In this document: positions 1 to 45,517 of the stretch, in pieces | How positions within the stretch are numbered: position 1 is the first letter of the stretch | Layout of the letters: each line of letters starts with the position of its first letter | Virus record (IMG/VR): IMGVR_UViG_3300045240_000141 | Span: 1 to 45,517 of that record | Direction: 5' to 3' (one strand) | Length of the DNA stretch: 45,517 nt | Source: a virus | Translations under genes and position numbers: made by a program | The notes under the pieces: model-generated | Database searches by the model: none | Told to the model about the DNA's origin: nothing | What the model saw: only the letters and a program-made list of their open reading frames with translations

Positions 1-185
1 GCAGTTTTTCAAAATTCCATCCCTTTCCTCACTGCTCCGTTAGGAGTCAAGACAATTCGCGGCAGTTCGCCCTTCCTCTTTTTATTTTTTTTTTCAGCGC
101 CGCAATTTCATTATTGCCTCACATTACGCCGGAGTAATGTGCGGGATTAATCCCCTCTTATACTGTATACTGTACTAACATTTGT
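1..185. repeat. left direct terminal repeat (185 bp)
   Basis: Bases 1-185 recur at 45333-45517 in the same orientation, with only two differences (positions 128 and 133). The repeat holds a T-rich tract near 79-94, a copy of the dispersed palindrome (121-140) and tandem TATACTG units near 159-172. A repeat of this size at both ends fits T7-like direct terminal repeats. It could instead be a circular-map overlap produced by assembly, but an assembler overlap should be identical, and here the two changed bases amount to an inverted palindrome loop. Confidence 0.85.
110..151. repeat. dispersed palindrome copy 1 (in left terminal repeat)
   Basis: Core ACATTAC at 121-127, loop GCCGGA, GTAATGT at 134-140. 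Inner arms are CCTCAC on the left and GTGCGG on the right (orientation A); outer flanks are TTATTG and GATTAAT. The loop is the reverse complement of the loop in the right-end copy. Confidence 0.9.
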
Positions 186-286
186 ACTACTGAATGTAAT
201 TCCCCGCGCAAAGTCAGCCCGCGACTGGCAAACGTCAGAGCCGCCGGGGCACAATCACCCCATTCAAGCTATGTGAGGTATGCGAA
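186..286 (+). other. leader between left terminal repeat and first late gene
   Basis: About 100 bases without an ORF. The stretch contains GTAATTCCCCG at 197-207, a motif close to GTAATTCCCACG found upstream of two leftward gene blocks (near 37625 and 43094). The tandem TATACT hexamers at 159-171 just upstream could be -10 elements for the packaging and structural genes, but no convincing -35 sits at the right distance. A GTGAGG ribosome site at 273-278 serves the gene at 287. Confidence 0.4.
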
Positions 287-688
287 ATGACTGTCGGCGC
301 CAATGGATACGACGAAGGGAAGGCCATCGTCAATGTAAGCTACACCCATGACAGTATGATCGACCTCATCCTTGCAGAGCCAGAGGTGTCGCATATCAAA
401 CTTGCCGAGGTGTTTGGCTACTCTCAGGGGTGGATCAGCCGAGTGATCGCCTCCGATGCTTTCCAAGCGAGGATGGCAGAGCGCAAGGCACAACTGGTGG
501 ACCCCACCATCGCGAAGGCCCTGGATGATCGGTTGAAGGGGCTGGCCACGCAGAGCCTAGAGATTGTTGCACAGAAGCTGTCGTCGGAGAATAGCGCAAC
601 CTACGCGATGGAAGCGCTTGGACTGGCCAGTCGTGCCTTGGGCTATGGTGCGCGCCCACAAGCTGAACGCCGCGGAGGCCGTCGGTGA
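287..688 (+). CDS. small terminase-like DNA-binding protein, paralogue 1
   Basis: A 133-residue protein. Residues about 20-60 look like a helix-turn-helix (KLAEVFGYSQGWISRVI), followed by a helical stretch that starts VDPTIAKALDDRLKGLA and an RRGGRR basic tail. It lies directly upstream of the large terminase, the usual place for the small terminase subunit that recognises the packaging site, so TerS is the likeliest role. The next gene is a diverged paralogue with the same HTH-plus-helical layout, so either one could be the true TerS. The ATG at 287 is preceded by GTGAGG with an 8-base gap. The end overlaps the next start in a GTGA arrangement. Confidence 0.6.
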   Translation: MTVGANGYDEGKAIVNVSYTHDSMIDLILAEPEVSHIKLAEVFGYSQGWISRVIASDAFQARMAERKAQLVDPTIAKALDDRLKGLATQSLEIVAQKLSSENSATYAMEALGLASRALGYGARPQAERRGGRR

Positions 689-1377
689 CGCCTGAAAGCA
701 TCCGGAAGATCCAAAACGGTGAGGTCTTCAGCTATGATGAACCCGCAGCAGACAAAGCGCTCAGCGAAGTGGTGGCTGAGATGCTTGCTGAAGAGCCCCC
801 GACGAGCAAAAAAGTTAAAGCAACCCGCCTTGCCCGGCCGGAGCTTGCTGAGACTGCGGAATCGCCTCAGACAAACGTCCCGCTGACGCAACGTCCTCAC
901 GTCGACTTCAACGAATTGGTGGAATGGCTTGTCGTCCACCCAGGAGCAACCCATGCGGAAATCGGTGCAGCTTACGGTCGGCCTGCTGGCTGGTTCTCTA
1001 CTATTGTGGTCACTTCGGAGTTCCAAGACGCAATGGGGCCGAGAAGGGCAGAAATCGACAACCCTGGAGTCACCACAACACTTGAAGAGCGCTTTCAAGC
1101 CCTCGTCGTGCGGAGTGTGGACATCCTGCAATCAAAACTCAGTGTCGCTAACCCAGACCCACTGCTCACCCTTGAAGCCGCGAAGCTTGGGGTCCGCGCA
1201 CTTGGCCTTGGTAATGCCGGCCGGGACACCAAGCCAGTCGAGGGCGGACAGTCCCTTGAAACACTCGCAGACAGACTTACAGCACTTGTCGTCAACCGCA
1301 GGGGTGGCTCGATCGGGGCAGTCCCTGCCGCCACGGAGTTCGTCGAAGATGTAACGCCTAAGGCGAAGGAAGTCTGA
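685..1377 (+). CDS. small terminase-like DNA-binding protein, paralogue 2
   Basis: A 230-residue protein. Residues about 75-195 align by eye with the whole of the preceding protein: HAEIGAAYGRPAGWFSTIV corresponds to KLAEVFGYSQGWISRVI, and TTTLEERFQALVVRSVDILQ to AKALDDRLKGLATQSLEIVA. An extra charged N-terminal segment of about 70 residues and a basic C-terminus are added. The GTG start at 685 overlaps the previous TGA, and GGAGG at 673-677 gives a good ribosome site. An ATG at 781 is an alternative start but lacks that context. It ends in TGATG with the large terminase. It may be the packaging small subunit, or a partner in a hetero-oligomer with paralogue 1. Confidence 0.55.
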   Translation: MTPESIRKIQNGEVFSYDEPAADKALSEVVAEMLAEEPPTSKKVKATRLARPELAETAESPQTNVPLTQRPHVDFNELVEWLVVHPGATHAEIGAAYGRPAGWFSTIVVTSEFQDAMGPRRAEIDNPGVTTTLEERFQALVVRSVDILQSKLSVANPDPLLTLEAAKLGVRALGLGNAGRDTKPVEGGQSLETLADRLTALVVNRRGGSIGAVPAATEFVEDVTPKAKEV

Positions 1378-2858
1378 TGGCAACTGTCGTCCCTCCAATG
1401 AAGAAGGTAAAACTCAGTGCGGAACTCATCGAAGGCTTCGCTGGAACTTTCCTCAGCCCACTGTATGACGACGCCAAGCCCACTCCCGATTTCCATCGGG
1501 AAGCTTGGCAACTCTACAGTAGTGATGAGCCCTTTTGTGCAGTCGCGGCTCCACGTGGACATGCCAAGAGTACAGCCCTCACCCACGATTACACTCTGGC
1601 CGTCGCTCTCTTCCGAGTAGAGAGTTACATGATCCTCGTCTCTTCCAATGAGGAGATGGCGATCGAACACTTGGGGGACATCACCCGAGAGGTTACTGAG
1701 AATGAAGAAATCATTGATCACTTCGGTATTGCAGGCCTTGAAACTCAGGCGAAGACCGACATCATCATTAACTTCAAAGACGGCTACCAGTGCCGTATCA
1801 TTGCCAGAGGCTCCGGCCAGAAGATGCGAGGCCGGAAGTGGAAGGGCAAACGCCCAGGCCTCATCATCTGTGACGACCTTGAAGATGATGAACAGGTTGA
1901 AAACATCGACCGGCGAATCAAGTTTCGTAAGTGGTTTAACCGAGCCCTTCTGCCTGCAATGCGCCGCGGAGGGAAAGCCCGACTTCACGGAACTATACTG
2001 CACGAAGACTCGCTGCTGGCTCGAATCATAAAGGGGGACAGCTGGAAGACGCTGTTCTACCGTGCACACAAAGGGTTCGACGACTTCACGGAAATCTTGT
2101 GGCCGGAGCAGTTCACCGAAAAGGAACTCCGCCGCATCCGGAAGACCTTTGTTGATGACTTTGACGCTGGGGGCTACTCGCAAGAGTACCTCAACGATCC
2201 CTTCGACAACAGTGAAGCGTATCTGAAGAAGGACGATTTCATTCCGATGTCGGCGGATGATTACGAGCTGGACAAGAAGGTTTGTGTGGGCGTGGACTTT
2301 GCAGTGTCCAAAAAAGATAAAGCCAATCGCTCTTCGTTCACCGTGGGAGGGCAGGACGCCCTGAACTTCATCCACATCATCGGGCAGTATGTCGGGCGTT
2401 GGGACACCTCTGAGATTATGGATCAGATGTTCGACATCCAGGAACGTCATGACCCCTACTGTTTCTTTGTGGAAGACGGCGTCATCTGGAAGAGCATCGA
2501 GCCGATGCTGCAAAAGGAGATGGCTTCCCGCAACGTCTTCCTCTCGTGCGTGCCCATTACCAGCGTGAAAGACAAGGCGGTCCGTGGCCGGAGCTTGCAG
2601 CGTCGCATGCGTGCCAAGGCCATCAGGTTCGACAAGGAAGCCGATTGGTATGCTGCCTACGAGGTGGAACTGCGGAGGTTCACAGGAAACAGCGATGCCA
2701 CGTTGGACGACCAGTTCGACAGTACCGCAATTCTGACGAGAGGCTATGATGACATGCCTGTCCTTGATGAAGAAGACTTCATGACCGAGGAAGAAATTTA
2801 TTTCAATCGTCAGCAAGAAAAGCGGGCGGTTGGCCGTAGTCGGGTGACTGGCTACTAA
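1377..2858 (+). CDS. terL: terminase large subunit
   Basis: A 493-residue DNA-packaging motor with an N-terminal ATPase and a C-terminal nuclease. Walker A is APRGHAKST at residues 58-66. Walker B is LIICDDLEDDE at about 162-172. The RNase H-fold nuclease shows VGVDFA (D307), VEDG near 365-368 and DDQFDST near 444-450, the usual three acidic clusters. Length is typical for the family. It is translationally coupled to the upstream gene by a TGATG overlap and is followed after 16 bases by the portal gene, the standard packaging order. It would assemble on the portal, cut concatemers and pump DNA into proheads. With a 185-base terminal repeat, a T7-like repeat-generating cut is the natural inference, though the sequence alone does not prove it. 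Confidence 0.95.
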   Translation: MATVVPPMKKVKLSAELIEGFAGTFLSPLYDDAKPTPDFHREAWQLYSSDEPFCAVAAPRGHAKSTALTHDYTLAVALFRVESYMILVSSNEEMAIEHLGDITREVTENEEIIDHFGIAGLETQAKTDIIINFKDGYQCRIIARGSGQKMRGRKWKGKRPGLIICDDLEDDEQVENIDRRIKFRKWFNRALLPAMRRGGKARLHGTILHEDSLLARIIKGDSWKTLFYRAHKGFDDFTEILWPEQFTEKELRRIRKTFVDDFDAGGYSQEYLNDPFDNSEAYLKKDDFIPMSADDYELDKKVCVGVDFAVSKKDKANRSSFTVGGQDALNFIHIIGQYVGRWDTSEIMDQMFDIQERHDPYCFFVEDGVIWKSIEPMLQKEMASRNVFLSCVPITSVKDKAVRGRSLQRRMRAKAIRFDKEADWYAAYEVELRRFTGNSDATLDDQFDSTAILTRGYDDMPVLDEEDFMTEEEIYFNRQQEKRAVGRSRVTGY

Positions 2859-2874
2859 CCCCAAAGGAAACGAT

Positions 2875-5202
2875 ATGCCTGCAGCTACTGTTGCTTCTCT
2901 GCCGAAGGGTGAAAAGGCTCTGCCCAAACGCACCAATGTTGGTGTGAGCAGCACCATCAACCACGTGACCGCGAAGATTCCACTGAAGGAACTCGTGGTC
3001 ATGCCCAATATTTGCGAGAAGCTGACGAAACAGCAGATCGATGATATTGGGAGTGCCGCTGTTGAAGGGTATCGGAAGGATCGGAGCAGCCGCGTCGAGT
3101 GGGAACAGCGGAACGCGGATGCGCTGAAGCTGGCCCTTCAAGTTGTGGAGGCGAAGAGCTTCCCCTGGGAGAATTGCTCCAACGTGAAGTTTCCGTTGAT
3201 CACCATCGCGGCACTGCAGTTTCTGGCCCGAATCAGCGTCCTTACCAAGGGCAAATACCCTGTGAAGGTGGAGAACTTCGGCGTGGACCCCGATGGCAAA
3301 GCCAATGAGCAGGCGCAGCGACTGTCCAAGCACCTCTCCTATCAGATCACGGAAGAGGATCTCAACTGGTTGGACGATGACGAGAAGACGAAGCTGTCAG
3401 CCTGCATCTTGGGCTGCGCCTTCAAGAAGACCTACTTCGACCCCATTACACAGATGGTTGTGTCGAAGTTCGTTCCCGCTTCCAACTTCGTCGTGGATTA
3501 CCATACGAAGAACTTGGACAGTTGCAACCGGGCGTCGGAGCTGATTCCCTGGACCAAGAACGATGTGGTAGAACGGGAGAGGGCCGGCGTCTTCCTCCCG
3601 ATGTCGGACACACCGCCTTCGCCCGAGATCGAAGTGAATCTGTTGAAGGAAGCCCGCGACGAAGCGACCGGCGTGCGGGACAATGAAGGCGGTGCCGACG
3701 ATGTGATGCACCTGACTCTTCCTTACTTGTTCATCGAACAGCATCTGTGGCTTGACCTTGACGGAGACGGCTATGCGGAACCTTACGTCGCCACAGTCCG
3801 GCTCGACACCAAAGAGTGTCTGCGAGTCGTGGCTCGATTCTTCGATGAAGGAGACGTCATTCGGAAGAACGATTCAGTGGTCCGAAAGCTGGAAGAGTCT
3901 GCGGAGAAGGCAGAGACCAGAGAAGAAAAGCAGAAGATCGATCGTCGAATCGCGGAGCTGAAGCAGGCGAAGGACAATTACATCCTGCGGATCGTGCCGG
4001 AGAAGTTCTACACCAAGTACACCTTCATCCCGTCGCCGGATGGCAGCTTCTACGACTTGGGGTTTGGTAGCTTGCTGGGGCCGCTGAATGCCAGTGTGGA
4101 CACGGTGATCAATCAGCTGATTGACAGCGGCACGATGAACACCACTGCGGGTGGTTTCTTGGGCCGTGGTGTGAAGCTAAAGGGCGGGAAGACGAGCTTC
4201 GACCCCTTCGAGTGGAAGCCCGTTGATAGCAGTGGCGATGATCTGCGGAAAAACATCTTCCCGCTGCCTGTCCGTGAGCCCTCTCAAGTGCTCTTTTCCT
4301 TGCTGCAACTCCTCATAACGTATGGGGAGAAGGTCAGCGGAGCCACCGACATCATGACGGGAATCAGCCCTGGCCAAAACACTCCTGCGGAGACCTCGCG
4401 CAACACCCTGGAACAGGGGATGAAGGTCTTCAGCGGGATCTTCGCCCGGATGCATCGCGGGTTTACCAACGAACTTCGCAAGTTCTACTCCCTCAACCGG
4501 CTGTACTTGCGGAGCACACCGCAGTGGGATCGGCTGACGAGCGGCCCTGCCGCCCTCATCATGCCCAGCGACTATCAGCCGGACACCTATCGGGTGAGGC
4601 CTGCCGTGGATGCAACGATGGTGAGTGAATCGCAGCGTCAACAAACGGCAGGCATGGTTCTGCAGGCAGCACAATCCAATCCTGGCTACAATGTGTACTT
4701 GGCGAACAAGGAATTCCTCGAATCCTACGGTGTGGGCAACATCGAACTTCTGCTCCCCGACCCGAAGGGACCGAATGCGATTCCGCCTGCCCCCAACCCG
4801 AAGCTGGAACTCGAAAAGCAGAAGCTGCAATTGGAAATGCAGCAAATGCAAATCGACCAGCAAACCACGATGATGGAATTGCAGCAAGACGCCATGGTCA
4901 ATCAGGCGAAAATCCTCAAGCTGCAAGCGGAAGCAACAAAACTCTTGGCAGATGCCGAGGGTATCGATACGGGGCACCAAATTGCCCTGTTAAATGCTCA
5001 AATCGGTGCAGCCAAGTCGCACGAAGAGAGCCTTTTCAAAGCGCTGCAACTCATGCAGAAATCAATAGACCAACGGCAGAAAGCCGCGAAAGAAGGAGTG
5101 CCAGGTGGACCAGCAAAAACAGCAGAAGCAGCTGCGGGAAGAGTCGCGGGAATGGTTAGCCCACCCGGTGACCAAGCGGCTCTTGGACAGCCTGCGGGCT
5201 AG
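2875..5202 (+). CDS. portal protein
   Basis: A 775-residue portal that forms the dodecameric DNA gate at one capsid vertex. The segment FPWENCSNVKFPLITIAALQ near residues 96-115 is characteristic of large podovirus/siphovirus portals, followed by a long alpha/beta body. Residues about 630-710 form a Q/K/L-rich coiled coil, expected for the barrel or tail part of the portal. Start ATG at 2875 has AAGGAAA just upstream. The last 98 bases overlap the next gene in another frame. Its position immediately after terL supports the call. It is longer than minimal portals (about 500 residues), in line with P22-like long portals. Confidence 0.9.
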   Translation: MPAATVASLPKGEKALPKRTNVGVSSTINHVTAKIPLKELVVMPNICEKLTKQQIDDIGSAAVEGYRKDRSSRVEWEQRNADALKLALQVVEAKSFPWENCSNVKFPLITIAALQFLARISVLTKGKYPVKVENFGVDPDGKANEQAQRLSKHLSYQITEEDLNWLDDDEKTKLSACILGCAFKKTYFDPITQMVVSKFVPASNFVVDYHTKNLDSCNRASELIPWTKNDVVERERAGVFLPMSDTPPSPEIEVNLLKEARDEATGVRDNEGGADDVMHLTLPYLFIEQHLWLDLDGDGYAEPYVATVRLDTKECLRVVARFFDEGDVIRKNDSVVRKLEESAEKAETREEKQKIDRRIAELKQAKDNYILRIVPEKFYTKYTFIPSPDGSFYDLGFGSLLGPLNASVDTVINQLIDSGTMNTTAGGFLGRGVKLKGGKTSFDPFEWKPVDSSGDDLRKNIFPLPVREPSQVLFSLLQLLITYGEKVSGATDIMTGISPGQNTPAETSRNTLEQGMKVFSGIFARMHRGFTNELRKFYSLNRLYLRSTPQWDRLTSGPAALIMPSDYQPDTYRVRPAVDATMVSESQRQQTAGMVLQAAQSNPGYNVYLANKEFLESYGVGNIELLLPDPKGPNAIPPAPNPKLELEKQKLQLEMQQMQIDQQTTMMELQQDAMVNQAKILKLQAEATKLLADAEGIDTGHQIALLNAQIGAAKSHEESLFKALQLMQKSIDQRQKAAKEGVPGGPAKTAEAAAGRVAGMVSPPGDQAALGQPAG

Positions 5203-5347
5203 CAGGGAGGAAACCAAGGAAACTTGGGCCAAAAAGGGGTTTGTGGGTGAGAGCGCCACAGAGACGTCGAACAAAAATGCTCACGCTCTTGGTGGAATTT
5301 TCGTCCTGGACCAAGCAATTGAACTTATTGAAAGTGGAGAACTGTGA
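5105..5347 (+). CDS. small conserved protein following the portal
   Basis: An 80-residue protein that starts at GTG inside the portal gene and overlaps its 3' end by 98 bases. AAGGAG at 5093-5098 is a strong ribosome site for this GTG, so the overlap is probably real. The sequence is hydrophilic and helical, with a recognisable core LAHPVTKRLLDSLRASREET and a hydrophobic C-terminal helix (FVLDQAIELIE). Similar short proteins often sit between portal and capsid genes; no biochemical role is known to me. It ends in TGATG with the next gene. A minor head-assembly factor is a guess. Confidence 0.65.
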   Translation: MDQQKQQKQLREESREWLAHPVTKRLLDSLRASREETKETWAKKGFVGESATETSNKNAHALGGIFVLDQAIELIESGEL

Positions 5348-5736
5348 TGACTGACTCGAATGAAATCCAATACTTGTCGCCGCTGCAACGTGGGCAGGGC
5401 TGGCGCGCTCGCAAGGGTCCGCAAAGTCCCAATACCAGCGGCTTCCGCGCAACGGGCTTCCGCATTCTGCTGGAACCTGCGGCAGTGGAAGAGACAACGG
5501 AGTCTGGCATCATCCTGGTGGCGAAGACCATCGACAAGGAGAAGAGCGTTGGCGTCATCTGCCGTGTGGTGGAGATTGGCTGGGACGCTTGGGCAGACAA
5601 GTCCACGGATTTCTGCGACGTCGGGGACAAGGTTCTGGTGGGGCAGTACACTGGAAAGTTCCACACATCCGAAAAAGATGGGAAGGAATACCGCTTCGTA
5701 GCGGATTTGGACATTCTCAGCACGCTCGAAGACTAA
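5347..5736 (+). CDS. GroES-like co-chaperonin fold protein
   Basis: A 129-residue protein with a cpn10-type pattern: FRATGFRILLEP near 33-44, EETTESGIIL (the mobile-loop region), GDKVLVGQYTG, and a closing DLDILS strand. Phage GroES analogues such as T4 gp31 help host GroEL fold the capsid protein, and this gene lies just upstream of scaffold and capsid genes. Residues 1-30 are an extra polar tail. ATG at 5347 is preferred over GTG at 5344 because GGAG at 5336-5339 is then 7 bases away. Whether it works with GroEL or is a structural relative is not shown. Confidence 0.7.
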   Translation: MTDSNEIQYLSPLQRGQGWRARKGPQSPNTSGFRATGFRILLEPAAVEETTESGIILVAKTIDKEKSVGVICRVVEIGWDAWADKSTDFCDVGDKVLVGQYTGKFHTSEKDGKEYRFVADLDILSTLED

Positions 5737-5740
5737 TCCG

Positions 5741-5782
5741 TAATCCCCTCACATTACTAGCCAGTAATGTGAGGTATTAATT
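5741..5782. repeat. dispersed palindrome copy 2
   Basis: Core ACATTAC 5751-5757, loop TAGCCA, GTAATGT 5764-5770. Arms CCTCAC/GTGAGG pair perfectly, giving an 11-bp stem. It lies between the GroES-like gene and the scaffold gene. Its loop is the reverse complement of the loop TGGCTA in copies 6 and 7. Confidence 0.9.
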
Positions 5783-5804
5783 AGCAATATAGACTGGAAA
5801 AATC

Positions 5805-6740
5805 ATGCCAACCCCCAACGAACAAGATCCCAACACCCTCACCCCGACTCCTGCGGAGGAAGCTGCCGCTCTGGAGAAGACTTTCGCCGAAATGGAGCTG
5901 GAAGAACTTCCCGAAGGCGATGCCGGTGGTGAAGCCTCTGACGGTGGAGCCGCTGAAGCCTCTCGTCAGGCGGAACGTGAAGCCCTCTCCAAGGGCTGGA
6001 CCCCCAAGGACAAGTTCAAGGGCGACCCTGCCAAGTGGGTCGACGCTAAAACCTTTGTGGAACGCGGCAAGCGCTTCAATCAGAATCTCCAGAACGAAGT
6101 GCAGACGCTGAAGCGTCAGCTGGAAGAGTTCCGAGGGACGGCCACCGCCTTCAAGAAGTTCCATGACGAGGTCATGCAGCAGAAGGAAGAGGAAATCGAA
6201 GAGGCGAAGAAGGAACTCAAGCGTCGCCGCCGTGAGGCCGACCGTGAAGGGGACGATGACACCGTCGAGAAGATCGACGATCGCCTGGAACTCCTCGACA
6301 AGAAGAAGGATGAGCTGAAGACGCAGGCTGCCGAGGTGCAAGCTCCTGCCAATGTGCAGCAGGTGGACCCTGTCCTCCAGGCGTGGATCGAGGATGACAA
6401 CGACTGGTTCCGCACGGATGCCCGTCTCCGGGCTTACAGTATCGAAATCGGCCAAGAACTCAAGAGGACGCAACCCAAACTGGAAGGCCGAGCGTTTCTG
6501 GACGAGGTCCGCCGTCAGATGGAAGAGGACTTTCCCAAGAAGTTCGGCTACTCGGCAGCAGCTCCGCGTCGAACTGTCGTCGATGGTGGTGGGAGTGGCC
6601 GTGACAGTGGCGGAGCCTCTGTGTACAGCGAACGAGACCTCCCCAAGGCCGAACGTGAATTGATGGTGCAATTCATCAAGGAAGGTTGGACCACCAAAGA
6701 GAAGTTCCTCAAGTCGTATTTCGAGCGCAACCCCCGTTAA
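5805..6740 (+). CDS. capsid scaffolding protein
   Basis: A 311-residue, highly charged, mostly helical protein with a long coiled coil (about residues 95-180, rich in E/K/R). The motif SKGWTPKDKFKGDPAKWVDA near 62-81 is typical of phage scaffold proteins, which direct prohead assembly and then leave or are degraded. A glycine/serine linker near 262-275 precedes a C-terminal helical segment of the type that binds the capsid protein. It is the first gene after palindrome copy 2 and lies upstream of the capsid gene, in the expected order. Start ATG at 5805; no strong AGGAG is seen, only GGAAAA. Confidence 0.8.
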   Translation: MPTPNEQDPNTLTPTPAEEAAALEKTFAEMELEELPEGDAGGEASDGGAAEASRQAEREALSKGWTPKDKFKGDPAKWVDAKTFVERGKRFNQNLQNEVQTLKRQLEEFRGTATAFKKFHDEVMQQKEEEIEEAKKELKRRRREADREGDDDTVEKIDDRLELLDKKKDELKTQAAEVQAPANVQQVDPVLQAWIEDDNDWFRTDARLRAYSIEIGQELKRTQPKLEGRAFLDEVRRQMEEDFPKKFGYSAAAPRRTVVDGGGSGRDSGGASVYSERDLPKAERELMVQFIKEGWTTKEKFLKSYFERNPR

Positions 6741-6776
6741 GCTCCTTCCCTCTCACTATTCTGAAAGAAAACTGCC

Positions 6777-7286
6777 ATGACCGAATCCGCCAACACTTCT
6801 TCGACAAGCGCCCCCATTGTTCCTGTTGTCCGCCGGGAAGATGATCGGACCCAACAACCGCGTCATCGTTCCGCCCGTACAGGTGGCCCCAAGCTGAAGC
6901 TCCAAGTCTTCGGCGACATTCCGGGGTACCACCTTTACTGGTGCAACGACGAAGACGCAGCCATTGAGCAATTGCTGGAAGAAGGCTTCGAATTCGTCAC
7001 TCCAGACGAAGTTCGCATGAAGTCGGCCCTGGTCGCAGATAAGGACCTCGACAACCGACTCAGCCGCTATGTGGGGACGAAGCGCGACGGAAGTGCGATG
7101 CGCGCCTACCTCATGAAGTGCACGAACGACCTCTGGGAACAGTTCCAAGCTGACACTCAAGCACAAGCTGACCATTGGGATGGTGCGATTCACCGCAGCC
7201 ACGAGGCTCCCGGAGAGAATCGCTACAAGCCTGCTGGTTACGACACCTTCATCCACAGTGGAACCAAATCCGGCGTAAGCCGATAA
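6777..7286 (+). CDS. conserved head-region protein, function unknown
   Basis: A 169-residue protein with a polar low-complexity N-terminus (about 1-35) and a compact segment around PGYHLYWCNDEDAAIEQLLE and FVTPDEV (about 48-82). Proteins with this GYHLYW-type core often occur just before major capsid genes in podoviruses and siphoviruses. ATG at 6777 follows GAAAGAAAA. The next gene starts 12 bases after its stop. A minor capsid, decoration or assembly role is inferred only from position. Confidence 0.6.
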   Translation: MTESANTSSTSAPIVPVVRREDDRTQQPRHRSARTGGPKLKLQVFGDIPGYHLYWCNDEDAAIEQLLEEGFEFVTPDEVRMKSALVADKDLDNRLSRYVGTKRDGSAMRAYLMKCTNDLWEQFQADTQAQADHWDGAIHRSHEAPGENRYKPAGYDTFIHSGTKSGVSR

Positions 7287-7298
7287 AGGAACTCTCTC

Positions 7299-7904
7299 AT
7301 GGCGAACATCAACGCTCCGCGGGGCCTTGTCCCCGTGAAGTATTTGGACGGCAGTGCCTGGAACGGCGCCGCCAACATGTACTTCATCCCCAGCACCGAC
7401 CCCAACGCAATGTCTCCAGGGGACATGGTCATCAGCGCCGCTGTCTCTGACGGCAACGGCGTGATGGGCATCACCAAGGCTCTTGGCACCTCGACCATCC
7501 GCGGGGTGATCGTGGGCTTCTTCCAGAGCAACCCCTACAACACGAGCCTGCTGGCCCCCAGCTTGGACCTCACGCTGCAGAACATCCCTGCGACGAAGAC
7601 CAAGTCTTACTACGCGATGGTGGTGGACGATCCGAATGTCATGTTCGAAGTCATGGACGACGGCCTGTCCATTCTCACGGCGACTGCTGTGAACAAGAAC
7701 GCCAGCATGACCGTCGCCAACCCGACGCCGCCCGGCCAGAACTCGGCGACCGTCCTCACGACTGCCAGCGTCGCTGTCACTCAGGCTCTGAACTTCCGCA
7801 TCATGGGCCTGGTGCAGCGCGATGACAACACCTTCGGGCAATTCGCTCGTTGGCTGGTCAAACCCAATCAGCACGAACTGATGGGCAACACCGCGGGCAT
7901 CTAA
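7299..7904 (+). CDS. predicted head decoration/structural protein
   Basis: A 201-residue, beta-rich, small-residue-rich protein beginning ANINAPRGLVPV, an opening shared by many phage head structural proteins encoded next to the capsid gene. It has repeated short beta-strand patterns and no enzyme motif. AAAGGA lies upstream of the ATG at 7299. Placement between scaffold and capsid genes suggests a decoration or minor capsid protein that binds the capsid surface. It is not homologous by eye to the following capsid protein. Confidence 0.6.
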   Translation: MANINAPRGLVPVKYLDGSAWNGAANMYFIPSTDPNAMSPGDMVISAAVSDGNGVMGITKALGTSTIRGVIVGFFQSNPYNTSLLAPSLDLTLQNIPATKTKSYYAMVVDDPNVMFEVMDDGLSILTATAVNKNASMTVANPTPPGQNSATVLTTASVAVTQALNFRIMGLVQRDDNTFGQFARWLVKPNQHELMGNTAGI

Positions 7905-7949
7905 GCCTTTTTCAACAACCATACGCGAAAAATCGCTTAGGAGAACCTC

Positions 7950-8864
7950 ATGGCAGGTGTAGTCAATACAGGCAGTTTCCCCAAGGCATTGTGGGAAGGT
8001 GTCAAGAGCTGGTGGGATTCCGCCGCTGCAAGCGCCCCGCAATTCTGGCCGATGATGTACCGCAAGGAGATGTCGACCAAGAATTACGAAGAATATGTGC
8101 AAGCCGTCGGCCTGGGCATCGCGCCCCGGAAGCCGGAAGGTTCGCCCATTTCCTTCGACACGACCCAACAGGGCTTCACGACTCGTGGTACCAACGCCGC
8201 TTACGGCTTGGGCATCATCACGACTCACGAAGAACTGAAGGACAACCTCTACATCAAGCTGACCAAAGGCCGTGTGGAGAAGCTCCGTCGCAGCTTCAGC
8301 GAAACGAAGAACATCAACGCTACCAATGTGTTCAGCCGGGCCTTCAACCCCAGCTTCGTTGGCGGTGACGGTGTCACGCTGCTGAACATCGCTCACCCAA
8401 ACATGAGCGGTGGTACCTGGCAAAACAAGCTGCCAGTGGATGCCGCATTCTCCCAGGCCGCCCTGGAAGACATGCTCATCCTGATGATGCAAGCTCGCGA
8501 CGACCGCGGCTTCATCGAACCTCTGTCCGGCGACAAGCTGATCGTTCACCCAAACAACTACTTCAACGCGCAACGAGTTCTGCGCACTCCGAAGCAGACC
8601 GGGTCGAACAACAACGACATCAACCCGGTGGCAGTGGACACGATGCTGGCAGGCGGCATCGTCAGCAACCCGTACCTTGCGGGCACCGGCCCTTGGTTCA
8701 TCACCACGAACTGCCAGGATGGCATGATCTGGCAAGAGCGTGAAGCGCTCGAAAGCTGGGAAGACAACGACGCCGATACGCGCAACTACAAGGTTGCCGC
8801 CTATGAGCGTTACGTGTTCCTGTGGGCCAACCCCCGTGGCCTCTACGGAAGCAACGCGCCGTAA
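7950..8864 (+). CDS. major capsid protein
   Basis: A 304-residue protein of the size and position expected for an HK97-fold major capsid protein. Features include SWWDSAAASAPQFWPMMY near 20-37, an E-loop-like segment FDTTQQGFTTRG near 69-80, and a P-domain-like region with LIVHPNNYFNAQRVL near 198-212. GGAGAA upstream of ATG 7950 gives a good ribosome site. The gene is followed by the strongest hairpin in the genome (8893-8926), consistent with a highly expressed capsid transcript ending there. Confidence 0.8.
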   Translation: MAGVVNTGSFPKALWEGVKSWWDSAAASAPQFWPMMYRKEMSTKNYEEYVQAVGLGIAPRKPEGSPISFDTTQQGFTTRGTNAAYGLGIITTHEELKDNLYIKLTKGRVEKLRRSFSETKNINATNVFSRAFNPSFVGGDGVTLLNIAHPNMSGGTWQNKLPVDAAFSQAALEDMLILMMQARDDRGFIEPLSGDKLIVHPNNYFNAQRVLRTPKQTGSNNNDINPVAVDTMLAGGIVSNPYLAGTGPWFITTNCQDGMIWQEREALESWEDNDADTRNYKVAAYERYVFLWANPRGLYGSNAP

Positions 8865-8892
8865 CAGAGTGTAGCAGCCTCCGTTGGCATCG

Positions 8893-8926
8893 TCGGGGCA
8901 TATTACTCTACTGTAATATGCCCCGA
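8893..8926. terminator. 14-bp perfect hairpin after capsid gene (palindrome copy 3)
   Basis: TCGGGGCATATTAC (8893-8906) pairs fully with 8913-8926 around the loop TCTACT. It shares the ATTAC-N6-GTAAT core with the dispersed palindromes but has a longer, perfectly paired G/C arm. It lies 28 bases past the capsid stop codon. TTCTCTT follows rather than a long U run, so it may be a terminator or an mRNA-stabilising structure. Confidence 0.65.
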
Positions 8927-8961
8927 TTCTCTTGCACGATCGACTTCAAGGAAACGCAATC

Positions 8962-9729
8962 ATGTTCACTTCCGATACTTCCAACTCCCCCGGTGGCCTC
9001 ACCAATGCCAGCGCCTGGCAAACCATGGCCGAAGCTGGTACGCCCGATCCGACCTGGTCGCAGATGTACTATGACGACTTCATGCAGTATCTGGCCGCGC
9101 AATACAGCGTCGTCGGGACGGGCACCCCAGTCGTGGCGCAGGCTGCCGGCAAGGGCGGTCTGGTCAATCTGCTGACGACGGCCGCTGCGGGCGATACCGC
9201 GAATCTGCAACTGCCGGTGGCCTCCTACCAAGCCACCCCGGGCAAGCATCTGTTCTTCAAAGCACTGCTGACCCCGGTGAGCACTGCTGCGACGGACCTC
9301 TACGCAGGCCTCTTCCCAGTGGGTGCCAATCCTCTGGCCGCAACCGATTTCATCGGCTTCGTCCGGCTGACGGGCAGCACGCAGTGGACCTTCCGCATGC
9401 GCATTGCTTCGGTGAACACCGACACTCTGCTGCCAGCTACGCTGACGACGGCGGATGGTACGGCCCTGGAGCTGGGCTTCCACATCGACACTCAGGGGAA
9501 TGTGGAACTGTTCTGGAACCCCTCGACTGGCAATGTGCCTCTGTCGGCGGCCAATGCAGCTGTCCCGGGGCAGTCTCGCGGCCGTGTCGCCTCTTTCCAG
9601 AATGCAACCAGCGGTCCTCAAATCTCGCTGACGCAAGTTCTGCTGGCACCCACCGTCGGCATCCGCACCACAGGTGCTGCCGCACGCAACTTCAACGTGG
9701 ACTATCTGGTCTGCAGCGCGGAGCGTTAA
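8962..9729 (+). CDS. virion protein with lectin-like beta domain (predicted)
   Basis: A 255-residue protein, beta-rich, with a segment (about 65-250) of alternating strands such as KHLFFKALLTPV, FIGFVRLTGS, ALELGFHIDTQGNVELFWN and ARNFNVDYLVCSAE, which resembles concanavalin/LamG-like jelly rolls. Such domains occur in capsid decoration and fibre proteins. ATG 8962 is chosen because AAGGAAA at 8949-8955 precedes it; a TTG at 8932 has no such site. Function is inferred from fold impression and capsid-adjacent position. Confidence 0.5.
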   Translation: MFTSDTSNSPGGLTNASAWQTMAEAGTPDPTWSQMYYDDFMQYLAAQYSVVGTGTPVVAQAAGKGGLVNLLTTAAAGDTANLQLPVASYQATPGKHLFFKALLTPVSTAATDLYAGLFPVGANPLAATDFIGFVRLTGSTQWTFRMRIASVNTDTLLPATLTTADGTALELGFHIDTQGNVELFWNPSTGNVPLSAANAAVPGQSRGRVASFQNATSGPQISLTQVLLAPTVGIRTTGAAARNFNVDYLVCSAER

Positions 9730-9730
9730 G

Positions 9731-10231
9731 ATGGCAAACGTCGTCAACATCCAGACGATTATCGACGGACCCCGGCACACCATCATCAAGGTGTCCGGGA
9801 TTCTCGATACTGCTGATCTGGGCAACACTACGGTCGCTGACCCTGCGCTCCTGGTCGGTGTCGACAATACGGGGCAGCTCAAAGCTGCTACCTTCCGCAT
9901 CGTCGGGATGAACTTCGACGTCGAAGACGGCTTGGCCGTCAATTTGTACTGGGACGCAGCCACTCCCGTACTCATTGACAGCCTCGTCGGTCGTGGCGCG
10001 CTCCCGCCTTCGTATCAGGCCTACGGGGGCTTGACGAACAACGCGGCGCTGCCCGGCAAGACAGGCAAGATCATCATGAACACGCAAGGTTGGGCTGGCA
10101 TCCTCAGCTTCAACTTCATCGTGGAATTGGTGAAAGTGCAAGCAGGAGTGAACAACCCCATTGCAGGCACCGCCGGCCCTGTGGTGAACCAGGGTTACGC
10201 CGACTTCGCCGGTACCATCCCCACTCGTTAG
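9731..10231 (+). CDS. hypothetical virion protein
   Basis: A 166-residue protein starting MANVVNIQTIIDGPRHTIIK. It is beta-rich and without cysteines or catalytic signatures. The ATG sits two bases after the previous stop codon, so it is probably translated by coupling. Similar proteins occur in podovirus structural blocks next to capsid genes. A second decoration or head-completion protein is the best guess. Confidence 0.55.
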   Translation: MANVVNIQTIIDGPRHTIIKVSGILDTADLGNTTVADPALLVGVDNTGQLKAATFRIVGMNFDVEDGLAVNLYWDAATPVLIDSLVGRGALPPSYQAYGGLTNNAALPGKTGKIIMNTQGWAGILSFNFIVELVKVQAGVNNPIAGTAGPVVNQGYADFAGTIPTR

Positions 10232-10239
10232 GAGGGCTT

Positions 10240-10350
10240 ATGGCCACCTCTGCACCGGCGAAGAAGAAGAAACCAGCCCCGAAGCCCAAGCCGCCCGGCA
10301 AGGACTATCGGGATATGTCTCGTATGATGGGCAAAAGTAAAAAGTACTAA
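10240..10350 (+). CDS. 36-residue lysine/proline-rich protein
   Basis: A very short ORF with a strong AGGAGGG ribosome site at 10230-10236. The product has a KKKKPAPKPKPPGK core and a basic tail ending GKSKKY. It fits neatly between its neighbours (8-base gap upstream, 26 downstream), which supports it being real. Such a cationic peptide could bind packaged DNA or neutralise charge in the capsid, but this is inference. No family is recognised. Confidence 0.6.
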   Translation: MATSAPAKKKKPAPKPKPPGKDYRDMSRMMGKSKKY

Positions 10351-10376
10351 CCCTCAACCTGCAAGGAACTTCCGTC

Positions 10377-11084
10377 ATGGCTACCAGCGGCACTTATGCC
10401 TTCACTATCAATCGGGACGAAGTCATCAGTGCCGCTCTCCGAACCCTCGGAGCATACGGTTCAGCTGACACCATCCCCCCCGCAGACATTACGAATTGCG
10501 CGCAGGCACTTAACATCATGGTTAAGTCCTGGATTACCAAGGGGCTTCCCCTGTGGGCAGTAGAGACCTTTGGTACTCCAATGATCGTAGGGCAAGAGGC
10601 TTACGACCTGACTCTGACAAGTCCCGGGGGCTACAGGCCTGGGCGGGTGTTGGATGCCTTCCTCCGCGGTCCGAACCCTGATCTGAATGACGTTACCCTG
10701 ACAATTGAGTCTCGCTACGACTACAATAAGTTGGGCAGCAAATTCCAACCTGGCATCCCCAATCAACTGTTCTACTCCCCGGACAGGAACAACGGGATTG
10801 TCACTGTCTACAATGTACCCAATCTTCTGGGGTACACCCTATTCACAACAGTGCAACGCCCGTTGCAGGATTTCAACCTTGCGACGGACAATCCCGACAT
10901 GCCTCAGGAGGCCTTTCTGGCCTTGAAGTGGAACTTGGCGGACGAATTGGCACTGGAGTATGCAGCTCCGCAAACCCCTCTGACGATGGTCAACAGCAAG
11001 GCTAAGCTGTACCTGGATGAACTGATGGGCTGGGAGCAGGAGCAAACATCGGTGTACTTCACCCCGTCGCAAAGGAGCATGTAA
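10377..11084 (+). CDS. P22 gp4-like tail accessory/head-completion protein
   Basis: A 235-residue protein that resembles the phage P22 tail accessory factor gp4. The N-terminal helical region has VISAALRTLGAYG (about 15-27), then ALNIMVKSWITKGLPLWAVE (about 45-64), and a later FLALKWNLADELALEY helix. Gp4-type proteins bind under the portal after packaging and form the first ring of the neck. AAGGAA precedes ATG 10377. The stop and next start overlap as TAATG with the gp10-like gene, the same pairing as in P22-like phages. Confidence 0.75.
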   Translation: MATSGTYAFTINRDEVISAALRTLGAYGSADTIPPADITNCAQALNIMVKSWITKGLPLWAVETFGTPMIVGQEAYDLTLTSPGGYRPGRVLDAFLRGPNPDLNDVTLTIESRYDYNKLGSKFQPGIPNQLFYSPDRNNGIVTVYNVPNLLGYTLFTTVQRPLQDFNLATDNPDMPQEAFLALKWNLADELALEYAAPQTPLTMVNSKAKLYLDELMGWEQEQTSVYFTPSQRSM

Positions 11085-12538
11085 TGCCGGCAGTGCCAAC
11101 CCCACTCCCCATCTGCCAGCCTTTTGCGCCTTACCCCCTGAACCTCAACAAGGGGGCGATTATGCAAAATGCCTTCAGGGATGTGAGGCAAGATGGGGAG
11201 TATGCTGTGCGGAGGCAAGCCATCTCCAGCTCGCGGGATGCTTCTCCTTTTGGCCCTGTTACCAATGGGTTGGTGACGCAGCAAATTCAAGGTTTCAACA
11301 CCAACATCGGCTTCATCATCGTTGGGGGTGCGGCCCCTGTTGCTTACAGTTCTACCGGTGGCACGCAGGCACTTGCGGCGGGCGGCACAACTTACACCAA
11401 CGATTGGATGTCGTACATTGATGCCTTCCCTTCCGGCTCCTACAAAGGGTGGCTGGCAGCGCAGGATGCCATGTGGGGGGTCAACAACAACGGGTTGAAC
11501 CTGGTCTCCACTTTCATCCCTGGAAGTCCTACGAGACTCTGTCCGGGACTGGCGTTCCTTGATGGGACGGGGTACTGCATGTCCGCTACGGACAATCTCA
11601 TTCATGGCAGCGCCCTGCAAGACTTGACCACGTGGCCGGCGCTAAATGTTGTAGGAGCAAGCTCTTCCTGGGGGCAGGCTATCGGGATCAGCCGGCACTT
11701 GAACTATGTGCTGGGGTTCTTCGAAAACGGGCTTCAGGTGTACTACAATGCGGGACTGGCCCCTCCAGGGAGTCCTTTGGCACCGCTGCCGAATGCCAGC
11801 TTCTTGGTAGGCTGCACTTCGGGGTTTACTGTTGTGTCTATGGCAGATACCACGATCTTTGTAGGGAAAACTGCCGCCAACAACTACTCGGTGTACAAGC
11901 TCAGCGGCCTCTCCTTGAGCATCGTTTCCAATTCAGCCGTCGACGCAATCCTCAAACAGAATATCACACAGCTGACGCAAACCCCGCGGACGGTCACTGA
12001 CCAGTATCCACAGTCCATGGCCTATTCAATCACGGACAAGGGACATATCTTCTACTGCCTGAAAATTGGGACTTCGGCAGTTCTGGCTTGGGACACCCTC
12101 ACCCAGGAGTGGTATGTCTGGACTCAATCACAGTTCGGCGTGGAAGTCCCGTATCTGCCGAACTTTTCTGCCGACAACTTCGTAGCCGGGAGTGATCGGA
12201 TGCTGGGAATCCTCACGGCTTTCGGCAACTTCGATTACAGCGGCAACATCAACGTCCTCATCCGGACGCAGAATTTGGACTTCGGCAGCGCCTACAAAAA
12301 GTTTGTGCACAAACTGTCAGTCTACGGGGACACCATCCCGGATACGATGACAGTTGACTACTCTGACGACGACTACACCACTTACAGTGGGCAGCTCACC
12401 ATTCCATTGTCTGTCCCGAGGAAGATGGTGCTCCGTTTGGGCAGCTTCTACGAGAGGTCCTTCCGCTTTCAGTATACGGGGATTCGAACCTGGAGGCTGA
12501 AGAAGTTTGAAATCCTGGTGGAAGGGGGTAGTCTGTGA
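11084..12538 (+). CDS. P22 gp10-like tail hub / packaged-DNA stabilisation protein
   Basis: A 484-residue beta-rich protein. The repetitive strand pattern is typical of the propeller-like gp10 tail hub, with a closing segment RKMVLRLGSFYERSFRFQYT near 445-464 that is common in this group. In P22 the gp10 homologue plugs the tail below gp4 and holds packaged DNA. Direct coupling to the gp4-like gene supports the assignment. Sequence recognition is moderate rather than certain. Confidence 0.6.
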   Translation: MPAVPTPLPICQPFAPYPLNLNKGAIMQNAFRDVRQDGEYAVRRQAISSSRDASPFGPVTNGLVTQQIQGFNTNIGFIIVGGAAPVAYSSTGGTQALAAGGTTYTNDWMSYIDAFPSGSYKGWLAAQDAMWGVNNNGLNLVSTFIPGSPTRLCPGLAFLDGTGYCMSATDNLIHGSALQDLTTWPALNVVGASSSWGQAIGISRHLNYVLGFFENGLQVYYNAGLAPPGSPLAPLPNASFLVGCTSGFTVVSMADTTIFVGKTAANNYSVYKLSGLSLSIVSNSAVDAILKQNITQLTQTPRTVTDQYPQSMAYSITDKGHIFYCLKIGTSAVLAWDTLTQEWYVWTQSQFGVEVPYLPNFSADNFVAGSDRMLGILTAFGNFDYSGNINVLIRTQNLDFGSAYKKFVHKLSVYGDTIPDTMTVDYSDDDYTTYSGQLTIPLSVPRKMVLRLGSFYERSFRFQYTGIRTWRLKKFEILVEGGSL

Positions 12539-13008
12539 CGCCCGTACTGTCTCTGCAGGAGAAGATTGTTTCCCTGGAGAAGGAAATCCTCCGCCATCCG
12601 CAGCAGGGATGCCCTATGCGGCACTGGCTCCAGGATGGCTACTACTACAGGGCCATCTTCATTGCCAAGGGCATGCTTATTACAGGCGCTCGCCATCGGT
12701 TGGAGCATGAGTGCTTGTGTCTGGGAGACCTGTTGGTCAGTACGGATGTTGGGATGAAGCGTCTTCGGGGCTACACTCGCCTTTGGGCAGAGGCCGGGAA
12801 GAAGCGCATCGGACTGGCTTTGGAAGATACTATCTGGCTGACAATCCACTGGACTAATAGAGAGTCCTTGGACGAGATTGAAGAGTGGCTTTCCTTCCCA
12901 GAAGAGCACAAAGCACTGGCTGCAGTGCGAGAGCGGGATAAATCCCTCACATTACGGGCTAGTAATGTGCGGCAATTATTCCCAACAACTGAACACAACA
13001 AGCAGTAA
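12535..13008 (+). CDS. cupin-like phage structural protein
   Basis: A 157-residue protein with a cupin-like stretch: FIAKGMLITGARHRLEHECL near residues 40-59, AGKKRIGLALEDTIWLTIHW near 87-106, and the EDTIWLTIH strand that closes this small barrel in many phage homologues. The GTG start overlaps the previous stop (GTGA). The last ~22 residues are encoded by palindrome copy 4, so the mobile-looking repeat supplies the C-terminal tail. The natural end may once have been near residue 138. Its role in the virion is unknown; it sits between the tail hub and ejection proteins. Confidence 0.65.
   Translation: MTPVLSLQEKIVSLEKEILRHPQQGCPMRHWLQDGYYYRAIFIAKGMLITGARHRLEHECLCLGDLLVSTDVGMKRLRGYTRLWAEAGKKRIGLALEDTIWLTIHWTNRESLDEIEEWLSFPEEHKALAAVRERDKSLTLRASNVRQLFPTTEHNKQ
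12941..12980. repeat. dispersed palindrome copy 4 (inside a coding region)
   Basis: Core ACATTAC 12949-12955, loop GGGCTA, GTAATGT 12962-12968. Arms are CCTCAC/GTGCGG (orientation A). It lies wholly within the 3' end of the cupin-like gene and encodes SLTLRASNVRQLF. Its loop is the reverse complement of copy 12. Confidence 0.9.
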
Positions 13009-13017
13009 GGATACAAT

Positions 13018-13950
13018 ATGTCTCTGATCATTGGGGGTATTTCCGTAGGTGGCGCACTTGCCGCTGGTGCCGCCACGGCTGCCGGTACTGCAATTGTGGG
13101 CAGCGTACTCGGCGGGGGTAAAGGCGGCGGTGGAGGTGGCGGCGGCGGCGGTCAGCAAATGATGATGCCTGGTGGGGGCGATCCTGCGGCTGCTGCTGAC
13201 CCTTTTGCTGCATGGCGGCCGCAATACCAGCAAGGTCTTTCCGAGTTGATGGGGAAGCAGCCAGGTAACGATCCGTACAATGCGGGGGCGTGGGCCAGCG
13301 CTAACAACATCACGGACCTGATTCCGAATACCACGACTGGCGGCACCATGATGGAAAACATGCTGCGGCCCGGCTATGACTTCACCGCCGACCCTTCGTA
13401 TCAGTTCCGACTGAAGCAAGGCGCGGGCGCTTTGGCAGCTTCTGGTGCAGCGAAGGGCCTGCTCAACAGCGGCAACATTGCAGCCGCTTTGACGGACTAT
13501 GGGCAACAGGCAGCCTCGCAGGAATACGGCGCACAGTTTGCCCGAGCAGGTCAGCAGGATCAATCTTCGCGGATCATGCAACAGACCCGATTCCAAGATA
13601 TGAAGGACCTCAACCAGCAAACCTTCTCCAACCTTTTCTCCATGAATCAGGCTGACCAAGGCAACTTCCAGAACCAGTTCAACCGACTGTCCCAACTGTC
13701 CGGGGCGGGGATGGGCAGCCCTGCAGCGGCAGGCCAACTCCAGCAACAGCAGAACGCTGCGGCAGCCGCTGGTCTCCACCAGATCATCGATCCCATTACG
13801 GGGGCTGTGAAGGACATCGCCGGTGGCGTCGCCCGTGGCTGGAACAGTGGAAGCGGGGGCAGCGGAGGTGGTGCAACTGACTACATGGGCAACCCCCTCA
13901 CGATGTATGGCGGGAATGGCGCGGCTGCTGGCGTCACCCCCTACCTGTAG
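13018..13950 (+). CDS. DNA ejection / internal virion protein (P22 gp7-like)
   Basis: A 310-residue protein with an N-terminal hydrophobic, glycine/alanine-rich segment (about 5-32) that could insert in a membrane, then a polyglycine run. The block YQFRLKQGAGALAASGAAKGLLNSGN near 123-148 and the YGQQAASQEYGAQFARAG region are typical of phage DNA-transfer proteins. Glutamine-rich helices and a glycine-rich tail follow. Ejection proteins leave the virion with the DNA and form a conduit across the cell envelope. GTAAGGA upstream of ATG 13018 is the ribosome site. Confidence 0.7.
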   Translation: MSLIIGGISVGGALAAGAATAAGTAIVGSVLGGGKGGGGGGGGGGQQMMMPGGGDPAAAADPFAAWRPQYQQGLSELMGKQPGNDPYNAGAWASANNITDLIPNTTTGGTMMENMLRPGYDFTADPSYQFRLKQGAGALAASGAAKGLLNSGNIAAALTDYGQQAASQEYGAQFARAGQQDQSSRIMQQTRFQDMKDLNQQTFSNLFSMNQADQGNFQNQFNRLSQLSGAGMGSPAAAGQLQQQQNAAAAAGLHQIIDPITGAVKDIAGGVARGWNSGSGGSGGGATDYMGNPLTMYGGNGAAAGVTPYL

Positions 13951-13965
13951 TACCAGGAGAACGAA

Positions 13966-15345
13966 ATGGGAATGTCCTTTGCCACCGCTCTGGCGGCTGA
14001 CTTTCAAGGGAAGAAGCTCCTGCAGGACTTGGAGTATGAGCAAGCTCAGACAGACAATGTCAAGCAGGAGACGCAGTACAAGAAGATGCAGGGCCTGGCC
14101 ATGCAGAAGAAGGCCGAAGGCGAGCAGCAGGTAGCCTCGTGGATGCAAGCCAACATGACGGCGGACGCTGCTCCTGGCGCCGCCGCGGAAGACACCACGA
14201 GGAAGATGCAGCAAGGTGCCACGGAGATGCTCAAGAAGGGCAACTTCGAGGGCGCCAAGGTGATGTCCGACCTTGCCAAAAAGGAACTCGACAGGGCGAA
14301 GGACTTACGAGTGGAGCAGGAAGCCTCACAGCAGCAGAGGAAAGAGGCGCTGTCGTCGGCCTCCGTGGACTACCTGCAGGCCCCAACCCCGGAGAATACG
14401 AAGCAGCTGGCGCAAGCTGCCATGGATGCAGGGGTGAACCCTGTGACAATTCCTCCGCCGGGGACGATGCAATTCAGCGCTTGGGCGAAGAGTCAGCAAA
14501 CCGCCGCCTTGACGGGGAAGGAAAAGCTCACATATCTGGAAAAGGCACGTGAGTTTGACGTCGAGCAGGAGCGGAGGAATGCGGAGTTTGATCAGCGGAC
14601 GCAGGATCGCGCAGATGCCCGCGCGCAGTCCGCTGCCTTCCAAAGCGCCTCCTTGGACATGCGGCGGGAAGGGATGGAACTTCGAAAGATTCTGGCCGAA
14701 GGCGCTGTGGCAGATCGAAAGGATCGCAGAGAAACTGCCAAAGATCGGGCTGACTTCAAGGAGACCACGAAGCTCGTTGATCAAATCCAAAAGGAGGCGA
14801 AGCCTTACTTCCAGGACCGCAGCATCACGCAAGCCATCAAGGGTCACCTTTCGGACGGCAGCTCGGTGGATGACAAGCAGATCAACCAGCTGCTCACGAG
14901 CATGAAGTCCGGTGTCGGTCGGGCTACGAACTTGTATTACAAGGACAACAAGAACTTCGGCGATGTGGCGGAGAAAATTGCTGGTTTCACTTCTGCCACA
15001 TTCACTGGACGTTACAGTGACGAGCAGCGCAAGCAAATCTACGAGATGGCAGACAAGATGGAACGGTCTGTCATTGATCCCGCCCTTCGAAACTTGGAAA
15101 ACGACGCCAAGAAGAAGGCCAAATTGTACAACCTGGATCCAGAGCCTGTGAGCCTTTCTGGTGAGTTCAACCGCACCATTGAAGGGCGAAAGACGGACCG
15201 CAGTGCAACTGGCGCCATCGGGGAGACCATTGGCAAGACCCCTCAACCGGGTGCACCGCGCACCTATTCTGAAGGGACCATTGCTCGCGGCGGTCCCGGC
15301 AAACCGGACTTGATTTTCCGCAACGGCAAGTGGGAGGCACGCTGA
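13966..15345 (+). CDS. coiled-coil internal virion/ejection protein (P22 gp20-like)
   Basis: A 459-residue protein dominated by charged helices and coiled coil (about residues 10-130 and 185-290), rich in A, K, E and Q, with a less ordered C-terminus. It is the second of three consecutive large virion proteins after the tail hub, the layout of the P22 ejection genes 7-20-16. CCAGGAGAA precedes ATG 13966. Overlap TGATG with the next gene. No enzymatic motif is seen. Confidence 0.6.
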   Translation: MGMSFATALAADFQGKKLLQDLEYEQAQTDNVKQETQYKKMQGLAMQKKAEGEQQVASWMQANMTADAAPGAAAEDTTRKMQQGATEMLKKGNFEGAKVMSDLAKKELDRAKDLRVEQEASQQQRKEALSSASVDYLQAPTPENTKQLAQAAMDAGVNPVTIPPPGTMQFSAWAKSQQTAALTGKEKLTYLEKAREFDVEQERRNAEFDQRTQDRADARAQSAAFQSASLDMRREGMELRKILAEGAVADRKDRRETAKDRADFKETTKLVDQIQKEAKPYFQDRSITQAIKGHLSDGSSVDDKQINQLLTSMKSGVGRATNLYYKDNKNFGDVAEKIAGFTSATFTGRYSDEQRKQIYEMADKMERSVIDPALRNLENDAKKKAKLYNLDPEPVSLSGEFNRTIEGRKTDRSATGAIGETIGKTPQPGAPRTYSEGTIARGGPGKPDLIFRNGKWEAR

Positions 15346-18284
15346 TGGCCAAAAAGCAAATCGCTGTTCCTGAGGATCAGCTCCCAGAAGGCTACTCCGT
15401 GGTGGAAGCGCCTCCGGCGGCCGCAGCTGCGTCTGGCGGCGGAGAACCTCAGGCTTCGCCTGCGGCGCAGGACCTTCCGGCAGGCTACGCCGTGCAAGGC
15501 CCGGGGGAAACCCCTTCCGTGCTGCCCTTCACCATCGACCAGTTCAAAAAGGGCGTGGCCGGCAGCATGAGCCTGCCCGCGCTGGCGACAGACGTGGCAG
15601 CTGCTGGCGTAGAGGGTGCCACCAAGATCGGGCAGCGCCTGGGAGAACTCTCCGCCGGTGCGCGGAAGCTTATCGGCCTGCCAGAATCTCCGCAAGCGAA
15701 GGAGGCTCGCGAGAACTGGTTCAAGGAACGAGAGGCCAAGGCCAAGGAAGAGAACGTCGGAGGCATCAAGCAGGCGACTCGAGGTCTGGAAGCTCTGCTT
15801 CGGATTGACCAAGTTGCCAAAGGCACTCCAGAGAAGATGTTCAAGGATGTGGAAATTCCGAAAGACTCCTTTGGCGGCACCAGCAAAGCCAATGAGTATA
15901 TCGGGAAAATTGCCAACTTTGTCGGCTCCTCCATCATTCCAGGGGCTGGTCCTGTCGTAGAGGCGGAGCGGAAGCTTCTGACGGCCACCACACAGACCTT
16001 GGGCAATGTGATGTCTGGCATGTCCGCGGTGGAGATCAAGCAAATCGCCGGGCAGCTCGCCCCCTCGGTGGGCCTGACCAAAGAGCAGGGTGAACAGATG
16101 GGAGAGCAGTGGGGCGGGATCATGGGTCCAGGCCTCGTGCAAGCTGCTGGTCAAGGCATTGCCAAGGCTTCGCAGACGGTTGTCTCCGGTGCCAACAAGG
16201 CAGGGGTGACTGGCTTCAGCGAAGCTGCGCAGAAGGCGCAGGCGGAAGTGCTCCTTCATAAGGAAATCATCAATGCGGTGAAGTCCAATCCGACCTCGGA
16301 AGCCAACTTGGCGGAGCTTATCGACCTTCAGAAGAAGATGGCGGACTTCAAACCCGGTGCGGCGCAAGCCACCGGCAGTCCGGCACTGATTGCTATGACT
16401 CGGCAAGTCTCTCAATCCTCCCCTGAGGCCCTTGCCAAGGCGGCTGCTGTCGATGCTCGGAATCAGGCAGCAATTTCGAAGTTCAAAGAACAGTCCTTCC
16501 CTTCCACGAAACTTCCAGTGAATGAGGCGGCTCGTGCCAAGTACGGTGCGGACCAAGGAATCATCCAGGCCGATCTGGACAAGGTCGATCGTCAACTCAC
16601 TTCCCTCTCCGATCAGTACACCCGCAGTGTGGACAAGCAGGCCATCGGCCAGGAACTGCGTGACCTCTACTGGGCAAAGAAGGGTGAGGTGAAGGGGAAA
16701 CTGGACAAGCAAATCGAAGATGTCTATCGCTCGGCGGACGAAGTCGGCCTGAAGGCTGACATGACGGGGATTCGGGACACTGTTCGCCGGATTGTGGCGG
16801 ACGACAAGGAGGCCTTCCAGCAGATGCCGGGAACCTGGGGGAAGATCCTGAAGGAATTCGGCGGTGCGGAAACTGTCAAGGCACCGGTGCAGTCCCGGGG
16901 AAGTTTCATGGGCATCCGTCGGGAAGGGATTCAACCCCCTGTCCAAGCGCAGCAAGCCTCCACCGAGGTGAGCTTTGAAAAGCTGCATTCCCTCTATAAG
17001 GAAGCCAACCGCGAGTGGATGGACATGGTGGCTGCGCAAAAGCCTGACATGGCCCGGAAACTCGACATCGTGCGGAGCAAGCTTCGAGAGCAGGTTGATC
17101 AATTCCAAGGTCCGCAATATGGTCAAGTGGGAGAGAAGTTCGCTGCCTTCAACCAGGACTACACCAAGTACTCCAAAACCTTCAAAGAAGGCGCCGGGGG
17201 GGAAGTTGCGAAGCTCACCCGTAAGGGATATTCCCGGGATGCTGAAGACATCGTAGACAAGGTCTTTCTCAAATCGGGGGACAAGTCCAAAGGATTGGAG
17301 GACTTTTTCCAGGTGTATGGCCGGGACGAACGTGCCGCTCGTCTGCTCAAGGACGGCCTGATTGACAACTTCAGCCGGGCCGCGGTGGATTCCAACGGCA
17401 ACTTCAGCGCCGTAGCGGCCCGCAACTGGATGAAGAGGAATGACCGTGCCCTGGATCAGCTTCCCAATGTGAAGGCGGAGCTGCAAGGCACGACGGACAT
17501 CAGCGGCAGCCTCATCAACCGTCGACGGGAGCTGGAAGCCCAGCGGAAGATCCTCGACAAGGGGGTTATGGCTGCGGTTGCGAAGAATCAAAAGCCGGAG
17601 CTTCTGGTGGAAGCCGGGATGAACGATCCGAGATTGTTCAAGGCCCTTGTTTCAAGTGCCAAGACACAAGAGGCCAAAGAGAGTATTGCCCGTTCCATTG
17701 TGGATATGACTGCTGCAAAGGCCGACAGTTTCCAATTCCTGACCCAGAATGAAAAGGTGCTGAAGCCGGTAATGGATGCCCTTGGGAAGGAGCATTGGAA
17801 CAATCTCAAGGCCATTGCCAAGGCAGAAGAGATTGCTGGCAGGTCCAAAGCCCCCTCCACTGTGGAACTGTCGAAGATTCAGGACCCGGCGGAACAGCTC
17901 GTCGGTACGAGTGGGAAGGGCCTGCTGCAGCGTATGATGGCCGTTCACCAGGGACGGGCAGGGACTCCCTGGACCGTGGCCGATGTGGCTGGCCGGATGA
18001 TGTACAAGGTAAAGACGGAAGAGATGGCCCGGCTACGCGAGGCGGCACTTTTTGACCCCGAAGTGAGTGCCCTCCTGTCAAAGGTGGTGCAGGAAAAGAA
18101 GTTGACGAGCCGAGACCTACTGGACCTCAAGGCGATCGGCTTCCAGCACGGGATCAGCATCGGTTCGCAAGCCCTCCAGGTGCAGCTCCGAGGCGACAGC
18201 CCAGAAGAAAGGGCGAAGCCCAAGGCTGACCCCAATGAAGGTGAAGGGTTGTGGCGTCGGAAAAAGTCCAGTCTTTTATATTAA
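15345..18284 (+). CDS. large internal virion protein (P22 gp16-like position)
   Basis: A 979-residue protein, the largest in the genome. It opens with a low-complexity A/P/G-rich region containing two LPEGYSVV / LPAGYAVQ repeats (about 14-22 and 46-53), then weakly hydrophobic Ala/Gly-rich helices (about 65-90, 180-250), then long charged helical segments. No lysozyme or peptidase motif is evident. Position and size match the biggest ejection protein of P22-like phages. ATG 15345 overlaps the previous stop; a GTG at 15330 is less likely. The TAA stop (18282-18284) lies in the flank of palindrome copy 5. Confidence 0.6.
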   Translation: MAKKQIAVPEDQLPEGYSVVEAPPAAAAASGGGEPQASPAAQDLPAGYAVQGPGETPSVLPFTIDQFKKGVAGSMSLPALATDVAAAGVEGATKIGQRLGELSAGARKLIGLPESPQAKEARENWFKEREAKAKEENVGGIKQATRGLEALLRIDQVAKGTPEKMFKDVEIPKDSFGGTSKANEYIGKIANFVGSSIIPGAGPVVEAERKLLTATTQTLGNVMSGMSAVEIKQIAGQLAPSVGLTKEQGEQMGEQWGGIMGPGLVQAAGQGIAKASQTVVSGANKAGVTGFSEAAQKAQAEVLLHKEIINAVKSNPTSEANLAELIDLQKKMADFKPGAAQATGSPALIAMTRQVSQSSPEALAKAAAVDARNQAAISKFKEQSFPSTKLPVNEAARAKYGADQGIIQADLDKVDRQLTSLSDQYTRSVDKQAIGQELRDLYWAKKGEVKGKLDKQIEDVYRSADEVGLKADMTGIRDTVRRIVADDKEAFQQMPGTWGKILKEFGGAETVKAPVQSRGSFMGIRREGIQPPVQAQQASTEVSFEKLHSLYKEANREWMDMVAAQKPDMARKLDIVRSKLREQVDQFQGPQYGQVGEKFAAFNQDYTKYSKTFKEGAGGEVAKLTRKGYSRDAEDIVDKVFLKSGDKSKGLEDFFQVYGRDERAARLLKDGLIDNFSRAAVDSNGNFSAVAARNWMKRNDRALDQLPNVKAELQGTTDISGSLINRRRELEAQRKILDKGVMAAVAKNQKPELLVEAGMNDPRLFKALVSSAKTQEAKESIARSIVDMTAAKADSFQFLTQNEKVLKPVMDALGKEHWNNLKAIAKAEEIAGRSKAPSTVELSKIQDPAEQLVGTSGKGLLQRMMAVHQGRAGTPWTVADVAGRMMYKVKTEEMARLREAALFDPEVSALLSKVVQEKKLTSRDLLDLKAIGFQHGISIGSQALQVQLRGDSPEERAKPKADPNEGEGLWRRKKSSLLY

Positions 18285-18320
18285 TACCGCACATTACTAG
18301 CGCGTAATGTGAGGCAGAAA
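18280..18320. repeat. dispersed palindrome copy 5
   Basis: Core ACATTAC 18291-18297, loop TAGCGC, GTAATGT 18304-18310. Arms CCGCAC/GTGAGG (orientation B). Its left flank contains the stop codon of the large internal virion protein. It separates the ejection genes from the PurD-like gene. Confidence 0.9.
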
Positions 18321-18330
18321 CGGAACCAAA

Positions 18331-19644
18331 ATGAAAATCCTGCTCATCGATGCTACCCATGCCTTTCTGGACTTCGCCTTGCGTTGCCTCTCCGAGGGGC
18401 ATGAAGTGAGGCTTTTCCAAGGCCCTAACAAGGACGGCACCCGAAGTGAGGTGGGGGATGGCCTTGTGGAGAAGGTGAAGGATTGGCAGTCCAGCATGAA
18501 ATGGGCCGATCTTATTCTCCTGGCCGACAACTGCAAATACATGCGTGAGCTGGAAGGGTACCGCAAACGGGGCTTCCCCATCTTCGGCCCCAATGAAGAG
18601 GTTGCCAACTGGGAGTTGGATCGAGAGCTGGGGCAGCAAGTCCTTGCCAATTGTGGCATCGTCACGATCCCTTCCCACCAATGCAAAACGTACGACGACG
18701 CCATTCACTTGGTCAAGTCCTCCATGCGCCGCTACGTGGCCAAGCCGTCTGGCGATGCCCCCAAGGCCCTCTCATACGTGAGCAAGGGCCCGCAGGACAT
18801 GATATTCATGCTGGAGCACTGGAAGAAGTGCCAGCAGAAGCACTCGCTGCTATTGCAGGAATTCATCCCAGGGATTGAGATGGCCGTAGGCGGCTGGTTT
18901 GGCCGTGGCGGCTTCTCCAAGTACTTCATGGAGAACTTCGAATTCAAGAAGCTGATGAACGATGATGTCGGCTGCAACACAGGGGAGATGGGTACAGCCC
19001 TTCGCTATGTGACGGCCGACTGCTCCAAGCTCGCTCGTGAGATGCTTCTCCCCCTGGAAGGGGAACTCTACCGCCAAGGCTACACTGGCTACATCGACGT
19101 CGCCGTCATCATTGACAAGAAGGGGCACCCATGGCCTTTAGAATTCACCTCCCGTCCTGGCTGGCCCCTGTTCAACATTCAGCAAATCCTCCACAAGGAA
19201 CCGGTGGAGTGGATGCTGGACCTTGTGAAGGGCACCGACTCCTTTGTCCCCTACGAGGAGACTGCAGTGGGCGTCGTAGTTGCTATTCCGGACTTCCCCT
19301 ACTCAAGTGCGACCAAGAAGGAAGTGACGGGGTTTCCCGTCTGGGGCATCACGGAGAAGAACAGCCATTACGTGCACCCTTCAGAAATGAAGGCCGGGAA
19401 GGCCCTGACGGAAGTTAACGGTAAGCTCAAGGAGCAGCCCGTCTTCGTCACCGCTGGGGAGTACGTACTCGTTGCGAGTGGCTGCAAGGAAACCGTGTCG
19501 GACGCCGCGGCGGACGCTTACAAGCTGATCAAGGAACTCCAAATCCCCAACAGTCCCATGTACCGCACAGACATTGGCTGCCGGTTGGAGAAGCAACTCC
19601 CCCTCTTGCAAGAGCATGGCTATGCCGAGGACTGGACCTACTGA
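18331..19644 (+). CDS. PurD-like ATP-grasp ligase
   Basis: A 437-residue protein with the layout of phosphoribosylamine-glycine ligase (GAR synthetase). It has an N-terminal Rossmann-like start (MKILLIDATHAFLDFALRCL), an ATP-grasp middle (YVAKPSGDAPKAL near 134-146; LLLQEFIPGIEMAVGGWF near 172-189; PLEFTSRPGWPLFNIQQ near 270-286) and a C-terminal PurD_C-like domain. PurD joins glycine to phosphoribosylamine using ATP. The substrate here is uncertain, because the metal-binding LEFN.R.GDPE motif reads LEFTSRPGWPLF. No other purine gene accompanies it, and it lies between ejection and tail genes, so it may act on a virion or surface component. ATG 18331, weak GGAA ribosome site. Confidence 0.65.
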   Translation: MKILLIDATHAFLDFALRCLSEGHEVRLFQGPNKDGTRSEVGDGLVEKVKDWQSSMKWADLILLADNCKYMRELEGYRKRGFPIFGPNEEVANWELDRELGQQVLANCGIVTIPSHQCKTYDDAIHLVKSSMRRYVAKPSGDAPKALSYVSKGPQDMIFMLEHWKKCQQKHSLLLQEFIPGIEMAVGGWFGRGGFSKYFMENFEFKKLMNDDVGCNTGEMGTALRYVTADCSKLAREMLLPLEGELYRQGYTGYIDVAVIIDKKGHPWPLEFTSRPGWPLFNIQQILHKEPVEWMLDLVKGTDSFVPYEETAVGVVVAIPDFPYSSATKKEVTGFPVWGITEKNSHYVHPSEMKAGKALTEVNGKLKEQPVFVTAGEYVLVASGCKETVSDAAADAYKLIKELQIPNSPMYRTDIGCRLEKQLPLLQEHGYAEDWTY

Positions 19645-20087
19645 TGGCCATCCTCGCCACCCAGCGTAACTCCATTACGCCTGTCCCTCCCCTGCGCATG
19701 CCGTCTGGAGGCGCAAATGCTACTACTGGTAATACTGAAGAGCTGCTGGAAAAGTGGCTCCCCCAACTCCTGTCAAGAACTTACGTCTCTAAGGTGGACA
19801 CAGAAGTTCGCCCTGCTGTGGGTTCGGGTGTGCTTACTGACGTACTCATCCTCCCTCCAAGCAATGGTTTGTGGCTGTGTCTCGTGGGGCTGGGGCGCGT
19901 GGGAGACGCAGTGAACTTTCAGGCAGCTGCCGTCGTCCTCTCCGATACTAACAGTGCGAGGCTCATTGTCAGTTGGCCGGCCCCACTGCAAACAATCACC
20001 CTTGCGGGCCGGACACTCCAGTCCATTCAGACTTCCGGCAGCCCCCAGCTGATGATCGGCTCTGCGGTGCAACTTCTCTTCTTCTAA
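19644..20087 (+). CDS. hypothetical protein, virion block
   Basis: A 147-residue protein coupled to the PurD-like gene by a TGATG overlap. The second half alternates hydrophobic strands (LTDVLILPP, LWLCLVGLG, LMIGSAVQLLFF), suggesting a small beta-barrel. The N-terminus is polar, with MAILATQRNSITPVPPLR. No family is recognised. Translational coupling suggests it works with the ATP-grasp enzyme or is a tail component. Confidence 0.55.
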   Translation: MAILATQRNSITPVPPLRMPSGGANATTGNTEELLEKWLPQLLSRTYVSKVDTEVRPAVGSGVLTDVLILPPSNGLWLCLVGLGRVGDAVNFQAAAVVLSDTNSARLIVSWPAPLQTITLAGRTLQSIQTSGSPQLMIGSAVQLLFF

Positions 20088-20096
20088 GGAGGCCCC

Positions 20097-20405
20097 ATGG
20101 CCGGAAAAGCTGACTTCTATGCCGACGGGCAGTGGAACTTCTACTGCGACTTGTGCGGTGCCAAGACCAAGAGCAGCGACTCTATGAAGACTTGGAACAA
20201 CTTGCAGGTATGCCGCCACCATAAGGAAGTGCGCAACCCGCAGGATTTTCTCCGAGGCGTCGCTGACATGACGGCTGCCCCGTGGATTCGCCCCTTTGCC
20301 GACGGCGGAGATGCTAATCCTCACTGTACGACTGCCGGTCGCAATGGAGTGGCAGGTCTGGGGGTTGCAGGTTGTGCCGTTGCAGGCCTCGTCATTCCGG
20401 TATAA
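20097..20405 (+). CDS. small zinc-finger-like phage protein
   Basis: A 102-residue protein with a likely metal site: CDLCG near 17-21, then VCRHH near 37-41, followed by RNPQDFLRGVADMTAAPWIR. This arrangement recurs in small proteins of unknown function in tail regions of many phages. The tail after residue 65 is Gly/Ala/Val-rich and hydrophobic. An AAGGAGG ribosome site lies just before ATG 20097. It is probably a structural or assembly protein. Confidence 0.65.
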   Translation: MAGKADFYADGQWNFYCDLCGAKTKSSDSMKTWNNLQVCRHHKEVRNPQDFLRGVADMTAAPWIRPFADGGDANPHCTTAGRNGVAGLGVAGCAVAGLVIPV

Positions 20406-20406
20406 T
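20380..20406 (+). promoter_or_regulatory. possible promoter before tail fibre gene
   Basis: A perfect TATAAT at 20401-20406 sits 27 bases before the tail fibre start, with TTGCAG at 20380-20385 and a 15-base spacer, shorter than the usual 16-18. The -10 overlaps the stop codon of the upstream gene, so chance similarity is possible. Confidence 0.25.
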
Positions 20407-20432
20407 TCTTTCAACCCCCGCGAAAGACCTTT

Positions 20433-21896
20433 ATGGCTTCTACTGCTTTTACCGATCTTGTCACAGTCATTCAGGCTTCGTGGCTGAAAGACGTTGATAC
20501 GTCTACGTATGGGACGCTGAATACCATTGCCGGCGGCAACACCATTACAGCGAATGGTCCAGTGAGTCTCACCGCTTATCAGCGCGGTCAGCGGTTCTTC
20601 TTTGTCCCTGCTGCTAACAATGTGGCAGGCGCCGTTACGCTGAATATCAACGGACTCGGCCCGAAGGCCATTACAAAGTACGGTGCCGGTGTTCTGCAGC
20701 CCGGCGATCTTGTGGCAGGCGTTGCCGCCGCCGTGCTGTACGATGGTGCAGAATTCCAATTCCTCACTGTCCGCCAGGACACCAACTATCCACTGACAGG
20801 TGGAACCTCTACTGCCTTCACGGCGACCCCTGCCAGCCCCTACACTCTGACTTTCGGGGCCCGCGCGACCTTCATTTTCCACACGACGAACACTTCCAGT
20901 GCAGTTACCCTCAACGTAGCAGGCACTGGCACGATCCCCATCAAGATCATGGATGTGGCAGGGGGCTCCTCCGACCCTGGCGTCGGGGGTCTGGTGTCAG
21001 GCGCGCCCGCAATTGCCGTCTACAACGGGGTGAATTACCTGGTATTCCAGGAGAAGCAACCTCTGCCGGTGCCGGTGCCTGTTACCTCGGGGGGTACTGG
21101 CGCAACGTCGGCTCAAGGAGCGAAGTTCAATCTGCTGGTCCCTGCGCCTCTGCAGTGCCGTCTTGTGAAAGTTGGCGCCAATCTCGTTCTACAGCCTCTG
21201 GACGGTAACTACATCATCATCAACGGAATGCAGGAAGTCATCCCTGCAGCTGGGGTGAGCCTTGCTCCGACAGGTGCTACCCCTCTGACCTTGCTCTACA
21301 TCTACGCTTTCATGAGTGCAGGTGTAATGACTCTGGAATTTTCTCCTACTGTTCCTGTAGTCGACCTGGGCAACGGTGTCAAAGTCAAATCTACTGATGG
21401 TTCTCGTACCTGCGTAGGGATGGCTCGCCCCATTGCAGGACCTGCGTGGCAAGATACCCCGGCTCAGCGCTTTGTGCTCAGCTGGCCTAATCGGAGAAAC
21501 CTCGCTACCATCGCTTTCTATACGGCGCCTCGCTCAACTGCCAGTGCGGTCTTCGTTGAAGTCAATGCGGAAATTCGTAACGAATTCCTCTACTGGGCAG
21601 GCGACGCCGTGGTCTTCCATGCCGATGGGCAGTGTTCTCACTCCTTGGCCAATGGCATCGTGGGGTCTACCTTGGCCGTGGATGGCACTACCAACCTGGA
21701 CGCAGCTTCCGGCGGTCAATCCTACGGCATCAACTCTTCCTTTCCCATGGCTATGACAGGAGAGGCGAGCGCTCTCACAGAAGGCTACCATTACATCACC
21801 CTTCTCGGTTTCCAAGGGGGTGGTGGCACAGCTACCTGGACAGGTGCCGGGGCTCCCAACCAAAGAACGTCCCTCAAGGGCTTTATCCAAGGATAA
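20433..21896 (+). CDS. tail fibre / receptor-binding protein
   Basis: A 487-residue protein. The N-terminal region has repeated beta-strand units (GPVSLTAYQRGQRFFFVPA, NINGLGPKAI, GDLVAGVAAAVLYDGAEFQF) typical of phage tail fibre shafts. VTSGGTGATSAQGAKFNL near 208-225 is a widespread fibre repeat motif. The C-terminal part (about 240-487) is beta-rich and ends with FQGGGGTATWTG. Position just before the lysis genes is usual for a receptor-binding fibre. ATG 20433 has only a weak GAAAG site. Confidence 0.75.
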   Translation: MASTAFTDLVTVIQASWLKDVDTSTYGTLNTIAGGNTITANGPVSLTAYQRGQRFFFVPAANNVAGAVTLNINGLGPKAITKYGAGVLQPGDLVAGVAAAVLYDGAEFQFLTVRQDTNYPLTGGTSTAFTATPASPYTLTFGARATFIFHTTNTSSAVTLNVAGTGTIPIKIMDVAGGSSDPGVGGLVSGAPAIAVYNGVNYLVFQEKQPLPVPVPVTSGGTGATSAQGAKFNLLVPAPLQCRLVKVGANLVLQPLDGNYIIINGMQEVIPAAGVSLAPTGATPLTLLYIYAFMSAGVMTLEFSPTVPVVDLGNGVKVKSTDGSRTCVGMARPIAGPAWQDTPAQRFVLSWPNRRNLATIAFYTAPRSTASAVFVEVNAEIRNEFLYWAGDAVVFHADGQCSHSLANGIVGSTLAVDGTTNLDAASGGQSYGINSSFPMAMTGEASALTEGYHYITLLGFQGGGGTATWTGAGAPNQRTSLKGFIQG

Positions 21897-21902
21897 TAGC
21901 AG

Positions 21903-22193
21903 ATGCGAGCTTCTGGCGACCCGACGATCCCGGCCCCCCTGGACGATCGACTGACCAAGCAGGATATCCTCTTGGAACAGTTGAGTAAGCGCGTCCAGGA
22001 TCAAGAGGATTCCACCAAAAAGTTGCTGGACGATGTGGGGCAGATTCTTGAAATCTTCCGCAGCCTCATGGGAGGGTTCAAGGTCCTTCAGGGTCTGGGA
22101 ATGCTCGCCAAACCCATCGGGGCCATTGCGGCGGCGTTTGCTGCTTGCGCTGCAGCATGGGCAATCCTCCGTCACGGTGGCAACCTCAAATGA
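21903..22193 (+). CDS. small membrane protein, holin-like
   Basis: A 96-residue protein with an amphipathic/coiled-coil N-terminal half (TKQDILLEQLSKRVQDQED) and one hydrophobic segment near the C-terminus (about 71-90, IGAIAAAFAACAAAWAILRH). It overlaps the endolysin start in ATGA, and a second membrane protein follows the endolysin. A holin, antiholin or fibre-proximal membrane protein would fit. The single C-terminal membrane helix resembles several phage lysis accessory proteins. Confidence 0.55.
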   Translation: MRASGDPTIPAPLDDRLTKQDILLEQLSKRVQDQEDSTKKLLDDVGQILEIFRSLMGGFKVLQGLGMLAKPIGAIAAAFAACAAAWAILRHGGNLK

Positions 22194-22801
22194 CCGTCCC
22201 ACCACTCTCCGTAGAGCTTTTCCGCCTATGTACCGGCGCCTCCGTGATCGCGGCGGGCCCACGTGAGGTAGTGGCGGCGGATGAAGCGTGTGCCCTCTAC
22301 GACATCAACACGGCCCGTCGAGTGGGGATGTTCCTCGCTAATGTGGGCCACGAGACGGGAGGCTTGCGCTTCCTCTCCGAACTATGGGGACCGACCGATG
22401 CGCAGCGACGGTATGACACCAAACCCGATCTTGGCAACCTCTACCTCGGTGACGGCTTCAAGTACCGTGGTCGTGGATGGCTACAGACGACTGGTCGAGC
22501 GAACTATCTGCGACTCACCCAGCGACTTCGGGCACGTTGGCCCTCGCTGCAGGTGCCTGACTTTGTGGCGCAGTCCGACTTGCTGGCATCGCCCCGGTGG
22601 GCAGCTATCAGTGCTGCGGATTACGTCGACATGCGGTCGCTGAACCACGTGGCGGACAGCGACAACTTTGATGCATATTGCGATATCATCAATCTTGGTC
22701 GGGCCACACCTCGTTACGGAGACTCCAATGGCTGGCAACATCGGCTTCAACTATGGCAAGTTGCCAAGCCTGCTCTGATACTCGCTGGATTTCCAGTATA
22801 A
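22190..22801 (+). CDS. endolysin, GH19 chitinase-type lysozyme
   Basis: A 203-residue enzyme predicted to cleave peptidoglycan glycan strands at lysis. GHETGG (residues 53-58, with E55 as the likely acid catalyst) and the segment GDGFKYRGRGWLQTTGRANY (87-106) are hallmarks of phage GH19 lysozymes. E64 in FLSELW lies at the second catalytic position region. No signal peptide or cell-wall-binding domain is evident, so release probably depends on a holin. ATG 22190 overlaps the upstream stop; an in-frame start at 22145 would only read into the previous gene. Confidence 0.85.
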   Translation: MTVPPLSVELFRLCTGASVIAAGPREVVAADEACALYDINTARRVGMFLANVGHETGGLRFLSELWGPTDAQRRYDTKPDLGNLYLGDGFKYRGRGWLQTTGRANYLRLTQRLRARWPSLQVPDFVAQSDLLASPRWAAISAADYVDMRSLNHVADSDNFDAYCDIINLGRATPRYGDSNGWQHRLQLWQVAKPALILAGFPV

Positions 22802-22826
22802 GTTCCCCAAATTGAGAGGAAGTGTA

Positions 22827-23264
22827 ATGTCCGACTTGACTGGTATTGGGTCGATTTTCGACTTTGGCGGTAAGCTCATCGACCGCATCTGGCCAGATCC
22901 GACTGAAGCCGCGAAGGCGAAGTTGAAAATGTTCGAAGCCCAGCAAGCGGGAGAACTGCAGGAACTCTCTGCCACTTGGGACAATGCCAAGGCTCAGCTT
23001 GCGGTAAACCAAGTCGAAGCCGCGAGTGAGAGCTTGTTCGTCAGTGGTTGGCGCCCTGCCATCGGCTGGATCTGTGGCGTAGCCTTTGCGTACAAGTTCA
23101 TTGTAGCGCCCTTCTTGGCATTCCTGTTGGTAGTTTTTGGTCACAAGGTGGCCCCTCCTGAAATTGATTTCGCTGAAATGTTACCAGTCCTCTTCGGACT
23201 GCTGGGCCTTGGCGGCATGCGCACCTGGGAAAAGGTGAAGGGCGCGAGCAGCACCAAGGGGTAG
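22827..23264 (+). CDS. holin of the 3TM gene-transfer-release type
   Basis: A 145-residue protein. SIFDFGGKLIDRIWPDPTEAA at the start, a glutamine-rich helix, GWRPAIGWICGVAFAYKFI (about 76-94), a second hydrophobic stretch through LAFLLVVFG and a third through LPVLFGLLGLGGMRTWEK are the pattern of the 3TM holins first noted in gene-transfer agents. These proteins permeabilise the inner membrane at lysis. AGAGGA precedes ATG 22827. It is the last rightward gene and is followed by palindrome copy 6 at the convergent junction. Confidence 0.8.
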   Translation: MSDLTGIGSIFDFGGKLIDRIWPDPTEAAKAKLKMFEAQQAGELQELSATWDNAKAQLAVNQVEAASESLFVSGWRPAIGWICGVAFAYKFIVAPFLAFLLVVFGHKVAPPEIDFAEMLPVLFGLLGLGGMRTWEKVKGASSTKG

Positions 23265-23305
23265 TTATTGCCTCACATTACTGGCTAGTAATGTGGGGTA
23301 TTAAT
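23264..23305. repeat. dispersed palindrome copy 6 (convergent gene junction)
   Basis: Core ACATTAC 23275-23281, loop TGGCTA, GTAATGT 23288-23294. Arms CCTCAC/GTGGGG. It lies between the last rightward and last leftward genes and overlaps both ends: the right flank holds the TAA of the minus-strand gene. A bidirectional terminator would be useful exactly here, but there is no U run. Confidence 0.9.
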
Positions 23306-24506
23306 GCACGGTGGGGGGCGCGTCCCCTGCCACTAAAAACCCTCCTTGCCCGCCCTTCTGCACCAGCTTCACAAATCCTGCTCTGATGCACCCGGCGAGT
23401 ATGTCTTCATAGTCACGCATCGACGGAAATAGACTGTGGACGTACCGGTAGACTTCGAGGTAAGGAGCCTCTCCACGCTTCCGGACATAGGCAATGAGCC
23501 TGTCCGCAGACGTACTACTAACACTTTTGCCAATCTTGGAGAAGACCAGGTCCATGTCCTGCTCCAAGTCCGAGACCATTTGACACGCAATTGCCAGATG
23601 GTCCTCGGTGATGGCCAGAGTGTCTCCGGCTGACGCGGCGAGGATAATTGCCAGCTTATGCATGTGGGTCTGCTTTCTCGCAAGGTAACCTCCAAACCTC
23701 TCATCATCCAGATTCGCCGGTCGAGCCGTCTGATGATCCAGGTACCATTTCTTCCCCCAAGCATACGCACCCTTCGTTAGGCGATACTCGCCTCTCAAGT
23801 TATCGTAAATGTACTGCAGATCCGCCACGAGGGCTGCTTCCTGTTGCTTCAAGTCCGCCGGCACCTCTTCTCCAGGATAGGCGACGAACTTCTGTTTCTT
23901 ATCCGCATAGGCGAACACAATCCGGCTTGCCAACCCCCCACCAATCATGTACTCTGGCACGTTCGTGGCAATCCAGCTCGGAGTCGTACAGGCAATGAGA
24001 TTGAAGTACGGGTTTACCACTTCATCATTCCCGCTGTTCTTCGTCTCCTTGCGCAGGTTCTTCCCGTCCCACAGTGTCACGAAGGCATCCGCCATCTTCG
24101 TGTCCTTGAAGTCCAGCAGATTCCCGAATTCGCTGCTCTCGATAGTAAGCGAAGCTTGCTCGTACATCATCCCTTCGTGTTCGAAGGTCTCTCGTGCCGA
24201 ATCGAACGACGTCAAAAGGCTCTGCCAAGTAACAACCTCCGGGCCGAAGCGGACACCCTTCACCTGCCTCAACAGGTTCATAGCTGTGCCCGATGTTGTC
24301 GACTTTGATACAACTCCTGGGGGAGCTACAAGGCACACAAACATGTTTCCGTACCATCTGAAATAGGCTTGGTCAATCCATACATGGCGCTGAAGTGCCC
24401 CGGCGATTGCCGACACCCCAGACCAGAAATAGAAATGAGTTGGTGCCTCTCCGTATGAAGTGTATTCGATAAAGGACTTAAGCCAGTCAGAGCAGAGCCT
24501 AGGCAC
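23301..24506 (-). CDS. DUF3987-like ATPase/helicase
   Basis: A 401-residue P-loop protein. A helical start (WLKSFIEYTSYGEAPTHFYFWSGVSAIAG) and Walker A APPGVVSKST at residues 61-70 are typical of DUF3987-type phage/plasmid proteins thought to act as replicative helicases or primase-helicase partners. A later TIESSEFGNLL segment and ACTTPSWI region resemble Walker B/sensor areas. The C-terminus looks like a winged helix. The start is GTG at 24506, overlapping the polymerase gene by 8 bases, so the two are co-translated. No DnaB or DnaG is otherwise seen in the window, so this may be the replicative motor. Confidence 0.7.
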   Translation of the reverse strand: MPRLCSDWLKSFIEYTSYGEAPTHFYFWSGVSAIAGALQRHVWIDQAYFRWYGNMFVCLVAPPGVVSKSTTSGTAMNLLRQVKGVRFGPEVVTWQSLLTSFDSARETFEHEGMMYEQASLTIESSEFGNLLDFKDTKMADAFVTLWDGKNLRKETKNSGNDEVVNPYFNLIACTTPSWIATNVPEYMIGGGLASRIVFAYADKKQKFVAYPGEEVPADLKQQEAALVADLQYIYDNLRGEYRLTKGAYAWGKKWYLDHQTARPANLDDERFGGYLARKQTHMHKLAIILAASAGDTLAITEDHLAIACQMVSDLEQDMDLVFSKIGKSVSSTSADRLIAYVRKRGEAPYLEVYRYVHSLFPSMRDYEDILAGCIRAGFVKLVQKGGQGGFLVAGDAPPTVH

Positions 24507-26889
24507 AATCCCCCCAGGATTTTGTCGAGGTCTTCACGCCCACCGGGATCACCAGCGGATCGTCATACGGCAGAGCAATCTGCGCCGCATTGATAATCCC
24601 CGCAATGTGCTTCTCCCTGTTGACAATGGGGAACTGCCCGGCCAGCGAATCGTGCACCTGGATAAGTACATCGACTTCCGGCAACGTACGGTCAATCGCT
24701 TCATACCCCCTGTTGATGAGGCAGGCTACACTGCTCTGCGGAAGCCACGCCACTGCTTGGTTGAAGACGTTCCCCTCAATCCGATCGAAGAAGTGAAACT
24801 TGTACCCAAACACATTCTTAATCCACCTGCGTCCAGAAACTTGCTTCTTTATGTCCTCCTGCCACAGCCGAATCTCCGGACACAAGCTGAAGTACCATTC
24901 CTGGATCTTCGCGACACGCCCCACCTCCAATCCAATACGCGGTGAGATACCTTGCGGCGTACCCAGATAGTTCGTCCCATGGCACAGTGCCTTGAACATC
25001 GCATACTCCCGCGGATGACTGCTCTTGGTCATATCGGGATTCTGGTAGTACTCCTTCATCACTTCGATGTAGGGCTTCTTTCCTTCCCTGAACCATTGCT
25101 TCATCCGTTGGCATGACGATTCCCAGGTGACGATACGGAGGTCTGCCGAATCGAGGTCAATGTCAAAGAACTCACGCCCTTCGTCCGGGATGAAAATTGT
25201 TCGAACATTTGGAAGTTCCAGACCGTCATCCTCCATCTCCCCGCCTGATGGAATGTTCTGCATATTGAGCCCTGTGCCGAATGCATTCTGCCTGGAGGCA
25301 AAACGATACGTGTCAGTACCGCAGACATTGAAGCTACACCGCATCCTTCCATCAACGTCTGGCCGAGCTTCGATGAAGGTGGAATTGAAAACGCCAAGGC
25401 TTCGTAGCTCTCGGATTTTTCTGGCGACTGGCGCAAGAATCGGCTCACGGACGGCGAGCTTCTGAAGTGCTTCATCATCCGTTGTAACAGTTTTCGTCTT
25501 TCGATTAATGATTGGCTTAAGTCCGAACTCTGTGTAGAAGAGTTCTTGCATCTGTTTGGGGCTTTTAATATTAACTTCTCTGCCGAGAACTTCGGCGAGC
25601 CAGTTTTCCCTTTCGACGATCCCCTGGAGAAGGCGCCCTTTGAGTTTGAGTCTTTCCGCATAGTCGATCCTCAGTCCTTTATTCATCGTCTTCAGCACTA
25701 CGGGGGCAAGCACCTGCTGGAAGTGCTCCACCTCGGACAGGCCCAAGGCGGGGATAACCTTGCCCAACACTTCCTCAATAGCGTACGTCCGCACAGCATC
25801 TGTACAGTTGTAGGCCCAATACTTATCCTCCCCTTCCCCTTTCGGCCCTTCCGTCCAGTTCGTCCGATCATCCTTCCAATACAAATGATCGTCGCAGTAC
25901 ATCGAACTGAGGAAGGCCAAATTCTTGTCCAAGTTTGAAAAGCAGGAATGTTGTTGGATCATCGTATCCTTCACATTCGGACAGAGGAAATGCCAGTGCC
26001 TGTAGATATACTGTGCGTCGTAGTTCCAATTCTGTCCAACAATTTCGCAGATCCTCATCAGGCGAATCATCATCTCCACTAAGTGGACTTCTTGTTCCTC
26101 CGTCCAGTATCCCTCCGTTGAGGACTGGCACATCAGTGGGATACATACAGCCTCCGTTGCGCTCCACGCAAATGCAATACAAGCAATATGCCCTGCTCTC
26201 GTCTCGATGTCACCGGCGAGCTTCATCCTCCGGCCTTCAGCCTGGGCGGCCTCCGCCTTAGCGATTAGCCCTTGCAAGGCGGCTTCCGCCTGCTCAAAGT
26301 TCGGCCGGATGATGAACTCGTATGCAGGTCTGCGAATCTCCGGAAAGGCGCTCTCCCTCACGGCCCTCTTCAGATCATGGACCATGATGGGGCGGATGCT
26401 CCACTGGGCCATAAGACGAGCCGGCGACAGAGTGGGGATGACCTTGGTACCAGGAACCAGGGTCGATTCCATGATAGAGGACCGCCAGTTGTTCGTGCTC
26501 CACTCTCCTGTGAGAGCCCACAAGCCAAGGTTGCCTGTTGGCACCACAACATTCGGCTTGACCCTCTCAATGGTAGCCCGCAAGCGCTCAATCCCCTCAA
26601 CGACCTCTGGCAGGACATACTTCCCCTTGTAAAGCACATGCTCAACAGTGATTGCCTTTTTCGTCGTCGCAACCACATTGTCGACACTTGCCCCCTTCAC
26701 CCGATCTTGCATGACCAGGGTTAAAGCGCAATGCTCACGGAAAGTTCCAGCCTCATTGAGCAGCTTATTCAGCTCATACCCGCCACCCCCTACAAAGGGT
26801 TCCCCCTTGAGAATGTCCTGCTCCGCTGGCAGATCCCCCACAATGAGAATCTTTGCCCCCAGAGGGCCGATTGTCCTGACCGCGCTCAC
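24499..26889 (-). CDS. family A DNA polymerase with N-terminal UDG-like domain
   Basis: A 796-residue replicative polymerase. Residues about 8-165 resemble family 4 uracil-DNA glycosylase: GDLPAEQDILKGEPFVG (18-34), VVVPTGNLGLWALTG (114-128) and PTLSPARL (152-159), with Ser where the glycosylase motif usually has His. The 3'-5' exonuclease shows D227/E229, D291 and Y360/D364. Polymerase motif A centres on D578, motif B on R627-K633-Y641, and motif C is QVHDS with D747 (Ser replaces the usual Glu). GTG start at 26889 overlaps the upstream stop (GTGA). A UDG-like domain fused to phage polymerases is known from the SPO1 group; its activity here is doubtful. Confidence 0.9.
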   Translation of the reverse strand: MSAVRTIGPLGAKILIVGDLPAEQDILKGEPFVGGGGYELNKLLNEAGTFREHCALTLVMQDRVKGASVDNVVATTKKAITVEHVLYKGKYVLPEVVEGIERLRATIERVKPNVVVPTGNLGLWALTGEWSTNNWRSSIMESTLVPGTKVIPTLSPARLMAQWSIRPIMVHDLKRAVRESAFPEIRRPAYEFIIRPNFEQAEAALQGLIAKAEAAQAEGRRMKLAGDIETRAGHIACIAFAWSATEAVCIPLMCQSSTEGYWTEEQEVHLVEMMIRLMRICEIVGQNWNYDAQYIYRHWHFLCPNVKDTMIQQHSCFSNLDKNLAFLSSMYCDDHLYWKDDRTNWTEGPKGEGEDKYWAYNCTDAVRTYAIEEVLGKVIPALGLSEVEHFQQVLAPVVLKTMNKGLRIDYAERLKLKGRLLQGIVERENWLAEVLGREVNIKSPKQMQELFYTEFGLKPIINRKTKTVTTDDEALQKLAVREPILAPVARKIRELRSLGVFNSTFIEARPDVDGRMRCSFNVCGTDTYRFASRQNAFGTGLNMQNIPSGGEMEDDGLELPNVRTIFIPDEGREFFDIDLDSADLRIVTWESSCQRMKQWFREGKKPYIEVMKEYYQNPDMTKSSHPREYAMFKALCHGTNYLGTPQGISPRIGLEVGRVAKIQEWYFSLCPEIRLWQEDIKKQVSGRRWIKNVFGYKFHFFDRIEGNVFNQAVAWLPQSSVACLINRGYEAIDRTLPEVDVLIQVHDSLAGQFPIVNREKHIAGIINAAQIALPYDDPLVIPVGVKTSTKSWGDCA

Positions 26890-28388
26890 TTCCCGCCCCC
26901 CATCATTTGCGCCAGCTCGTCCCCCAGCTCCTGACTATTCCCCGTCGAGGGCTTGTCGAGGTCTTCCATCCTCTTCAGACACATCCCGTAGTAGTCCGCT
27001 TCCTGTTCCAGCACCGTCGCCGCGCACTTCATTTGATGAGCAGCTTCAAGCGTCGTACCGGACCCGCCGAAGCAGTCGAGTACCGTATCTCCAGGTCGAA
27101 CACTTCGCTTGAGAAGATCGGAGAAAAGTGCCACAGGTTTCTGTGCGCCATGTAGGAACCCACCTTCTGCCACCGTCGAGATGACATCCGGATAGATTGC
27201 TGTGACGGGCTTGTGTCCCTTAATAGCGTACAGAATGATTTCGTACTGACGACGGGGCCCTTCAGTAGGCAGAGGCACGCGGCCGCTGTTTGGCTTATGG
27301 GCAATGAAAGGAGTTCGGAAAACATACCATCCCGCCTGTTGCATCAGGGCTTTGAGTTCGTGAAACTTGTCGAAGTCACAAAAGACGTAAGCGTGGGCCT
27401 GCGTTTTTGCGACTTTGAAGGAAAGGGGACACCATTCCTGCATGAGGGCTCGCCATGCCTCTGGACTGTCGTCGTAATGATGCTCGTTGTTAGCCAAGCG
27501 ACCCCCACCGCCGTCACCAAATTGGTCAGCGCCCATGCCATAAGGAGGATCGGTAAGGATGACGTCGAAGGTTTCATCTGTTGCTTTCATCCACGTGAGA
27601 CAGGAAACGTTGAGGACTTTGTGCAGACTTTTGGTGAAGGTGGCGCCGACGCTCTTGGCAAGCGCGACGTTCTTCGCAGACTCTTCTTGCCGCTTGAGGA
27701 TCTTGAAAGCCTCTTCCGTGTTCTTCGCCTTGGCTACCTCGGGATTGTCCAGATGCCGGGCCACCAGGATCTCCTTCCGGACACTTTCCTGATACGACCC
27801 GTCGGACCTCCCCTTCACTTCCATCGCTGTGTCCGCAACAGTGTGCACTCTCCCTGCCTGATTGGCCTGTGCCGTCCGCAGCCGGTGCAGCCGGGCCATG
27901 GCTTCCGCACTCTCTTGCCATGTGAGAGCTTCCCGGCGAAGATTCTCATCAAGCTCCGCCTCTTCGGCTTCCAGCGGAGTCAGCTCTCCGAGCGTAACAT
28001 AGGGGACTTGCCCCTCGGGGATCACTTGATTGTTGTACGAAACCGGTGAACCCAGCAGCCACATTTCTTGCAGCGCCCGCAGACGTCTTTCACCTGCCAC
28101 AAGGGTCCAAACACCCGCATCCTGCCGCATGACGGGCGCGTGCAGAAGTCCCTTCGAGGAGATACTATCGGTAAGCTCGCCGAGGGCTTCAGGTCGGAAG
28201 GCTTTGCGCTGGCGATCGGGGCGGATGTTGATTGCGCTGAGTGGGAGAGTTTGCATGGTAGGGGGTTGGTAGCAGGTTGGGAGGGGGAGGCCGTTTGGCA
28301 TGGTGCCGCGCGGGGGGCGAAAACGACCCATGTCGGGCCGTTGGTAGAGTTTGGTACATGGGTAGCCACTCGACGAAAAACGGCGCAT
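26886..28388 (-). CDS. ParB-domain / DNA methyltransferase fusion
   Basis: A 500-residue protein. Residues about 50-170 are a ParB/Srx-like domain (ALGELTDSISSKGLLHAPV; VAGERRLRAL at 97-106). Residues about 245-470 are a beta-class amino-methyltransferase with DPPYG (280-284) before FGGSGTT (440-446), expected to methylate adenine N6 or cytosine N4. Such fusions are known in phages and may mark phage DNA against host restriction. The start is uncertain: ATG 28388 gives this length but has no ribosome site, and Met45 (ATG 28256) begins right at the ParB domain. A parS-like DNA site lies at 43532. Confidence 0.8.
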   Translation of the reverse strand: MRRFSSSGYPCTKLYQRPDMGRFRPPRGTMPNGLPLPTCYQPPTMQTLPLSAINIRPDRQRKAFRPEALGELTDSISSKGLLHAPVMRQDAGVWTLVAGERRLRALQEMWLLGSPVSYNNQVIPEGQVPYVTLGELTPLEAEEAELDENLRREALTWQESAEAMARLHRLRTAQANQAGRVHTVADTAMEVKGRSDGSYQESVRKEILVARHLDNPEVAKAKNTEEAFKILKRQEESAKNVALAKSVGATFTKSLHKVLNVSCLTWMKATDETFDVILTDPPYGMGADQFGDGGGGRLANNEHHYDDSPEAWRALMQEWCPLSFKVAKTQAHAYVFCDFDKFHELKALMQQAGWYVFRTPFIAHKPNSGRVPLPTEGPRRQYEIILYAIKGHKPVTAIYPDVISTVAEGGFLHGAQKPVALFSDLLKRSVRPGDTVLDCFGGSGTTLEAAHQMKCAATVLEQEADYYGMCLKRMEDLDKPSTGNSQELGDELAQMMGGGK

Positions 28389-28412
28389 ACGGCCGCAAAT
28401 AAATCGTGTGGA

Positions 28413-28646
28413 TTATTCATCGTGACCACCCAGTCGGAAAATCCGGCCATTGAAGTACCTGCGGAGCAAGTACCCACGGATGAAGGAGACGAGAGTGAAC
28501 CAGGCGGTGATTTGGAGGTTCGTGGAGAAGCTGGTCTCAACGTCGTAAGCGTAGAATGTTACGAGCTGAGTTGCCAAGGCAATCAGGAAGCCGACTGCGA
28601 TATTGGCAAATGATTCCAGAAGGGAATCGAAGCGAGATTGGGGCAT
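28413..28646 (-). CDS. DUF7220-like small membrane protein
   Basis: A 77-residue protein with two hydrophobic helices (about 14-34, IAVGFLIALATQLVTFYAY, and 46-63, ITAWFTLVSFIRGYLL) and the pattern QSRFDSLLES...RGYLLRRYFN seen in a family of tiny phage membrane proteins. ATG 28646 is chosen because AAGGAG (28654-28659) lies 7 bases upstream; a start at 28676 lacks one. Function is unknown, probably inner membrane. Confidence 0.7.
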   Translation of the reverse strand: MPQSRFDSLLESFANIAVGFLIALATQLVTFYAYDVETSFSTNLQITAWFTLVSFIRGYLLRRYFNGRIFRLGGHDE

Positions 28647-28679
28647 CGGGAAGCTCCTTGGGCAATTGCCGTTCAAGGG

Positions 28680-28708
28680 GGCTTGCCAGGGGATGAGTCT
28701 GGCAAGCC
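28680..28708. terminator. 10-bp hairpin between small early genes
   Basis: GGCTTGCCAG (28680-28689) pairs with CTGGCAAGCC (28699-28708) around a 9-base loop. It lies just past the stop of the gene at 28737-28976 in the leftward direction. There is no long U run after it, so it may be a weak terminator or a processing site. Confidence 0.4.
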
Positions 28709-28736
28709 TAGGAGGTGGGGGCGAACCCCAGGAAAG

Positions 28737-28976
28737 TTAGTCTTCTTCGCCTTCTTCAGGGCCTGAATAATCGTTCAGCCCGTAGTCGACGGCGTCGAAG
28801 GGTTCGATTTCCGTGCCATCCTCCGAGGAGGCTTCCACCGTAACGCCTTCTTGCGCGTCGATGACCCAGGTGCTGTAGCCAAGTTGCGTGGCAACGTTGC
28901 GGGCGACTTCCAGGTCGTTAGTGCCCGAGGGTTCCGTGCCGTCGAGGCTGAGGATGAAGTAGCGGAAGTGTGCCAT
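28737..28976 (-). CDS. hypothetical acidic protein
   Basis: A 79-residue protein, beta-rich at the start (HFRYFILSLDG), with a strongly acidic C-terminus ending GPEEGEED. AAGGAA lies upstream of ATG 28976. Acidic small early proteins in phages sometimes mimic DNA, but there is no specific evidence for that here. It is preceded upstream by the SSB-like gene and probably shares its transcript. Confidence 0.55.
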   Translation of the reverse strand: MAHFRYFILSLDGTEPSGTNDLEVARNVATQLGYSTWVIDAQEGVTVEASSEDGTEIEPFDAVDYGLNDYSGPEEGEED

Positions 28977-29070
28977 GGGAGTTCCTTATGTTCTATAGCT
29001 TGGGGGAAGAAGGAAGAGGAGAGAGAGAGGTGGAGGCACGGGGATGGCCTGCCTCTCTCCGTTCGTTACC

Positions 29071-29517
29071 TTACAGCGGTGCGACCTTCTTGATTTCGGC
29101 GTAGGTGTCTTCGCCGTCGACGCGGTGGCTCACCGTCACCTTGCCGGCTTGCCCCGGCAGCATCGAGAAGGAGAAGGGCTGGCCCGGCTTGTTCAGGTTG
29201 AGGGCTTCACGCAGACGGCCCAGACCGACGTTCTTGCCCTTGCCCATGTCCAAGCCACCGCCCGGGGTCATGTCGAGCATGATGCCTTGGCGGCAGGTGA
29301 CCGTCGGACGGCCCAGCTCTTGCTTGACGGCTTCGTCGTCGATGAGCCAGGTGACGTCAAGGGTAACCCCGGACATCGTGCCGTCTTTGGAGGTCCACTG
29401 GCGGGCAGCGACCTTGTCGACGATGCCGGTGAATTCGCCAGCCGGTACGGGGATGACCTTGGTGTCGTTGGCGCTGTTGATGGAAGAGTCGAGGAAGCTT
29501 TGTGGGTCGAAGGACAT
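29071..29517 (-). CDS. putative single-stranded DNA-binding protein
   Basis: A 148-residue protein. It has a beta-rich body (GEFTGIVDKVAARQW, SGVTLDVTWLID, PFSFSMLPGQAGKVTVSHR) and a helical motif GGLDMGKGKNVGLGRLREAL (about 94-113). Proteins of this type sit with phage replication and Sak4 genes and are often OB-fold-like. Sak4 annealases work with a cognate SSB, and a Sak4-type gene lies 1.4 kb upstream, so an SSB role is inferred. ATG 29517 is chosen over 29580 because it begins the conserved SFDPQSFL and has GGAAAAA upstream. A long leader with structured elements and a near-consensus promoter lies upstream. Confidence 0.5.
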   Translation of the reverse strand: MSFDPQSFLDSSINSANDTKVIPVPAGEFTGIVDKVAARQWTSKDGTMSGVTLDVTWLIDDEAVKQELGRPTVTCRQGIMLDMTPGGGLDMGKGKNVGLGRLREALNLNKPGQPFSFSMLPGQAGKVTVSHRVDGEDTYAEIKKVAPL

Positions 29518-29621
29518 GGTTTTTCCAATACGAAAAGGTTGAAAGTCAAAGGTCAAATGGCAAAGGTAGAAGGGGTGCACCAGGATTCCCGGTGCGTTCT
29601 ATCTCTGGGAGGGGGCTCCGT

Positions 29622-29665
29622 CAATTAATACCTCACATTACTGGCTAGTAATATGCGGCAATAAC
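29622..29665. repeat. dispersed palindrome copy 7
   Basis: Core ACATTAC 29635-29641, loop TGGCTA, GTAATAT 29648-29654. Arms CCTCAC/ATGCGG (orientation A); flanks TTAATA and CAATAAC. It lies in the leader of the SSB-like gene. Confidence 0.9.
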
Positions 29666-29680
29666 TACCGGGGAACACTC

Positions 29681-29714
29681 CGCACTGCTTTCTAGAGATT
29701 AGAGAAACAGTGCG
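29681..29714 (-). ncRNA. hairpin in SSB-like leader
   Basis: CGCACTG (29681-29687) pairs with CAGTGCG (29708-29714). Inside, TTTCT pairs with AGAAA after a one-base bulge, giving about 12 base pairs. It lies between the three-way junction candidate and palindrome copy 7 on the leftward transcript. Confidence 0.45.
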
Positions 29715-29745
29715 CAGGGCTCGGAAGAACAGAAGAGCAGTGGTG

Positions 29746-29813
29746 GATGTCCGGGGGGGTTGCTTTGACGCCTCTCGGCGTACCCGTTTTTTGGGCAGCT
29801 GACCCCGGACATC
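29746..29813 (-). ncRNA. three-way-junction structured RNA candidate
   Basis: On the minus strand, an 11-bp closing stem pairs GATGTCCGGGG (29813-29803) with CCCCGGACATC (29756-29746). Inside it, GCCC/GGGT (29796-29793 with 29785-29782) forms a small A-rich-loop hairpin. Directly abutting it, ACGCC-GAGA-GGCGT (29781-29768) is a 5-bp stem capped by a GNRA-type tetraloop. It starts about 35 bases after the predicted transcription start. Alternatively, the plus strand gives a weak rightward terminator (ACGCC-TCTC-GGCGT followed by six T). A regulatory leader or small RNA is inferred. Confidence 0.45.
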
Positions 29814-29855
29814 GTCTGGGCATACTCGGTGATACCGGAAATCCCAATACAGGGA

Positions 29856-29883
29856 ATTATATGTGTGTGTCGCTAGCGGTCAA
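29856..29883 (-). promoter_or_regulatory. sigma70-type promoter, leftward
   Basis: TTGACC (-35, 29883-29878) and TATAAT (-10, 29861-29856) are separated by 16 bases on the minus strand, an 11/12 match to the bacterial consensus. TCCC follows the -10. It would drive the structured leader and the SSB-like, membrane-protein, methyltransferase and polymerase genes. Confidence 0.6.
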
Positions 29884-29913
29884 TCGTTTGGCTTCAATTC
29901 TGTGTGGCAATTT

Positions 29914-30108
29914 TCACACTACTGCGGTGGGCGGAAGAGTGCTCGCACGGGCGTCTGCGATCTTCTGCTGTGTGTCCTCCAGGTCGGCTTGAAGCTGTGT
30001 ACGCTTTTCCGGCGGCATTGGGCGAAGCAGCTGCTGCTCCAGGTCATTGTGCTGGATGACGAGTGCCTGGAGGTTGTCCAGCAGGTCTGCGAGTTGGCCG
30101 AGTGTCAT
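29914..30108 (-). CDS. small helical protein
   Basis: A 64-residue, almost entirely helical protein (TLGQLADLLDNLQALVIQH...EKRTQLQADLEDTQQKIADA), consistent with a short coiled coil. ATG 30108 has an AAGGAGG site 7 bases upstream and overlaps the preceding stop in ATGA; a longer in-frame extension to 30243 lacks this support. The predicted promoter at 29856 begins within 60 bases after its stop. Function unknown. Confidence 0.65.
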   Translation of the reverse strand: MTLGQLADLLDNLQALVIQHNDLEQQLLRPMPPEKRTQLQADLEDTQQKIADARASTLPPTAVV

Positions 30109-30407
30109 GCTGCGCCTCCTTCTTCTTCTGTGTGTGCACGGGTGTACCCCTCTTCGAAGGGCGCCGCCGGACTGTAGCTGGTGTAGCCGTCGGCGTACTG
30201 AATGAGGTAGCCTCCTGCTTGTGGCCGGTGCTTCTGTACCCATTCGATGTCCACGGTGAGGTCTGACGGTACATTGGTGCCGAGTTCCAGCTGCAGTGCC
30301 TGTGTATAGTCTTCTTGCAGCGGGCGGATGCTCATGATCTTCGCCGCGCGCACCTGTTTGTGGCAGGTGTACAGCGGCAGATTCATGTTTGGGAAGTTTT
30401 TTGACAT
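30105..30407 (-). CDS. hypothetical protein with GYTSYSPAAPFEEGY motif
   Basis: A 100-residue protein. The C-terminal half carries KHRPQAGGYLIQYADGYTSY and a following FEEGYT, a pattern I associate with small early phage proteins of unknown function. AAAGGA lies upstream of ATG 30407. Palindrome copy 8 lies 20 bases upstream of the start. It ends ATGA-coupled with the next gene. Confidence 0.65.
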   Translation of the reverse strand: MSKNFPNMNLPLYTCHKQVRAAKIMSIRPLQEDYTQALQLELGTNVPSDLTVDIEWVQKHRPQAGGYLIQYADGYTSYSPAAPFEEGYTRAHTEEEGGAA

Positions 30408-30427
30408 ACTGATGGTCCTTTTCGTGG

Positions 30428-30470
30428 GTTATTCCCGCACATTACTAGCGAGTAATGTGAGGTATTAATT
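30428..30470. repeat. dispersed palindrome copy 8
   Basis: Core ACATTAC 30439-30445, loop TAGCGA, GTAATGT 30452-30458. Arms CCGCAC/GTGAGG (orientation B); flanks GTTATTC and TATTAATT. It separates the Sak4 cluster from the gene at 30105-30407. Confidence 0.9.
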
Positions 30471-30471
30471 C

Positions 30472-30933
30472 CTAATAATAGTTACTGTCCCTCCCCTTCC
30501 TTGCTGCTTGGCAGCCGGCGCAGCTGCACCCATGATCAGTATAGGTGGGATTGGGCGCCATGGGCTTCGGCTGCGCTGTCCACCCCTTCTGTGCCTGCGC
30601 CTGTGTGTGCTTCAGCCGCAGCGCTTGGCGGTCCTTTTCCAACTGCTTCAGCAGCTTCACCGTGTCTTCCCAGCGAACTTCCAGGCTGGCCTGCTCCCTC
30701 AGCGCTTCTGGGTTGAACAGGACCTCTCCGGGGCGGCTGGTGAAGTCGAAACCCTGCAATTGCAGCTTCTCCACTATTCCTTCCATGAGAAAGCGGAGGC
30801 TCCGGTTGGCATCTTCCCCCATCCGGTGATCCTGAATGTCCACCCCCCGTCCAGGCTTCCGTGCGGCCGACCCCAGAAGGAACAGTGCGATGCCTGTGGA
30901 CCGGCCAGTCCGTCGATTCAGATCTTCGCTCAT
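30472..30933 (-). CDS. hypothetical protein with C-terminal cysteine cluster
   Basis: A 153-residue protein. The first part has a beta/helix mix (RSTGIALFLLGSAARKPGRG), the middle is a helical segment (WEDTVKLLKQLEKDRQALRLKH), and the end has HGCSCAGC near 138-145, a possible metal site. ATG 30933 overlaps the Sak4 stop as ATGA, so it is translated together with the ATPase and may be its partner in recombination. An in-frame extension to 31077 runs inside the Sak4 gene and was not used. Confidence 0.6.
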   Translation of the reverse strand: MSEDLNRRTGRSTGIALFLLGSAARKPGRGVDIQDHRMGEDANRSLRFLMEGIVEKLQLQGFDFTSRPGEVLFNPEALREQASLEVRWEDTVKLLKQLEKDRQALRLKHTQAQAQKGWTAQPKPMAPNPTYTDHGCSCAGCQAARKGRDSNYY

Positions 30934-31817
30934 GCCGCAGCTCCTTGTACTTCCACTTCCAGTACTCCTCCGCGGCTCAGCCACTTGTCCACAATGGGCT
31001 TGAAGCTCGGGGGCATGCCACTTCTGATGGGCAGATTCCGCGTCTTCACATCCGCAAGCGCGCTGCCTGTGTCCCAATAGAACTTATCCCCTTCGCGGAC
31101 GCTCAGAATGACGTCGCTGAACATCGGCACAACTTCCGGACCGAGGGCTTTGCCCAGACTTTTGAGGGTGATCTTCACACCTCCGAGCACCTGATCGGTC
31201 TCCCTGTCCACATGAGCCAGCATCACGAAGTGACACTTCAGCTGATTGGTGATCATGTGGAGGAGGGTCGAGACCTGCCGCTGCGCAATGCCCCAGTCGG
31301 ACTGGTTTTGAACGGGTTTCCCACCAACGACAAGGCCCATCGCTGCTCTTGCAAGACCTGCCATTCCGTCAATGGCAAGGCATCTGCCGGGCCCCCACTC
31401 GTCGGTGGCGCCGAAGGTTTTACCGGTTCTGTCACATTTGAAGTCATTGAGACTCTCCAGAATGAGTTCGAAAGTGTTGTGCTTCCTGCGATCGGGGTCG
31501 GCCATCTTCGCAAGAGCATCCAAGCTCATGGTATTGACCTTTTTTGCTTGTGCGAGTAGATCTGTGAATTTGGCCTTCGGCGCTTCGATAATGTGCCAGT
31601 GGACGCCTTCCGGTACGGGCAGTCCCCGGTCGGTCCAGTAGCCAAGGAGGGATTCCAACCCTGGCTCCAACCCCATGTAGAACAGCTCCACGCCAGCATC
31701 CACCAGTGTGCCCAAGGCGAAGGTTTTGCCAGTGCCTGGAGGCCCCATCAGGAGGACGTTGACGCCAGGAAGGAGGCTTTCGCCTGAGGCGATGGGGGTT
31801 GCGACTTCGATTGTCAT
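30930..31817 (-). CDS. Sak4-like RecA-fold ATPase
   Basis: A 295-residue RecA-core ATPase. Walker A GPPGTGKT is at residues 25-32, a Walker B-like RCLAIDGMAGLA is near 145-156, and HFVMLAHVDRET (about 196-207) is a conserved late strand of this group. Size and compact core match the Sak4-type annealing ATPases of phages rather than full RecA. Sak4 proteins promote single-strand annealing and recombination, usually with a phage SSB. Nearby SSB-like (29071) and Cas4/RecB-like (32394) genes complete a recombination set. This activity is a candidate source of the inverted palindromes. AAAGGAAAA precedes ATG 31817. Confidence 0.7.
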   Translation of the reverse strand: MTIEVATPIASGESLLPGVNVLLMGPPGTGKTFALGTLVDAGVELFYMGLEPGLESLLGYWTDRGLPVPEGVHWHIIEAPKAKFTDLLAQAKKVNTMSLDALAKMADPDRRKHNTFELILESLNDFKCDRTGKTFGATDEWGPGRCLAIDGMAGLARAAMGLVVGGKPVQNQSDWGIAQRQVSTLLHMITNQLKCHFVMLAHVDRETDQVLGGVKITLKSLGKALGPEVVPMFSDVILSVREGDKFYWDTGSALADVKTRNLPIRSGMPPSFKPIVDKWLSRGGVLEVEVQGAAA

Positions 31818-32080
31818 TGATTTTCCTTTGCTTGGCGTTCCCGCCGGTTGTTGAAATTGTCCCAGTGATCCTTCACAAACTCATTGTAGCATGGGACGGC
31901 ATCCCTGCGACGCTTTTCTTCTGCCTCGTAGGCAAGTTGTAGGCGCCAATAGTACAAGCGTTGCTCTTCTGCGGCCAGTTTGTCATAAGAATCGATGACT
32001 CTGCAAACGAATCGCATGATTGCTGTGTACAGCCAGCAACCCAGAATGATCGTTCCGAAGATCAGGATCATGTAAATCAT
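31814..32080 (-). CDS. single-pass membrane protein
   Basis: An 88-residue protein with an N-terminal membrane helix (about 2-24, IYMILIFGTIILGCWLYTAI) followed by a charged cytoplasmic helix (AYEAEEKRRRDA). Start and stop overlap both neighbours in ATGA, so it is part of the Sak4 operon. Function unknown; an anchor for early complexes is possible. Confidence 0.6.
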   Translation of the reverse strand: MIYMILIFGTIILGCWLYTAIMRFVCRVIDSYDKLAAEEQRLYYWRLQLAYEAEEKRRRDAVPCYNEFVKDHWDNFNNRRERQAKENQ

Positions 32081-32391
32081 GGCGGGAATCCTTCCAAGAG
32101 TAAGTTAAGTTCCCTCTGCAGCAAGTCGTGGGGTAATGCCTCGGTGAAGTCACTGTCCCATCCTGTCCACACACTGCCATCCCCGCTGATCCTTCTGTGC
32201 TGCGGGCAGCCTCTGGTGAGGATGCTGAAGGGTCGACCTTCGACGGGGCAGACGGACCAGGAAGCGGCGCATGTGGGGCAGACGAAAGCATAGCCGTCCG
32301 GCGGCGAGCCGTCCTTGGTCCAGGTGGTTGGACGTCGGACGGCCGAGCCGAAGTACTGGCCCTCCACGGTGAAGTGTTGGGTCCAGGGCAT
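32077..32391 (-). CDS. small zinc-ribbon-like protein
   Basis: A 104-residue protein with FVCPTCAASWSVCP near 36-49 and a later CPQHRR, consistent with a zinc-binding site. A terminal helix LLQRELNLLLEG closes it. It starts two bases before the nuclease stop and ends ATGA-coupled to the membrane protein. Similar small proteins are common in early phage operons; function unknown. Confidence 0.6.
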   Translation of the reverse strand: MPWTQHFTVEGQYFGSAVRRPTTWTKDGSPPDGYAFVCPTCAASWSVCPVEGRPFSILTRGCPQHRRISGDGSVWTGWDSDFTEALPHDLLQRELNLLLEGFPP

Positions 32392-32393
32392 CT

Positions 32394-33443
32394 TCAGAGC
32401 CCCAATTCCTTCATGGCGTCACCGTCCATGCCCTGGGCACCGCCGCGCTCTTCTTCCAGCAGGGCGGCAGGAGGCAGGCTTGCGTCCCGGACGTAGCCCC
32501 AGGAAGCCTCGAACTCCGCTTCGGACAACTCTCGACGGGCCAGCGGATCCCAGACCTTCTTCTGGAAGTATACGGGCATCAGACCATCCGGGTCACTGCT
32601 CTTGCACACCTTGGAAAAGGTGCACCCGCCGTAGTCATTGCACGCGCCTTCAAGCTGCCAATCCCAGTACCCTTCCTGCCAGCACGCAATCATCCGGCGA
32701 ACATCCCGCAGCATCTGCTCGTACCAGCGATCCGTCTCGTAGTCGGTACGGTAGGTAGGCACTTCCAGGGTGTCGTACTTTGTCTTCAGGATACTCACTC
32801 CACGGACAATGTGCCCAGCAACTTTGATACCCTGCTTCCGTGCAGCCCACCCGTAGCCAGTAAATTGTGATCGCATCTCCCATTGCTTCCCCCATGACAT
32901 TCCCAAGCTGCTCGTGGTCTTCTCGTCGTAGATGTAGACTCCGCCTGCACGTTCAGCGATCATGTCGCTCCGCCCGGTGTACAGGATGGGGTCACCCGTC
33001 ACTGGATGTAGGATGTCGATCGGCTCCGCGAAGGAAAACTCGATGCCTCTTGCTCCACCTGGAAGGGTGATCGGGTTTGCCCCGTCCTCGCCAAGTGGAT
33101 AACGTTCAAAATAAAATTCAAGTGCTCCGCACATGCGTTCCAGGGACTTGGCAGATTCTGCTGGACACTCAAAATCTCCATAATGTCGAATGAGCGCTGC
33201 AAGCCCAGCAGATTCTGAGTCAGATAGTCCAAGCCCGCTAATGTAAAATGCACGTCGAGCTGCTTCAATTCCGCTTGCGAAAGCTCCTCCAGCCACGAGG
33301 TGCACGCTTTGAGCCTTGGGTTTGTAGTGCTGGACATACTGTCGGAAGAATTTTTGAGGGCAGCCACGGAATGTTCCTAAGATTGTGCTGTCGATGGTGT
33401 GAGGAAACATCGGGCGCACTTGGGGTTGAAGATTAGCGGGCAT
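32394..33443 (-). CDS. Cas4/RecB-like PD-(D/E)XK nuclease
   Basis: A 349-residue nuclease. The core GRSDMIAERAGGVYIYDEKT matches motifs II and III of the RecB family (D...DEK), followed by a conserved QFTGYGWA helix. Cysteines in CNDYGGCTFSKVC and an N-terminal RGCPQKFF segment suggest a Cas4-like iron-sulphur cluster. It would resect DNA ends for the nearby Sak4-type annealase. Met at 33443 is preferred because AAGG lies 6 bases upstream and the ORF then overlaps the HNH stop by only 11 bases; an upstream Met at 33491 would overlap it by 59. Confidence 0.75.
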   Translation of the reverse strand: MPANLQPQVRPMFPHTIDSTILGTFRGCPQKFFRQYVQHYKPKAQSVHLVAGGAFASGIEAARRAFYISGLGLSDSESAGLAALIRHYGDFECPAESAKSLERMCGALEFYFERYPLGEDGANPITLPGGARGIEFSFAEPIDILHPVTGDPILYTGRSDMIAERAGGVYIYDEKTTSSLGMSWGKQWEMRSQFTGYGWAARKQGIKVAGHIVRGVSILKTKYDTLEVPTYRTDYETDRWYEQMLRDVRRMIACWQEGYWDWQLEGACNDYGGCTFSKVCKSSDPDGLMPVYFQKKVWDPLARRELSEAEFEASWGYVRDASLPPAALLEEERGGAQGMDGDAMKELGL

Positions 33444-33804
33444 AACCATCCTTATATCTATTTCTGCGATACTCATTACGGCAGACAGCATGATAGAAAG
33501 TTGTAATATTTCGGCCAGATTTAATAACTGGCTTAAGATTCACTTCATCATCGTACTGTTTGCAGACGTAACACTTTTTCCAGTTTGCGTTGCCGCAGGC
33601 TTTTTGAGCCTCCAGGCGCATGTGAAGCAAATTGTGGTAGGCTTCATCAGGGCAGACAACTAAGTTGCTGTTCCTGTTGTTTGATCGATCTTCGTCGACG
33701 TGGTGGATAACGGCTCCTGGGGGCAGTGAGATTCCAATGGCATCTTCCACGATTGCTCGGTAGTCTCTTTTACCTTTTTCAGGTTCCAAGATAGGTCGTC
33801 CCAT
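33433..33804 (-). CDS. HNH endonuclease
   Basis: A 123-residue HNH nuclease: VIHHVDEDRSNNRNSNLVV (residues 32-50, with HH at 34-35 and N at 42-47), then H57 and H61, followed by a likely zinc pair KKCYVC near 76-81. This arrangement is typical of free-standing phage homing-type endonucleases. The DNA here looks visibly more AT-rich than neighbouring genes, which suggests recent acquisition. AGGAG precedes ATG 33804. It is inserted between early helper genes and the RecB-like nuclease. Confidence 0.85.
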   Translation of the reverse strand: MGRPILEPEKGKRDYRAIVEDAIGISLPPGAVIHHVDEDRSNNRNSNLVVCPDEAYHNLLHMRLEAQKACGNANWKKCYVCKQYDDEVNLKPVIKSGRNITTFYHAVCRNEYRRNRYKDGYAR

Positions 33805-33849
33805 TTTTGTAGCTCCTGTTCGGCTTCCTCCCCCATCGTGGGGAGTCCG

Positions 33850-34065
33850 TCAGAAGAACTCATTGAGCAGCTTGTCACTGTCAATGGCCGCTAGCTTCTC
33901 TTTCGCAGTAGTGCGCTTCGCACGGGCTGCGGTGCTGGTGGTGGAGGCTTCGACTCGTTCCTTGCGGATGGCCGCGAGAGCAGCACGCAGCTCTTCCGTG
34001 GTGAGAGTGCCATCGGCGGACTTACGTCGCCACTCTTGGATTTGGGATTGGATGATTTCACTCAC
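33850..34065 (-). CDS. small conserved early protein
   Basis: A 71-residue protein starting GTG 34065 with GAAGGAG six bases upstream. It reads SEIIQSQIQEWRRKSADGTLTTEEL near the start and SDKLLNEFF at the end, a form I recognise from many small podovirus/siphovirus early proteins of unknown function. It is helical and basic in the middle (SRAKRTTAKEK-type). A longer ORF to 34287 lies in the MazG gene and was not used. Confidence 0.65.
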   Translation of the reverse strand: MSEIIQSQIQEWRRKSADGTLTTEELRAALAAIRKERVEASTTSTAARAKRTTAKEKLAAIDSDKLLNEFF

Positions 34066-34099
34066 TTGGGCTCCTTCAGAAGGGATGGGGATGGTAGGG

Positions 34100-34534
34100 T
34101 TAGAACTTCTTGCCGTCGGGCAGGAGGCGGTTAGCCACCTTGTGGTCTTCGCGGTGGGCGTTGAACTGAAGCTTTTCCGCGATGGCACCACCGAGGTCCA
34201 TGGACTGTGAACCCGCGATGTCGAAGATGCGGATGACGGCATCTGCCAGCTCCACTTCCAGCATCTTCCGGTGGGGAAGCTTGTCATCCATGAGATCCTT
34301 GCGGGCCCCTTCCATGGCTTCCGACACTTCGGTGACGACGAGCATCAGAAGTTCGCCGACGTTGCGGTCCAGAGGTTCCTGGGTGATGATGTTGGTCCAC
34401 CAGCCGGCTTGCACGTTGCCATAGTGGATGGTGGCGCAGCAGTAGTTGATAGCGGCAGCTTCCATCTTACCGATACCCTCCTTGAGGCGGGTCTCCACGG
34501 CTTCGGAGAGGTCGGTGGGCATTTGGCTTTTCAT
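34100..34534 (-). CDS. MazG-like nucleotide pyrophosphohydrolase
   Basis: A 144-residue all-helical protein. TEVSEAMEGARK (E69, E72) and EVELADAVIRIFD (E95, D98) form the ExxE...ExxD metal site of the MazG family. These enzymes hydrolyse NTPs or dNTPs, and phage versions can affect host alarmone signalling or nucleotide pools. AAAGGAAAA precedes ATG 34534. Palindrome copy 9 lies just upstream. No PurZ or DatZ gene accompanies it. Confidence 0.8.
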   Translation of the reverse strand: MKSQMPTDLSEAVETRLKEGIGKMEAAAINYCCATIHYGNVQAGWWTNIITQEPLDRNVGELLMLVVTEVSEAMEGARKDLMDDKLPHRKMLEVELADAVIRIFDIAGSQSMDLGGAIAEKLQFNAHREDHKVANRLLPDGKKF

Positions 34535-34561
34535 CTCAGTTTTCCTTTGGGTTTAGGTTTG

Positions 34562-34604
34562 AATTAATACCGCACATTACTAGCGTGTAATATGAGGTAT
34601 TAAT
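34562..34604. repeat. dispersed palindrome copy 9
   Basis: Core ACATTAC 34574-34580, loop TAGCGT, GTAATAT 34587-34593. Arms CCGCAC/ATGAGG (orientation B); flanks ATTAATA and TATTAAT. It lies upstream of the MazG gene and past the end of the gene at 34619. Confidence 0.9.
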
Positions 34605-34618
34605 CCTCAGTTGTCAAG

Positions 34619-34897
34619 TCAGAGAAACTCGTGCTGTGACTGCTTGATATTTCGCAGCCGCTGATCGAGGTTCTGCAGGGCGTTCAGACGGCGACTGATC
34701 TTCACCAGACGGTTCAGGTGGACGACAAGCTCCGGCGGGCATGCATCCTTCTCGTACATCTTCTGCAGTTCCATGACCATCTCCCACACGTATTCGCTGT
34801 CGGTCATGTCCCGGACCTTCTTAGCTTCGGGCATGGTCACAGTGGTCACGCCAGGTACAGACGGGTTGTCGGACGGCTGCAGGCTACGTACAGACAT
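34619..34897 (-). CDS. hypothetical helical protein overlapping the helicase
   Basis: A 92-residue, mainly helical protein (VWEMVMELQKMYEKDA; LVVHLNRLVKISRRL). ATG 34897 has AAGGAGAG 8 bases upstream and lies 52 bases inside the helicase 3' end, so it is translated by coupling. Met22 is an alternative start. Function unknown; perhaps a helicase partner. Confidence 0.6.
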   Translation of the reverse strand: MSVRSLQPSDNPSVPGVTTVTMPEAKKVRDMTDSEYVWEMVMELQKMYEKDACPPELVVHLNRLVKISRRLNALQNLDQRLRNIKQSQHEFL

Positions 34898-36192
34898 TGA
34901 AGGCTCTCCTTGCGGTTGCGATTGAGGAGGATGTCCTGCGCGTCAACGAGGACTTCAGTGTAGGTGGACCCCTGGCTTCGGTGAGTCGTGATGGCATAGG
35001 CGTACTTCACCTCGTGGAAGATATCCTTCAAGGCCCAGAATTTCCTCCACAGCCGGCCGTCGGTGCGGGCTGCATGTGCCAGCGATTCGCAGTCGTTGTT
35101 GAAGGTATTCAAGCTCTCGGGGTGGAGGACCCACAAGCGGATGTTCCGGCCATCCTCTGTCAGGCATTTGAGTTCCTGCATCTTGTACTTGCTCTCGCCG
35201 GGGTGCTGCGCTTCCCTGACACTCGTAACGACGGCTTCCATATCCGTGGCCAAGACTACATCTTCGCCGATCTTACAGGGGCCTGCAGCGATCACACGTT
35301 CGCCCGGAAGGAAGTACCCACTGATGGCATCCTTCCCGAAAATCCCAGCGCGGATCAAATCGTTGTATTCTCCCACCCTGACATTTCTCCAGGCAATCAC
35401 CTTGGTTTTCTCGCCATCCGCGAATGCGCCTTGAGTCGCCAGATCGTACAACCTCATCTTGAGGGCTTGTTTTGTCAGTTTCCATACGCCTTCCGTACCG
35501 TCGTTGTTGGACTTCAGTTGAATGTTCGTCATCGGAGAGTAGATCTGATGGCGAATGTGGGTAACCAGGTCGAGGATCTGATTGTCGTGGCGCATCACCG
35601 TCGACAGGGTTGCACCGGGGACTTTCTCTTTCCAGACGGGGCTGATCTCTTCCTTCACCGGGGGAAGCTGTGCCTCGTCCCCCATGAATACCACCTTGAG
35701 GTGCCCGCCATTGACGTGGGCCTTGAGGTGATTCATCAAATTTTGGTTGACCATGCCCGCTTCATCAATGAAGATGACATCCGTTTCGGAGAGGTCAGGC
35801 TTCTCCCCCGCGACGAGTTCCTTCAGCTCTCCCGACTTGTCGATGCGGAGGCAGAGAAGGGAGAAGATAGTGCCAGCAGTTCCAGTGACCTTTGCAAGTT
35901 CTTTTGCTGCTTTGTTTGTCGGTGCTGTGAAAGCAAAACGCACGCGACTGCCCTGGCTACGCTCAAGGACGGATCGCATGCAGAAAGTCTTACCCGTCCC
36001 TGCGAATCCACGCAGTATGAAAAAGTTGTGGCCGGGGTCTGGGTCTTGGATGAAGCCCAGTAGACTTTCGATGGCAAGGATCTGCTCTGCCGTTGGCGGA
36101 GGCTTGTCATTGCTCTTGTCATTGCTAGGGCTCCCGCTGATTGGACGTGACAAAGTTACCTGAGAAGCTGCTGTTTGTGGGAGATTGCTCAT
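34846..36192 (-). CDS. SF1B helicase (RecD/Dda-like)
   Basis: A 448-residue DNA helicase. TAEQ (34-37) as Q motif, GFAGTGKT (62-69) Walker A, IDEAGMV (142-148) Walker B, GDEAQLPPV (171-179) motif III, and C-terminal YAITTHRSQGSTY and YVACSRPTTRLYL for motifs V and VI identify the RecD/Dda branch. It unwinds DNA ahead of replication or in recombination. No clear ribosome site precedes ATG 36192, and the start lies 68 bases inside the upstream ORF, so it may depend on translation of that gene. Confidence 0.88.
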   Translation of the reverse strand: MSNLPQTAASQVTLSRPISGSPSNDKSNDKPPPTAEQILAIESLLGFIQDPDPGHNFFILRGFAGTGKTFCMRSVLERSQGSRVRFAFTAPTNKAAKELAKVTGTAGTIFSLLCLRIDKSGELKELVAGEKPDLSETDVIFIDEAGMVNQNLMNHLKAHVNGGHLKVVFMGDEAQLPPVKEEISPVWKEKVPGATLSTVMRHDNQILDLVTHIRHQIYSPMTNIQLKSNNDGTEGVWKLTKQALKMRLYDLATQGAFADGEKTKVIAWRNVRVGEYNDLIRAGIFGKDAISGYFLPGERVIAAGPCKIGEDVVLATDMEAVVTSVREAQHPGESKYKMQELKCLTEDGRNIRLWVLHPESLNTFNNDCESLAHAARTDGRLWRKFWALKDIFHEVKYAYAITTHRSQGSTYTEVLVDAQDILLNRNRKESLQCLYVACSRPTTRLYLA

Positions 36193-36448
36193 GATGAGTG
36201 TTGAGTGCTGGATGGGTGATCGTCTTCAGGCCTGCGGCCCGGAATGCCTCGTAAGAGGAACGGCGGTTGTAACGGCCAACAACTTTGTCGAAGTTACAGT
36301 TGTACCAACTGTCGTAAGCCCCTTCGGGAGACCAACCAAAACCGGTTTCGTAGGTTTTGCCCGAAGCGGGAATGTTGCATAGATAAACCCCAAAGGTTTT
36401 CGAGGGCTTGATATGCGGCAGCTTGGGGTTAAGAGCTCGTTTGTGCAT
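36125..36448 (-). CDS. hypothetical protein overlapping the helicase start
   Basis: A 107-residue protein with aromatic-rich segments (GFGWSPEGAYDSWYNCNFDKVVGRY). ATG 36448 has a CGGAG site 8 bases upstream. It overlaps the upstream gene by 20 bases and the helicase by 68 bases. Function unknown; the reading of its last 20 residues, which overlap the helicase start, is less certain. Confidence 0.5.
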   Translation of the reverse strand: MHKRALNPKLPHIKPSKTFGVYLCNIPASGKTYETGFGWSPEGAYDSWYNCNFDKVVGRYNRRSSYEAFRAAGLKTITHPALNTHHEQSPTNSSFSGNFVTSNQREP

Positions 36449-36716
36449 TGACGGCTCCGCGCCGGTTCAGGGTTCGTTGAAGCCGATACTGCCGCCAGCC
36501 CATGGCTTTGACCAGCTTGCGTTGCTGGTTGCGGCGGGGGTTGGGGTTGAGGAAGGTTCCGTAGTGGTAGGAGTCCCACAGAAGGCGGGGGGCGGAACGA
36601 CGAGCGACAGATGCTGCGGAAGGCAAAAGCTTCTTCAGTATCGCCGCCAGACGGCTCTTGCCTGGAGCCCGTCGGCTCAGTGGCTTGATGTCGTCAATGA
36701 TGATGGGAGTGTTCAC
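36429..36716 (-). CDS. hypothetical basic protein
   Basis: A 95-residue, strongly basic protein (LSRRAPGKSRLAAILKKLL; NPNPRRNQQRKLVK). GTG 36716 has AAAGGG 8 bases upstream; a Met at 36761 would overlap the previous gene. Basic composition suggests nucleic-acid binding, but no family is recognised. Confidence 0.5.
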   Translation of the reverse strand: MNTPIIIDDIKPLSRRAPGKSRLAAILKKLLPSAASVARRSAPRLLWDSYHYGTFLNPNPRRNQQRKLVKAMGWRQYRLQRTLNRRGAVNAQTSS

Positions 36717-36720
36717 GATT

Positions 36721-36933
36721 TTACCCTTTCTGGGTGGTTGAGGAAAGTTGTGCAGCAGCATCCTGCTGAGCGTAGTGTTCGCGGATCACCTTTTCGAAGA
36801 AGCGCTGCTGTGCGCCGAAGGGGATTTTCCCTTCGATTTCGCTGAAAAGCTCCAGCTCAATACGAGCCACGAGGTCTTCAGGCAGGGCGATGTTCTTGAC
36901 GATGGGGCGGATGATGCGCTTAGGGCGTGCCAT
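36721..36933 (-). CDS. small early DNA-binding-like protein
   Basis: A 70-residue protein starting MARPKRIIRPIVKNIALPED, followed by LVARIELELFSEIEGKIPFGA and a helix FFEKVIREHY. The strand-helix-helix outline with a basic N-terminal strand resembles ribbon-helix-helix regulators, and near-identical small proteins recur in early phage operons. It could be a repressor or anti-repressor of nearby promoters. Confidence 0.6.
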   Translation of the reverse strand: MARPKRIIRPIVKNIALPEDLVARIELELFSEIEGKIPFGAQQRFFEKVIREHYAQQDAAAQLSSTTQKG

Positions 36934-36942
36934 AGATTGCTT

Positions 36943-37551
36943 TCAGAAAGGGGGTGAAGAAGAGTCGTCGTCCTGGGGAGTGTCTTCAGGGTATTCGTCC
37001 TCCAGGGCGTCAGTGTCCATGCCTTCGGCTGTGAGCCAGCCATCTTCCATGAGGATTTGGGGAATACAGTCGGCGCACATCGGTGTGGTCGTGTGGTCGG
37101 TTTTCATTTCCCTGGGCAGACTGCTCTCGGTGTTGGGGTCCAGGGCGATCCAGCGATCCACCTTCATATGCCTGTTGTGGAGGCGGCGGAAGTATCCCAT
37201 GAACTGCGGAGTTTCTTTCCCGCACTGCTCGCACGTACAGCGATGAATCCAGATGGTGTCGGCAACTTCCCTCCAGTCATGCTTCAATTCCAAGCCGGTG
37301 ATGGTGGAAAGGAGATTGTTCTTCTCCGTGCCTGAGAGATTCGTCCGCTTGACCAGCTTGCGGGCCTCTTTCAGTTGCTTCTTTTCTTCGATTTCCTGCC
37401 TGCCGCCGGCAATGAGATCGTCGAGGAAGTTGTCCAGACCCTGGGGCTGTTCCTTCGCTTCTTGAACTTCCTTCCTTTCTGCGTCGAGACGTTCGTTCAG
37501 AAAGTCGAAGGATTGTGTGGAGGGCGCAGCTGCAGCTGTTTGCATGTCCAT
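36943..37551 (-). CDS. hypothetical protein with cysteine pairs
   Basis: A 202-residue protein. It has a coiled-coil N-terminal half (about 20-80, charged) and a central RCTCEQCGKETPQF (about 108-121) plus MCADCIPQIL (about 157-166), which look like paired metal sites. The C-terminus is very acidic. The start at 37551 is preceded by AGAGGCTCA, a leader motif shared by several early genes. Function unknown. Confidence 0.6.
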   Translation of the reverse strand: MDMQTAAAAPSTQSFDFLNERLDAERKEVQEAKEQPQGLDNFLDDLIAGGRQEIEEKKQLKEARKLVKRTNLSGTEKNNLLSTITGLELKHDWREVADTIWIHRCTCEQCGKETPQFMGYFRRLHNRHMKVDRWIALDPNTESSLPREMKTDHTTTPMCADCIPQILMEDGWLTAEGMDTDALEDEYPEDTPQDDDSSSPPF

Positions 37552-37641
37552 TTTGTGTGAGCCTCTAAGGTTGCCAGATCGACTATCGACCGGGCATATG
37601 CCAATTATGGCACATATTCGTGGGAATTACTACCCAGTTTT

Positions 37642-37685
37642 GGATTAATACCTCACATTACTACGGAGTAATATGCGGCAATAAC
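37642..37685. repeat. dispersed palindrome copy 10
   Basis: Core ACATTAC 37655-37661, loop TACGGA, GTAATAT 37668-37674. Arms CCTCAC/ATGCGG (orientation A); flanks ATTAATA and CAATAAC. It lies upstream of the gene at 36943-37551. The shared motif GTAATTCCCACG lies just beside it (37619-37630, minus strand). Confidence 0.9.
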
Positions 37686-37816
37686 TCTCCCTTCTGCCCA
37701 AGTAGAACCGCCCCCAAAGCTGGAGGGCCTGGGAGCGGATCGAGGTTCAAAGGGCCAGCAGCGGAGGCTCAATCACACTGCCTGTATCCTTTTACATCCT
37801 CACACTGCGACAGTCG

Positions 37817-38485
37817 TTAGACTGCGGCCGTGCCCATTGCGCTGGGGTTCAGCGTCTCGCTGGTGAAGCTGTCGAGCAGCGCATCGCTGTCGATCTTCAC
37901 TTCGCCCTTCTTGGCGGCACGGTCGGCCTTCTCGGCTTCCATGCGCTCCACGATCGGGCGCAGCTTGGCGTTGCGACGCAGAGCGAGTTTTTCCTCGTGG
38001 GTCTTCGAGGCCAGCAGTTCGCGGATCGACTCGATGGGCTTGCCAGAGAGTTCCACGAGTGCACGCACCAGGATGCTGGAGCCGGAAGCCGAGGCACCAC
38101 CAGCCGACTTCTCCCGCGTGACGTTCCATTCGCCCTTTTCCAGGCGGATGCGCAGGGCGTCGATGGCTTCGATCATGTCTGCCACGTCTTCGATGCCGGC
38201 GGTTTCGTCGCCGAGCTTCTGCTCGGCGCCGTGGGCGGCGAACTTCAGCAGCAGTTCCGGCACGATGCGGTAGGTGCGGGTTTCGCCGTTCAGGAAGTCC
38301 ATGCGCACAGAGACAGTGTCCTGCTCGATGGTGGAGGTCTTCTGCATCTTGCGCTTGCCTGCGAACTCCACGACTCGGCCATCGTCCATGGTCACAGTGG
38401 TGATCACAGGGGCGACCTTGGCCTTCTTGCCAGTGGCGGTAGCCGTGTCTGCAGCTTGCGATTGGTTTTCGACTTGATCGGACAT
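37817..38485 (-). CDS. early protein, paralogue of the gene at 43551
   Basis: A 222-residue protein. An N-terminal beta region (VTMDDGRVVEFAGKRK) is followed by helices LLLKFAAHGAEQKLGD, then WNVTREK, ILVRALVELSGKPIESI and LALRRNAKLRPIVERME. The same order of elements appears in the 176-residue protein at 43551-44081 (LHGLKQKLVD, WNKIRSA, LFVRALMQLGGKSRAEV, SALRANKRVVEAM), so the two are diverged paralogues. AAGGAA precedes ATG 38485. It is Ala/Lys/Glu-rich. Function unknown; conservation of two copies suggests an important early role. Confidence 0.65.
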   Translation of the reverse strand: MSDQVENQSQAADTATATGKKAKVAPVITTVTMDDGRVVEFAGKRKMQKTSTIEQDTVSVRMDFLNGETRTYRIVPELLLKFAAHGAEQKLGDETAGIEDVADMIEAIDALRIRLEKGEWNVTREKSAGGASASGSSILVRALVELSGKPIESIRELLASKTHEEKLALRRNAKLRPIVERMEAEKADRAAKKGEVKIDSDALLDSFTSETLNPSAMGTAAV

Positions 38486-38646
38486 TTGGAAATTCCTTGA
38501 ATGACTTTTTCAGTGAGCAATTTATGGGGGTGCCCACCCTATTCCCCCGGTGCGTTGCGGGACTGCAACATCGAGAACCCCGATTATGCCTCGGCATGCG
38601 GCAGCTTGGCAAGGCTTTTCGGGTGTTCTGTGCAAACTTTTACAAA

Positions 38647-39780
38647 CTATGGTCGGGGTCTGGGCACTCGGGCGGAGAGATAGACGGGGATGACCCAATC
38701 ACCCTCAGGCGACCCAGACGCAATCTTGCTGTTTCGGCGTGGGAACTCGTCAACATCTACCTGCCGTACGTAGCCAAATGGCACCGCCCCTGCCTGCACG
38801 CTCGCTGATGCGGGGGGATCCACGTACACGATGCAATCACCCCCTTCGGCCGAGTCGTAGACGCCCACCACGATCAGTTCCTCAGTGCTGCCGCGCACGC
38901 GGACCTTGAAGCATGGGGCCAGCTTCGTCGGGCCAGAGATGGCCGCATTGAAATCGACTGCGCGCACCATCAGCGGTTGTCCGGGGATGTTGTAGACCTT
39001 CGTCTTTCCGTCTGCGGCGGTGCATGACACGGTGGCCGGCTCTGCCCCCTCTACGGGCTCCGCAGGCGAAGCACCGGTGATGCGATCAACCCATGCGTCA
39101 TCGCTCTCACCCTCAATTTTGAAGGTGTTTAGCACCTCAGGCTCCGCAGCCATGGGGGCGGCATGAGTGTAGAGAGCGCGCACCTCCAATGCACGAGGCG
39201 AGCCCTTCGCGTCTTCCGAGCCTTCGGTGTTGAACCAATACTTGCTCCCATCGACAAACCGAGCTTGCCACTGCGCCACCTTGGCCGGTGCCATGGGGGC
39301 GGCATAGTGGTAGACTGTGCGCTCCTTGTCGGTGGTGCCCCAGCCATGATCGCCTCCGCGCATCAGAACTTCGGTCGTGCAGGGGGCTTGGCAAGTCGGG
39401 CATGGCGTTGTCGGCTTTGCTCCCTTTACAGGCTCCGGGCTTGAATAGGTGCAAGAGAAGCAGACACCAGTCGTTGTCGAAATGCCCTGCGGATCGTCGC
39501 TTCGTCCGCACGCCTTGCATTTGGCCGGCTCTACGGCTGTGTCCTCCTTGGGTGAGTTTCTCGCCCAGCTACATTCCCCTTCGTGCCCCTTCGCATGCAC
39601 ACAATGCCAGTAGCCAAGAGAGTTGTATGGCAGGATCGGGCAGGGCCCTGCGGCCGGCGCGGCTGCTGCCAAGACTTTCCCCCCTTCCAGGGCACTTTTC
39701 GTCTCCTTCATACGGGCAAGCCCTGGAGCAAGATCGAGAGCTTTCGGGTGCGGACGTGCTTCTGATGTCATTTGTGTCAC
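38647..39780 (-). CDS. large hypothetical protein with cysteine pairs and repeated motif
   Basis: A 377-residue protein. The N-terminal third has several Cys pairs (CKACGRSDDPQG, VCFSCTYS, PCPTCQAPCTTEV) that could bind zinc. Two short repeats, TVYHYAAPMAPA and ALYTHAAPMAAE, occur around 150-205. The C-terminal half is beta-rich. The GTG start at 39780 overlaps the upstream stop (GTGA). It resembles no enzyme I can name; its size and cysteines suggest a host-interaction or scaffold protein. Confidence 0.5.
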   Translation of the reverse strand: MTQMTSEARPHPKALDLAPGLARMKETKSALEGGKVLAAAAPAAGPCPILPYNSLGYWHCVHAKGHEGECSWARNSPKEDTAVEPAKCKACGRSDDPQGISTTTGVCFSCTYSSPEPVKGAKPTTPCPTCQAPCTTEVLMRGGDHGWGTTDKERTVYHYAAPMAPAKVAQWQARFVDGSKYWFNTEGSEDAKGSPRALEVRALYTHAAPMAAEPEVLNTFKIEGESDDAWVDRITGASPAEPVEGAEPATVSCTAADGKTKVYNIPGQPLMVRAVDFNAAISGPTKLAPCFKVRVRGSTEELIVVGVYDSAEGGDCIVYVDPPASASVQAGAVPFGYVRQVDVDEFPRRNSKIASGSPEGDWVIPVYLSARVPRPRP

Positions 39781-39977
39781 CTGTTTTGGTTAAGATCGTG
39801 AATCCGGTCGGACAGTACCGCATCCAGCTTGTCCACAAGCGCCTCCATCCTCTGGATGAGCTTGTCATTGCTCTTCTGAATGGCACTTGCGGCTCGTTGC
39901 ATCTGCTCCGCAGCACTCTGGATGTTGTGACCGGCTCTGGCCACTTCCTCCGACCCCATCAAAGTTATGCAATTCAC
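39777..39977 (-). CDS. small coiled-coil protein
   Basis: A 66-residue helical protein (SAAEQMQRAASAIQKSNDKL; MEALVDKLDAVLSDRI). The GTG start at 39977 overlaps the previous stop (GTGA), with GGGAGAA upstream. Met7 is an alternative start. It is coupled on both sides, so it belongs to the operon with the GHKL-like ATPase. Confidence 0.55.
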   Translation of the reverse strand: MNCITLMGSEEVARAGHNIQSAAEQMQRAASAIQKSNDKLIQRMEALVDKLDAVLSDRIHDLNQNR

Positions 39978-41191
39978 AACGGTTCTCCCAGGGCTTCCTC
40001 GCCCATGCTGACGATTTTGTCAAATAGGAATTGTTGCATGTCTCTGCTTTCGTCTCGCAGTCCTCGATCAATGTGCAGGAATTCCTCGATGAGTGTCGAG
40101 GCGACAGCCTTCGTCCCTCCGAGCTGGAAAACTCGTTCACTCAGCCAAATTTCCCTTTCCACCGCCATGGCCAGGATGCCTTCCCCGAGGTTTTGCACCA
40201 CGTGGATGGGGTACTGCGTGACCTCGAAGCCGATTTTTCGACAAAATTCCGATGCACGTTCCAGCGTTTTTGCCTGCACTTGCGTAATCTGCATCGGCTT
40301 GTGGCGGAAGGCTGCCTTTTCCCGCGTGCGAACCATCGACACAGCGGACGCCGAGGGCTTCATCACATCTTTGGCGTACTCTTCCATGACGATTTTCTTG
40401 AAGAGCTGGGAGGGCTCCGCCGTTGTGTTGAAGTCGATTGCGGCTTCCCAGGTGTGCTTTGGCGCACAAATGGCTTTACGGATGAAGTCTGCATCCGTCG
40501 TTTCCAAAAGGGCTCGGCGGACTTTGTCCTGCAGGAGGAAAAGGTACTTGGCTGTGCGATCCTCCGTAAGTTCCACATTGCACAGAAAGTTGTAAGTCAT
40601 GAGACTTTTCGTGGGAAGCTGCCCTACCAGGATGTTCCGGTAGTAGACTCCGCTGTTGGGAGTGTGGCGGACCTCCAGAAGTTCCGGAACCACACTGTGT
40701 GGTGCGCCTTCGAGGATGTACTGTTCTCGGTTTTGCCAGACAGCATTGAAGGCTTGCCCGGTCACACAGATGACAGTTTCCCCGGCTTCGCCATCAACTG
40801 CGTAGCTTTCGTGACTGACGCTGCCGGATTCGTCCATGCAATTGCAAGCAAGCTCCCGATAGGCCATCCAGAGTTCCCAGTGCTTGCCAAGCTCCGTGGT
40901 GAAGCCGCAAAGCTTTGGCTCTGGTTGCCGCCCTGCGTGATAGCCCGCAGGTTCATACATTTGCACAAGGGAGAAATCCTTGTCCCGAATGGCCTGGACC
41001 TTGGTGCCAAAAGCATACACTTGCCCATCGATGATGATGCGAATGTCTTGACCGTGGCGCAGAAGCACTGCAATTGCGTACTTCAGCCCGGTGCCGAATT
41101 GCCCAATAGGCGACTTGCTTTCTTTGACACTAGCACCAAAAGTAGTGATTGCGTGAAGGTCGAGCAGACCCTTGTTCTTGAAGACGATCAT
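39974..41191 (-). CDS. GHKL-ATPase-like protein with EEFLH C-terminal motif
   Basis: A 405-residue protein. The N-terminus MIVFKNKGLLDLHAITTFGASVK and IGQFGTGLKYAIA (29-41) match the N-box/G-loop region of Hsp90/MORC/histidine-kinase-type ATPases, with ATP probably bound here. The middle includes LWMAYRELACNCMDE. Near the end, TLIEEFLHIDRG (E369, E370, H373) resembles half of a zinc-peptidase HExxH-like motif, followed by RDESRDMQQFLFDKIV. The same combined architecture occurs in other phage early proteins. A takeover or anti-defence role is inference. GAAAGG precedes ATG 41191. Confidence 0.6.
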   Translation of the reverse strand: MIVFKNKGLLDLHAITTFGASVKESKSPIGQFGTGLKYAIAVLLRHGQDIRIIIDGQVYAFGTKVQAIRDKDFSLVQMYEPAGYHAGRQPEPKLCGFTTELGKHWELWMAYRELACNCMDESGSVSHESYAVDGEAGETVICVTGQAFNAVWQNREQYILEGAPHSVVPELLEVRHTPNSGVYYRNILVGQLPTKSLMTYNFLCNVELTEDRTAKYLFLLQDKVRRALLETTDADFIRKAICAPKHTWEAAIDFNTTAEPSQLFKKIVMEEYAKDVMKPSASAVSMVRTREKAAFRHKPMQITQVQAKTLERASEFCRKIGFEVTQYPIHVVQNLGEGILAMAVEREIWLSERVFQLGGTKAVASTLIEEFLHIDRGLRDESRDMQQFLFDKIVSMGEEALGEPL

Positions 41192-41213
41192 TGTGAACCT
41201 TTCTATTGTAAGA

Positions 41214-41573
41214 TTACCAGCTGATGTGAACGGACCATTGACAATACTTGGGACGCTGTTCTAGCGGCCGATCATCCAGATCGCCCAAGCCAAAGCGGGT
41301 GACTTCTGCCTTGCTCGCCTTCCACTCGGCCTTGAAGTTTCGAGGGGCCGAGGTCAGAGTCTGCATGAGGTCTTTTGCCAAAATCGTCGGCGCAACTTTC
41401 ACACCTTCGAGAGCAGAATCGCTCAGGTCTGTCATATTGTCTGTGCTGACTCCGTTGAACCCCTCTTCTGCGGCGACTTGGATGCGAAGTTCAACCTGCT
41501 TTAGCGAAGAGGCGAGTGCCCGAGCTGTGCGGGCTTGTGCAGCAGTGTAGGGACGGTAAGGAATGGGTGTCAT
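41214..41573 (-). CDS. hypothetical early protein
   Basis: A 119-residue protein with a helical N-terminus (AAQARTARALASSLKQVELRI) and a C-terminal WSVHISW. AAGGATCA precedes ATG 41573. It overlaps the upstream gene by 4 bases. No family recognised. Confidence 0.55.
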   Translation of the reverse strand: MTPIPYRPYTAAQARTARALASSLKQVELRIQVAAEEGFNGVSTDNMTDLSDSALEGVKVAPTILAKDLMQTLTSAPRNFKAEWKASKAEVTRFGLGDLDDRPLEQRPKYCQWSVHISW

Positions 41574-41839
41574 TGGTGATCCTTAATCCAAGGCCTGCGG
41601 GCCGGGCAGAGGCAACGCTGGAGAAGTTCCATGTCGCCGGTGATTTCAGGTGCCATGTGTTCGTAAATGCCTGTGGCACGGTTGTGCTTGATTCGCATGA
41701 GGCCGCCGGCCCAGCGCTTGCCAATGATGACTTTGGGCTTGAGCGGTGCAGGCATCGCGGGATGGTAGTGCGAAAGGTAGCTTTCCCGTACGACCTTGAA
41801 GAGGCTGACGGGAATGTTGGAGGTGACAACTGCTGTCAT
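41570..41839 (-). CDS. hypothetical early protein
   Basis: An 89-residue protein with LKPKVIIGKRWAGGLMRIKH near 33-52 and CLCPARR near the end, basic overall. ATGA coupling with the next gene. No clear ribosome site for ATG 41839. It may bind nucleic acid; unrecognised otherwise. Confidence 0.5.
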   Translation of the reverse strand: MTAVVTSNIPVSLFKVVRESYLSHYHPAMPAPLKPKVIIGKRWAGGLMRIKHNRATGIYEHMAPEITGDMELLQRCLCPARRPWIKDHQ

Positions 41840-41881
41840 GCTACTTTTTCGAAGGATAGCAGACGAGAATGGTCATTCGGA

Positions 41882-42199
41882 TTACTCCTTGATCTGCCAG
41901 ACATCGGCCACGATAGAACCGATGTGAGCGGACGGAATGCCGGCACGAAGGATGAAGAGGCCACTCTTGAGAGCCTCGGTAGCCAATTGCATGTTCTCCG
42001 ACCAGTCCTTCACGTAGAAACAGTCCAAAGGGAGGTCAAGGGAGTCCGACAGGTTGACGCTGAGCTTCGCTAGCGGCTCTCCGTCGTCGTCCGATTCGAG
42101 GACTACAGCAAGGGCCCCATCGGCGTATGTGGTGCGATACACGGCGACTGTGCCCCATTCCTGGGACCGGAAAGTCCCCAGTTTATCCGATTTGTTCAT
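41882..42199 (-). CDS. DUF4313-like protein
   Basis: A 105-residue protein. TYADGALAVVLESDDDGEPL, KLSVNLSDS and FYVKDWSENMQLATEALKSG match the outline of small phage/plasmid proteins in the DUF4313 group, of unknown function. ATG 42199 is chosen because AGAGGCTCAAA precedes it; the in-frame extension to 42265 lacks a site. Confidence 0.65.
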   Translation of the reverse strand: MNKSDKLGTFRSQEWGTVAVYRTTYADGALAVVLESDDDGEPLAKLSVNLSDSLDLPLDCFYVKDWSENMQLATEALKSGLFILRAGIPSAHIGSIVADVWQIKE

Positions 42200-42307
42200 T
42201 TTGAGCCTCTGAGAAAGGGTTGAGACGGCACGGAAGTGTGACGTCGAGGGCCATTTTGGTAGCAACGGCGGCAGTTGTCAAGGCTCCACCGGGCAAACTG
42301 TTGCGGT

Positions 42308-42814
42308 TTACCCCCGGAGCTTCCGCTCAAGGTAGCTTTCAATTGCGCTTTTTCCCGGCAAAGCCTGAGGCAAATCGTAAGATACTGGTAGTGTGAGAGT
42401 GGGCTGAAGTGGCGGAGCCGGTGGAGCCGGTTCTGACTTTCCTCCAGAAAGCTTGTCCAAAAGTAGCGCGGCGGAGGCATCTGCCTGTTCGGATAGCTTC
42501 GGAATGTTGAGGCCCTTGCGCAAAAGGAGTGCGATGGGGGAGTTTTCCTTGTTGTAGAAGTGGAGAGTGTGAGGGCTTTCAGGGACAAAATCCCCTTCGA
42601 TTCGCATTGAGACTTGGAATACAGCCTCCCAAATGCTGTCCATTCCCTCCCGTTTTTTGCGGACTGCTTGCATGAAAGAGTAGAACTGTGACATTGTGGA
42701 CTTGGCCACACGCAAAGTGGGGCATTCGAGGCTCACTGTACCCTCAAGGTAGGCTCGTTGGAGAGTGGTGCCCATCTCGGCAGGATAGGTGCGGGGGTCT
42801 TTAGATCGCGGCAT
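42308..42814 (-). CDS. hypothetical early protein
   Basis: A 168-residue protein. The first half mixes helix and strand (STMSQFYSFMQAVRKKRE; IEGDFVPESPHTLHFY); the second is proline-rich (SEPAPPAPPLQPTLTLP), which looks like a linker, and the end is ESYLERKLRG. AGAGGAAAC precedes ATG 42814. Palindrome copy 11 and the non-coding region follow upstream. No family recognised. Confidence 0.55.
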   Translation of the reverse strand: MPRSKDPRTYPAEMGTTLQRAYLEGTVSLECPTLRVAKSTMSQFYSFMQAVRKKREGMDSIWEAVFQVSMRIEGDFVPESPHTLHFYNKENSPIALLLRKGLNIPKLSEQADASAALLLDKLSGGKSEPAPPAPPLQPTLTLPVSYDLPQALPGKSAIESYLERKLRG

Positions 42815-42858
42815 GGGGAAGTTTCCTCTAAAAAGGGTAGTGAACAGGGGCGGTGGTA

Positions 42859-42900
42859 GTTATTGCCGCACATTACTCCCACGTAATGTGAGGTAGAAAT
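42859..42900. repeat. dispersed palindrome copy 11
   Basis: Core ACATTAC 42870-42876, loop TCCCAC, GTAATGT 42883-42889. Arms CCGCAC/GTGAGG (orientation B); flanks GTTATTG and TAGAAAT. It lies 45 bases upstream of the gene at 42308-42814. Confidence 0.9.
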
Positions 42901-42934
42901 GGTAGGGTTTCCCCTCGAAACGGCGCATGTCCAC

Positions 42935-42963
42935 ACTATACGGTAGCGCTGCCCAGGTGGAAA
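42935..42963 (-). promoter_or_regulatory. possible leftward promoter
   Basis: TTTCCA (-35, 42963-42958) and TATAGT (-10, 42940-42935) with a 17-base spacer on the minus strand. The match is partial (4/6 and 5/6). It would drive the early genes that start at 42814. Confidence 0.3.
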
Positions 42964-43031
42964 CCGGTGCGCTTTTCTCCCTTTCGCTCCCCCGTTCCCC
43001 CTCTTATATTCTCCCTCGTGATTGCCCCTGA

Positions 43032-43243
43032 AGTTCGCCCACCCGTCCACTTTTTTCGGTGACCCCGGCCCTCCCCCTCTTATTTCTCGTGGGAATTACC
43101 GTGTGTATTCTCTCAGTGTTACAGTGAAAAAAAAAAAATTGTAACTGTAAGTAGTAAAAGAGATGAGAGAGAAAGTCCGACAACAAAAAAGAGGGGGACG
43201 CCCCCCCCCCCCGATGGTCAAATGGTGGACGGGTGGGCGAACT
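43032..43243. repeat. nested inverted repeats with A-rich centre
   Basis: Three nested inverted pairs share one axis. The outer 19 bases are 43032-43050 and 43225-43243 (perfect). The middle nine are CCCCCTCTT 43073-43081 and AAGAGGGGG 43189-43197. The inner seven are TTACAGT 43119-43125 and ACTGTAA 43144-43150, around a 12-A run (43127-43138). A 12-C run lies at 43201-43212. Such AT-rich, inverted, gene-free DNA can be a replication origin or a regulator site. Confidence 0.6.
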
Positions 43244-43427
43244 GGGGGGGTAATGACTAGGGAGAATGGTAGAGGGCGAAAAAGGGAAACGAGGGGATAG
43301 GGGGCGCGATCGTGCGAGATGAGGGTGGAGGTTGAACTCTCGGATTGCGCCTCATGGCGGGCCGTTTAGCCCTATTGGCGGCCTATTCCTATGGGGGGCG
43401 GACACCCCTATTAGAGGGTTGAGCCGG

Positions 43428-43470
43428 GTTATTCCCTCACATTACTAGCCCGTAATGTGCGGTATTAATG
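43428..43470. repeat. dispersed palindrome copy 12
   Basis: Core ACATTAC 43439-43445, loop TAGCCC, GTAATGT 43452-43458. Arms CCTCAC/GTGCGG (orientation A); flanks GTTATTC and TATTAAT. Its loop is the reverse complement of copy 4. It lies immediately past a rho-independent terminator. Confidence 0.9.
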
Positions 43471-43475
43471 GACGT

Positions 43476-43499
43476 AAAAAAGCCCGCACTGAGGCGGGC
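43476..43499 (-). terminator. rho-independent terminator, leftward
   Basis: On the minus strand, GCCCGC (43499-43494) pairs with GCGGGC (43487-43482) around a six-base loop and is followed by six T (43481-43476). It ends the transcript of the gene at 43551-44081 and the small genes upstream of it. Confidence 0.8.
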
Positions 43500-43531
43500 A
43501 ACGGAGTCGGGACAAGCCCCCGTAGGGGCAT

Positions 43532-43547
43532 TGTTTCACGTGGAACC
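43532..43547. promoter_or_regulatory. parS-like ParB-binding site
   Basis: TGTTTCACGTGGAACC matches the bacterial parS consensus TGTTTCACGTGAAACA at 14 of 16 positions, and its half sites GTTTCAC and GTGGAAC both occur in natural parS variants. It lies just past the stop codon of the gene at 43551. No second full site is seen in the window. Confidence 0.5.
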
Positions 43548-43550
43548 TGC

Positions 43551-44081
43551 TTACTCGTCGTTGGAGTCGCCGCCCAGGAACCCGGCGAGCACGGCCTCGG
43601 ATGCGTCGGAAGGCTCCCGCATCGCCGCCATGGCCTCCACCACACGCTTGTTGGCACGGAGAGCCGAGCGCTGCTCTTTCGTGAGGGCTTCGAGGCTCGT
43701 GGTGACCTCGGCGCGGGACTTCCCCCCCAATTGCATGAGAGCGCGGACGAAGAGGCCACCGACAGGCGCTTCGCCGGCCGAGCGGATTTTGTTCCAGGTG
43801 CCCGTCGGCGAGACGATGCGGTCAAACACCTCCTTGACGGCCTCATACTTGTCGGAAAGGGTCGCTGACCGGCCCGTTTCCGGGTCACGTGCGATGGCTG
43901 CCGCGTCCACAAGCTTTTGCTTGAGGCCGTGCAACGTGGCTTCCATGACAATGGATTCGGAAAGCTGCGTTGCGTCGAGGGAGAGGGTCCGGCCATCGCT
44001 GAACGTGAGAGTCAGCGTAGCTGCGTCGGGGTTGACGGCAGCGGCGACGGTCGGGGTACGGGTTGCAAGAACTTGAGCCAT
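43551..44081 (-). CDS. early protein, paralogue of the gene at 37817
   Basis: A 176-residue protein that shares the order of segments of the 222-residue protein at 37817-38485: LHGLKQKLVD, WNKIRSAGEAPVGGLFVRALMQLGG, then ALRANKRVVEAMAAM. The N-terminal strand region TLTFSDGRTLSLDA corresponds to VTMDDGRVVEFAG. AGAGGCTCA precedes ATG 44081. It lies at the start of the leftward block in its own short transcript, ended by the terminator at 43476. Confidence 0.65.
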   Translation of the reverse strand: MAQVLATRTPTVAAAVNPDAATLTLTFSDGRTLSLDATQLSESIVMEATLHGLKQKLVDAAAIARDPETGRSATLSDKYEAVKEVFDRIVSPTGTWNKIRSAGEAPVGGLFVRALMQLGGKSRAEVTTSLEALTKEQRSALRANKRVVEAMAAMREPSDASEAVLAGFLGGDSNDE

Positions 44082-44210
44082 TTTTGAGCCTCTATGCCCG
44101 GTGTGGGCGTTACGGTTTGCCGGAAACTCCCGGCGGAGTAGAGCAGTTTGCTCTCGAATGCCTATTGTCGGGCATTCGGGAAAGAACTGCCTAGGGGTTT
44201 ACCCTACAAT

Positions 44211-44333
44211 TCAGAGCAATGTGTGGCCGATGTTGGAGCGGAGGGCGCCGAGGCGGCGTTGTTCAATGGCCGACAGCGGGCGAACCCGGGCGAGAGATTC
44301 GAGGTTGCGGAGTTCCGCGACGAGTTTGCTCAT
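44211..44333 (-). CDS. 40-residue basic protein
   Basis: Read directly on the minus strand: MSKLVAELRNLESLARVRPL then about 20 residues (SAIEQRRLGALRSNIGHTLL). It starts 5 bases after the stop of the 26-residue gene, with GGAAAG upstream. Its helical, basic make-up suggests a regulator-sized peptide. No family is recognised and the size gives little statistical weight. Confidence 0.4.
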   Translation of the reverse strand: MSKLVAELRNLESLARVRPLSAIEQRRLGALRSNIGHTLL

Positions 44334-44338
44334 GATGA

Positions 44339-44419
44339 TTAGTCTTTCCAGTTTGCAACAATGACGATGAGGACGAACAAAAGGAGGGAGGCCGTGACGA
44401 TGTCGGGGACGATGTTCAT
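44339..44419 (-). CDS. 26-residue single-helix membrane peptide
   Basis: Read on the minus strand: MNIVPDIVTASLLLFVLIVI then VANWKD, a lone membrane helix with a short charged end. GAAAGGCTC lies 6-14 bases upstream of the ATG, like its neighbours. Such tiny membrane peptides at the first-entering end of phage genomes often modify host membranes or block superinfection, but the role here is inference. Confidence 0.45.
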   Translation of the reverse strand: MNIVPDIVTASLLLFVLIVIVANWKD

Positions 44420-44490
44420 GCGAGAGCCTTTCAAGTTACGGTGAATGGATTCTAGCATACCTCGCGGGCATGCTGGAATGCACTCTACAA

Positions 44491-44613
44491 CTAGTTGTGG
44501 CGGTTCTGCCACCAGTCATAGACCGCCGCACCCCCGACGATGAGTGTTCCGAGGGCGAGGAAGGCGCCGCACGTGCCGACGACAACGAGAAAGACGGTAG
44601 TTTGATACGACAT
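44491..44613 (-). CDS. 40-residue membrane peptide
   Basis: A protein beginning MSYQTTVFLVVVGTCGAF and ending YDWWQNRHN, with one membrane helix (about 8-32). ATG 44613 is preceded by GAAAGGCTCC, matching the leader of the 26-residue gene downstream. A longer in-frame ORF to 44700 has no such site. It is the outermost leftward gene. Confidence 0.5.
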   Translation of the reverse strand: MSYQTTVFLVVVGTCGAFLALGTLIVGGAAVYDWWQNRHN

Positions 44614-44880
44614 GGAGCCTTTCAGTGTGGCGGTTGGTTGCGATGCATTGATTCTAGTGGTCTGAGAGCCGCCAGGGAAATTATTTGCATGCGCGGGCAA
44701 CTGTTACACATTTGAGGATTAGAGCCACGTGGAGGCGCTTCTAGGGGGTGTAGCCCCTACCGTATCAGAGGGTCAGTGATCGCCGCGCCTATGGGCCTCT
44801 AATCGATTTTGCACCAAACTGGTGCATGCATAATGATTGGGGCTAACATACGAGACTGAGTATATGGGCGGAACCGCGCC

Positions 44881-44950
44881 GATAGGCGTCAGAACAGTAA
44901 GCTCCGCCGCGAGCCGATAGGCGGAATCTATGGACTGCAGTGGATAGGCG
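44881..44950 (+). repeat. three GATAGGCG direct repeats
   Basis: GATAGGCG occurs at 44881-44888, 44916-44923 and 44943-44950, with spacings of 35 and 27. They could be iteron-like binding sites in the non-coding right end. Confidence 0.45.
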
Positions 44951-45276
44951 ATGGCTATGGGGGACAGAGGGGACGTGGTGGGGAGATGGGAGAGGGCGGC
45001 GAAGGGCGAGAGGGGGCGATGTGTGACCCTTAGCCAACCCTCGCGCCGACGCAGACGAGTACCCCTAATCGGGGACTGATCACCAGGGCGAGGCTGGCCC
45101 AAATCAATGAGGGACAGATTGAGAGCGGGCAGAGGGCGATGATGTGGAGCCATGGTCTGAGCCGTGCGTGCTAGAGCTTGAGGGGTGGCGTGATCTGGCC
45201 CGGGCTACGGGGGAGCGATCAGAGGGGGGAGGGGGGGGCAGACTAGCAAATTTCGGGCCAGTTCGCCGGGGAAATC

Positions 45277-45292
45277 GGGGGGAGGGAGGGGG
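45277..45292 (+). other. G-quadruplex-prone run
   Basis: G6-A-G3-A-G5 at 45277-45292, with another G run just upstream at 45268-45271, lies about 40 bases before the right terminal repeat. This is enough G tracts for a quadruplex on the plus strand. Confidence 0.4.
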
Positions 45293-45332
45293 AAAATTCA
45301 GGCGGTGGAAAAAAGTGATAATGCACCCCCTC

Positions 45333-45517
45333 GCAGTTTTTCAAAATTCCATCCCTTTCCTCACTGCTCCGTTAGGAGTCAAGACAATTCGCGGCAGTTC
45401 GCCCTTCCTCTTTTTATTTTTTTTTTCAGCGCCGCAATTTCATTATTGCCTCACATTACTCCGGCGTAATGTGCGGGATTAATCCCCTCTTATACTGTAT
45501 ACTGTACTAACATTTGT
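45333..45517. repeat. right direct terminal repeat (185 bp)
   Basis: Matches 1-185 except at two bases inside the palindrome loop (45460 and 45465 correspond to 128 and 133). The differences turn GCCGGA into TCCGGC, its reverse complement. It carries palindrome copy 13. Confidence 0.85.
45442..45483. repeat. dispersed palindrome copy 13 (in right terminal repeat)
   Basis: Core ACATTAC 45453-45459, loop TCCGGC, GTAATGT 45466-45472; arms CCTCAC/GTGCGG as in copy 1. Only the loop is inverted relative to copy 1. Confidence 0.9.

What the first reader, a model, noticed from the sequence alone, without database searches (positions are those of the whole stretch)
29746..29883. Near-consensus promoter followed by a three-way-junction RNA with a GNRA loop
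TTGACC-16-TATAAT is followed about 35 bases later by an 11-bp closing stem, two inner hairpins that abut (one with GAGA tetraloop), a further 12-bp hairpin and then palindrome copy 7, all before the SSB-like start. So much ordered structure in a 330-base leader suggests a regulatory RNA or a stable small RNA.
Basis: partly seen in the sequence, partly recalled or inferred. Interest (0 to 1): 0.6.

Follow-up and report, generated by a model that had tools for sequence, protein, structure and literature searches.

The report
Structured leader of a phage SSB mRNA
The folded stretch is the control region (mRNA leader) in front of a phage single-stranded-DNA-binding protein gene; this phage's own fold is not shared by its relatives, but many relatives carry an undescribed, strongly covarying RNA pseudoknot in the same place, which suggests that the protein shuts off its own translation as phage T4's does.

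Summary
On the minus strand, TTGACC-16-TATAAT (29883-29856) is the only such site in the window (0.02 expected). It precedes a predicted three-way junction (29813-29746, z -5.0), a long hairpin, a palindrome hairpin and a short hairpin, then a 59-nt G-poor unstructured tract and the start of a gene at 29517. That gene encodes an OB-fold SSB, supported by an AlphaFold2 model, Foldseek and its place near a Sak4-like gene.

The three-way junction itself is not conserved. L002, the only relative sharing part of the leader, keeps the promoter position, the GNRA hairpin, the palindrome and the tract, but not the 11-bp stem. L082 has none of the junction's sequence.

The same leader in more distant relatives gives the real result. 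Many carry a three-helix pseudoknot just after the promoter. It covaries strongly (15 of 17 pairs with two-sided changes on a blind alignment; 6 further loci confirm it), was found only before this SSB gene, and matches no Rfam family. SSB leaders in general are rich in pseudoknots (36% against 5% of control leaders) and carry an unusually G-poor, unpaired tract.

Best reading: a translational operator working like T4 gene 32's, with the pseudoknot replaced in this phage by other folds. No autoregulation has been measured.

The parts
29856..29883 (-). Promoter TTGACC-16-TATAAT (11 of 12 consensus)
   Evidence: only such site in the window, 0.02 expected; L002 has TTGACA-17-TATAAT at the matching place
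29817..29846 (-). First leader hairpin, between promoter and junction
   Evidence: Fold
29746..29813 (-). Three-way-junction fold: 11-bp P1, P2 (GCCC/GGGU), P3 with GAGA GNRA loop
   Evidence: -35.8 kcal/mol, z -5.0; stem P1 not found in any relative
29673..29722 (-). Long hairpin (CUGCGCACUGUUUC...GAAAGCAGUGCGGAG)
   Evidence: z -6.6
29622..29665 (-). Dyad repeat, one of 13 copies in the window; hairpin if transcribed
29596..29624 (-). Weak promoter-like TTGACG-17-TAGAAC at the position where relatives have their promoter; function doubtful, because a start from it would cut into the next hairpin
   Evidence: Sequence reading; relatives
29577..29595 (-). Short hairpin GCACCGGGAAUCCUGGUGC
   Evidence: z -3.1
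29518..29576 (-). G-poor, unstructured pyrimidine-rich tract with UUUGACC repeats, running into the ribosome-binding site (GGA 29526-29524); presumed SSB landing strip
   Evidence: -2.6 kcal/mol, z +0.2; TTTGACC element kept in L002 and L082; family-wide G depletion
29071..29517 (-). Gene for a 148-aa OB-fold single-stranded-DNA-binding protein
30930..31817 (-). Nearby Sak4-like recombinase gene (context)

Best explanation
The region is the 5' leader (about 330 nt) of an early phage mRNA that starts at the minus-strand promoter and encodes an OB-fold SSB. The leader most likely works as a translational operator for that SSB, in the way known for phage T4 gene 32. Folded RNA at the 5' side marks the message, and once viral single-stranded DNA is saturated, surplus SSB binds the message, spreads along the unstructured G-poor tract and covers the ribosome-binding site. 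In many related phages the folded part is a compact three-helix pseudoknot or another pseudoknot; in this phage it has been replaced by a three-way junction and hairpins. Supported by sequence and prediction: promoter sequence, folds, unstructured tract, SSB fold, covarying pseudoknot in relatives. Inferred: that SSB binds its own leader, that binding represses translation, and that the three-way junction has any part in it.
For: Gene identity: AlphaFold2 model with pLDDT 88; nearest solved folds are the ssDNA-binding PrgE (E 3e-5) and weaker RPA OB domains; viral models include DUF669 proteins and an annotated SSB; two family members match PHROG 378, SSB; a Sak4-like gene lies nearby, the arrangement in which a DUF669 protein was shown biochemically to be an SSB (PMC5928155). 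Leader structure. Relatives: on a blind 25-sequence alignment the structure P1+P2+P3 pairs in 87.7% of cells against 34-47% when slid, and 15 of 17 pairs have two-sided changes. Six loci not used to build the model give E about 1e-10 or better; counting in P3, which the model does not pair, 93.1% of cells pair against 30-41% slid. The model's strong hits are only leaders of this SSB gene among 81 sources searched. Pseudoknot potential beats 99% of shuffles in 30 of 83 SSB leaders against 16 of 350 other leaders, Fisher p 2e-13. The -52 to -14 tract has 12.7% G against 23.7% in other leaders (p 8e-24) and is less paired (0.59 unpaired against 0.46, p 1e-15). The T4 operator has the same two parts, a 5' pseudoknot and an unstructured repeat tract over the ribosome-binding site (PMC535899, PMC3014915), and T4-like phage RB49 is reported to lack a recognisable pseudoknot while keeping the repeats, as this window does.
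Against: The window itself has no pseudoknot above chance, and its three-way junction is not conserved. Some relatives (for example L031-L042, L082) have neither an adjacent promoter nor a pseudoknot. No binding or expression data exist. The family profile shows no sequence match to T4 gp32 or any other solved chain. The UUAAA repeats of T4 are absent from this tract.
Confidence: 0.45

Rival explanations
1. The folded leader only stabilises or insulates the mRNA: 5' hairpins protect it from RNase attack and keep the ribosome-binding site free. Any stable fold will do, which is why folds differ between phages.
For: Folds differ widely between relatives, from simple 5' hairpins (L112, L128) to pseudoknots; in this window five folds sit in series.
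Against: A stabiliser does not need a pseudoknot with conserved joining residues (AUR and AAA), nor a G-poor unpaired tract specific to the SSB gene.
Confidence: 0.27
2. The three-way junction is incidental: GC-rich non-coding spacer left by turnover of phage sequence, with no selected function, downstream of a real promoter.
For: No conservation of stem P1; 1.5% of the genome's windows fold as well; L002's leader folds no better than shuffles.
Against: z -5.0 for the 74-nt element, the genome's strongest minus-strand z in the same leader, and a GNRA hairpin kept in L002 with a loop change that keeps the GNRA type (GAGA to GTGA).
Confidence: 0.18
3. A discrete stable small RNA is made from this promoter, separate from the SSB mRNA.
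For: Strong promoter sequence and a compact fold; no coding sequence assigned in between.
Against: No intrinsic terminator on this strand before the gene; no Rfam match; no sequence conservation of the element.
Confidence: 0.06
4. The leaders of this gene family are ligand-sensing riboswitches rather than protein operators.
For: In relatives the joining residues between P1 and P2 are conserved (AUR on one side, AAA on the other), as in ligand pockets.
Against: The gene is an SSB, for which a small-molecule input is not obvious; architectures differ between relatives; no Rfam riboswitch match.
Confidence: 0.04

Closest known systems
Phage T4 / RB69 gene 32 translational operator (PMC535899, PMC3014915)
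   Same: Folded RNA (a pseudoknot in T4 and in the relatives here) at the 5' side of an SSB message, followed by an unstructured repeat tract of 40 nt or more covering the ribosome-binding site; operator sequence diverges between related phages, and RB49 is reported to keep the repeats without a recognisable pseudoknot
   Different: The SSB shows no detectable sequence relation to gp32; in relatives the pseudoknot has an inner helix P2 and conserved joining residues; repeats are UUUGACC or AACCUU types, not UUAAA; the window has a three-way junction instead of a pseudoknot; repression not measured
STAXI motif (PMC2864571)
   Same: Pseudoknots near genes for single-stranded-DNA-binding proteins
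   Different: STAXI is two or three tandem pseudoknots; here there is one per leader, directly behind the promoter; no Rfam family matched the window or the relatives
DUF669 SSB of phage HK620 next to sak4 (PMC5928155)
   Same: Phage SSB of the OB/DUF669 kind encoded near a Sak4 recombinase gene
   Different: That work concerns the proteins; I took no leader RNA from it

Membership tests
[quoted passage not shown]
   OB-fold SSB by predicted structure; ssDNA binding itself not measured
T4 gene 32-type autogenous SSB operator | Pseudoknot at the 5' side as nucleation site | tested here: not met
   Window: best candidate no better than shuffles, model R1 best 4.5 bits. Met in many relatives
T4 gene 32-type autogenous SSB operator | Unstructured repeat tract covering the ribosome-binding site | tested here: met
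   z +0.2 for 29576-29518; TTTGACC element kept in relatives; family-wide
T4 gene 32-type autogenous SSB operator | UUAAA/UAAA repeats | tested here: not met
   Tract reads ACCUUUGCCAUUUGACCUUUGACUUUCAACC
T4 gene 32-type autogenous SSB operator | SSB binds the leader and represses its own translation | not testable with these tools
   Needs binding and reporter assays
STAXI motif | Matches the Rfam model; tandem pseudoknots | tested here: not met
   No match in the window or in the related loci searched; one pseudoknot per leader
Any described Rfam family | Match at or above the family's threshold | tested here: not met
   window; relatives; one sub-threshold hit elsewhere in L163
Pseudoknot leader of the relatives (model R1) | P1, P2 and P3 with conserved joining residues | tested here: not met
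   no match in the window leader with filters off
Stand-alone small RNA | Own 3' end or terminator before the next gene | tested here: not met
   none on the minus strand in the leader; processing by nucleases cannot be excluded

The most novel reading that the evidence does not exclude
A large, mostly uncultivated family of phages with Sak4-associated SSBs controls SSB synthesis through leader RNAs whose folded part is exchanged again and again (three-helix pseudoknot, other H-type pseudoknots, hairpins, here a three-way junction) while the SSB landing tract stays. That would be a second origin of the T4 gene 32 type of control, with many natural variants of the recognition element.
Probability: 0.35. 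Interest if true: 0.7.

Novelty: new variant of a known kind. Interest (0 to 1): 0.5.

Why it matters
How T4 gp32 tells its own message from bulk nucleic acid has long been unclear. A second, apparently unrelated SSB family with dozens of diverged leaders, many built around covarying pseudoknots and some without, would allow the question to be tested by comparison: what is constant (the unpaired G-poor tract) and what may vary (the folded nucleation site). The pseudoknot class found in the relatives is an undescribed structured RNA with strong covariation. The window's own three-way junction is the less important part.

Tried and rejected
Rfam search of the window and relatives: nothing above threshold. 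DNA similarity of the leader to phage records: none. A pattern for the shared CCGGGGTCAGC...GNRA hairpin in 2.9 million viral contigs found only the L002 contig again. The upstream 64-aa gene as bait found only that contig. A search for H-type pseudoknots in the window leader was no better than shuffles in four of five segments; the segment 29740-29640 reached 7 of 100 shuffles only by reusing the long hairpin. The relatives' covariance model finds nothing in the window. BLAST of the leader against all fetched loci gave only chance matches and palindrome copies. L082's block upstream of the palindrome folds only slightly better than shuffles (z -2.0), so it is not counted as a junction homologue. 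The second promoter-like site at 29624-29596 is weak and would start inside a hairpin. A sequence-profile search of solved structures found nothing.

Full report
What is there. The finding lies on the minus strand of a 45.5-kb virus record. The early genes run leftwards here: a helicase, an exonuclease, a Sak4-like ATPase, small proteins, then the leader, the SSB-like gene, a methyltransferase and a DNA polymerase. TTGACC-16-TATAAT at 29883-29856 is the only site of its kind in the window, with 0.02 expected. From a start near 29849, about 330 nt precede the ATG at 29517. A short hairpin (29595-29577, z -3.1) and then 59 nt with no structure (z +0.2) complete the leader. In a scan of both strands, 27 of 1818 windows have a z as low as the reported stretch, and the following part of the leader holds the best minus-strand value of the genome.

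The gene. Aligned with 35 relatives, the 148-aa protein gives a confident model (pLDDT 88) whose nearest solved relatives are the ssDNA-binding PrgE and, more weakly, RPA OB domains. Its nearest viral models include DUF669 proteins and an annotated SSB. Two members reach PHROG 378, single-strand DNA-binding protein. A DUF669 protein next to sak4 in phage HK620 has been shown to be an SSB (PMC5928155). The name SSB is therefore well supported, though ssDNA binding of this protein is not measured. A scan of about 85,000 bacterial and archaeal genomes found a single relative, on a 45-kb contig binned with a Saccharibacteria assembly, so these are probably lytic phages with unknown hosts.

Is the fold conserved? 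Only L002 shares part of the leader. It has the same small gene upstream, a perfect TTGACA-17-TATAAT, CCGGGGTCAGC, the hairpin GCGCC-GTGA-GGCGT where the window has ACGCC-GAGA-GGCGT, the palindrome and the TTTGACC tract. It has no 3' partner for the 11-bp stem, and its leader folds no better than shuffled sequence (z -0.15; z -1.7 for the first 191 nt). L082, the closest SSB of the second scan (74% identity), has a small reading frame where the window has the last part of its leader, and only the TTTGACC tract in common. Further searches found no other carrier. So the hairpin may be older than the junction, and the junction as a whole is particular to this phage as far as can be seen. Two sequences cannot give a covariation test.

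What relatives have at that place. Reading the leaders of more than 100 relatives showed that many have TTGACA-17-TATAAT about 110-140 nt before the ATG, followed at once by a compact element. Its helices are P1 (like CCCGC/GCGGG), a joint AUR, P2 (like ACGGU/ACUGU), a loop with P3 5' (like GGCGACUG), a joint AAA, and P3 3' (CAGUCGC) downstream of P1. P3 therefore pairs the hairpin loop with the sequence behind it, a pseudoknot. On a blind MAFFT alignment of 25 leaders, 87.7% of cells pair, against 34-47% when partners are slid by one to three columns; 15 of 17 pairs have changes on both sides, and the covariation score is 0.568 against 0.216 +/- 0.019 in shuffles. Relatedness of sequences inflates such shuffle tests, so the slid control and independent data matter more. 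A model with only P1 and P2 as pairs found six loci not used to build it at E about 1e-10 or better, including the GenBank phage MW202489. On these six, with P3 added, 93.1% of cells pair against 30-41% slid, and P3 alone pairs in 97.6% with two-sided changes at three pairs. All strong hits lie just before this SSB gene.

Beyond this class. Other leaders hold different pseudoknots, for example L099 (CCCGC-A-GCCGGGG-GCGGG...CCCCGGC) and L122. As a test without choosing leaders by eye, the best H-type pseudoknot energy in the 100 nt before the ribosome-binding site was matched by at most 1 of 100 dinucleotide shuffles in 30 of 83 SSB leaders, against 16 of 350 leaders of other genes in the same phages (Fisher p 2e-13). 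The tract at -52 to -14 is strongly depleted of G (12.7% against 23.7%) and less paired. In many phages it is made of short repeats: AACCUU, UUUGACC, and in L166 a run of AACACUU. The control set comes from a crude ORF caller, so its exact numbers should be taken with care, but the differences are large.

Mechanism. T4 gene 32 is controlled by its product: gp32 nucleates on a 5' pseudoknot and spreads over an unstructured tract of UUAAA repeats that includes the ribosome-binding site; RB69 has a diverged version, and RB49 is reported to lack a recognisable pseudoknot but keep the repeats (PMC535899, PMC3014915). The leaders described here have the same two-part design before an SSB gene with no detectable sequence relation to gp32. 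The likeliest working model is therefore autogenous translational repression. For the window, the unstructured tract is present and the pseudoknot is not. Whether the three-way junction serves as a nucleation site, a barrier that confines SSB to the tract, or a 5' stabiliser is open. The main rival is a passive mRNA-stabilising leader.

Limits. No transcript, binding or repression data exist. Structures are predictions. The window's own fold could be tested for conservation in one partial relative only. The T4 resemblance is one of design, not of descent; one defining feature, the pseudoknot, was tested and not met in the window, so the window is not filed as a member of the T4 type but as something that may work like it.

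Noticed in passing
window 122, 5752, 8901, 12950, 18292, 23276, 29636, 30440, 34575, 37656, 42871, 43440, 45454: Thirteen copies of a dyad repeat of about 44 bp (ATTAATACCKCACATTACT-N3-5-AGTAATRTGMGGCAATAAC; one-mismatch core gives 24 matches on both strands, 0.01 expected). In related phages the core ATTAC...GTAAT stays while the outer arms change but keep pairing (L084, L109, L129), so both the core sequence and the dyad seem to matter; possibly a genome-wide operator or cruciform site.
   Followed up: partly
window 1-185 and 45333-45517: The two ends of the record are a direct repeat of 185 bp (183 identical), so the genome is probably complete. The only differences are in the palindrome centre, which reads GCCGGAG at one end and CTCCGGC, its reverse complement, at the other: an inverted hairpin loop, by recombination or by assembly.
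   Followed up: partly
L001, L003, L151, L153, L163 and others, within about 110 nt before the SSB start: Undescribed three-helix pseudoknot RNA class with strong covariation and conserved joining residues AUR/AAA, no Rfam match.
   Followed up: yes
L155, L223, L228, L244 before the SSB start: Apparently another pseudoknot type (GCCCGC...GCUGGGC with GCCGGU/ACCGGC; L223 has GACGGU/ACCGUC, a two-sided change), seen by eye without a formal test.
   Followed up: no
L166 about 1600-1740: A run of tandem AACACTT copies directly before the ribosome-binding site of the SSB gene, an extreme form of the unstructured tract.
   Followed up: no
window 2951-3059, + strand: Strongest fold z-score of the whole scan (-7.9), inside a late-gene reading frame.
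   Followed up: no
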